From contig JAABTS010000053.1 of the NCBI GenBank assembly GCA_011389735.1, positions 1-35,109 on the forward strand: a stretch of DNA of 35,109 nucleotides, read 5' to 3'. The translations under genes and the position numbers were made by a program. Every line of letters starts with the position of its first letter. The first letter of the stretch is position 1. The notes beneath the pieces are model-generated. The model was not told the origin of the DNA. It made no database searches and worked only from the letters and a program-made list of their open reading frames with translations. The DNA is from Desulfobacteraceae bacterium. GTDB lineage: Bacteria > Desulfobacterota > Desulfobacteria > Desulfobacterales > JAABTS01. Positions 1 to 35,109 of the stretch are shown here, one piece after another.

Positions 1-977
1 GAAAGCTTACGAATCGCGCCAAAGCTCGGGCAGCCTTGCGCTTGTCAACGTCCGGGTCGTCTTCGATGGATTTGATCAAATGGAAATAAGTCTTGTAAGT
101 GGTGTAATGCTTTAGCACGTCGAGGATAAAGCCTTCCTCGATAGCCTGTCGCATGGTGTAATAATGGAAGGCCGCCGGTTTTCCGTTCGGGCCGGGGCTG
201 CCGAACACTTCCAGGGTCCGGTATTTGGGCGTCGCCGTGAACGCGAAAAAGCTGATATTCGGCTGTTTGCCCCGTCTGGCCATGGTCTTGAGAATTTCCT
301 CCTCGTAGTCCGGAAGCCCCTGTTCCTCCTGGTATTTTTTCGCTGCGTCCCGGATTTACGCCGCAGCCAGAACGCTTTTCAATTCAACGGCGCTTTCGCC
401 GCTCTGGGAACTGTGGGCTTCGTCGATGACCACCGCGTATTTTCGCTTGGGCAGATCGCCTATCTTATCCGTTACAAAAGGAAACTTCTGAAGGGTCGTG
501 ATGATGATCGGAACGCCGGACCCCAGGGCATTCGCCAGTTGCGTCGAATCCTTTTCGATCTTTTCCACCACGCCCTGTTTGTGTTCGAACTGGTAGACCG
601 TGTTCTGCAATTGCTGGTCGAGCACCCGCCGGTCGGTGACTATAATGACGGAATCAAAACACTTTTCATCCCGGTCATTGTAAAGGTTCGACAGGCGGTG
701 CGCCAGCCAGGCGATGGAATTGCTCTTGCCGCTCCCGGCACTATGCTGAATCAGATAGTTATGCCCCACGCCCTTTTCTTTGGCGTCGGCTTCCAGGCGG
801 CGAACCGCATCCAACTGGTGATACCGGGGGAAAATCATGGTTTCCCGGTTGACTTTTTTGCCGCCGATGGTTTTTTCCTTCGTTTCCAGGTGGATGAACC
901 GCGCCAGAATGTCCATTAGCAGTCTTGTCGGAAAGCCCGAAAATTTCCCGGATCGCCTCGGCGGGCCGGATCATCAT
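1..977 (-). pseudogene. hsdR: Decayed type I restriction enzyme R subunit (HsdR) fragment
   Basis: This is the SF2 helicase/translocase part of a type I restriction R subunit, the ATP-driven motor of the restriction complex. Seen: Walker A as QHSAGSGKSNSI (about 725-760), the DEAH box as VVIDEAHSSQSGES (about 385-430) and motif III as FFAFTATPKYRTLEVFG (203-250), all in one minus frame. That frame is broken by an in-frame TAA at 356-358, and the same frame reads on openly to base 1 with family-like sequence. Upstream, the family-like stretch IREIFGLSDKT (about 923-960) lies in a different frame from MDILARFIHLE (starting at 916), so a frameshift near 917-925 is likely. The several-hundred-residue N-terminal nuclease region is absent. 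No hsdM or hsdS is in the window. The gene is non-functional as read; the 3' end runs off the window. Confidence 0.85.
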
Positions 978-1078
978 CCCGCCCTGCTTTCCATTCCAAC
1001 GGGCAGGGGGGCCTATCCATCAGGGCCGATTGAGATTGAATTAAAAGCACCGGTACTGTCATGGTGTACAATTGATGA

Positions 1079-1236
1079 GAAACGAGAGTCGGAACTGTCG
1101 CTCCCAATCCGTATACAAAAAGAGTTCAAATGTTGTGGATTACGGGAAGGAAAACATCGGAAAATGGGTCGAACATCAAAGACACGTATTTGAGGACTAT
1201 GTGCGCGCCTTTGGGAAAAATCCGCCCATTGTATGA
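1079..1236 (+). pseudogene. DUF3047-like gene remnant, frameshifted
   Basis: Two adjacent plus frames read as consecutive parts of a DUF3047-type protein. The first, 1079-1135, gives VGTVAPNPYTKRVQML. The second, from about 1132, gives VVDYGKENIGKWVEHQRHV and then FEDYVRAFGKNPPIV before TGA at 1234-1236. In the family, as I recall it, the conserved order is an (N/S)PYT(K/D)R element, then a G-W-V-E-R-x-V-x-x-D-Y segment and a FGxxPP motif, which matches this order. A one-base frameshift near 1132 joins the pieces. Both ends of the domain are missing, so this is a remnant. Family assignment is from memory of the motif pattern. Confidence 0.5.
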
Positions 1237-1265
1237 AACAAGAAACAGGTTCTTATGCCGCCGAA

Positions 1266-1300
1266 TAAAAAAAGGGAGTTAGCGGTAAACGCCAACTCCC
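1266..1300 (-). terminator. Rho-independent terminator of tRNA-Phe
   Basis: On the minus strand an inverted repeat GGGAGTT ... AACTCCC (1274-1300, extended by further pairs around a TTTA loop) is followed directly by seven or more T (1266-1273). It lies about 15 bases past the 3' end of tRNA-Phe, as expected for its terminator. Confidence 0.85.
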
Positions 1301-1314
1301 TTTGATGTTTAAAG

Positions 1315-1387
1315 TGCCGAGGGACAGAATCGAACTGCCGACACGGGGATTTTCAGTCCCCTGCTCTACCGACTGAGCTACCTCGGC
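1315..1387 (-). tRNA. tRNA-Phe (anticodon GAA)
   Basis: A 73-base cloverleaf on the minus strand. The acceptor stem is GCCGAGG/CCTCGGC with discriminator A. The D arm has AGCTCAGTCGGTAGAGC, the anticodon loop is CTGAAAA giving GAA, and the T arm has the GTTCGATTC core. The 3' CCA is not encoded. It stands alone, with its own promoter and terminator. Confidence 0.95.
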
Positions 1388-1409
1388 TCGCTGTAACGCG
1401 AAAAATCGG

Positions 1410-1438
1410 GTTATATTGAATTTTCGATCCGTTGTCAA
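1410..1438 (-). promoter_or_regulatory. Sigma-70-type promoter of tRNA-Phe
   Basis: On the minus strand a perfect -35 TTGACA (1438-1433), a 17-base spacer and a -10 TATAAC (1415-1410, five of six consensus). The predicted start is about 15 bases before the tRNA 5' end. Confidence 0.8.
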
Positions 1439-1445
1439 GCATTTT

Positions 1446-2189
1446 TTAAAGATCTCCGAATAAATGCTGAATCAGCGTACAGGCCGCCGTTGCCGCGGTT
1501 TCGGATCGAAGGATTCTGGGGCCCAGAGAAACGGGATGGAACCCGTTTTCAATGGCGAAGCCGGCCTCATTTACGGAAAACCCGCCTTCCGGCCCTATAA
1601 CGAAATGGACCCCGCGCTGGTCGGTTCCGGCGGAATTCGATGGCAGGCTATCGAAGGATGTTGTGGCGTTTTCATAAAAAAAAATTTTCAGCAGCCGGTG
1701 ATCCGATTGCGTGATCACGGTTTTGAAATCGACCGGCGCCGAAATCCGGGGAATCCGCCATCGTCCGCATTGTTTCATGGATTCCGATGCGATCGTCCGC
1801 CATCGTTGCAACCGTTTCGCCGTTTTTTTCTCGTCCGGCACGGGAATTGACCGTTCGGCGGTAAACGGAGCCCAGCGGGTCATGCCGAGTTCGGTCAGCG
1901 GCCGAATCAGCCCATCCATCCCGGCGCCCTTCAAAAATCCCTGGGAAACGACCAGTTCGATTGGAGATTCGGATTTGGATTCGCGCCTTTCCATCAGTTC
2001 GATGGCGATACGATCTTTAAACACCTCCATAATCCCGGCTTCGTATTCGGCGCCCGAGCCGTCGAACACTCGGATACGAGACCCTTCGCCAAGTCTCAAC
2101 ACGTTCCGGATGTGGTTGACGTCCGAACCGGTGATTATCGCCGTTGGAGACGCTATCGCGCCGGGATCTACATAAAATCGTCTGGTCAT
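1446..2189 (-). CDS. rsmE: 16S rRNA m3U1498 methyltransferase RsmE
   Basis: RsmE methylates N3 of U1498 in 16S rRNA using SAM; it is a SPOUT-fold (knotted) enzyme that acts on the 30S subunit. The 247-residue product has the usual length. The N-terminal RRFYVDP and DVNHIRNVLRLGEG stretch is the PUA-like RNA-binding domain. The C-terminal half carries the SPOUT signatures FVIGPEGGFSVNEAGF (about 195-210) and SLGPRILRSETAATAAC (about 222-238), which form the SAM pocket. The start is ATG at 2189 with only a weak Shine-Dalgarno. It is transcribed away from the divergent hybrid kinase gene, and its stop lies just short of the tRNA-Phe promoter. Confidence 0.95.
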   Translation of the reverse strand: MTRRFYVDPGAIASPTAIITGSDVNHIRNVLRLGEGSRIRVFDGSGAEYEAGIMEVFKDRIAIELMERRESKSESPIELVVSQGFLKGAGMDGLIRPLTELGMTRWAPFTAERSIPVPDEKKTAKRLQRWRTIASESMKQCGRWRIPRISAPVDFKTVITQSDHRLLKIFFYENATTSFDSLPSNSAGTDQRGVHFVIGPEGGFSVNEAGFAIENGFHPVSLGPRILRSETAATAACTLIQHLFGDL

Positions 2190-2258
2190 GTGGTTTTTAT
2201 CGGCCTCAATTTTTGGGTTACGCGGATTCGATATTGATTTTCATTCCCGAATTGATGT

Positions 2259-2287
2259 AGAATAACCATTTTTATCAACGGTTTCAA
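2259..2287 (-). promoter_or_regulatory. Probable promoter of rsmE
   Basis: Minus strand: -35 TTGAAA (2287-2282), 17-base spacer, -10 TATTCT (2264-2259). It would give a leader of about 60 bases before the rsmE ATG. The match is reasonable but not tested. Confidence 0.45.
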
Positions 2288-2314
2288 CAAGCACCCAATT
2301 TTAATGATTTCATT

Positions 2315-5300
2315 ATGGTTCAAAGATTAAACCGAATTTATGCAGGAAAGCCGTTTACGGCCCGGTCAATTTTTTTTATCGTGCAAGCGTTGTTCTTTTT
2401 TACAAGCGGGGGTATGGCGGACGCGGGCAAGATATCGTTTAAGCGAATATCTCTTGCGGATGGGCTGTCCCACAGCAATGTGTATTCCGTGGTTCGCGGA
2501 AAGCAAGGTTTTATCTGGTTCGGCACGGAAAACGGATTGAACCGGTATGACGGCTATTCGATCAAGGAATACACTCATAATCCCGAAAATCCCCGGTCTT
2601 TGTCGAACAACAACGCCGGCAACCTGTTCGCCGACAACGATGGAAGCATATGGATCGGCTCCTGGGGCGGCGGCCTTGACCGGTTTGACCCGAAAACCGG
2701 CGTTTTTACGCATCACCGGCATGATCCCGAAGATTCCCGAAGTATTGGAGAAGACCGGATTCAATGTGTGTTCGTATGCGGTCACGGAGATATATGGGCG
2801 GGTACGCGAAGCGCCGGGCTGAATCGTCTCGATCGGGAAACCGGCCGTTTCAAGCGTTTTTCCCATGATCCCGATAACCCCGATTCCATCAGCAACAACC
2901 GGGTATGGTCGATCGCCGGGGATAACAGCGGGCGCTTATGGGTTGGAACGGATGACGGGCTGAACCGGTTCGATCATGATACGGAAACCTTCACCCGGTT
3001 CCATCATTCACCGAATGATCCGAAAACGCTTTCTCATGACCGGGTTCGAAAAGTTACGGTTGGTTTTTCGGGCACGCTCTGGGTGGGGACTCAGGCGGGG
3101 CTGAATCGATTCGATCCCGAAACCGAGACTTTTGACCGGTTTTATTTGAACAACAGCTTTATCGGCGAAGACAACGAATATAATAAAATCAACACGGTCA
3201 TCGAGGGGATGAACAACAATCTGTGGGTAGGTTCCGCGAACGGAGGGCTTTATGAATTCCGGATCGATACAAAACGTTTTGTTCAGTACGCTCATGACCC
3301 GAATGATTCCGAATCGCTGTCCAACAACGACGTGCGGTCGGTTTACATCGATCCGTCGGGAATCGTATGGGTAGGGGCTCGCGGCGGGGGTGTGAACACA
3401 TTCGACCGCATACCCGATAAATTCCGGCTCTGGCGAAATGATCCCGGAGATCCGAACAGCCTGAACAACAACATGGTTCTGAGCATATGGGCGGATTCGG
3501 ACGGCGTGGTCTGGATCGGGACCGAAGGCGGCGGGATCAACCGGTTTGACCGGAAGAACTGCCGGTTTACGGCTTATGAACCGAATCCCGACGATCCCGG
3601 CGCTATCGGGAGCGACCGAATCCGGCGTCTTTACCGCGACCGGAGCGGACGATTGTGGGCCGGCGCGCCCAACGGTCTTTACCTTTTCAATGAACAAACG
3701 GAAACATTCGACCGTTACGCCCACGATCCCGATGATCCCGAAAGCCTCGGCGACAGCGACGTGCATCACATATTCCAGGATTCTCGAGGCGTGTTCTGGA
3801 TCGGACTTTACAAACAGGGCCTGAACCGTTTCGATCCCGAAACCGGAAAAGCGGTCCGTTATGTCAATGAACCCGGCGATCCTAAGAGTATCAGCGATAA
3901 CAATTGGGTGAGAACGTTCGAAGACCGTTCCGGAAATCTCTGGGTCGGGACACAATCAGGCCTTAACCGGTTCGACCGTCAAAGCGAACGGTTCACCCGG
4001 TTTTTTCATGATCCGGCGCGAAAAGATTCCATCAGCAGCAGCCGGATTCACGCAATCCATGAAGACCGATTCGGAAATTTGTGGATAGGGACATTCAACG
4101 GCTTGAACCTATGGATTCCCGATACGGACACGTTTGAACGGTTCATGGCGAAAGACGGGCTTGCCTCGAATTTTATTTGCGCGGTCGCCGATGATGAATC
4201 CGGGCGTCTGTGGATCAGCACCGTCAAAGGAATATCCCGATTTTCAGTCCAGGAACGCAAGTTCAAAACCTATACGGTCGATGACGGATTGCAGAGCAAC
4301 CAGTTTATTGTGGGATCATGTTTCCGGGGTCAATCCGGAGAACTATTTTTCGGGGGAGTGAACGGCCTGAACTCTTTTTTCCCTGATAAGATAAAGGACA
4401 GGGATTTCATCCCCCCCGTAGTGGTCACGGGATTCAACAAGCTGAACCGGCCGGCGGATCTTCCGGTTGCGGTCGAATATATCGATAAGATAACGCTGCC
4501 ATACAATGATAATTTTTTTTCCTTCGATTTTACGGCTCTTGACTACAAATCCCCTCAGCGGAACCGCTACGCATATAAGCTAGATCCTTTCGACAAGGAC
4601 TGGATTGATACTGACGCATCCAACCGGAAGGCCGTATACACCAACCTGAATAGCGGGAGCTACGTATTCCGGGTTAGAGGGAGCAACAGCGACGGTGTAT
4701 GGAACAATGACGGCGCATCGATTAGTCTTCTGATCACCCCGCCGATATGGAAAACCAAAAGTGCTTACATTCTGTATGCGCTTTTTGCGGGTCTGTTCGT
4801 TCTATTGCTGGTCCGATTTTTAGCGGCCAGGCATAAGCGCGGGATCGAGATCCGGAAACTGAAATGGGAGCGGGAGGCCGCCGAGGCGGCCGCGCAATCC
4901 AAAAGCGTAATGCTGGCCAACATGAGCCATGAAATACGCACGCCGCTTAACGCCGTAGCCGGGCTGACGACACTTTTGGAAAAAACCGACCTGAACGGGA
5001 AGCAACGGGATTATATGTCCAAAATGAACGTTTCGGTTCGCACGCTGCTCGGCATCGTCAATGACATACTCGATTATTCCAAAATCGAAGTCGGCAGGCT
5101 GGAATTGGAAACCAGGCGTTTTCAACTTCACGACCTGATGAATCAATTATGCGACATGTTTTCCCGCACAACGGCGGAAAAGCGCATGGAAATGATTATC
5201 GATATCGATGGGAATACGCCTTGTGCGCTTGTCGGCGATCCATTCCGGCTAGAACAAATCCTGATCAATTTGACCAACAACGCCTTGAAATTTACGGAGA

Positions 5301-6439
5301 TCGGAGAAATAAGAATATGTGTTCGCACCGTGATGAAAACCAATGAAACGGCAAGGCTGGAATTTTCCATTTCGGACACGGGGATCGGCATCGATCCGGA
5401 AAAAATTCCCGAACTGTTCACGTCTTTCAACCAGGCCGATGTGTCAACCTCAAGGGAATACGGCGGCACGGGGCTGGGCCTTGCAATCTGCAAACAACTG
5501 GTCAACATGATGGATGGAAATATCGGCGTGCGGAGCGTTTCAGGCGAAGGAAGCACATTCTTTTTCACCGCCGAATTCCAGCGGCAACCTGAATATAACG
5601 AATACCGGTTCTCCCCGCCTGATTCGATCCGGGGACGGCAAATATTCATCGCCTGCCCGAATGAAAACGCGTTGAAAGGGCTTGAAAAAATGGTGCGGTC
5701 ATTTTCTTTCGATGTTCTTTCAATGGATACGTCCGTACCGGTTTCAAGGCTTGTTCAGACCATTTCCTGCGATCTTATGCTAATCGACGCCGGGCTTTTC
5801 AACAGCAACGAACCTGATTTGATCCGAATGATATCCGGGCGGAATTTACCGGTGGTTCTGATCAAGGATATCTTATCCGATAATATCGCCCTTGAATCCA
5901 ATGAAACCGGAATCACGGCGGTTGTCGAAAAACCGGTCAAGAAGACACAATTGTTCGAAATCATTGTCGAAACCCTTTTACCGGAATGTTCGTTCGCCGG
6001 AAAAGAAATAGTTGCGCAGAGCCGCCGGTCCGGCCCTGCTCCCAATGTCAAAGGATCGAAAATCCTTCTGGCCGAAGACAATGTGATCAATCAGGCGGTG
6101 GCCAGAGAGCTGCTTGAAAGCGAAGGCGTGCGGATCACAATCGCCGGGTCGGGCCGGGAGGCGCTGAAATATATCGAAAACAGCGAATTCGACGCGGTTC
6201 TGATGGATATCCGGATGCCGGATATGGACGGCTACACCGCCACCCGCCGCATTAGATCCGTCGGCCGGTTTAAGGAATTGCCGATTATCGCCATGACAGC
6301 ATATTCAACGGAGGCGGAGCGGCTGAAATGCCTTGAAGCCGGCATGAACGATCATATCGCGAAACCAATCGACATCGAAACCGTACTCGAAACCCTTGCG
6401 AAATGGATCACGAGTCCCAACCGGGATTCAAAAGCATAG
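2315..6439 (+). CDS. Hybrid two-component sensor kinase with double seven-bladed propeller sensor
   Basis: Signal-transducing histidine kinase with an extracytoplasmic sensor. Order in the 1374 residues: signal peptide (1-38); fourteen WxG/NRFD-type Reg_prop repeats (about 45-690), enough for two seven-bladed propellers; a Y_Y_Y immunoglobulin-like domain (about 725-805); one membrane helix (about 815-838); HisKA with MSHEIRTPL, phospho-His872; HATPase with N box near 983, DTGIGI near 1020 and GGTGLGLAI near 1049; a degenerate receiver (about 1108-1225, with the acidic pair replaced but the Asp and the KP lysine kept); and a complete receiver (about 1249-1370) with [12 protein letters not shown], Asp1298. 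No DNA-binding domain is fused, unlike the AraC-ending hybrids of Bacteroidetes, so a separate regulator is needed; none is adjacent. The start is the first ATG before the signal peptide, with no clear ribosome site. The ligand is unknown; relatives sense glycans. Confidence 0.93.
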
Positions 6440-6517
6440 CCGCTCTGTTCGTCCCCTTCCGGAGCGAAGCGGAGATCCGGTCAAACGCCAAATCGGTCAA
6501 CGATTCAAGAGCTTCAA

Positions 6518-6665
6518 GGGCTTGGTTCTAACATCGGCCAAATATCTCAGACACGGATGAACACGGATGAACGTAACTGTTTACAATTATTATAAAATTC
6601 ATATTTATCCGTGTTTATCAGTGTTCATCTGTGTCATATACCGGCCTAAGATAGAACCAGGCCCC
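6518..6665. repeat. Short non-coding element with GGGCTTGGTTCTAA-type ends
   Basis: Left end GGGCTTGGTTCTAACATCGGCC (first 20 bases quoted in part) and right end, reversed, GGGGCCTGGTTCTATCTTAGG form imperfect terminal inverted repeats. The interior is an imperfect palindrome built on ACACGGATGAACACGG and its complement. A TCAAGG hexamer occurs at 6514-6519 and again at 6667-6672, a possible target duplication overlapping the left end. The same ends recur at 7136-7310 and, as a half copy, at 7753-7774. Confidence 0.65.
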
Positions 6666-6686
6666 GTCAAGGACATAAAGTTTCAT
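6666..6686 (-). pseudogene. Truncated start of an antitoxin-partner gene (possible PIN toxin)
   Basis: An ATG at 6686-6684 overlaps the antitoxin stop as ATGA, the usual coupling in toxin-antitoxin operons, and the reading frame begins MKLYVLD. It then enters the neighbouring repeat element and ends after 22 codons. PIN-domain ribonuclease toxins commonly begin in this way with an early catalytic Asp. Only seven native codons remain, so the family call is inference from position and these few residues. Confidence 0.4.
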
Positions 6687-6928
6687 TTTTCAAGCCTTTT
6701 TTCTTCTTGTTTGAGCCGGATAAACTGATCCACGGTATTCAGCTTCCCCCTGTATTTGCCTTTGAGCTTTCGCCATGCCGATTCCCGGCCGTTATCATTT
6801 TTTTCATCATCATCATCAACAACAATCACCAACAGACGGGCATTTTCCCGAATATGGATGGATTCCTGGGGGATTACCTGACCATCAAGCCATATTGCCT
6901 CAAACATATTTTGCATGTTCTGCATCAT
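6683..6928 (-). CDS. Small antitoxin-like protein (AF2212/DUF104-like)
   Basis: An 81-residue protein, or 74 from the ATG at 6907. The N-terminal part FEAIWLDGQVIPQESI resembles the short beta-strand module of AF2212/DUF104-type antitoxins. After an acidic stretch (VVDDDDEKND) comes a helical, lysine-rich tail with LKGKYRGKLNTVDQFIRLK, the kind that wraps a PIN toxin. The first ATG is preceded by GGAG. Its stop overlaps the ATG of a truncated downstream ORF, so the unit looks like a type II toxin-antitoxin pair that has lost its toxin. Family assignment is by pattern, not search. Confidence 0.55.
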   Translation of the reverse strand: MMQNMQNMFEAIWLDGQVIPQESIHIRENARLLVIVVDDDDEKNDNGRESAWRKLKGKYRGKLNTVDQFIRLKQEEKRLEK

Positions 6929-7041
6929 TCATCTCCATAAAATGTTACGTTCGATTGGTGTCAACCGTCTTGGCGGATATGTCTTCAACAGGAATGATTC
7001 TCCCATTCTGTAAAGATTCCCTTTATGGCTACTTTCGGCAT
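6925..7041 (-). pseudogene. Frameshifted antitoxin remnant upstream of the intact antitoxin
   Basis: The ATG at 7041 has a good ribosome site, AAGGAG at 7054-7049, seven bases upstream. The frame reads MPKVAIKGIF, then shifts to QNGRIIPVEDISAKTVDTN, and after a second shift ends VTFYGDE with TGA at 6927-6925, overlapping the next ATG. The (K/R)GI(Y/F)xNGxIIPxE pattern is typical of small AbrB/DUF104-like antitoxins. Two single-base shifts are needed, so it is read as decayed. It competes with the TPR-like reading frame that also crosses this stretch. Confidence 0.4.
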
Positions 7042-7053
7042 ATCGCTGCTCCT

Positions 7054-7389
7054 TGTAATAATTTATTGAAGTCTGAATTTGTCGAAATTTTGATTCATTG
7101 TCTTCAAAATTTGTCGGATCGTTGAACCGTTTGAAGGGCTTGATTCTAATTGCGGCCAAAGTTAGTCGGGTTGCTCTGGAGCGCCAAAGCCGGAGACTGG
7201 CGCTTCGTAAGTCGCGGGTTGCAAACCCGCTCAGAGCAAGAGACCCGCTCAGAGGGGGTTTGCAACCCCCGGCTTACCCGGCGCTCCGGCCGATCTTAGA
7301 ACCAGGCCCCGTTTGAACACCATAGCGCCTTTAATGAACCACTTTCCGGCTTCTTCGTAGTGCCTTTGATCAAATGCGATCCTCCCCTA
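7054..7389 (-). pseudogene. TPR-like gene split by a 175-bp element
   Basis: The minus-strand segment 7386-7311 reads GRIAFDQRHYEEAGKWFIKG then AMVFK, a typical tetratricopeptide helix pair (compare LGRIAxxQxxYExAxxWxxKAL). An in-frame TAG at 7389-7387 precedes it. At 7311-7317 the sequence GTTTGAA is reached, and the same seven bases occur at 7129-7135 on the far side of the element. Joining across them keeps the frame and continues VFKRFNDPTNFEDNESKF, which fits the usual end of this protein type. The N-terminal part of the gene is gone. What can be seen is a remnant first decayed and interrupted by the insertion. Confidence 0.6.
7136..7310. mobile_element. MITE-like element with 7-bp target duplication
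   Basis: A 175-bp non-coding insertion bounded by GGGCTTGATTCTAA at the left and TTAGAACCAGGCCCC at the right, which are imperfect inverted repeats. It is flanked by perfect direct repeats GTTTGAA at 7129-7135 and 7311-7317. The interior is an imperfect palindrome holding CGGGTTGCAAACCCG and GGGGGTTTGCAACCCCC. Removing the element and one repeat restores an open TPR-like frame. It carries no transposase, so any mobility must have been supplied in trans. Confidence 0.75.
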
Positions 7390-7447
7390 ATGGTGATATT
7401 TGCCGGCGAAGACTTTGGGCGCGTTGAAGGTCATGAACGGTAAAATA

Positions 7448-7507
7448 AAATTTAGCATTCAACACAAAATGCAACAATTCCGGGCCTGCCGCCTTGTATA
7501 ATCGATT
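7448..7507. repeat. Half copy of the P1 palindromic repeat
   Basis: The sequence from ATTTAGCATTCAACA to TTCCGGGCCTGCCGCCTTG and on to TTCATGAAAAACTGT matches the right half of the copy at 27203-27380. The left half is missing, replaced by the TPR-like remnant. The 574 bases from 7318 to 7891 otherwise hold only a 45-bp tandem repeat, a CTCTGCGTCTCTGCGGTGA segment and a half copy of the GGGCTTGGTTCTAA-type end; I see no gene. Confidence 0.55.
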
Positions 7508-7550
7508 CATGAAAAACTGTAGTTGTCATATGTCCTCACTGGTCACGGCG

Positions 7551-7640
7551 ATAAATGCAATTTCTGAAAGCCTCCATGCCCATAGGGCAAGAAAAATAAA
7601 TGCAATTTCTGAAAACCTCCATATCCATAGGGTAAGAAAA
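7551..7640. repeat. Two-copy 45-bp tandem repeat
   Basis: A unit beginning ATAAATGCAATTTCTGAAA and ending with CATAGGG(C/T)AAGAAAA occurs at 7551-7595 and 7596-7640 with a few substitutions. It lies in a non-coding stretch, and no function is evident. Confidence 0.8.
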
Positions 7641-7752
7641 ATCAAACAAAATTTCAAGATAAATACGAGTTTGCTTCATAAACCGTTTTCCAGGCTATAG
7701 TTTTTCAGAAAACTCTGCGTCTCTGCGGTGAGATTATTCAACCGGCGGTCGT

Positions 7753-7774
7753 GGCCGAAGTTAGAACCAGGCCC
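7753..7774. repeat. Half copy of the GGGCTTGGTTCTAA-type element end
   Basis: GGCCGAAGTTAGAACCAGGC plus CC matches the right ends at 6641-6665 and 7286-7310. No matching left end is seen nearby, so this is a solo end or a deleted copy. Confidence 0.55.
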
Positions 7775-7891
7775 TGAAATTCAATTTTAAGAATTCGATA
7801 AAACCCAATTTCTTCTTTCAAAATTCATAAGTTCGTGATAAATACGACTTTCCAGATAAATTTTAATAAAAAGCCAGGGAGAACGACTGCT

Positions 7892-9574
7892 TTGAAATCG
7901 ATTATGATCAAACCGGTATGGATTTGTTCGCTGTTTTTTCTGATTTCCGTATCCGGCGGATACGCCGGGGAGCTGAAAAAGATTCTAATCCTTCCTTTTT
8001 CCATTCATTCGGAAAAGGATATGTCCTATTTACGAAACGGTATTACGGACATGCTTCGAACCCGCCTCACGATCGAAGGCAAAGCGGCGCCCATGCATCC
8101 GGACGAAGCGCCGGCGCCGTTGAACATTCCGGCCGGCTCGATTTCCGAGACCCTGGCCGCCGCCTTGGGCTCACAGGCCCGGGCGGATTATGTGGTGTTC
8201 GGAAGTCTCACGGTCTTTGGCGAAAGCCTCAGTACGGACGCCAAATTGCTGGACCCATCCAGCAAAAAATCCCTCGTTGTCTTCAATCGATCAGGCACTC
8301 AAACAGGAGACGTGATCAGGCATATAAATTTATTCGCGCAACGGATCAAAGCCAATGTGTTTGACAAAACACTACCGCCGGTTGCCGGGGCCGGAGGGCG
8401 CAAATTAGAACCTGAAAAAGATCCTGATGAGCTGAAACGCTCCGGCCCGGAAAAGCAATCCGCAGACGACGTATCCTCAGCCGTTCCGGCGAATGGGCCA
8501 ACAGCTCCGCTTTCTGAAAATGCGTCCGTAATCACGGACGGTGTCTGGCGCGGCGAACCGGTAAAAGGAAAAATCGTCGGAGTAGCGGCCGCCGACACCA
8601 ACGGGGACGGACGGACGGAAATCGCCGTCATAGATGGAAGCCGCCTGGTGATATACCGGTTCGAATCCGGATCCTTGAATGAAATCGAAACGATCAAACA
8701 GCCTGCGCGCCATTCAATAATTGGCCTGGACGCCGGGGATATCAACGGAAACGGCCGATCCGAAATATACATTACCAAAGTTTCCGAAAGTAACGGCCGG
8801 GTTCTTTCATCCGTGATCGAATGGAACGGAAAGTCCTATGAAGCTATATGCGATAAACTTCCCTGGTATTTCAGAATCATTCGCACCGGAAACGGCGGGG
8901 ATATGCTGGCCGGTCAAAAAAAAGCGATGAACAAACCGTTTCTGGAAGGCGTACACCGCCTTGAATGGAAAAACGGAGAACCGGTCTCCGCGGAACAATT
9001 AAATCTGCCCGGCCGGATCAATATTTTCGATTTCACTATCGGGGACGTCCTTAATTCCGGAAAGAATTATACCGTGGCGTATTTGAGCGATGATCGTCTT
9101 TCCATTTTGGATCCGGCCGGCGAAACGATGTGGCGAAGCGAAGAGTCTTACGGCGGGAACAACGTGTATATCGAATTTCCGGCTGAAGCCTCCGCCGCAT
9201 CCGGCGGCGAGCCGGAAATGGATCGTATTTACGTTCAACAGCGTATACTGTTGCAGGATCTTGACGGCGACGGAGCTGTGGAGCTTCTGGCCTGCCGCAA
9301 CGACGACACGATCAATCGGGCCCTGTCCCGTTTGAGGATTTTCGACCACGGGCGCCTTGAATGCATTTCCTGGGACGACCAAAACAGACCGTCCATTGAA
9401 TGGAAAACCCGCGATTTCGAAGGTTATATCAGCGATTTCGACGCAGCCGATATCGATCAGGACGGAAGGACGGAAATCGTTTTTTCCCTGGTCGGCAAGA
9501 AAAAATCCCTTTTCGGTAGCAAGATGAGCAGTATCGGAATTTTTAAAACCGGAACACTCAAGATCGGAGAATGA
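7892..9574 (+). CDS. Exported FG-GAP/VCBS-repeat protein with TolB-like N-terminal domain
   Basis: No specific function is known. The N terminus has a signal peptide (IKPVWICSLFFLISVSGGYAG). A region from about 28 to 135 follows (KKILILPFSIHSEKDMSYL and FGSLTVFGESLSTDAKL), resembling the TolB-like/GNA1162-like domain of envelope proteins. A low-complexity linker (about 165-215) comes next. Then come at least four Asp-rich FG-GAP-type calcium loops: DTNGDGRTEIAV near 235, DINGNGRSEIY near 282, DLDGDGAVELL near 455 and DIDQDGRTEIVF near 519, which suggest a beta-propeller. I take TTG at 7892, nine bases after AGGGAGA; ATG at 7904 is the alternative, and a GTG further up has no ribosome site. 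It heads an operon with the FAD oxidase and xseAB. Confidence 0.75.
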   Translation: MKSIMIKPVWICSLFFLISVSGGYAGELKKILILPFSIHSEKDMSYLRNGITDMLRTRLTIEGKAAPMHPDEAPAPLNIPAGSISETLAAALGSQARADYVVFGSLTVFGESLSTDAKLLDPSSKKSLVVFNRSGTQTGDVIRHINLFAQRIKANVFDKTLPPVAGAGGRKLEPEKDPDELKRSGPEKQSADDVSSAVPANGPTAPLSENASVITDGVWRGEPVKGKIVGVAAADTNGDGRTEIAVIDGSRLVIYRFESGSLNEIETIKQPARHSIIGLDAGDINGNGRSEIYITKVSESNGRVLSSVIEWNGKSYEAICDKLPWYFRIIRTGNGGDMLAGQKKAMNKPFLEGVHRLEWKNGEPVSAEQLNLPGRINIFDFTIGDVLNSGKNYTVAYLSDDRLSILDPAGETMWRSEESYGGNNVYIEFPAEASAASGGEPEMDRIYVQQRILLQDLDGDGAVELLACRNDDTINRALSRLRIFDHGRLECISWDDQNRPSIEWKTRDFEGYISDFDAADIDQDGRTEIVFSLVGKKKSLFGSKMSSIGIFKTGTLKIGE

Positions 9575-9577
9575 CAT

Positions 9578-11149
9578 ATGCGTAGATGGAACGGATGGGG
9601 AGATGATTCCGTAACTATGGAAATCCCCCTGTCGGCGATCGATCTGATTCGAAACGAGATCGGAGAAGGCGTTTTATTCAAGGACGCTGCGCTGGATACG
9701 CATCTTGAACGAATCGTGTCGCCGCGCATTTCAAGACATCCGGTCATATCGGTCAACGCCAGGGACCGGCTCGATTATTCCCATGGATCAGGGTTGGCCG
9801 AATGGACGGCTCTCCAAACCGGCGATCTGGAAGCCTATGCGGACGGAGTCGCTTTTCCGGGAACAATCGACGAACTAGAAGAGGTCATCGAATTCGCGGA
9901 GGCCAACAAGATCGTAGTCGTCCCCGCAGGCGGCGGAACCGGGATTTCTCCCCGGATTCCGCGGGCGGCGTCGGACCGGCCGGTGTTAAGCCTTTCCATG
10001 AAACGGCTCAACCGCATACTGAATATCGACCCGCAATCCCGGACGGCCTGCGCCGAGGCCGGAATTTCCGGGCCAGACCTGGAAGCCGCCCTGAACGTCA
10101 AAGGATTTACATCAGGCTTTTTTCCCACCTCATTTGAATATTCCATGCTCGGCGGATGGGTGATGACCTGCGCCTCCGGTCTGATGTCGGCCCGCTACGG
10201 GCATATGGGGGATCTGTTCAGAGGCGGCGAGCTTATTACCCCCAGAGGCGTTTTGAAATCGCCCCCCTTTCCGGGTAGACGGCCCGGCCCCGATATGCGC
10301 CGGCTTATCACCGGTTCGGAAGGACGCACAGGCGTGTTGACCAAAGCCTGGATTCGGATTTTCCCGCTCCCTGAAAAAGACGCGGTTTATGGATTTTTAT
10401 CGCCCACCTGGGAAAAGGCGGTGGAAACGGCCAGAACTCTTGTTGAAACCGATATCCCGTTTACTTTCGTCAGGATTTCCGACACCAAAGCAACCAGATT
10501 GAACCTGGCCCTCGCAGGCAAAGGGAACGATATCGCCTCGGCCCTGGGCGCTGTTTCGAAAAAACGAATTTCATCGGACGCGGCGTGCGTCTGCATGGTC
10601 GGTCTCGCCGGAAGCGCCGCGGCCGTCGATATGGGACGCCGGAATCTCTTTTCCTGTTTCGGAAAGGCGGAATGTTTGTTGATCGGAAAAACCGGCGGCC
10701 GCGCCTGGCTCAAAAATCGATTCCGCGACCCTTATCTTCGGGACGCCCTCTGGAACTTCGGATATATTACGGATCATATAAAAATCAGTCTGCCCGGCCG
10801 TCTTGCGGCGTCCGCGCCGTTTCAGATGAAAAAAGCGGTTTCCGAAGCACTGGAAACGGAAAACGAAAACGTGTTTTCCTACGCCCACATGTCCTTTAAT
10901 TCTTACGGCGATGCGGAACTGGATCTCCATATCGTTTTTCGGCGCCGGGGGACTTATGGGGAAATGATGTCCCGCTGTCAATCGGTTCGAACCGCTGTTC
11001 AAAGGGCCGGAAACGAAATAGGGCTGGAATTCTGCGCTGTCGGCGGCGGCGAACCGGAAATGGAGCCTTTACAAAAAGGCGTATTCAAAAGCATGTTTAA
11101 CCGCCTGGATCCGGACGAAATCCTGAATCCGGGGAAAGTAGTCTTTTAA
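9578..11149 (+). CDS. FAD-linked oxidase, alkyl-DHAP-synthase-like
   Basis: A flavoprotein of the FAD_binding_4 (PCMH/VAO) class, closest in pattern to alkyldihydroxyacetonephosphate synthase. Seen: MRRWNGWGD at the start, the FAD pyrophosphate loop VVVPAGGGTGISP (about 110-124), GFFPTSFEYSMLGGWVMT (about 180-200), GPDMRRLITGSEGRTGVLT (about 242-262), and NPGKVVF at the C terminus. AGPS proper carries a C-terminal SHHHG cluster needed for ether-bond formation. Here the equivalent stretch reads AVGGGEPEMEPLQKG and the histidines are absent, so the reaction may differ (for example a 2-hydroxyacid or glycerol-derivative oxidase). Good ribosome site GGAGA; three bases after the upstream stop, five before xseA. 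Confidence 0.8.
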   Translation: MRRWNGWGDDSVTMEIPLSAIDLIRNEIGEGVLFKDAALDTHLERIVSPRISRHPVISVNARDRLDYSHGSGLAEWTALQTGDLEAYADGVAFPGTIDELEEVIEFAEANKIVVVPAGGGTGISPRIPRAASDRPVLSLSMKRLNRILNIDPQSRTACAEAGISGPDLEAALNVKGFTSGFFPTSFEYSMLGGWVMTCASGLMSARYGHMGDLFRGGELITPRGVLKSPPFPGRRPGPDMRRLITGSEGRTGVLTKAWIRIFPLPEKDAVYGFLSPTWEKAVETARTLVETDIPFTFVRISDTKATRLNLALAGKGNDIASALGAVSKKRISSDAACVCMVGLAGSAAAVDMGRRNLFSCFGKAECLLIGKTGGRAWLKNRFRDPYLRDALWNFGYITDHIKISLPGRLAASAPFQMKKAVSEALETENENVFSYAHMSFNSYGDAELDLHIVFRRRGTYGEMMSRCQSVRTAVQRAGNEIGLEFCAVGGGEPEMEPLQKGVFKSMFNRLDPDEILNPGKVVF

Positions 11150-11153
11150 GATC

Positions 11154-12479
11154 ATGAACCATTCATTGCTCACGGTTTCCGAACTGACAAAACGGATCAA
11201 GCACCTTCTTGAAGACACATACCCGGCGGTTTGGGTGACCGGGGAAATTTCCAATTTTAAAATTCCGGTGTCCGGCCATTACTATTTTTCATTAAAGGAC
11301 GCCCACGCGCAGATCAGCGGCGTGATGTTCAGGAACCGGAACCGGTATTTGAAATTCACGCCCGAGGACGGCATGACCATTATCGGAATGGGACGGGTAG
11401 GCGTGTATGAACCTCGAGGGACTTACCAGATCATTTTTGAAACCCTGGAACCCAGAGGCGTCGGGGCGCTCCAGATCGCGTTCGAACAATTGAAGGCCAA
11501 ACTGGCGGACGAAGGATTGTTCGATGCGATCCATAAAAAAACGATTCCCTTGCTCCCGGGAAAGATCGGCGTCATTACCTCCCGCACCGGCGCGGTCGTA
11601 CATGACATAATGGATGTTGCGGAAAGGCGTTTTCCGGGGACTCGAATAACCGTGATTCCCGTCAAAGTTCAAGGCGACGGCGCCGTTGAAGAAATTGCGG
11701 CGGGGATTGCATTGATGGATCAACGAGACGATATCGATGTGGCCATAATAGCAAGGGGAGGCGGTTCTCTTGAAGATCTCCAGGCCTTTAATTCCGAAGC
11801 CGTGGCCAGGGCGATTTTCGCCGCGAAAACCCCGATTATATCAGCCGTAGGACATGAAACGGACGTCACGATCGCAGATTTTACCGCCGATCTTAGAGCC
11901 CCTACGCCTTCGGCCGCCGCTGAAATCGCCGTTCCTAAAAAATCGGATCTTCAAAGAACGGTCCAAATCCATCAACTGGCGATCCGGGATAAATTCAAGG
12001 CCTGTATCGAGCGGTTGCGGAACCGGGTGTTCGAAAGATCGGTAAAACTGGTCGATCCTCGAAAGCGCGTCCAGGATTTGAGGCTCAGGATCGATGACCT
12101 GACGTTTACGCTCCAGCGCAACACGCCCGCACTTATCGCTCGAAAACGGGAACGTCTCGCCTGGGCGACCCGGAGCCTTCACTCAACCTCGCCCATGCAT
12201 CGAACCCGATTGCTGAAAGCCCGGATTAGCGGCGATCAAGGAGCCTTGATATCTTCAATGAAAAGCATCTTGAATCATCAACGATCCCGCCTGAATGAAC
12301 TGGCGATGAAACATCAGGGATTCGATCCCCGGGCGATTTTGAAACGCGGCTACAGCATAACCAGAACCGTGCCCGATTCCCGGATCGTCCGGAACCCGGA
12401 GGAAGTCGAAATCGAACAAAAACTGTCCGTCACGGTGGAAAAAGGAACTATTGTCTGCCGTGTGGAGGAAAAAGGATAA
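11154..12479 (+). CDS. xseA: Exodeoxyribonuclease VII large subunit
   Basis: The catalytic subunit of exonuclease VII, which degrades single-stranded DNA from both ends to short oligonucleotides. At 441 residues it has the normal length. It has an N-terminal OB fold (LTVSELTKRIKHLLEDTYP to about 100). The catalytic part shows GVITSRTGAVVHDIMDV (about 140), IIARGGGSLEDLQAFNSE (about 195-212) and SAVGHETDVTIADF (about 225-238, with the family's catalytic Asp-containing HETD). A long coiled coil follows, then the C-terminal GYSITR segment. It begins four bases after the flavoprotein stop and is followed at once by xseB. Confidence 0.97.
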   Translation: MNHSLLTVSELTKRIKHLLEDTYPAVWVTGEISNFKIPVSGHYYFSLKDAHAQISGVMFRNRNRYLKFTPEDGMTIIGMGRVGVYEPRGTYQIIFETLEPRGVGALQIAFEQLKAKLADEGLFDAIHKKTIPLLPGKIGVITSRTGAVVHDIMDVAERRFPGTRITVIPVKVQGDGAVEEIAAGIALMDQRDDIDVAIIARGGGSLEDLQAFNSEAVARAIFAAKTPIISAVGHETDVTIADFTADLRAPTPSAAAEIAVPKKSDLQRTVQIHQLAIRDKFKACIERLRNRVFERSVKLVDPRKRVQDLRLRIDDLTFTLQRNTPALIARKRERLAWATRSLHSTSPMHRTRLLKARISGDQGALISSMKSILNHQRSRLNELAMKHQGFDPRAILKRGYSITRTVPDSRIVRNPEEVEIEQKLSVTVEKGTIVCRVEEKG

Positions 12480-12483
12480 GCAT

Positions 12484-12717
12484 ATGGCGAAACCAAAAAC
12501 CAAGGAACGATTTGAAGACGCATTGAAACGGCTGGAAGAGATCGTCAAGGACATGGACTCCGACAACCTGCCTCTTGAAGACGCAATCGCAAAATTCGAA
12601 GAAGGAATCAAACTGTCGAAATTATGTTCGGACAGGCTTGACGAAGCCGAAAAGAAAATCATGGTTTTGATGAAGGATTCGGCCGGCGAAGTCAAAGAAT
12701 CGCCGTTTGAGGAATAG
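12484..12717 (+). CDS. xseB: Exodeoxyribonuclease VII small subunit
   Basis: A 77-residue helical subunit that binds the coiled coil of XseA. The signatures FEDALKRLEEIVKDMDSDNL and PLEDAIAKFEEGIKL are diagnostic. I take ATG at 12484, preceded by AAGGA six bases upstream and four bases after the xseA stop, instead of the longer in-frame TTG start inside xseA. Confidence 0.95.
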   Translation: MAKPKTKERFEDALKRLEEIVKDMDSDNLPLEDAIAKFEEGIKLSKLCSDRLDEAEKKIMVLMKDSAGEVKESPFEE

Positions 12718-12730
12718 CTTTTATGGGGCT

Positions 12731-14245
12731 TTATCCTGTTTTCATGAAATAAGGATTGGAACAGGAACCAGAGTGGATTTTATCGCTTTTCAAAATTCGA
12801 ATTTCACAAAAGGGCTGTCCGGAAATCAACCTGTTCCCGTGGCCGCCCTTCCCGACCCTATTTCCTGGAAGGGCTTTTCGCCTTAGAATATCGTAATACA
12901 TCTTTATTCTCCGGATATACCGGACCGGCTCTTCACCTCTCGCATATCCGTATTTTGTATGCTTGTAATAAGCTCGACGGCTCAGCAGCGGGAGCGTTTT
13001 GTTGATCGATTTCCATCGTTTCGGGTCCATGCCTTTTTGCCGTGCGATTTTTTGAGCGTCGCGAACATGACCGTATCCGATATTGTAGCCGGCCAATGCA
13101 AAAAACATCCGGTCACGGGGGTTTGGAATTGAATCGAACCGTTTATACAGCATATTTAAATATTTAACGCCGCCGCGTATGGATTGTTCAGGGTCCAGCC
13201 GATTTGTAACGCCCATTTCCCTGGCGGTGGGCCGGGTGAGCTGCATTAAACCGCGGACTCCGGTATAACTTTTCGCCCGCGGATCAAAATGAGATTCCTG
13301 ATATATCACGGCTGCAATAAGGCGCCAATCAAAAGCGTGCTTCGCCGATTCCCGTTTGATAATATCGATATAATCGGGCAGCCGTGTTTGAACACGTTGG
13401 TGGAATTTTTTCAAATCCACGTAATCAAAAATTTCGACTTGGGCGTAATACCGTTCGTATATTTTGCTGAACACTCCGTTTTCTTTGCTCTGTTCAATGA
13501 ATCGATTGATTTTTTGAAGAAATTCAGTGTCTCCTTTTCGCACGGCCCAGGCCAGGGATTGTTTTTCTCTAATCGGAAACGCGATTCGAATATCCGGATA
13601 ATACCGCCTGTTTAAAAGAGCTATATTGGAATCGCTGATCGTAATGTCGATTTTTTTCTCCGCCACCCATCGAATCAAATTTTCGGTCGGCAAATCGGGA
13701 TGAACCGAAATTTGGATATTCATTCCATAGTCCCGGTTCAATTCGAGCAGGCGTTCATGGTATGAGGTATGTTCACGAACATGCGCCGTGCGGCCGTTTA
13801 GATCCTCCAAAGTGTCGATATCCCTGTTATGCTTGTGTATGACGGCTTGTTGCTGAATCGACAAATACGGTTCCGAAAAATCCACAATCCGTTCTCTTTT
13901 CGACGTCACGGTCACCCCGGCGGCTATCATGTCCCCCTCCCCCCGGTTTAAGGCGTCGAATAAATTGCTCCACCCCGGCGTTATGATTTTTAAACGACTC
14001 CCAAGATAATCCGCGAACGCTTTCGCCAGATCGAATTCAAATCCCATCGGCTTCTCCTTATAAATGTAATAGGCGTTTGCGTTGTTATCCGTGATAACGG
14101 TCAGTATTTTGGAAGATTCAACCGTTTTGAGCGTATCCGGCGTTTTCCATTGATATACGACGGCTATTGCGATCATACAGATCAATAAAACCACCCCGGC
14201 AAGGGGAAACAGGATTTTTAAAGGTAATTGTTTTTTGGGCTCCAT
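12731..14245 (-). CDS. mltF: Membrane-bound lytic murein transglycosylase MltF
   Basis: Cleaves the MurNAc-GlcNAc bond of peptidoglycan to 1,6-anhydro products at the cell envelope. Order: N-terminal membrane helix (about 9-30), an ABC-substrate-binding (SBP_bac_3) regulatory domain (about 45-265, with TVITDNNANAYYIYKEKPMG), then an SLT domain (about 295-445) with catalytic Glu317 in YQESHFDP, RGLMQLTRPTA and AGYNIGYGHV. Its 504 residues are near the E. coli length. I take ATG at 14245, just before the membrane helix; the longer in-frame start lies inside a palindromic repeat. The last 40 residues or so (KGGHGNRLISGQ onward) look unlike the family and may be an acquired extension. It converges on xseB. 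Confidence 0.93.
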   Translation of the reverse strand: MEPKKQLPLKILFPLAGVVLLICMIAIAVVYQWKTPDTLKTVESSKILTVITDNNANAYYIYKEKPMGFEFDLAKAFADYLGSRLKIITPGWSNLFDALNRGEGDMIAAGVTVTSKRERIVDFSEPYLSIQQQAVIHKHNRDIDTLEDLNGRTAHVREHTSYHERLLELNRDYGMNIQISVHPDLPTENLIRWVAEKKIDITISDSNIALLNRRYYPDIRIAFPIREKQSLAWAVRKGDTEFLQKINRFIEQSKENGVFSKIYERYYAQVEIFDYVDLKKFHQRVQTRLPDYIDIIKRESAKHAFDWRLIAAVIYQESHFDPRAKSYTGVRGLMQLTRPTAREMGVTNRLDPEQSIRGGVKYLNMLYKRFDSIPNPRDRMFFALAGYNIGYGHVRDAQKIARQKGMDPKRWKSINKTLPLLSRRAYYKHTKYGYARGEEPVRYIRRIKMYYDILRRKALPGNRVGKGGHGNRLISGQPFCEIRILKSDKIHSGSCSNPYFMKTG

Positions 14246-14256
14246 TTTTACGCCGG

Positions 14257-14434
14257 CCTGTTGCAAGGGAAGCCACAGAAAATAAACTACCCATCTTGCT
14301 TGCCTTTTGGCCCGTATTCCGTATTGCGTCAAGAGGTGAATATTTCAATATGCACGCTCTTGGCACAACACGGAATACGAACCAAAATTCAGCGCAATAT
14401 TGGGTAGTTTATTTCCAATAACTTCCCTTACAGG
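14257..14434. repeat. Long imperfect palindrome upstream of mltF
   Basis: The arms run CCTGTTGCAAGGGAAG on the left against CTTCCCTTACAGG on the right, then AAATAAACTACCCA against TGGGTAGTTTATTT, then an inner CGTATTCCGT against ACGGAATACG. It begins 12 bases upstream of the mltF start codon, so it forms the 5' leader or promoter region of that gene. Its right end abuts a P1 repeat. In the 627 bases between mltF and the cyclase I see only repeats. Confidence 0.8.
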
Positions 14435-14531
14435 ATTTCAGAAATCAAATTCCACAAGAAGGCGGGCCTGAAATAACATTGTTCGTATATCCAGGGCCGG
14501 CAAGGAATTGAATTTTAATTTCTGGAAAATT
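14435..14531. repeat. P1 palindromic intergenic repeat, copy 1
   Basis: Left arm ATTTCAGAAATCAAATTCCAC and right arm GGAATTGAATTTTAATTTCTG frame a GGCGGGCCTG ... CAGGGCCGGC inner pair. Other copies are at 17151, 24591, 27203 and 30851, with a half copy at 7448. Confidence 0.7.
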
Positions 14532-14565
14532 ATATGTTTAATAATCGGGATTTGATGGATAAATT

Positions 14566-14706
14566 GGCATCCTTCATTTCTTGTTTACAGTTTCATCAAA
14601 ATCAAAATCGGGATCGGGATCGGGATCGAAATAATTCGATACCGATGCCGATTTCGATACCGATTTGGGAAGTGTAAACTATTTATCAGCATTTATGAAA
14701 GATGCC
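14566..14706. mobile_element. P3 MITE-like element, copy 1, with 8-bp target duplication
   Basis: A 141-bp non-coding element. Terminal inverted repeats are GGCATCCTTCAT and ATGAAAGATGCC, with an inner GTTTACA/TGTAAAC pair. The core has tandem GATCGG units that pair with a facing CGATACCGATGCCGA stretch. It is flanked by perfect 8-bp direct repeats GATAAATT at 14558-14565 and 14707-14714. A second copy is at 17502-17636. Confidence 0.88.
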
Positions 14707-14752
14707 GATAAATTTAGGGTTTTTAATTTTCAGTGCGTTGATCATCTATTTA

Positions 14753-14872
14753 GCGCCTGAACGAAAAGTTTCAAAATACGGTTCTGAGCGGGTTTGTAAC
14801 CCGGGTGTTCCCTCTCGTGGCCAACGGGGATTGCAAATCCCCATGGAGCGTGAGGCGGTTTTCGTTCAGCCA
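14753..14872. mobile_element. P2-core element inserted at the cyclase stop codon, 7-bp target duplication
   Basis: Perfect 11-bp arms CTGAACGAAAA (14757-14767) and TTTTCGTTCAG (14859-14869) enclose the P2 core GAGCGGGTTTGTAACCCG ... CGGGGATTGCAAATCCCC. CTATTTA occurs at 14746-14752 and 14873-14879, just outside, and reads as a 7-bp target duplication. The right copy includes the cyclase stop codon (TAG on the minus strand, 14873-14875). Confidence 0.65.
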
Positions 14873-17107
14873 CTATTTAAACTGCAAATCAATAACGAAA
14901 GTCCAGTCGTCGGCCGGGGGTTGATCGATGTAAAGCCGGCATCGATCCCGGTAAATGCGTGACACGCTGTCGCCCGGGTAAAGGCTCAGCGCTTTTTCGA
15001 AATCGGCCAGCCCGTTCTTGAAATCCCGTCTCCGATAGTTTTCAACGCCACGGTTGAATAAATCGATAACATCCTCCAGGCGGGTCAAGAATTTCCTGTC
15101 ATGGTAGTCCAGCACCTGATAAACCGCTACGGGTTTGCTTTTACCCTTGACTATGATTTGATCGACTTCCCGGCATTGATAGCCGTTTTTAACCCCGCGG
15201 TAGGTAAATTCGCTGATAAGGATATTGGAGCCGTAAATCTTATTGGCGCTTTCCAGACGAGCCGCAAGATTGACGCCGTCTCCGATAACCGTATAATCCA
15301 TGCGCTTGAGGGATCCTACATTGCCTGAAAGCACCTCGTTGGTGCTTATGCCGATTCCGATTTCAATGGGATCTTTTGCATCCGCGATTCTTCTCTGGTT
15401 GTATTCCCGAAGCGCAATCATGATTTCAATAGCGGTTTGAACCGCGCGATCCGGATCTTCGCCGGTGGAAAAAGGCGCTCCGAACACCGAAAGAATGGCG
15501 TCCCCAATGAATTTATCCAATATGCCCTCATGTTGAAAAACTATATCGACGCATATAGTGAAATATTCATTCAGCAAGGCGACGGTTTCCTGAGGTCCGA
15601 TTTTTTCGGCGATGGACGTAAACTGGCGGATATCCGAAAAGAGTACTGTGGCCTCCTGAATCCTCCCTCCTAGAACTGTTTCGCCGCTTTCAAGGAGCTG
15701 GTCGGCCACCTGTTTGGTCATGTATCGTGAAATCGTGCTTTTCAGCCTTTTTTCACCGGTTATGTCTTCCATGATCAGCAGTGTTCCGAGATGGTCGCCG
15801 TCGGTTCCCAGAAGCGGAACCACGGATAAATTGATCGATACTTCGGCGCCGTCGGCGAGAAGCAAATCCGTGTCCATATTGTGATCTACGTCCCCGCTTT
15901 CCATGACCTTTTCTATACTGCGCACCACCCAATGATTGTTCCGGCTGAAATATTCCACCGCGGACCGGCCGATCAGCGTGCCTTCGGTTTCGTTCAGCAA
16001 CTCAAAGGCCGTGGAATTGCATTTGACCATGAAACCGTCGGCGTCCAAAGAAATCAAGCCGTTGCTCATGCTTTCGAGCAAACTCTCGTTATAGTTTTTC
16101 ATGTTCAATATATATTCGAACAGCTTGGCGTTTTCGAGCGCCATGGACGCTTGAGCGCTAAAAGCCTGCAAACGCTGTTCATCTCTTTGGGTGAAAGGCC
16201 CTCCCTCTTTGTTGAGCACCTGGATCACGCCGATGATGAGCCCCTTTTTATTCCGGACGGGCATACACAGAATCGAACGGGTTTGATATCCGGTCGATCT
16301 ATCGATGTCAGGATTGAATCGCGCATCACTATAAGCGTCTTGAATATTGATGGTTTCCCCACTGGTGTAAACCGTACCGGCGATTCCCCGGTCGGATGGA
16401 AAGCGGATATCGCGTGTTTCAAGTCCTTGAGCCACCCGGGACCACAGTTCATTCGTTCGTTCATCGACCATGAACAAGGTGCATCGATCAGCGGAAAGCA
16501 ATTCCTTGGTCGCATCCATGATCTTCCCCAGCAAATTGCTCAAGTTGAGTTCGAAAAGAAGTTCGGTGGTCATTTCGATCAGTTTTGATTCTTCTTCCCT
16601 GGCCTGTTTGAGTTCTTGCTGAGCCTTTTTTCGTTCCGCGATGTCCTTGCGTAATTGTTCGTTCACCCGCGTTAGTTCATTGGTTCTTTGGAGGACGGAA
16701 TGTTCAAGGTAATCGCGGTAGTTTTTCAATTCCAGGTGGGTTTTAATCCTGGCTTTGACGATCGCCGGCCTGAAAGGTTTGGCTACATAATCGACGGCCC
16801 CGAGTTCGAGGCCTTTGGTTTCGTCTTCTTCACTGCTTTTGGCGGAAATGAAAATAACCGGAATTTTTCGGGTCAGGCTGTTCTTTTTCAGGCGTCTGCA
16901 CACTTCATATCCGTCCATACCGGGCATCATGATGTCCAGCAGGATCAAATCGGGCGGGTCCGGCGATATAGCGATTTCAAGGGACTCTTCTCCGCTGGTG
17001 CAGACACTGATATTATACTCGAACTTGAGCATCTCCCAGAGCGCCGTTATATTGATCGGCATATCATCGACGATCAAAATTTTTTGTTTGGACTTTGTTT
17101 TGCTCAT
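14873..17107 (-). CDS. Receiver-GAF-PAS-adenylate cyclase signalling protein
   Basis: A cytoplasmic class III nucleotide cyclase controlled by phosphorylation and ligand domains, 744 residues. Order: receiver (8-125) with the DD pair and phospho-Asp58 in LILLDIMMPGMDG; coiled coil (about 135-185); GAF (about 190-340); PAS (about 345-470); cyclase domain (about 480-665) with metal-binding FSDIRQFTS, the adenine-selecting Lys in ILDKFIGD and the transition-state NLAARLE motif; then a short TPR-like tail. The KFIGD lysine and YTVIGD point to ATP, so cAMP is the likely product. I take ATG at 17107; a longer TTG start exists. No partner kinase is adjacent. The gene stands alone between two clusters of repeats, and its stop codon lies in a repeat's target site. 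Confidence 0.9.
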   Translation of the reverse strand: MSKTKSKQKILIVDDMPINITALWEMLKFEYNISVCTSGEESLEIAISPDPPDLILLDIMMPGMDGYEVCRRLKKNSLTRKIPVIFISAKSSEEDETKGLELGAVDYVAKPFRPAIVKARIKTHLELKNYRDYLEHSVLQRTNELTRVNEQLRKDIAERKKAQQELKQAREEESKLIEMTTELLFELNLSNLLGKIMDATKELLSADRCTLFMVDERTNELWSRVAQGLETRDIRFPSDRGIAGTVYTSGETINIQDAYSDARFNPDIDRSTGYQTRSILCMPVRNKKGLIIGVIQVLNKEGGPFTQRDEQRLQAFSAQASMALENAKLFEYILNMKNYNESLLESMSNGLISLDADGFMVKCNSTAFELLNETEGTLIGRSAVEYFSRNNHWVVRSIEKVMESGDVDHNMDTDLLLADGAEVSINLSVVPLLGTDGDHLGTLLIMEDITGEKRLKSTISRYMTKQVADQLLESGETVLGGRIQEATVLFSDIRQFTSIAEKIGPQETVALLNEYFTICVDIVFQHEGILDKFIGDAILSVFGAPFSTGEDPDRAVQTAIEIMIALREYNQRRIADAKDPIEIGIGISTNEVLSGNVGSLKRMDYTVIGDGVNLAARLESANKIYGSNILISEFTYRGVKNGYQCREVDQIIVKGKSKPVAVYQVLDYHDRKFLTRLEDVIDLFNRGVENYRRRDFKNGLADFEKALSLYPGDSVSRIYRDRCRLYIDQPPADDWTFVIDLQFK

Positions 17108-17150
17108 TCGTTCAAATTCCGCAATTCCCTCTAATTCCAATTTCTACGGG

Positions 17151-17245
17151 TTTTCAGAAATTAAATTAAAAGAGCGGCAAACCCAAAATCATACCACCAG
17201 TATATCCCAGGCCGACACACAGTGGAATTCAATTTCTTGAAAACT
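17151..17245. repeat. P1 palindromic intergenic repeat, copy 2
   Basis: Left arm TTTTCAGAAATTAAATT and right arm AGTGGAATTCAATTTCTTGA frame an inner CCCAGGCCG. It lies in the leader of the cyclase gene. The 637 bases from 17108 to 17744 hold three repeats and a hairpin; I see no gene. Confidence 0.65.
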
Positions 17246-17343
17246 ATAAAACCGATATCATACAAGGGAATGGATTGCAATGGAAACAGCACGAATCAGG
17301 AATTCACGGTGAGCCGAAATTACAGAGCTATGCCCCGACAATT

Positions 17344-17482
17344 TTGAGATATAGCCTTGCGGAAATGAAATTAACCACTGCTCTGAGCGGGTTTGTAACC
17401 CGCGTTTACCTCTTGCGGCAGGCGGGGTTTGCAAATTCCCCGGCGGCTTGAGGAGGCTTTAGTTCCAATACCCGTGCATGAA
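17344..17482. repeat. P2-core repeat, second copy by the cyclase gene
   Basis: The core GAGCGGGTTTGTAACCCGC ... CGGGGTTTGCAAATTCCCC (about 17386-17445) matches those at 7211-7280 and 14785-14845. GACAATT occurs at 17337-17343 and 17483-17489 and could be a 7-bp target duplication, but the terminal repeats are weak here, so the outer limits are uncertain. Confidence 0.5.
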
Positions 17483-17501
17483 GACAATTCATAATTTTTT
17501 T

Positions 17502-17636
17502 GGCGTCCTTCATTTCTTGTTTACAGTTTCATCAAAATCGGGATCGGGATCGGGATCGTAATAATTCGATACCGATCCCGATTTCGATACCGATTTGGGA
17601 AGTGTAAACTATTTATCAGCATTTATGAAAGACGCC
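17502..17636. mobile_element. P3 MITE-like element, copy 2, with 8-bp target duplication
   Basis: A 135-bp copy nearly identical to the one at 14566-14706, in the same orientation. Terminal repeats are GGCGTCCTTCAT and ATGAAAGACGCC. Relative to copy 1, both strands of the palindrome changed together (GGCATC/GATGCC to GGCGTC/GACGCC). Perfect 8-bp direct repeats ATTTTTTT flank it at 17494-17501 and 17637-17644. Confidence 0.88.
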
Positions 17637-17678
17637 ATTTTTTTGAACTAAATTAAAACTGCGCCGACAGGCGGTTTA

Positions 17679-17698
17679 AACAGGCAAGGATGCCTGTT
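17679..17698 (-). terminator. Hairpin downstream of the GspE-like gene
   Basis: AACAGGCA, loop TCCT, TGCCTGTT on the minus strand, followed by TAAACC. It lies about 45 bases past the stop of the ATPase gene. The stem is perfect but the T tract is poor, so termination is only plausible. Confidence 0.35.
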
Positions 17699-17744
17699 CT
17701 ACGGGATTGAAAGCGGCTGAATGGTGTTCAATCACGGTTTGGGT

Positions 17745-19433
17745 TCACACAAAGGTACTACGTTCTAGTTCTTCTACAGTCGTATATCCCATCAGAATTT
17801 TCTTCAAAACGTCATGCCGCATGGTGTTGAATCCGTATTTTTCCGCGACTTTTTCAAGTACGAACGGTGTCGTATTGCCGGTCATTAGTGAGCGTATTTC
17901 GCGGTTCATGGGAAAAAATTCGTGTACCGGTATTTGGCCGTCGTATCCCTTTCCTTCACATTCGGGGCATCCCTTTGCACGATAAAAAACGATATCCTCT
18001 TTTGGCCGCGGCCCTTTGAAGTAGGTTCCGTACATTTCGTCCGAAATGGAATACGGTTCTTTACAATATTCGCAGAGGCGTCTGACGAGCTGTTGGGCGA
18101 GAACGCCCCTCAATGCGGATGCGGCCATGAACCGCGAAACGCCGATTTCGATCAGCCGGGCCACGATCCAGGAGGCGCCGGCCGCGGACATGATAGACAA
18201 AACCTGACGGCCTTCCATTGCGGATCGCACCGCCAAGGCGGCGGTCTCGCCGTTATCGATATCACCGATCAAAATAACATCGGGATTCGCCATTCTAAGG
18301 GCCTTCAATGCGGCGGCGAAAGTATATCCGCCGTCCGGATCAGTCTGAGTCTGATTGACGCCCGGAAGCTTGAACTCGGGGAAATCTTCAATGGTCACGA
18401 TATCAAGCTCCGGCTTGTTCAGGTGCTTGAGCAGGGAAAACATGGTGGTTGTTTTTCCAGATTGAACGGGGCCGGCCACAATGAACAATCCCGGCTTTTC
18501 GAGGGCGCGCAGGACTCCGTTAAAAATGGAACGGGATATTCCCGACACGGCCAGATCGTTCACGTTTTCCTGACCGCTTTTAAGCATGTGGATAGAAACC
18601 TTCTCACCTTGAATCATCGGTAAGACGTTCAATCTGAAATTGAGGGATTTTCTCATCAACCGGATGCTGATCCGGCCGTGCTGAGGCTTGAGGTATTCCG
18701 TAAGATCGAGGCGGGCGAGATGTTTGAGGCGGCACGCCAGAGGGTATGCAAAGGCTTTGTCCATCGTGTATTTCTCGTGAAGCACGCCGTCGATCCGAAA
18801 TCTCACACGGGCCAGCCTTTCCAGATGCTCCACATGAATTTCGGATGCACGGTCTTTAACTCCGAGCATCAGCAGAGCGTGCGTGAAATTCATCACCGGT
18901 TTTTCTTCGGCCAGAGCCTCCACCTGCTCGATATTCAAATAATCCATATCCCTGAATATGGGAGAGTCCGGGAGTTTTGCGGCGTATTCTTCGAATGAGT
19001 AGGTGGACTGGTATTGGATATCGATGGCGTCGGAAATTTCGTCGGGGAAAGAAAAGACCGGGCTGATGCTTATATTCATGGCCGCTTCGGCCTCCCGGAT
19101 CGCAGTTTTATCCATAGGGTTTGACACAGCGGCGGTGACACGGTCTCCAAGCCGGTACAGCGGAATGAGTTGAAGCTTTCGGGCTGTTCTTTCCGGAAGT
19201 CTTAGGACGGCGCTTGATTGAAAAATCGTCTTTTCGAGATCCACGTAAGCGATTTTATTCAAATCGCCCCAAATTTTTCCCAATGTTTCTTTCGGCGCGG
19301 CTTCTTTGCGCAAAAGAGTCTGAATGACGAGGAAGGCGTCGCCGTTATACTGATCCAGCATCAGGTTCAGATCGCCGTCGGACGCTACACGGGCGGCGAT
19401 AAGTGCGTCAATGAATTCCTTGTTGTCGGACAT
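17745..19433 (-). CDS. Divergent GspE/PilB-family secretion ATPase
   Basis: A type II secretion/type IV pilus assembly ATPase-like protein, 562 residues. N-terminal MshEN-like domain (about 55-150), then the N2 domain (about 175-290) and the RecA-like ATPase. Walker A is GPVQSGKTTT (Lys327) where the family has GPTGSGKTTT. The Asp box is TIEDFPEFKLPGVNQTQTD. Walker B is NPDVILIGDIDNGETA, with Asp391 in place of the catalytic Glu of GEIRD. The His box (usually HTNDA) reads SAAGA. Two CxxC pairs (CEYC, CPEC) of the zinc module remain. ATP binding looks kept but hydrolysis is doubtful, so a regulatory role is possible. No other secretion or pilus gene is present. It follows livF by 39 bases with GGAGGGG upstream, apparently in the LIV operon. 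Confidence 0.85.
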   Translation of the reverse strand: MSDNKEFIDALIAARVASDGDLNLMLDQYNGDAFLVIQTLLRKEAAPKETLGKIWGDLNKIAYVDLEKTIFQSSAVLRLPERTARKLQLIPLYRLGDRVTAAVSNPMDKTAIREAEAAMNISISPVFSFPDEISDAIDIQYQSTYSFEEYAAKLPDSPIFRDMDYLNIEQVEALAEEKPVMNFTHALLMLGVKDRASEIHVEHLERLARVRFRIDGVLHEKYTMDKAFAYPLACRLKHLARLDLTEYLKPQHGRISIRLMRKSLNFRLNVLPMIQGEKVSIHMLKSGQENVNDLAVSGISRSIFNGVLRALEKPGLFIVAGPVQSGKTTTMFSLLKHLNKPELDIVTIEDFPEFKLPGVNQTQTDPDGGYTFAAALKALRMANPDVILIGDIDNGETAALAVRSAMEGRQVLSIMSAAGASWIVARLIEIGVSRFMAASALRGVLAQQLVRRLCEYCKEPYSISDEMYGTYFKGPRPKEDIVFYRAKGCPECEGKGYDGQIPVHEFFPMNREIRSLMTGNTTPFVLEKVAEKYGFNTMRHDVLKKILMGYTTVEELERSTFV

Positions 19434-19472
19434 GATTTTACCCCTCCGGCTCTTTCGATCGCGGAAGCCGTC

Positions 19473-20186
19473 TTATCCGCCGAGATACGCCTTTTTGACG
19501 TCTTCGTTCTCCAGAAGCGATTTTGACGATCCTTCGAGAACCACGGACCCGTTTTCCAGCACATAGCCTCTTTTCGCGAATTGAAGGGCCAGGCGTGCGT
19601 TCTGTTCGACAAGAAGGATTGTCGCGCCTTCAGCATTGATTTCTTTTAGCGCTTCGAACACGTTCATCATCAACAGGGGAGCCAGGCCCATGGAGGGTTC
19701 GTCCAGAAGCATCATACGCCTGCCGCTGATAAAAGCCCGGCCGATGGCGAGCATCTGCTGTTCCCCGCCGCTCAAAGTTCCCGATTTCTGGCCAATCCGT
19801 TCTTGCAGACGCGGAAAAATCGAAAAAACCCGCTCGATATCTTTTTCGACAGCGTGCTTGTCTTTTCGGGCGAATGCAGCCAGCTTGAGATTTTCAAATA
19901 CGGTCAGGTTTCCGAACAAACGGCGGCCTTCTGGAACATGGGATATTCCGAGAACGCTGACGACTTTATCCGCCGGATATTTCAACAAATTTTCGCCCTG
20001 AAAGGTTATCTTCGATCCCTGGGCCGCCGGAATCATACGAGAAACGGCCCGAAGCGTCGTACTCTTGCCGGCCCCGTTGGCGCCGATAATACAAACTATC
20101 TCGCCTTCATCGATATTAAAGCCGACACCGTGCAACGCCTTGATTCTTTCGTAATAAACAGTCAGATTTTCAACCGAAAGCATCAT
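19473..20186 (-). CDS. livF: Branched-chain amino acid ABC transporter ATPase LivF
   Basis: One of the two ATPases that energise LIV-type uptake at the inner membrane, 237 residues. Walker A GANGAGKST (about 34-42), signature LSGGEQQMLAIGRA (about 134-147), Walker B MMLLDEPSMGLAP with the catalytic Glu, and the switch His replaced by the family's EQN (LLVEQNAR). Its ATG overlaps the livG stop, so the two are translationally coupled. Confidence 0.95.
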   Translation of the reverse strand: MMLSVENLTVYYERIKALHGVGFNIDEGEIVCIIGANGAGKSTTLRAVSRMIPAAQGSKITFQGENLLKYPADKVVSVLGISHVPEGRRLFGNLTVFENLKLAAFARKDKHAVEKDIERVFSIFPRLQERIGQKSGTLSGGEQQMLAIGRAFISGRRMMLLDEPSMGLAPLLMMNVFEALKEINAEGATILLVEQNARLALQFAKRGYVLENGSVVLEGSSKSLLENEDVKKAYLGG

Positions 20187-20956
20187 TATTCGACAATCTC
20201 CTTACCCAGGTAAGCTTCGATTACTTTGGGATCGTTTTGAATTTCCGCAGGCGTTCCTTCCGCGATGACCTGGCCGAAAACCAGAGTTTGAATCCGGTGG
20301 CAAAGCTCCATGACCATTTTCAGGCGATGTTCGATCAAAAAGATGGCCAGCCCGAATTCCTTATGAACCCTCCTGATAATCTCCATCATCTGTATCAATT
20401 CTTCGGGATTCATCCCGGCCGTGGGTTCGTCCAGGAACAGGACTTTGGGTTCGACGGCCAGGGCCCGGGCCAGTTCAACCCGTCTTTGAGCCCCGTAAGG
20501 GAGATTGACGACCCGTTGATCCGCATACTTATCGATTCCGGCGATTTTCAGCAGGGAATGGGCTTTTTCGACATTTTCAGCCTCCTCACGGCGCCGTTTG
20601 GGAGTCCCGAAAAAAGCTCCGATAAGCCCGTAAGTGATCCGAGAATAACGGGCGATAAGCACATGTTCCAGCACCGTCATATGACGCCAGAGACATAAAT
20701 TCTGAAAAGTTCGTCCAAGCCCTCTCGCGGCGATCTGGTGAGGGTAAAGGCCCGTGATTTCATGGCCGTCGAGCTTGATGCTCCCTTCGGTGGGTTTGTA
20801 AATCCCTGTAATCAGATTAAAAATTGTCGTCTTGCCGGCTCCGTTGGGACCTATCAGGCCGAATATCCGGCCCGGCTCAATAGCGAGATTATACTGAAAT
20901 ACAGCCTGAAGCCCGCCGAAATAATGCGTCATGTTCGTGATTTCAAGAAGCGCCAT
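20186..20956 (-). CDS. livG: Branched-chain amino acid ABC transporter ATPase LivG
   Basis: The partner ATPase of LivF, 256 residues. Walker A GPNGAGKTT (about 36-44), the signature reads LPYGAQRRVELARALA, and Walker B is VLFLDEPTAGMNPEE. The switch His is in LIEHRLKMVM, and the C-terminal GTPAEIQNDPKVIEAYLG is typical of LivG. The gene overlaps the livM end by 14 bases and the livF start by a few. Confidence 0.95.
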   Translation of the reverse strand: MALLEITNMTHYFGGLQAVFQYNLAIEPGRIFGLIGPNGAGKTTIFNLITGIYKPTEGSIKLDGHEITGLYPHQIAARGLGRTFQNLCLWRHMTVLEHVLIARYSRITYGLIGAFFGTPKRRREEAENVEKAHSLLKIAGIDKYADQRVVNLPYGAQRRVELARALAVEPKVLFLDEPTAGMNPEELIQMMEIIRRVHKEFGLAIFLIEHRLKMVMELCHRIQTLVFGQVIAEGTPAEIQNDPKVIEAYLGKEIVE

Positions 20957-22265
20957 GAGATGCCTCGCTTTCCGTTTTCCGTCTCGGGCTGATCAATTTT
21001 TTTACATCGAATTCCGTAAATGATATCAATCCCGTAGGCCTGAAAATCATTATCAGGATCAAAAGCAGTGGAATAATAATCCATTTATAGATTTCAAGTG
21101 GTCTCAAGGCTTCGCCGAGAAGGTTCAAGCTGACTGCGCCTACAATCGATCCATACACTGAATTAAGCCCTCCGAAGTAAACCATGGCCAGGACTTCGGC
21201 CAGTTTTTGAATGCCGAACGTGGCCGGATTGACATAGCGCAGCACATGCGCGAAGAGCCCGCCCGCCACGCCGGCCCAAAAGGCGCCGAATAAAAAGGCG
21301 GTCATTTTGGTTCGACGCGTATTCACGGTCATGGCGTCTGCTGCGAGTTCATCGTCTCGGACAGCGTTCAGCGCTTTACCCAGGGTGGAGCGCACAAAGT
21401 TATTGATAATCCATACGCACGCGACCATCCAGATAAAAACCGTGGGCAACCCGGCGTAATCGGGCTGACCGCTCAAGCCGCGGGGCCCGCCCACCCATTC
21501 GAGATTCTCGAGAAAGCTTTTGACGATGAATAGAAAAGCAAGAGAAATAATGGCCAGATAATCGCCACGGGTTCTGAAGGACGGTATGGCGATGGCCAGG
21601 GCTCCAAGGGCGGCGACGCATCCGCCGATAATCAACCCCACAGGGAAAAGCCAGGGGCCCAGGGCCGCAGGCATCAACGCTTCGCCGAACAATTTACTGC
21701 CCGCAAACATCTTCACGGTAAATGCGGATGTCGCATAGGCGCCAAGAGCCATAAACCCCGGGTGGGAACACGAAAATTCTCCCATATAGCCGTTGATGAC
21801 ATTCAAGCTGAGCGTCAACATCACGGCGATCATGGCCATCTTCAAGGAAAGCAGGCGATAGGCGCTGATATCCGACCAGAAATATAAAATCGCGTATAGT
21901 ACGCCCAGATGAATCAGCACGGCGAATACGACGGATAGACTCAGCATCTTCTCAGCAAGCCGGTTGACCGGGCCGGACGTCAATCGGGCGACCGAGGCCA
22001 AAGGAATCAAATAAACCGCCATGAAATAGACGAAGGCCGATGGTATGAGGACCGGTTCCTTCAACATGATCACACATCCGAACAACACGGGTATTTTAGG
22101 CAAATGCAACAGTTCCGCGAGCCCCGACCCGATCAAATATTCCAAAATAACGGATACGGCGGCCCCCAAAAGCCAGCTCAACAAAGGAACGCCTGAAGCG
22201 AACCGAACCGCCAGGCTTTTGAATTTACCCCGTTTTGGCGGATTCATATGATTGTCGTTTTGCAT
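20943..22265 (-). CDS. livM: Branched-chain amino acid ABC transporter permease LivM
   Basis: An inner-membrane channel subunit with about ten hydrophobic helices, 440 residues. The N-terminal 120 residues hold several extra helices before the core permease starts near LSLNVINGYMGEFSCSHPGF. The EAA-like loop AVRDDELAADAMTVNTRRTK is the LivG/F contact. The ribosome site AAGGA precedes the ATG. It is longer than minimal LivM proteins, but similar long forms are known. Confidence 0.93.
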   Translation of the reverse strand: MQNDNHMNPPKRGKFKSLAVRFASGVPLLSWLLGAAVSVILEYLIGSGLAELLHLPKIPVLFGCVIMLKEPVLIPSAFVYFMAVYLIPLASVARLTSGPVNRLAEKMLSLSVVFAVLIHLGVLYAILYFWSDISAYRLLSLKMAMIAVMLTLSLNVINGYMGEFSCSHPGFMALGAYATSAFTVKMFAGSKLFGEALMPAALGPWLFPVGLIIGGCVAALGALAIAIPSFRTRGDYLAIISLAFLFIVKSFLENLEWVGGPRGLSGQPDYAGLPTVFIWMVACVWIINNFVRSTLGKALNAVRDDELAADAMTVNTRRTKMTAFLFGAFWAGVAGGLFAHVLRYVNPATFGIQKLAEVLAMVYFGGLNSVYGSIVGAVSLNLLGEALRPLEIYKWIIIPLLLILIMIFRPTGLISFTEFDVKKLISPRRKTESEASHGAS

Positions 22266-22297
22266 ATACTATCCTTGTCTGTTATTTCAGGACAATG

Positions 22298-23221
22298 TTA
22301 GAGCCTCAATTTGGCGCTGTAGGGTTCGCCGAAGAATCCGTGAGGCCTGACGGCGAGGATCACCAGGATAATCGAATAGGCGATCAGATCCCTCAATGTG
22401 GACGGAAAAATCATGGCCACGAATATTTCAATGAATCCCAGTAAAAATCCCGCCAGGGTGGCGCCCAGAATAGAACCGCGACCGCCCAGAATGGCGGCGA
22501 CAAACGCTTTCCATCCGAACACGATTCCCATATACGGATCGAGCACCGGATAAGCCACTCCGAATAAAATGCCGGCTGCGGCGGCAAGCGCCGAACCGAT
22601 AGCGAATGTCATGGCGGCGATCAGATTTATCGGTACGCCCATAAGCGGAATCACGACATAATCAAACGCCATGGCCCTCATGGCCATGCCGTATTTTGTC
22701 CGCTGAACGAACTGGTGCAACGCGATCATAAGCCCGATGGAAACGATTACGATCATGATTTTTTTATTGGTGACGAAGACTCCGCCGATGTTATACGTCG
22801 CCGAATCGATCAAGGTCGGAAAACGGACACGCTGAGCCCCCAGAAGAATCAGGTTGCCGGTCTCCAGCATAATGCCGATCATGAGCCCTGTAATGGCCGC
22901 CGACGCCCTTGGAGCGTCCCGCAGCGGGCGATAGCCGACACGCTCGACCAAAATTCCCACAAAAGAGGTAAGGAACATGGAGATGATAATGGTCAACACC
23001 AGGATCATCCAGTTCGGTATCGCCAGGGTTCCCGCAGCCGCCAGCATGGTCAAACCGGTGGCCACGCCGAATCCGATATACGCACCGACCATGAAAATAT
23101 CTCCATGGGCGAAATTGAAAAGCATCAGAATGCCGTACACCATCGAATATCCCAATGCTATCAACGCGTAAAAGCTTCCCCATTGAAGCGCGTTGACTAA
23201 ATTTTGGAAAAAAAAGACCAT
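22298..23221 (-). CDS. livH: Branched-chain amino acid ABC transporter permease LivH
   Basis: The second channel subunit, 307 residues, with about eight hydrophobic helices. NALQWGSFYALIALGYSMVY, then FNFAHGDIFMVGAYIG, is the classic LivH start. The cytoplasmic coupling loop is KYGMAMRAMAFDYVVIPLMG. I take ATG at 23221, eight bases after AAGGAA, over a TTG eight codons upstream. It lies 32 bases before livM. Confidence 0.95.
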   Translation of the reverse strand: MVFFFQNLVNALQWGSFYALIALGYSMVYGILMLFNFAHGDIFMVGAYIGFGVATGLTMLAAAGTLAIPNWMILVLTIIISMFLTSFVGILVERVGYRPLRDAPRASAAITGLMIGIMLETGNLILLGAQRVRFPTLIDSATYNIGGVFVTNKKIMIVIVSIGLMIALHQFVQRTKYGMAMRAMAFDYVVIPLMGVPINLIAAMTFAIGSALAAAAGILFGVAYPVLDPYMGIVFGWKAFVAAILGGRGSILGATLAGFLLGFIEIFVAMIFPSTLRDLIAYSIILVILAVRPHGFFGEPYSAKLRL

Positions 23222-23243
23222 AACGCCGGTTCCTTTTGCTTTC

Positions 23244-23287
23244 AAAAAGGCGGGCGCGGCTTTTTACGGCCGGCCGGCCTTTTTTCA
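23244..23287 (-). terminator. GC-rich hairpin between livK and livH
   Basis: On the minus strand an imperfect stem (GGCCGGCCGGCC against GCCGCGCCCGCC around TAAAAA) is followed by TTTTTG. It is placed between the binding-protein gene and the permease genes, where attenuating hairpins often let the binding protein be made in excess. Function is inferred. Confidence 0.4.
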
Positions 23288-23372
23288 AAAACGGCTCACG
23301 AAGCACCGAGATGAATACTTCGATCCGTCATTTACATCATGCGGAGGTAAATCCATTCCGCATTCGAATCCG

Positions 23373-24545
23373 CTACGGACATACGGATTTATAAAATTCA
23401 TATTCGCCTTTGTCGCTGATCCGGACAATGACGGCGCATTTAATCGGGTCGCCGTCCTCGGTAAAGGTCATTTTACCAGTAATTCCGTCGAATTCCTTTA
23501 TTTTGGCGAGCGCGTCCCGTACGCATTTTCGGTCCTTTTCGATATTTCCGGTCAAACTTCCGCAATCTTCAATGGCTTTCTGAACGATTCGCAAAGAATC
23601 CCAGGTCAAAGCGCCGACATCGTCGGGAATGTATCCGTACTTTTTGTTGTAACGGTCAATAAAGTCCTTTGTCGCGCCTGTGGCGCCCGCGGCGGCGTAA
23701 TGAGTACTGAAAAACAGGCCGTAGCATTCCTTACCGCACAGTTTGACGGTTTCGGCCGATCCCCAGGAATCGCTGCCGACAATGGGATTTTTCCATCCCA
23801 GTTCATGAGCCTGTTGAACGATAAGAGCGATTTCATTATAATACTGCGGCGCAAACAGAACTTCCGCTCCCGACCGGATGATTTTCGTCAACTGGGAACT
23901 GAAATCCGCGTCTTTAGTGGTAAAGCTTTCGTAAGCTACAACCGATCCCTTGCCGTGAAGATCTTCCCATGCTTTCTTGAAAAATTCAGCCAGTCCTTTG
24001 GGATAATCACTGGCGACATCATACAGCACCGCAGCCTTGGCGTATCCGAATTCTTCGGTAATGAAATTAGCCACAACGGGACCTTGAAAAGGGTCCAGAA
24101 AGCAGCCGCGGAAAACATATTCCCTGTCCATGGTGGTGTCCGGGTTGGTGGACCATGGGCTGATCATCGGAGTTTTCCAGTTATTGGCCACATCGCCCGC
24201 AGGCACCGCCTGCTTTGAGGACTGAGGCCCGACAATGGCGAGAACCTCTTCATTGGTGATCATTTTCGTGTTGGCTTTCACCGCCGATTCCGCTTTGGCT
24301 TCATTGTCTTCGATCACCAATTCGACCGGAAACCTTTTGTCGCCGACTTTAATACCGCCCGCCGCATTGACATCTTCCAGCCACATCTGAGCGGCGTATT
24401 TGGTTCCTTCGCCCACTTTGGGGATGTCACCGGTCATCGGAGCGTTAATACCAATCTTGATCACCTTGCTTTTGGCCCAGACCCCTGACGAACAAAACAA
24501 ACAAACTACAAAACACGTCAATAGAACAATACCGGCTCTTCGCAT
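23373..24545 (-). CDS. livK: Branched-chain amino acid ABC transporter substrate-binding protein
   Basis: A periplasmic type I binding protein (Peripla_BP_6) that delivers the substrate to LivHM, 390 residues. Signal peptide RRAGIVLLTCFVVCLFCSSG to about residue 26. The mature N terminus KVIKIGINAPMTGDIPKVGEG and the IVGPQSSKQAVPAGDVANNW segment (about 105-125), where LIV proteins bind the amino acid carboxylate, are typical. I take ATG at 24545, five bases after GGGAGGG; the longer ORF start lies in the leader. The ligand need not be Leu/Ile/Val: related proteins bind other amino acids, amides or urea. Confidence 0.92.
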   Translation of the reverse strand: MRRAGIVLLTCFVVCLFCSSGVWAKSKVIKIGINAPMTGDIPKVGEGTKYAAQMWLEDVNAAGGIKVGDKRFPVELVIEDNEAKAESAVKANTKMITNEEVLAIVGPQSSKQAVPAGDVANNWKTPMISPWSTNPDTTMDREYVFRGCFLDPFQGPVVANFITEEFGYAKAAVLYDVASDYPKGLAEFFKKAWEDLHGKGSVVAYESFTTKDADFSSQLTKIIRSGAEVLFAPQYYNEIALIVQQAHELGWKNPIVGSDSWGSAETVKLCGKECYGLFFSTHYAAAGATGATKDFIDRYNKKYGYIPDDVGALTWDSLRIVQKAIEDCGSLTGNIEKDRKCVRDALAKIKEFDGITGKMTFTEDGDPIKCAVIVRISDKGEYEFYKSVCP

Positions 24546-24590
24546 AATTCCCTCCCTGTTAAGTGTCAACATGTCGTAAACCCTTGTGGG

Positions 24591-24703
24591 CTTCCGGAAA
24601 TTCAAATTCACCGGGTCGCCGGCCCGGGATATTCGAACCGGAATATTCGAATAGTGTTATCCCGCGCCCGCCGCCTCGTGAAATTTGATTTCCGAAAACC
24701 TGT
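24591..24703. repeat. P1 palindromic intergenic repeat, copy 3
   Basis: Left arm CTTCCGGAAATTCAAATTCAC and right arm GTGAAATTTGATTTCCGAAAA pair over nearly 20 bases. The inner CCGGGTCGCCGGCCCGGGATA pairs with TATCCCGCGCCCGCCG. It lies in the livK leader between the probable promoter and the ribosome site, and is the cleanest copy of the family here. The rest of 24546-24812 shows nothing else. Confidence 0.75.
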
Positions 24704-24736
24704 AGCAATTCCCCTACCCTTTCGTGAAACAGTCGG

Positions 24737-24765
24737 CAGATAGCACAGCGCTTCTTGTTTTTCAA
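24737..24765 (-). promoter_or_regulatory. Possible promoter of the LIV operon
   Basis: Minus strand: TTGAAA (24765-24760), 17-base spacer, TATCTG (24742-24737). The -10 is weak. It would place the P1 repeat inside a leader of about 185 bases. Confidence 0.3.
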
Positions 24766-24812
24766 CACCTAATTTATCCGCCGGTGATTCACTTCTATTT
24801 TCGTCTTTACTG

Positions 24813-25562
24813 TCATGAATCCGGAAATATATTCGACCGGCGAAGTCCCAGCTTCGCCAGACGGAATTCGATCGCCGTCCGCAAACATCCCAGTCCGTAT
24901 TGAACGCTCCGTATAAAATTGATCGACGACGCCTCAGCGAAATAACGAGTGGGACAACTGATTTCGGCTATGATCTTTCCCATCCATATGATCTGACAAA
25001 GCATTTGATTGTCGAAAAGGAAATCGTCCGAATTGGCGTCCAGGTATAAATTTTCAAGCAGTTCCTTTGAAAAAGCCCTGTATCCGGTGTGATATTCCGA
25101 CAATTTGGCGCCGGTCAACAGATTTTCCACGAATGTCAGAAATCGGTTGGACACATACCTCCAGACCGGCATGCCGCCTTTAACGGCGTATCCGCCCAGG
25201 ATTCTGGACCCCAGCACGCATTGGTACAGTCCGTTTCCGATCATGGAGGCCATGGCGGGTATCAGCTTGGGCGTATATTGATAGTCCGGATGCACCATTA
25301 CCACGATATCCGCGCCTTCTTCGAGCGCCAGCCGGTAGCAGGTTTTCTGGTTGGCCCCGTACCCTCTGTTTTTATCGTGAGAATACACCCGCGTATCAGG
25401 CAGCCCGTAGGCCACCGCCAGGGTTTCGTCGCTGCTTCCGTCGTCCACCACAATGACGAGATCCACGACTCCCTGGGCCATGACTTCGTCATAGGTTTTT
25501 TTCAATGTTCTTTCAGCGTTGTAGGCCGGCATGACCACAACGACTCGTTTATCTTTATACAT
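24813..25562 (-). CDS. Family 2 glycosyltransferase (dolichol-phosphate-mannose synthase-like)
   Basis: Transfers a sugar from a nucleotide or lipid donor at the inner face of the membrane; 249 residues with a GT-A fold. Seen: VVVVMPAYNAERTL at the start, VVDDGSSDET (about 39-48), NRGYGANQKTC (about 66-76), and VMVHPDYQYTP (about 87-97) in place of the usual DADxQ motif. HTGYRAFSKELL (about 158-170) follows, as in polyprenyl-phosphate transferases. There are no clear membrane helices. The ATG at 25562 lacks a good ribosome site, but a short reading frame (beginning at an ATG near 25613) ends across it, so coupled translation is possible. Confidence 0.85.
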   Translation of the reverse strand: MYKDKRVVVVMPAYNAERTLKKTYDEVMAQGVVDLVIVVDDGSSDETLAVAYGLPDTRVYSHDKNRGYGANQKTCYRLALEEGADIVVMVHPDYQYTPKLIPAMASMIGNGLYQCVLGSRILGGYAVKGGMPVWRYVSNRFLTFVENLLTGAKLSEYHTGYRAFSKELLENLYLDANSDDFLFDNQMLCQIIWMGKIIAEISCPTRYFAEASSINFIRSVQYGLGCLRTAIEFRLAKLGLRRSNIFPDS

Positions 25563-25762
25563 AACGTCGATTCGATACGGTTTTCCGTTTCAGTTCGGCT
25601 AAATAAGTCATGAAGCCCTGTTCGAATTCCGCGGGCGGTTCCGGCCCCCTGGGAAATACTGTTCGCGCATTTCAGAACGGCAAGACGATTACATATCTGA
25701 AAGGCTATGTACCGGCCCCTCGGCTTTGTAGCTCATTTTCCCCTCTTTTCCAATTCCAGGGA

Positions 25763-26251
25763 TCACCGCCCGCAACATTTTTTGAATTTTTTGCCGCTGC
25801 CGCAAGGACACGGATCGTTTCGGCCGACTTTCGGCGTCTCCCGGATATATTGCTCCAATTCAGGCGTATCGGCTTCGTAAAAAAACCATTCGCCCTCCTC
25901 CTTTTTAAAATGCGCGACTTCATGATGCTTTTTTCGTACCCCTTTTTCGTAATACCCGGCGATAAATTCGATCCAACCTTCGTCGTCATCAGGCCCGCCC
26001 TGTTTCACATCAACAATGTCCAATCCTATCCATTCGGTTTTTTGGGCCCATCGTCCGATTGATTTTTCATCGTTCTCCTCCCGTTTATCCGGGTGAACGG
26101 TTTTGACAAGATGGGCGACGTTCCTGTCGCAAAAAGCAGCGTATCTGGATCGCAAAAGCGCCTCAGCCGTTTCGGCCGTTTTCTTCCCCTCGATAATGGG
26201 TTCACAACATTCGGAACCGGCGACGCCCGATCCGCAAGCACATTCTTCCAT
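25763..26251 (-). CDS. YchJ-family protein with SEC-C zinc motif
   Basis: A 162-residue protein of the YchJ/UPF0225 type. The N-terminal [18 protein letters not shown] and C-terminal [19 protein letters not shown] are both cysteine-rich SEC-C-type zinc sites. Between them is an NTF2-like fold with [20 protein letters not shown] and [12 protein letters not shown]. The biochemical role is unknown; SEC-C motifs in SecA bind zinc and contact SecB or ribosomes. Ribosome site GGAGGAG, eight bases before the ATG. It is transcribed divergently from the DUF3859 gene. Confidence 0.9.
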
Positions 26252-26415
26252 GTTTAAGACTCCTCCTCAAACCGTTTTTTGTAATTTTCATTTAAAAATC
26301 AAAATTATAGCGCCATTTCACTTGATCTGATGCAATGCATATGGTATCTAAAAGCTCGATTTAGCGTGTAATGTGTTCTGGTATTCTAAAATGACGCTAA
26401 AAACAAGGAGAATTT

Positions 26416-27195
26416 ATGAATTTCGCTCAATATTTTATCGATGCTCCAAATCCCCTTAAAAAATTAACCATATTTATTTGCGGGCTTTTGTTCGCTTTAA
26501 TGTCCGTCGCTTTTACGCCCGACCCCGCATATTCCATGGGATTTTTTGGCGGCGACGACAAAAAAGAAGAGACCCAAAAACCGGTGCGGCGAAAACCCAG
26601 ACCCAAAAAACCGGAAGTCAAAACCGTGGTCACCGGCGCTGATATAGTCCGGTACGGACTTTACGAAGCGGAAGTCGACCAGGTCATCGAAAGCGAAAAA
26701 AAAGATGATAAAAAGGATAAAAAGAAAGAAAAAACCGAAAAAGACGAATCTTCCGCGAATATCGAATACTTCGAAGGATCTACAGCCAATATCAAGCTGA
26801 AAAAATATCAGTTGAAAGAACAAACAAACACGATTCCATCAAAACGAGGAGTGTTTTTCGGATTCGAATATAAGTTGATCGGAAAGCCGGACGGCAAACA
26901 GGTAGATCTTGTTATAAAGGATCAGATAACTACAAAGGCCGATCCATCCACGGATATCCCCAACGAGTTCACATCCGTAACTCCGGAAAAAGCCAAAATC
27001 GGCGAGGTTCATCTGGTGGCGTTCGAATTCAAAGATAGGGAAGATCTGTTCTCCGGCGAATGGAAATTCAGTATCTTGCATAACGATAACACTCTGGCGG
27101 AAAAAACCTTTTTTGTTCAAGCGCCTGAACCGCCGACCAAACCAGAGCCTGAAACAGGGGGCGATAAAGAAGGCGTAGATTCCGTAGAGCCATAG
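26416..27195 (+). CDS. Exported DUF3859-domain protein
   Basis: Function unknown. The 259-residue product has a signal peptide (PLKKLTIFICGLLFALMSVAF, cleavage near residue 40) and then a very lysine-rich charged linker (about 50-110, long runs of K, D and E). A DUF3859-like beta-sandwich follows (about 72-240), with VRYGLYEAEVDQVI, PSKRGVFFGFEYKLIGKPDG and EWKFSILHNDNTLAEKTFFV. A proline- and glutamate-rich tail closes it. The charged insertion splits the first strand from the rest of the domain. The ribosome site AAGGAG is well placed. It is a single gene, divergent from the YchJ-type gene. Confidence 0.75.
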   Translation: MNFAQYFIDAPNPLKKLTIFICGLLFALMSVAFTPDPAYSMGFFGGDDKKEETQKPVRRKPRPKKPEVKTVVTGADIVRYGLYEAEVDQVIESEKKDDKKDKKKEKTEKDESSANIEYFEGSTANIKLKKYQLKEQTNTIPSKRGVFFGFEYKLIGKPDGKQVDLVIKDQITTKADPSTDIPNEFTSVTPEKAKIGEVHLVAFEFKDREDLFSGEWKFSILHNDNTLAEKTFFVQAPEPPTKPEPETGGDKEGVDSVEP

Positions 27196-27202
27196 ATATA
27201 GC

Positions 27203-27380
27203 CTTCCGAACCAAAAATCAAATTTCATTGCGTTGTCGGCCCGGGGATATACGAATTATACTATGTTGAATGTTGAATGTTGAATGTGAATCCCCCCATT
27301 TAACATTTAGCATTCAACATAATGCAATAATGCAACTTCCGGGCCTGCCGGCTTGTGGAATTCAGTTCCTGAAAAACCAT
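27203..27380. repeat. P1 palindromic intergenic repeat, copy 4, with internal heptamer repeats
   Basis: Left arm CTTCCGAACCAAAAATCAAA and right arm TTGTGGAATTCAGTTCCTGA. The centre holds three TGTTGAA units facing ATTTAGCATTCAACA, which form an inner palindrome. The right half is the same as the half copy at 7448-7507. Confidence 0.65.
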
Positions 27381-27420
27381 AAAAAAACAGGCCGCATCTT
27401 TATTTCAAGAGGCGGCCTGT
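27381..27420 (-). terminator. Rho-independent terminator of the HD-to-epimerase operon
   Basis: Minus strand: ACAGGCCGC (27420-27412), a loop, GCGGCCTGT (27396-27388), then seven T. It lies 50 bases past the epimerase stop. Confidence 0.85.
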
Positions 27421-27469
27421 ATTGTCGGACTCTGAGGAACGTCGGTTTGTTTTATTCTGAAAAGCGTCG

Positions 27470-28441
27470 CTATTTTTTGAAAGACTCTATAACCTCTTTT
27501 AAGATCATATCGAGATCGGTCTGAGGCGAAAAGCCGATCAATCCCTTGATCTTTTCGATACACGGGACCCTTCGCTGCATATCTTCGAAATCTTTTTCAA
27601 ACACTTCCTCATATGGAATGAACGATATGGTCGATCTCGAACCGGTCATTTTGACGATTTTTTCCGCCAGATCGCGGATGGAAATCTCCCCTACCCCTCC
27701 GATATTGAATACTTCTCCAAAAGCGCTGTCATTATCCATCAAAGCGATCATGGCCTTGACGACATCTTTGACGTAGGTAAAAGTTCGTGTTTGCCCGCCG
27801 TCTCCGTGTACGGTCAACGCTTCATTTTTCAGGGCCTGGTTCACCAGTCGGGGAATAACCATGCCGTAAGCGCCGGTTTGCCGGGGGCCGACCGTATTGA
27901 ACAGACGGGCGACTACCACTTGAAGTCCCTTGGTGCGAAAATAGGCCAGCGCCATGAATTCGTCCATGAGCTTCGATGCGGCGTAACTCCATCGGAATTT
28001 GCTGGACGGGCCGTAAATAATGTTGTCCGTTTCCACCAGCGGCGCATGCAGGTGTTTTCCGTAAACTTCGGATGATGAAGCGATCAGCACTTTTTTCTTG
28101 AATTTCATACACAATTCAAGGATTTTATCGGTTCCCTGAATATTGATTTTTATCGATTCCAAAGGGTTATCGAGAATATAACGAACTCCTACGGCGGCGG
28201 CCAGATGAAACACCACATCGACCGTCCCGATCAGTTCGAGCAGTTTGTTATGATTCAAGATTGTGTCGATCGTGACGAACAAACGGTTGTCATAATCGGC
28301 GTTATCCTGGAGAATTTTGATATTCTCCAACGTTCCCGTGGAAAGGTCGTCGATAATGTAAACATCGTGTCCTTCCTTCAAATAAGCTTCAGCCAGATGG
28401 GAACCTATAAATCCGGCGCCTCCGGTGATCAATACCCTCAT
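27470..28441 (-). CDS. NAD-dependent sugar-nucleotide epimerase/dehydratase
   Basis: An extended short-chain dehydrogenase (SDR) acting on a nucleotide sugar, 323 residues. NAD-binding GGAGFIGSH (7-15) and DDLSTG (31-36), catalytic Ser in ASSSEVYG (about 121-128), the YxxxK pair in YAASK (about 153-157), and NTVGPRQTGAYGMVIPR (about 180-196) as in UDP-glucuronate decarboxylases and UDP-glucose 4-epimerases. The exact substrate cannot be read from sequence; it probably supplies envelope polysaccharide precursors. It is last in a four-gene operon, ten bases after the DHH gene, with AAGGAG upstream. Confidence 0.87.
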   Translation of the reverse strand: MRVLITGGAGFIGSHLAEAYLKEGHDVYIIDDLSTGTLENIKILQDNADYDNRLFVTIDTILNHNKLLELIGTVDVVFHLAAAVGVRYILDNPLESIKINIQGTDKILELCMKFKKKVLIASSSEVYGKHLHAPLVETDNIIYGPSSKFRWSYAASKLMDEFMALAYFRTKGLQVVVARLFNTVGPRQTGAYGMVIPRLVNQALKNEALTVHGDGGQTRTFTYVKDVVKAMIALMDNDSAFGEVFNIGGVGEISIRDLAEKIVKMTGSRSTISFIPYEEVFEKDFEDMQRRVPCIEKIKGLIGFSPQTDLDMILKEVIESFKK

Positions 28442-28451
28442 TCAATTCTCC

Positions 28452-29372
28452 TTATCCATCCCGCTTCATTTGAGCGACGATTTCATCTCTTGTTTGTTCC
28501 CATAACTCGACAGGCGCCTGGCATGTTCCCACCGTGGCGTGGCCGCCTCCGCCATAAGCGAGCATCAGACTCCCCACATTGGTCTTGCTGGTTCGATTTA
28601 AAATACTGTGGCCGCATGTGAACACGACATTTTGTTTGTTCAGGCCCCAGATTATCCGGACTTCAATGTTTTGTTCCGGAAAAAGAGCGTACACCATGAA
28701 CCGGTTGCCTGAGTATATGGTCTCCTCGTTCAATAAATCCGTGACAATAACGTTTTGGTCTAAAAAGCAACATCGGTTGAGCATATCGTTATGCAATTCA
28801 TGCTGCTCAAAATAGCGATCCACTCGTTCTTTAACGTCTTCGATTTCGAGGATTTCGCTTATCGTCAGAGTGCGGCAATACTGGATCATGTCTTCCATGA
28901 GCTGGTAATTGCTGATCCGGTAATCCTTGAAACGTCCCAGGCCGGTACGGGGATCCATTACGTAGGACAAAAGAACCCATCCCTTTGGATAAAGGATTTC
29001 ATCCCGGCTCATGCTCCCGGTGTCACTTTTGTTGACCGCTTCAAGGAGCGGCAAAAACCTGTCTCCGAAATTATTACGCCCACCGTAATAGTCCCATATA
29101 ATCTGAGCCGCGCTTGGCGCCGGCCGGCAGTCCCCTTTAAAATCGAGCCGGTTGATCTTTAAACGGATTTCCTCGCTGATATGATGGTCAAACCAGAGAC
29201 CGCAACCAGACACATAAGGGATGTTCGCCAGGACGTCATTGGAGGAAACATTGACTTTTCCGTCCTGGATGTCTTTCGGGTGTACGAATTTATATTCGTT
29301 GATTACCCCCTGCTCCTCCAAAAATACAGCGCTTACCAATCCGTCAAAGTCTGAACGGGTCAATAATCTCAT
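28452..29372 (-). CDS. DHH-family phosphoesterase
   Basis: A 306-residue manganese phosphoesterase-like protein of the DHH superfamily (RecJ, NrnA, exopolyphosphatase). Metal-binding motifs are LTRSDFDGLVSA (4-15, motif I), LWFDHHISEE (about 58-67, DHH motif) and a C-terminal LAYGGGGHATVG (DHHA1 substrate loop, about 268-279). Substrates in this family include small RNAs, cyclic dinucleotide breakdown products and polyphosphate; I cannot choose among them. Strong ribosome site AGGAGGAG. It lies 48 bases after the flavoprotein gene. Confidence 0.82.
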   Translation of the reverse strand: MRLLTRSDFDGLVSAVFLEEQGVINEYKFVHPKDIQDGKVNVSSNDVLANIPYVSGCGLWFDHHISEEIRLKINRLDFKGDCRPAPSAAQIIWDYYGGRNNFGDRFLPLLEAVNKSDTGSMSRDEILYPKGWVLLSYVMDPRTGLGRFKDYRISNYQLMEDMIQYCRTLTISEILEIEDVKERVDRYFEQHELHNDMLNRCCFLDQNVIVTDLLNEETIYSGNRFMVYALFPEQNIEVRIIWGLNKQNVVFTCGHSILNRTSKTNVGSLMLAYGGGGHATVGTCQAPVELWEQTRDEIVAQMKRDG

Positions 29373-29420
29373 AGCTACTCCTCCTTGAACTGGTTCGTGA
29401 GTTCGGGCCGCCGGAAAAGC

Positions 29421-30008
29421 TTACGATTCAACGGCCGTGACGATCGCTTTACCGGCCTCCCTCGCCGAATCTATATATCCCGGATGTTTATCCACATCCC
29501 CTTGAAAGTCCAACCCCTTAAATAAAAGGGTGTCCCAGACCTCTGCGTCCAAAACATCGAAAAAATACTTCATTGACAAAAGCATGCCGTCAAACAATTT
29601 TTTTCCCCTGGTGGCGCCCGCGGAAATAACCAGCGCCTTTTTACGGCGTTCGCGCTTGCCGGGACTTTCCTGATCGATCCAATATTTTTTGACCCAAAGA
29701 GACTGGCAGCGATCCATGAGAATTTTCGTATGAGCGCTTACGGTGTAAAAAAAAACCGGCGAGGCGATCATAATTCCGTCCGCGCTGAGAAGAGCGTCCC
29801 GGACTTTTGCAAAATCGTCCTTTATGGCGCATTCGCCGTCCTTTTTACATCCGTAAATTTCAAGACAGGGGGACATTTTCATATCCCTTAGAACAATTTC
29901 GTTGACTGCGGCGCCCATTTCCAGGGCCCCGGAAACCGCCGACTTGAGTAACGTGCTGGTGTTGCCGTTTCTCCTTGGACTGCCATATATTGCTGTTATT
30001 TCAGTCAT
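29421..30008 (-). CDS. NADPH-dependent FMN reductase / flavodoxin-fold protein
   Basis: A 195-residue flavodoxin-like protein that binds FMN and transfers electrons. GSPRRNGNTSTLL (about 8-20) holds the phosphate of FMN, and ASPVFFYTVSAHTKILMDR (about 79-97) holds the isoalloxazine ring. Cysteines in SPCLEIYGCKKDGEC (about 46-60) resemble the cluster region of iron-sulfur flavoproteins (Isf) of anaerobes. I take ATG at 30008, which overlaps the HD gene end by eight bases; its ribosome site (GAGAAGG) lies inside that gene. A longer TTG start is less likely. Confidence 0.85.
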   Translation of the reverse strand: MTEITAIYGSPRRNGNTSTLLKSAVSGALEMGAAVNEIVLRDMKMSPCLEIYGCKKDGECAIKDDFAKVRDALLSADGIMIASPVFFYTVSAHTKILMDRCQSLWVKKYWIDQESPGKRERRKKALVISAGATRGKKLFDGMLLSMKYFFDVLDAEVWDTLLFKGLDFQGDVDKHPGYIDSAREAGKAIVTAVES

Positions 30009-30822
30009 TTCCTTCTCTGTAAAACTGTTTTTCGTGCCGGGATGAACGACACCGGGTATCCTCAAAACCAGTTTCAAGTATTATATATAATTCCCGGCCT
30101 ATTGAAAGGCCCATATCAATAAAGCGGGGACCGTAAATTTTTCCGGTATCGGACCGGAACGTCGTTTTAATCCGTTCAAGATGCTCCATTCCCGAAGGGT
30201 ACAATTCCATAAACCGTTTCAACGGAACCCTTGCGCTCGTAACCATATCCCAGATCGTGTCGGTGAAATTGTCCGGCCCCCACCTGAACTTGTCGGCGTC
30301 ATAAAGGCAGGCGGAAAGCATTGCACCGTCCGCCGTATCAATCTTCAAAGGGCTTTTAAACGCTTCATGGTTCCTGATCGCCAGCCGGATATCCTCCACT
30401 TCTTCTTTGGAAAGCGGATAGTCCTTTAAAATCTCAACCGCCCTGACTGCTCCCTTTTCAGCATGATTCTTCTTTTTACGCTCAATATCGTGAAGCAAGC
30501 CCGCACAATGGGCCATCAACACTTTCCTCCGAATTTCCCCGCCGCACCCCCCAAGTTTTTTTCCTTCGGCGACGATCAGGGCTCCGGCGTCAAGGGCCAC
30601 CGCCAGGGAATGCTTCATCCCATGGCCCTTATTGTCGCTAAGGGACGGTGCGACGGCGCGCTGTAATCCGGAAATAACCGGATCGAAACCGAACAGCCTC
30701 CTCGAAAGCACATATTCCTCGATATGATCAAGGTAGAAATCAGGAGTTGGATATCTAAAGGCGATTCGGCGGGCCATTGTGCGAATACGGTCGTATTCCG
30801 GCTCCATATTTTCTGTAGGCAT
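30001..30822 (-). CDS. HD-domain phosphohydrolase
   Basis: A predicted metal-dependent phosphohydrolase of 273 residues, first gene of the operon. The metal ligands are His in GHGMKHSLAVA (about 68-78), the HD pair in AGLLHDIERKKKNHAE (about 107-122), a downstream RNHE (about 150) and the Asp in CLYDADKFRWG (about 170-180). Substrate unknown; nucleotides or signalling nucleotides are usual. I use ATG at 30822; no clear ribosome site is seen, and an ATG at 30807 is also possible. Confidence 0.8.
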   Translation of the reverse strand: MPTENMEPEYDRIRTMARRIAFRYPTPDFYLDHIEEYVLSRRLFGFDPVISGLQRAVAPSLSDNKGHGMKHSLAVALDAGALIVAEGKKLGGCGGEIRRKVLMAHCAGLLHDIERKKKNHAEKGAVRAVEILKDYPLSKEEVEDIRLAIRNHEAFKSPLKIDTADGAMLSACLYDADKFRWGPDNFTDTIWDMVTSARVPLKRFMELYPSGMEHLERIKTTFRSDTGKIYGPRFIDMGLSIGRELYIILETGFEDTRCRSSRHEKQFYREGND

Positions 30823-30850
30823 GGGCAACGGATAAAATTTTCATTGCAGT

Positions 30851-30949
30851 GTTTCAGAAAAGCGGCTTCACCGGGTCGCCGGCCTGAAACGTAGAGGCGT
30901 TTTACGCCTGGGCGCCGCCGTGTGAAACTTTATTTCTAAAAAACCTGTA
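30851..30949. repeat. P1 palindromic intergenic repeat, copy 5
   Basis: Left arm GTTTCAGAAAAGCGGCTTCAC and right arm GTGTGAAACTTTATTTCTAA. The inner CCGGGTCGCCGGCCTGAAAC faces GGCGCCGCC. It lies directly upstream of the HD-domain gene. The remaining bases to 31076 show nothing else. Confidence 0.65.
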
Positions 30950-31076
30950 CCGGGATGTTCAAGGAAACAGGAAGACCGCGCCCCCTGGATTACGCCGCGC
31001 CAGGTATCCTGATTCTCAACGCCCATGTTCGGTTCCTGGAAAAAATTTCACAGGACGTTATCCTTTGGATATACGA

Positions 31077-31541
31077 CTATTCTTCAAACATGGTGGTAAT
31101 ATCATCACAGACTTTCCACCGTCTGTCCTCTTTATCCCAGGCCAGATTCACGGTGGCGGCTATTTCACGGGCGTCGCCCTTGAAAAAATTGCGGACGGGA
31201 TTTTTAATCGTCGCTTCGATATGAACCGTGGCGCTTTCCCAATCTTTTTCAATGGTTTCGGTTTTTACATGATACAAATAATTGCTCATATACCACAAGC
31301 CGTACCCCAGGGATTCAGCTCTTTCCCGGGATTCCGCGATATACGCTTTCACCTGGTCGACATCATCCACGATCAGGTAATCTTCGCAGAGCAAATCCGC
31401 CATGTCTGGATCATACGCAAAATAATCGGATGCGAATTCAACGAGGGCCTTATTCGGCGTGTCCTGGCTATCCGCAAAAATACACATGACCTGAATAAAA
31501 ACCGCCAGAATGATCACAAGCGCAATCTTAAGGATGTTCAT
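31077..31541 (-). CDS. Small exported protein of unknown function
   Basis: I do not recognise the family. It has 154 residues with an N-terminal signal peptide (ILKIALVIILAVFIQVMCIF). The mature part, with SDYFAYDPDMADLLC, then VHIEATIKNPVRNFF and a closing WDKEDRRWKVCDDITTMFEE, resembles an NTF2-like alpha+beta fold. Two cysteines in the mature part (CEDYL, VCDD) could form a disulfide. I take ATG at 31541 with AGGAGG nine bases upstream; the longer ORF start has no ribosome site. It is a single gene between selB and the HD operon. Confidence 0.7.
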   Translation of the reverse strand: MNILKIALVIILAVFIQVMCIFADSQDTPNKALVEFASDYFAYDPDMADLLCEDYLIVDDVDQVKAYIAESRERAESLGYGLWYMSNYLYHVKTETIEKDWESATVHIEATIKNPVRNFFKGDAREIAATVNLAWDKEDRRWKVCDDITTMFEE

Positions 31542-31753
31542 GCTTTTTCTCCTCCTTTTAAATAAAAGTATTCTAAGTTGCTGTGTTTTCAGGGCTTCAT
31601 TTCCTGCTTCGACTCCCATCCAAAAGCCGGACCGATATGCCCGATAACACGGAATTGGTTTTTATACAAGAACTTTTAATGGATATTCATTACGTTCGAC
31701 TTTTCCGCCACACCGACTCCTTTGCCGGGCCGGACGTACAAACATCTTCGGAA

Positions 31754-33667
31754 CTATCCTCCGCCCCTTAGCTTGCGCACGTCGCCGATCCTGATCGTCA
31801 ATTGTTTGCCGTCGAAATACTCGATCAACGGGATGAGATATTTCCTGGACACGCCCGCGATATCCTTAAACTGGGGCGTTGTCATCTCCTGATGGTCTTT
31901 GAGGAATCCAATGATCCGGCCTTTCAGATCTTCGACCGCCGCCGTATCGAAATACAGATCTTCTTTCACCTTGACAATTTTTCCCTCGCCGATAAGCAGT
32001 TTCAAAACATCCAGGCATCGGCCTGATTCAACACCGATGGATTTTACGACATCTTTGAAATATGGAGGCGTCAGCCCGGAGCCAATGTAAGCCTTCAAAA
32101 GCTTTTCCCGGATTTCCGCCTGATCGATTCCGAGCGACACCTTGTGGCCGGCCAGCTTCACGGTCTCGCCTTCCTGAACGACAGACCCGTCCTTGATCAA
32201 TTGATTCAATATCAATGTCATCAGCTTGATTCCGATAAAAGCAGGAAATTTGGACTTCAGCTCCTCTTTGGGCATTCCTGGCCTCAACGGATGTTTCTCA
32301 TGATACTGTTTGACCCTGGACAATATCTCAGCTTTCAGCTTATCGAGATTGGTTTTGTGAATATACACGCCGTTTTCCCGATCCGTCAAAACTAGAACCT
32401 GTTTTGAAAGAAGGCCGCCGACGATCTGTTCGAGCGGTTTGTCGGACAGGTTTGTCATGAGCTTCAACGCGGTGAATGAAACACCCCGATAACCTTCCGC
32501 CTCGGCGTGATACATGACGATATCCTCCGGTTCGGCGTCTATAATCGTTTTCAAACCCTTTATAACGCCGGTTCTGAACCGCTTATGCTTGGACGGTATC
32601 GGGTTTAGCACGGCCCCGCCGCCGATTGTGCGAATCGGCGAATAGCTCCGGATAACGAACCGATCGTCCCTGACAACTGAAACCGGCGAATCGAGGCGAA
32701 TTTGAGCCACGGTTCGGTCGCCGGGGGCCAGTTCCTCGGTTTCAAGCAAAATCAGGTTGCCGATGACCTCGCTGGTTCCCGTATGGAGCCGGACGCGGGT
32801 ACGATTTTTGATTGGCCGCTTGTTTCCGGAAAGATAGGTCAAATCCACATCTAGCATATAACTCGGAATCAGCCCGCCGGGTTTGGATAACACGTCCCCT
32901 CGGTCGACGGCCGTCTTGTCCAGACCCTGAAAATTCACGGCGGTTCTCATCCCGGCGTTCGCCTCGGTCACGGACTGGTTATGGAATTGAATCCCCCTCA
33001 CCCTGGACGTAATTTCCGGCGGATAAATCATGATCGTGTCGCCGGTCTTGACGCTCCCCGATATAAGCGATCCCGTAATCACCGTGCCGAATCCTTTCAT
33101 GGTGAACACACGGTCCACCGGAAGGCGGAACAGATCCGACGACGGACGTTCGGGAATTTCAACACATAACGCATCCAAAACCTTGATAAACTCGTCTTTC
33201 CCTTCTCCGGTGACAGACGAAAACGGAATGACCGGTCTACCGTCCAGAAACGTGCCGGCGACAAAATCCTTCACATCCTCCATCGCCAGCTCCATAAACT
33301 CATCATCCACCATATCGATTTTGGTCAATACGATAAATCCGTGTTCGATCCCTAAAAGCGAACAAATTTCCATGTGTTCCCGAGTCTGCGGCATAACCCC
33401 TTCATCCGCAGCGATGACCATGACCACAATATCGATCCCCGTCGCGCCCGCAACCATGTTTTTCACAAACTTTTCATGACCCGGAACATCGACGATTCCA
33501 ACACATTCCCCGCTCGGAGTGTCAAGAGAAGCAAAACCAAGTTCGATTGTGATCCCCCGGAGCTGTTCTTCCTTCAACCGATCCGTGTTAATTCCGGAAA
33601 CAGTCTTGATCAAACTCGTTTTTCCATGATCAATATGCCCGGCGGTTCCTAATATTATCTGTTTCAA
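31754..33667 (-). CDS. selB: Selenocysteine-specific elongation factor SelB
   Basis: SelB delivers Sec-tRNA(Sec) to the ribosome at UGA codons marked by a SECIS hairpin. At 637 residues it is full length. G motifs: [10 protein letters not shown] (10-19), DVPGH (about 58-62), TKID (about 113-116). EF-Tu-like domains 2 and 3 follow ([19 protein letters not shown]), then the C-terminal winged helices that bind SECIS RNA (from about 440, ending [14 protein letters not shown]). The start is TTG at 33667, overlapping the upstream TGA as TTGA; the canonical [16 protein letters not shown] follows at once, so no later start fits. SelA, SelD and tRNA-Sec are not in the window. Confidence 0.96.
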
Positions 33668-33861
33668 TAGTTATTTGTTCCTTTGTTTTTCTTTTTCGCG
33701 CGATCATACAAATATTCTCTAAGATATGCGGCCCCAACCAAAAACGCAGCCAATAACACCGCATAAACCGGGCTTGCGTCCGGATAAAACATGCGGAGCA
33801 GCAAAACGGCGACACCGGCCCCCACAAAAAATCGTATGAGCATAATATGAAATTTAGTCAA
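33664..33861 (-). CDS. Small membrane protein preceding selB
   Basis: A 65-residue protein with two hydrophobic helices (IMLIRFFVGAGVAVLLLRMF and VYAVLLAAFLVGAAYL) and a lysine-rich C terminus; no family recognised. The start is TTG at 33861, five bases after GGAGGGG; an ATG at 33843 is the alternative. Its stop overlaps the selB start codon, so selB translation is probably coupled to it. Confidence 0.7.
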   Translation of the reverse strand: MTKFHIMLIRFFVGAGVAVLLLRMFYPDASPVYAVLLAAFLVGAAYLREYLYDRAKKKNKGTNNY

Positions 33862-34018
33862 TACCCCTCCGCCTTATACAATCGAAAAATTTAGAATGAA
33901 TTGAAGATTTCCCACCCGCTCTCCGCCGACAGACTTTTCAATGTACCCAAGGACGGGCCATATTTCAAGAGGAAAATTCAAATTATCCATGCAATTTCTA
34001 AGGAAGTGCATTTTTTCC

Positions 34019-34047
34019 TTGCATTTCCGTGAATATCGATATATATT
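34019..34047 (+). promoter_or_regulatory. Probable promoter of tRNA-His/tRNA-Arg
   Basis: TTGCAT (34019-34024), 17-base spacer, TATATT (34042-34047), followed by tRNA-His 14 bases on. The -35 is weak and the -10 good. Confidence 0.45.
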
Positions 34048-34061
34048 TGAAAGTTCATTAT

Positions 34062-34138
34062 GGAGGGTGTAGCTCAGTTGGTAGAGCACCAGGTTGTGGC
34101 CCTGGTGGCCGTGGGTTCAAGTCCCATCATCCTCCCCA
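34062..34138 (+). tRNA. tRNA-His (anticodon GTG)
   Basis: The acceptor GAGGGTG pairs with CATCCTC, and an extra 5' G (position -1) faces C73, the identity pair of tRNA-His. The anticodon loop TTGTGGC gives GTG. CCA is encoded. It is 15 bases before tRNA-Arg, with which it is probably co-transcribed. Confidence 0.95.
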
Positions 34139-34153
34139 TTTCAACATCGCCAT

Positions 34154-34230
<77 letters not shown>

Positions 34231-34260
34231 ATAAAATCTAATATTTTCTAACTGTTAATT

Positions 34261-34289
34261 GGGGTTTGACTGAGTGAGAGTTAAACCCC
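34261..34289. terminator. Hairpin between tRNA-Arg and the integrase
   Basis: GGGGTTTGACT, loop GAGTGAG, AGTTAAACCCC: an 11-bp stem with one wobble. It spans the integrase stop codon and could end transcription from both sides. T tracts are weak on either strand. Confidence 0.5.
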
Positions 34290-34973
34290 ATTGTCATTTT
34301 GAGTGTGAATTTCTTTTTTCTGCTCTCTGGCTTTTTCATAAATCTCTATAGCCTGTTGAGCCGTACCACCGATGTTGTGAAGATAGATTTCAGTGGTGCT
34401 TCTGTTCTCATGTCCAAGGATTTCCTGAATAGCGCCGATAGGAACATTATTGTTTTCCATTATTGACGCTCCGGCATGACGAATAGCATGGAATCTGAAA
34501 TATCTCACACCCGCCTTCTTGCACAATGTTTTCATGATCTTTTTTCGTTCCTGGTAAGGGCCTTCTTTCAGCTCTCCAGTCTTGCTGCTTCGGTACTGAT
34601 GCCAAAAAACCCAAGGTTTGGACTTGTCACTGGATTCAAAACGCCGCTTCAATATGCCGTGCAACTTTTCCGTCATCATGACGTTTCTAGGCGTTTTATG
34701 TCCTCCCTTCTTTTTTCTGGTGTACAGGATAACGTATGGCTTTTCCGCATTAAAGATCACATCTACCCATTTCAGTGAGTTGATTTCGCTCATCCGTCCG
34801 AATGTTTCCCGAATTGTCCAAAGGTAATCTTGCGTATCCTGATCAGCGGCCTCGATCACTTTGTCAATATCTTCAGGCGGAGGCACATATTTCTTCGTTT
34901 TTTCAACTTGAAAAAAATCTATTCCGTCAACTGGATTGGATTCGATATATTTTTTCTTGGTAGTCCTGAACAT
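34281..34973 (-). CDS. Tyrosine recombinase (phage-type integrase), N-terminally short
   Basis: The catalytic domain of a site-specific recombinase, 230 residues. The catalytic set is complete: Arg60 in TFGRMSEINSLKW, Lys in TRKKKGGHK, HAIRH (HxxR), His in LGHENRSTTEIY and the nucleophile Tyr197. The first 25 residues (KKKYIESNPVDGIDFF) match the end of the core-binding domain, so about 70-100 N-terminal residues usual in this family are missing. The apparent ATG start lies in a 23-bp inverted repeat at the window end. The gene faces tRNA-Arg, as in islands integrated at tRNA 3' ends. Whether it is truncated or a different short form cannot be told here. Confidence 0.85.
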   Translation of the reverse strand: MFRTTKKKYIESNPVDGIDFFQVEKTKKYVPPPEDIDKVIEAADQDTQDYLWTIRETFGRMSEINSLKWVDVIFNAEKPYVILYTRKKKGGHKTPRNVMMTEKLHGILKRRFESSDKSKPWVFWHQYRSSKTGELKEGPYQERKKIMKTLCKKAGVRYFRFHAIRHAGASIMENNNVPIGAIQEILGHENRSTTEIYLHNIGGTAQQAIEIYEKAREQKKEIHTQNDNGV

Positions 34974-35109
34974 GTAGTGATATTTTAATTCTTGGCATAA
35001 AAATTGCTAAAATGCATAATATATTGAATTTAAATTATATAACGCACGCTCTTCGATTTATTTTTGCGTCATCGAGTGCGTCATAAATCACTACATGTTT
35101 AGGACTACC
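34957..35109. repeat. Inverted repeat around the integrase start
   Basis: GGTAGTCCTGAACATGTAGTGAT at 34957-34979 (quoted in part as family arm) is mirrored by ATCACTACATGTTTAGGACT and ACC at 35087-35109, with one mismatch. The enclosed 107 bases are AT-rich and not palindromic. The right arm would encode MFRTT on the plus strand, the same as the integrase start. Confidence 0.75.

Follow-up and report, generated by a model that had tools for sequence, protein, structure and literature searches.

The window analysed here, a stretch of 35,109 nucleotides from a Desulfobacteraceae bacterium, holds two short, strongly folding elements, each flanked by its own 8-bp repeat. The question that this locus raises is what such elements are, how far they have spread and which enzyme moves them. 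Their parts, as read from the sequence (together with the catalogue of copies for the duplications and with folding for the cores), are as follows.

14558..14565, no strand: left copy of the 8-bp target duplication of element 1, GATAAATT
14566..14706, + strand: element 1, an A-type miniature element of 141 bp
14566..14577, + strand: left end of element 1, outer part, GGCATCCTTCAT
14583..14590, + strand: left end of element 1, inner motif, GTTTACAG, at offset 17
14591..14671, + strand: core of element 1, a hexamer hairpin with ATCGGG units opposite CGATNN units
14672..14679, - strand: right end of element 1, inner motif, GTTTACAC in inward reading, at offset 27
14695..14706, - strand: right end of element 1, outer part, GGCATCTTTCAT in inward reading
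14707..14714, no strand: right copy of the target duplication of element 1, GATAAATT
17494..17501, no strand: left copy of the 8-bp target duplication of element 2, ATTTTTTT
17502..17636, + strand: element 2, an A-type miniature element of 135 bp, with a related empty site in locus L044
17502..17513, + strand: left end of element 2, outer part, GGCGTCCTTCAT
17519..17526, + strand: left end of element 2, inner motif, GTTTACAG
17527..17601, + strand: core of element 2, a hexamer hairpin
17602..17609, - strand: right end of element 2, inner motif, GTTTACAC in inward reading
17625..17636, - strand: right end of element 2, outer part, GGCGTCTTTCAT in inward reading
17637..17644, no strand: right copy of the target duplication of element 2, ATTTTTTT

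A family with shared ends and 8-bp duplications

Regarding the ends, their structure is bipartite and asymmetric, with an outer GGCATC[CT]TTCAT and an inner GTTTACAC at a distance of about 18 bases on the left and 27 on the right; indeed, in 202 of 207 elements the inner motif has an offset of 17-19 at one end and of 25-29 at the other. The terminal 12-mer of this inverted repeat, GGCRTCYTTCAT, has 178 + 182 exact places in the genome of the window (360 in total) versus 0 + 1 for the reversed pattern. A sequence-only reading of the locus had proposed a genome-wide search for further copies with their flanks tabulated, and at up to three mismatches the left-end 27-mer is found there at 98 places and the right-end 26-mer at 88, with none for either reversed control; a right end follows inside 300 bp for 69 of the 98 left ends.

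Among the 207 elements with both flanks available, the two 8-bp flanks agree at all eight bases in 124 and at seven in 39, versus 0.4% and 0.8%, respectively, for permuted flanks. For this count the pairing of ends favoured partners with the better duplication; when ends were paired blind to it, D. magnum (Desulfonema magnum, see below) included, the target-site duplication was perfect in 127 of 217 elements and had one mismatch in 38. Moreover, a search of 285 kb of sequence from the same genome (overlaps counted, up to three gaps allowed) gave related, uninterrupted empty sites for 18 of its 71 elements with 7-8 matching duplication bases, element 2 among them. These sites are paralogous, and they show insertion of the elements.

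The sequence-only reading had described a MITE family with 8-bp duplications, of which the window holds two copies, each with its own perfect duplication (GATAAATT and ATTTTTTT), and had named few duplicated copies and no empty sites as the outcome that would speak against it; many duplicated copies and related empty sites are present. It had also held that the whole element can fold, and both elements, whichever strand is taken, do fold far more strongly than shuffled sequences (z -7.3 to -8.4). Its two further claims did not hold. Concerning the covariation of the terminal palindrome, position 4 of the terminal repeat and its partner read, over 59 catalogued A-type copies, A/T in 39, A/C (a mismatch) in 13, G/T in 3, G/C in 3 and C/T in 1; the mismatch thus occurs in 13 of the 58 copies in the first four base classes, on which a Fisher test gave p 0.33, and covariation was rejected. 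The two copies of the window happen to be one A-T and one G-C example. Regarding the size of 135-141 bp, A-type copies span 115 to 177 bp, with lengths changing in steps of 6 (54 of 59 equal 3 modulo 6). A co-ordinated length change of both hairpin arms was likewise rejected, the two arm lengths being uncorrelated (rho -0.19, p 0.20, n=49). The observation made from the window is thus partly confirmed, for the elements and their duplications and not for covarying ends, and its interpretation is partly supported.

One pair of ends, many cores

The end pattern occurs in 17 of 96 genomes (that of the window and others of the same order), one of which (G034) has 469 exact 12-mers of the end, and also in Gammaproteobacteria, Nitrosomonadales and Campylobacterota, the taxa being those of the record names. 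The single match of the ends in the virus collection (L176) looks like chance and was set aside. Between these ends, the cores form 51 blastn clusters, or 44 after a more sensitive merge, of which 31 are cores of 45 nt or more. Besides short cores, one pair of ends hence surrounds no fewer than 31 different long ones across 36 genome labels, some of which may be two names for the same genome. Eleven of the cores, of 36-40 nt, have a clear relationship to each other, with a mean identity of 0.41 versus 0.26 for shuffled sequences. In genome G048, three unrelated cores follow the same unusual left end of 25 nt, which is identical before clusters 9 and 14 and has one change before cluster 8. The similarity of right spacers is only slightly higher for same-genome pairs with different cores (0.65) than between different genomes (0.57), so that the case for a swapping of cores rests mainly on G048.

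Most cores are palindromic, and two readings give the palindrome itself the leading part. The cores could be the real mobile units, akin to REP or SDR elements, with the ends as secondary decoration or insertion targets. On the side of this reading are 57 listed places in the loci analysed, some overlapping, where core-like palindromes have no recognised end within 230 bp, as well as short elements whose core, of about 39 nt, forms a weak hairpin or none and whose duplications are perfect. However, 57 is an upper bound, since at least two of these places (L115, L117) visibly adjoin degraded ends; the 8-bp duplications sit outside the ends and not around the core, and the related empty sites are devoid of the whole element, ends included, which makes this reading highly improbable. 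Alternatively, the hairpin may be kept for a function of the transcript or of a cruciform that serves the host or the element, such as a two-way transcription terminator or the synapsis of the ends by folding of an element of 100-200 bp. Strong hairpins (median folding z < -2) are indeed found in 32 of 48 core clusters versus 3 of 48 flanking sequences (after merging, in 30 of the 41 core groups tested versus 2 of 41), and their share grows with core length, from 7/16 clusters below 45 nt to 9/12 at 45-80 nt and 16/20 above 80 nt. Against such a function, 16 of the 48 clusters have no strong hairpin, some of them multi-copy and with perfect duplications, the arm lengths of the hexamer hairpin are uncorrelated and the terminal base pair shows no covariation. 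We regard a selected function of the hairpin as rather doubtful; it is compatible with mobilisation through the ends and does not exclude it.

A candidate driver in Desulfonema magnum

An autonomous element with the same ends is present in Desulfonema magnum, namely a 1923-bp insertion sequence in four identical copies, each with one L-type and one R-type end and each encoding the same 533-aa ORF (P0001), which starts 150 bp from the L-end and stops 171 bp from the R-end. Three of the four copies have perfect duplications, one of which, CTCCGAGC, is not AT-rich; the L343 copy is without duplication. Part of the same arrangement, with one end beside the expected gene terminus, is seen in G073 (L361, L367), G091 (L363, L368) and G037 (L362). 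A 307-bp MITE of D. magnum aligns with the insertion sequence (E < 0.01) at its termini alone, over 29 and 39 bp; in this, the only case tested, the interior is hence no internally deleted form of the insertion sequence.

Relatives of P0001 occur in 6 of the 96 genomes, each of which is one of the 17 end-bearing ones (P 1.3e-5), the six being not fully independent as two share a family. The matches in G006 and G038 cover no more than fragments, from 57 or fewer up to 74 residues, and those in G022 (31% identity) and one of those in G091 (26%) are distant. No relative was found in the genome of the window (a 97% complete draft in 477 contigs) or in end-rich genomes like G034; no driver was thus detected in 11 of the 17 end-bearing genomes. 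Phages and viral contigs gave none, and plasmids one distant relative (24.9%), in Acaryochloris marina. Inspection of lone ends, in 14 regions of the genome of the window and 20 of G048 and G034, revealed no transposase-bearing element, and several of these ends had no recognised partner. Two longer end pairs, of 2247 bp (L210, with 7 of 8 duplication bases matching) and of 1607 bp (L345, in D. magnum), have no ORF above 142 and 121 aa, respectively. The loci of the GTDB scan (L224-L303 and L304-L334, plus 15 lone ends inspected) gave no complete autonomous element; one of them, L228, has a 106-residue fragment of the transposase.

P0001 has no match over cut-off in Pfam and NCBIfam and nothing below E 0.1 among solved structures. 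In a profile comparison it shows strong homology to DUF6399 (PF19936), a family of unknown function, over columns 145-520 (probability 97.3, E 2.6e-11). Because PF19936 itself does not match P0001 over cut-off in a direct search, P0001 represents a sister group of that family. Both share D-E, S-D-(E/N) and S-S-x-V-E blocks resembling a DDE triad, in which the catalytic residues may lie. In G022, a distance of 366 bp separates one DUF6399 gene from a MITE whose duplication is perfect.

Alternatively, an established 8-bp family (ISL3, IS1595 or IS256) could move the elements, its own ends being similar to theirs by chance. AT-rich duplications of 8 bp and GG ends occur in such families, ISL3 among them. 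A driver homologue, L367, scores 27.5 bits against PF01610 (DDE_Tnp_ISL3, cut-off 23) and another, L361, 21.0 bits, and G037 has a strong ISL3 fragment (L182, E 2.1e-26) some 290 bp inward of an L-type end; likewise, six weak PF00872 matches above the Pfam cut-off, the IS256 signature, are present in the 16 other end-bearing genomes. However, P0001 has no match with PF01610, and a driver profile compared with three ISL3 proteins of related genomes gave an hhalign probability of 15%. The genome of the window has no PF00872, PF12762 or PF01610 match, PF12762 is found in 2 and PF01610 in 6 of the 17 end-bearing genomes, and at none of the 27 PF12762/PF01610 loci does a family gene lie between facing L-type and R-type ends with a duplication (L182 lacks an R-type partner, and L203 corresponds to the driver homologue). 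PF00872 matches in 4 of the 16 other genomes, and its six loci show no end at up to two mismatches. Against PF00872 (cut-off 21) the driver proteins score 12.3, 18.1 and 19.3 bits; P0001 and its homologues have no PF12762 match and, at the protein level, no PF03050 match, the profile sought for IS66. These family searches, and the ends sought around the matches, do not support IS256, IS1595 or ISL3 as drivers, and a driver from one of these three families is very unlikely. By the searches made, the driver appears to be neither IS1595 nor IS256, nor ISL3 in the strict sense: it shares with ISL3 the AT-rich 8-bp duplication, the GG ends and one homologue above the PF01610 cut-off, and differs from it by the 533-aa protein, which PF01610 does not match, and by the weak profile comparison. 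An insertion sequence of the P0001 type is most likely the driver of the MITEs. The sequence-only reading had called the driver unknown, which can now be answered with fair confidence: it is probably an insertion sequence with the same ends and a DUF6399-related transposase.

Proposed mobilisation and place among known repeats

The two elements are non-autonomous MITEs, and we hold it likely that they are moved in trans, also in the genome of the window, by a DDE transposase from a new family of insertion sequences related to DUF6399. This transposase would recognise the bipartite, asymmetric ends, probably binding the inner motif (about 18 bases in on the left, 27 on the right) as well as the outer GGCATC[CT]TTCAT, and would cut and rejoin mostly at AT-rich N-A-A-W-W-T-T-N sites, whereby 8 bp are duplicated. 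Because only the ends would matter to it, the interior would be free; the same ends do enclose different, mostly palindromic-repeat cores in different genomes. The core in the window is a hairpin of ATCGNN hexamers, whose number of units shifts in steps of six, probably by slippage.

REP and BIME elements are palindromes that a Y1 transposase spreads with no duplication of the target; the present elements have 8-bp duplications outside their ends. With bacterial MITEs in general, as reviewed in PMC10969869, they share short length, terminal inverted repeats and target duplications, as well as stem-loop transcripts, a large number of intergenic copies and the absence of coding capacity. They differ in that the ends are asymmetric and bipartite, that one pair of ends encloses many core types in several bacterial classes and that the interior does not derive from the insertion sequence by internal deletion in the single case tested. 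Compared by description only, the Chunjie MITE of Geobacter uraniireducens, according to that review, is similarly multi-copy, with conserved terminal repeats and a variable length of 178-235 bp (PMC10969869). The hupL MITE of Thiomargarita, a large sulfur bacterium, is reported with 10-bp direct repeats and a 19-bp inverted repeat, matches on 260 of 439 contigs and no parental insertion sequence recognised there (PMC4853749); this comparison, too, is by description only.

A broader reading is possible, which we put forward tentatively: one pair of ends may be a general wrapper, with which a DUF6399-related transposase could move any short DNA, the wrapped elements repeatedly picking up unrelated palindromic repeats. 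Many of the palindromes scattered through the genomes of sulfate reducers and of other environmental Proteobacteria might then have been spread by one transposase family, and DUF6399 might be a transposase superfamily. Many bacterial genomes are strewn with palindromic repeats, for whose spread there is rarely an explanation; with one pair of ends and one probable transposase family enclosing many cores, and with the parts named (outer and inner end motifs, 8-bp target), this spread becomes testable. The transposase group of the driver is barely described, and these results give a probable function to DUF6399, a protein family of unknown function, and to its sister group. For annotation, they account for the breaks of drafts such as the genome of the window at many short repeats.

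The two elements in the window and their family

The features that concern us in the window are the following:

7200-7284, 14778-14811 and 17377-17410: another palindromic dispersed repeat, of the GCGGGTTTGTAACCCGC type, without the MITE ends
7551-7640: a tandem pair of 45-bp units that are 91% alike
14429-14495 and 24638-24704: a dispersed repeat with the approximate sequence TTTTCAGAAATYAAATTTCACAAG
14566-14706: element 1, an A-type MITE of 141 bp
14873-17140: gene for a response-regulator, GAF, PAS, nucleotide-cyclase protein
17502-17636: element 2 (locus L014), an A-type MITE of 135 bp
31754-33667 and 34063-34227: a selB gene adjoining two tRNA genes

Both elements are intergenic, flanking the nucleotide-cyclase gene on either side, and both stand exactly where the sequence-only reading had placed them, with perfect 8-bp duplications that differ between the two. 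That reading saw no transposase nearby, and none of the 10 scanned window proteins (90 ORFs listed) matches a transposase family at E 1e-5. Two copies of the GCGGGTTTGTAACCCGC-type repeat lie 72 and 92 bases away from the two elements, and A-type ends are fused to GCGGGTTTGTAACCCGC-like sequence at two other loci (L131, L134).

The window belongs to a draft of 6.5 Mb (97% complete, 477 contigs), in which the proposed family is indeed found in further copies, the end 12-mer occurring at 360 exact places vs 1 for the control. Many of the draft contigs terminate within an element, as expected from a high-copy repeat. Three subfamilies were seen in this genome: A, to which elements 1 and 2 belong (115-177 bp, with a length equal to 3 modulo 6 in 54 of 59), B (88-156 bp), whose hexamer core is related to that of A, and C, whose core of CACAAAG-like repeats (L126, L128, L130) is quite unlike either. 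Both flanks are available for 96 own elements: the duplication is perfect in 54 of them and has a single mismatch in 18. L118 (C1:68661-69020) holds one B-type and one A-type element, each flanked by a separate duplication, with 69 bases between them. The covariation proposed for the terminal palindrome did not hold up across copies (Fisher p 0.33).

To examine insertion, 71 own elements with 7-8 matching duplication bases were taken; their flanks were joined after removal of the element and of one copy of the duplication, and compared with 285 kb of own-genome sequence. An empty site was a match running uninterrupted across the junction, with 14 or more bases to either side and at most 3 gaps. 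Such a related site exists for 18 of the 71. Two examples are L031, which matches L003 at 96% over 76 bases with no gap, and element 2, which matches L044 at 83% over 99 bases with 3 gaps close to the junction. These sites are paralogous, within other dispersed repeats, and not orthologous, the comparison genomes being of the same order only; uninterrupted copies of the TTTTCAGAAATYAAATTTCACAAG-like repeat provide them for several elements. Insertion of the elements is real, and they belong to a genuine, large MITE family whose anatomy, at the level of a single genome, is ordinary.

Asymmetric ends, many cores

The pattern GGCATCYTTCA-N6..16-GTTTACAC, which joins the outer end to its inner motif, is present in 17 of 96 genomes (own plus 95 of the same order), with up to 229 matches in a single genome and 0 control matches in all 96. 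A stricter pattern was found in at least 111 stretches of GTDB contigs; the matches listed are mostly labelled Desulfobacterota (including Desulfonema magnum, Desulfamplus magnetovallimortis and Desulfobacter latus), others being labelled Achromatium, Thiotrichaceae, Methylococcaceae, Methyloprofundus, Sedimenticola, Nitrosomonas/Nitrosomonadales, Campylobacteraceae and Epsilonproteobacteria, and single assignments may be wrong because many matches are metagenome bins. The ends are thus more widespread than the core of the window's elements. When the inner motif GTTTACAC was searched at offsets 15-30 (up to 3 mismatches), 202 of 207 elements had it at offset 17-19 at one end and 25-29 at the other, a difference of about one helical turn: the ends are bipartite and asymmetric. 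Pairing them blind to the duplication gave 127 perfect and 38 one-mismatch duplications among 217, nearly the same as duplication-aware pairing, whose 124 perfect duplications show the composition N-A-A-W-W-T-T-N.

Between these ends, 218 elements under 36 genome labels carry 51 core clusters (blastn, 1e-3), of which 13 occur under at least two labels, with up to 9 in one genome. Smith-Waterman merging reduced them to 44 groups, 31 containing cores of at least 45 nt; the short cores of 36-40 nt look like one diverged family. Before merging (an earlier set of 203 elements, 60 shuffles each), the median folding z was below -2 in 32 of 48 core clusters vs 3 of 48 flanking stretches of the same length, and after it in 30 of 41 groups vs 2 of 41 flanks; clusters without a strong hairpin are mostly short. 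Core-like palindromes without ends occur at up to 57 places among the loci examined, an upper bound because of overlaps among these places and because degraded ends lie next to those of L115 and L117 at least. Several cores, e.g., ATTGCGAG.., GTTCCCACGCTCC.. and GTAGAGACGC.., are presumably repeats widespread in bacteria. In one genome (G048), three unrelated cores follow the 25-nt left end GGCATCCTTCAAATTTAGTTTACAC, whose twelfth base and short spacer are atypical; the end is exact for clusters 9 and 14 and has one change for cluster 8. Over all standard elements, right-spacer identity is 0.65 for different cores of the same genome vs 0.57 when genome and core both differ, a small effect. Ends and cores are separable. 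In GB_4872_bin42, two same-core elements in opposite orientation (L158, L292) flank one gene, which by eye reads like a phosphate-binding protein.

A probable driver and its relatives

Exact ends were mapped in six genomes. Among the matches listed for D. magnum, four end pairs are exactly 1923 bp apart and 18 are 306-308 bp apart. The four 1923-bp copies are mutually identical, three with a perfect duplication (CTCCGAGC, AATTTCTC, TCCGATTC) and one with none, and each contains the same 533-aa ORF (P0001, the probable driver), starting 150 bp from the L-end and stopping 171 bp from the R-end. The two short elements read (L346, L347) have perfect duplications; the one compared with the insertion sequence has only the terminal 29 and 39 bp in common with it.

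Relatives of P0001 occur in 6 of the 96 genomes (G006, G022, G037, G038, G073, G091), each of which also belongs to the 17 with ends (hypergeometric P 1.3e-5, ignoring relatedness); the remaining 11 of the 17, own genome included, have none at E 1e-5. As the matches in G006 and G038 are fragments only and that in G022 is distant, the close, long relatives are those of G037, G073 and G091, where the expected end lies beside the expected gene terminus. In G073 (C335), one transposase copy is broken into two oppositely oriented pieces (L367, L371). Two L-type ends nearby are each bordered by 8 bases, and these two 8-base stretches are mutual reverse complements, which might be the trace of an intramolecular inversion. 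In G037 (L182), a strong ISL3 transposase fragment (1501-1827) is located some 290 bp inward of an L-type end at 2116, for which no R-type partner was recognised.

P0001 itself has nothing over the cut-off in Pfam or NCBIfam, no PHROGs match and, among solved structures, no convincing relative (best E 0.66), its best weak matches being transposase and integrase families. On PF01610 (cut-off 23) its G073 homologues score 21.0 and 27.5 bits; their scores on PF00872 (cut-off 21) are 18.1 and 19.3 bits. A driver profile of five sequences matches two DUF6399 proteins across columns 145-520 (probability 97.3, E 2.6e-11), encoded at L366 619-1899 in G022 (E 4e-40) and L373 265-1848 in G091 (E 1e-57). 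Both have acidic blocks resembling those of the driver, and the blocks D-E, (S/T/C)-D-(E/N) and S-S-x-x-E common to driver and DUF6399 plausibly form a DDE triad. At its own locus, the G022 gene has a MITE with a perfect duplication 366 bp away.

The literature searched covered MITEs of Desulfo- organisms, asymmetric ends, small dispersed repeats, Chunjie, transposition in Desulfonema, a MITE review (PMC10969869) and a paper on Thiomargarita (PMC4853749). Among the matches listed none describes this MITE family, no paper searched names DUF6399, and the papers listed for the 12-mer end are unrelated; ISfinder may hold an entry. Compared across genomes the family is unusual: a single asymmetric pair of ends, hairpin cores of many different kinds, and a transposase family not covered by curated models.
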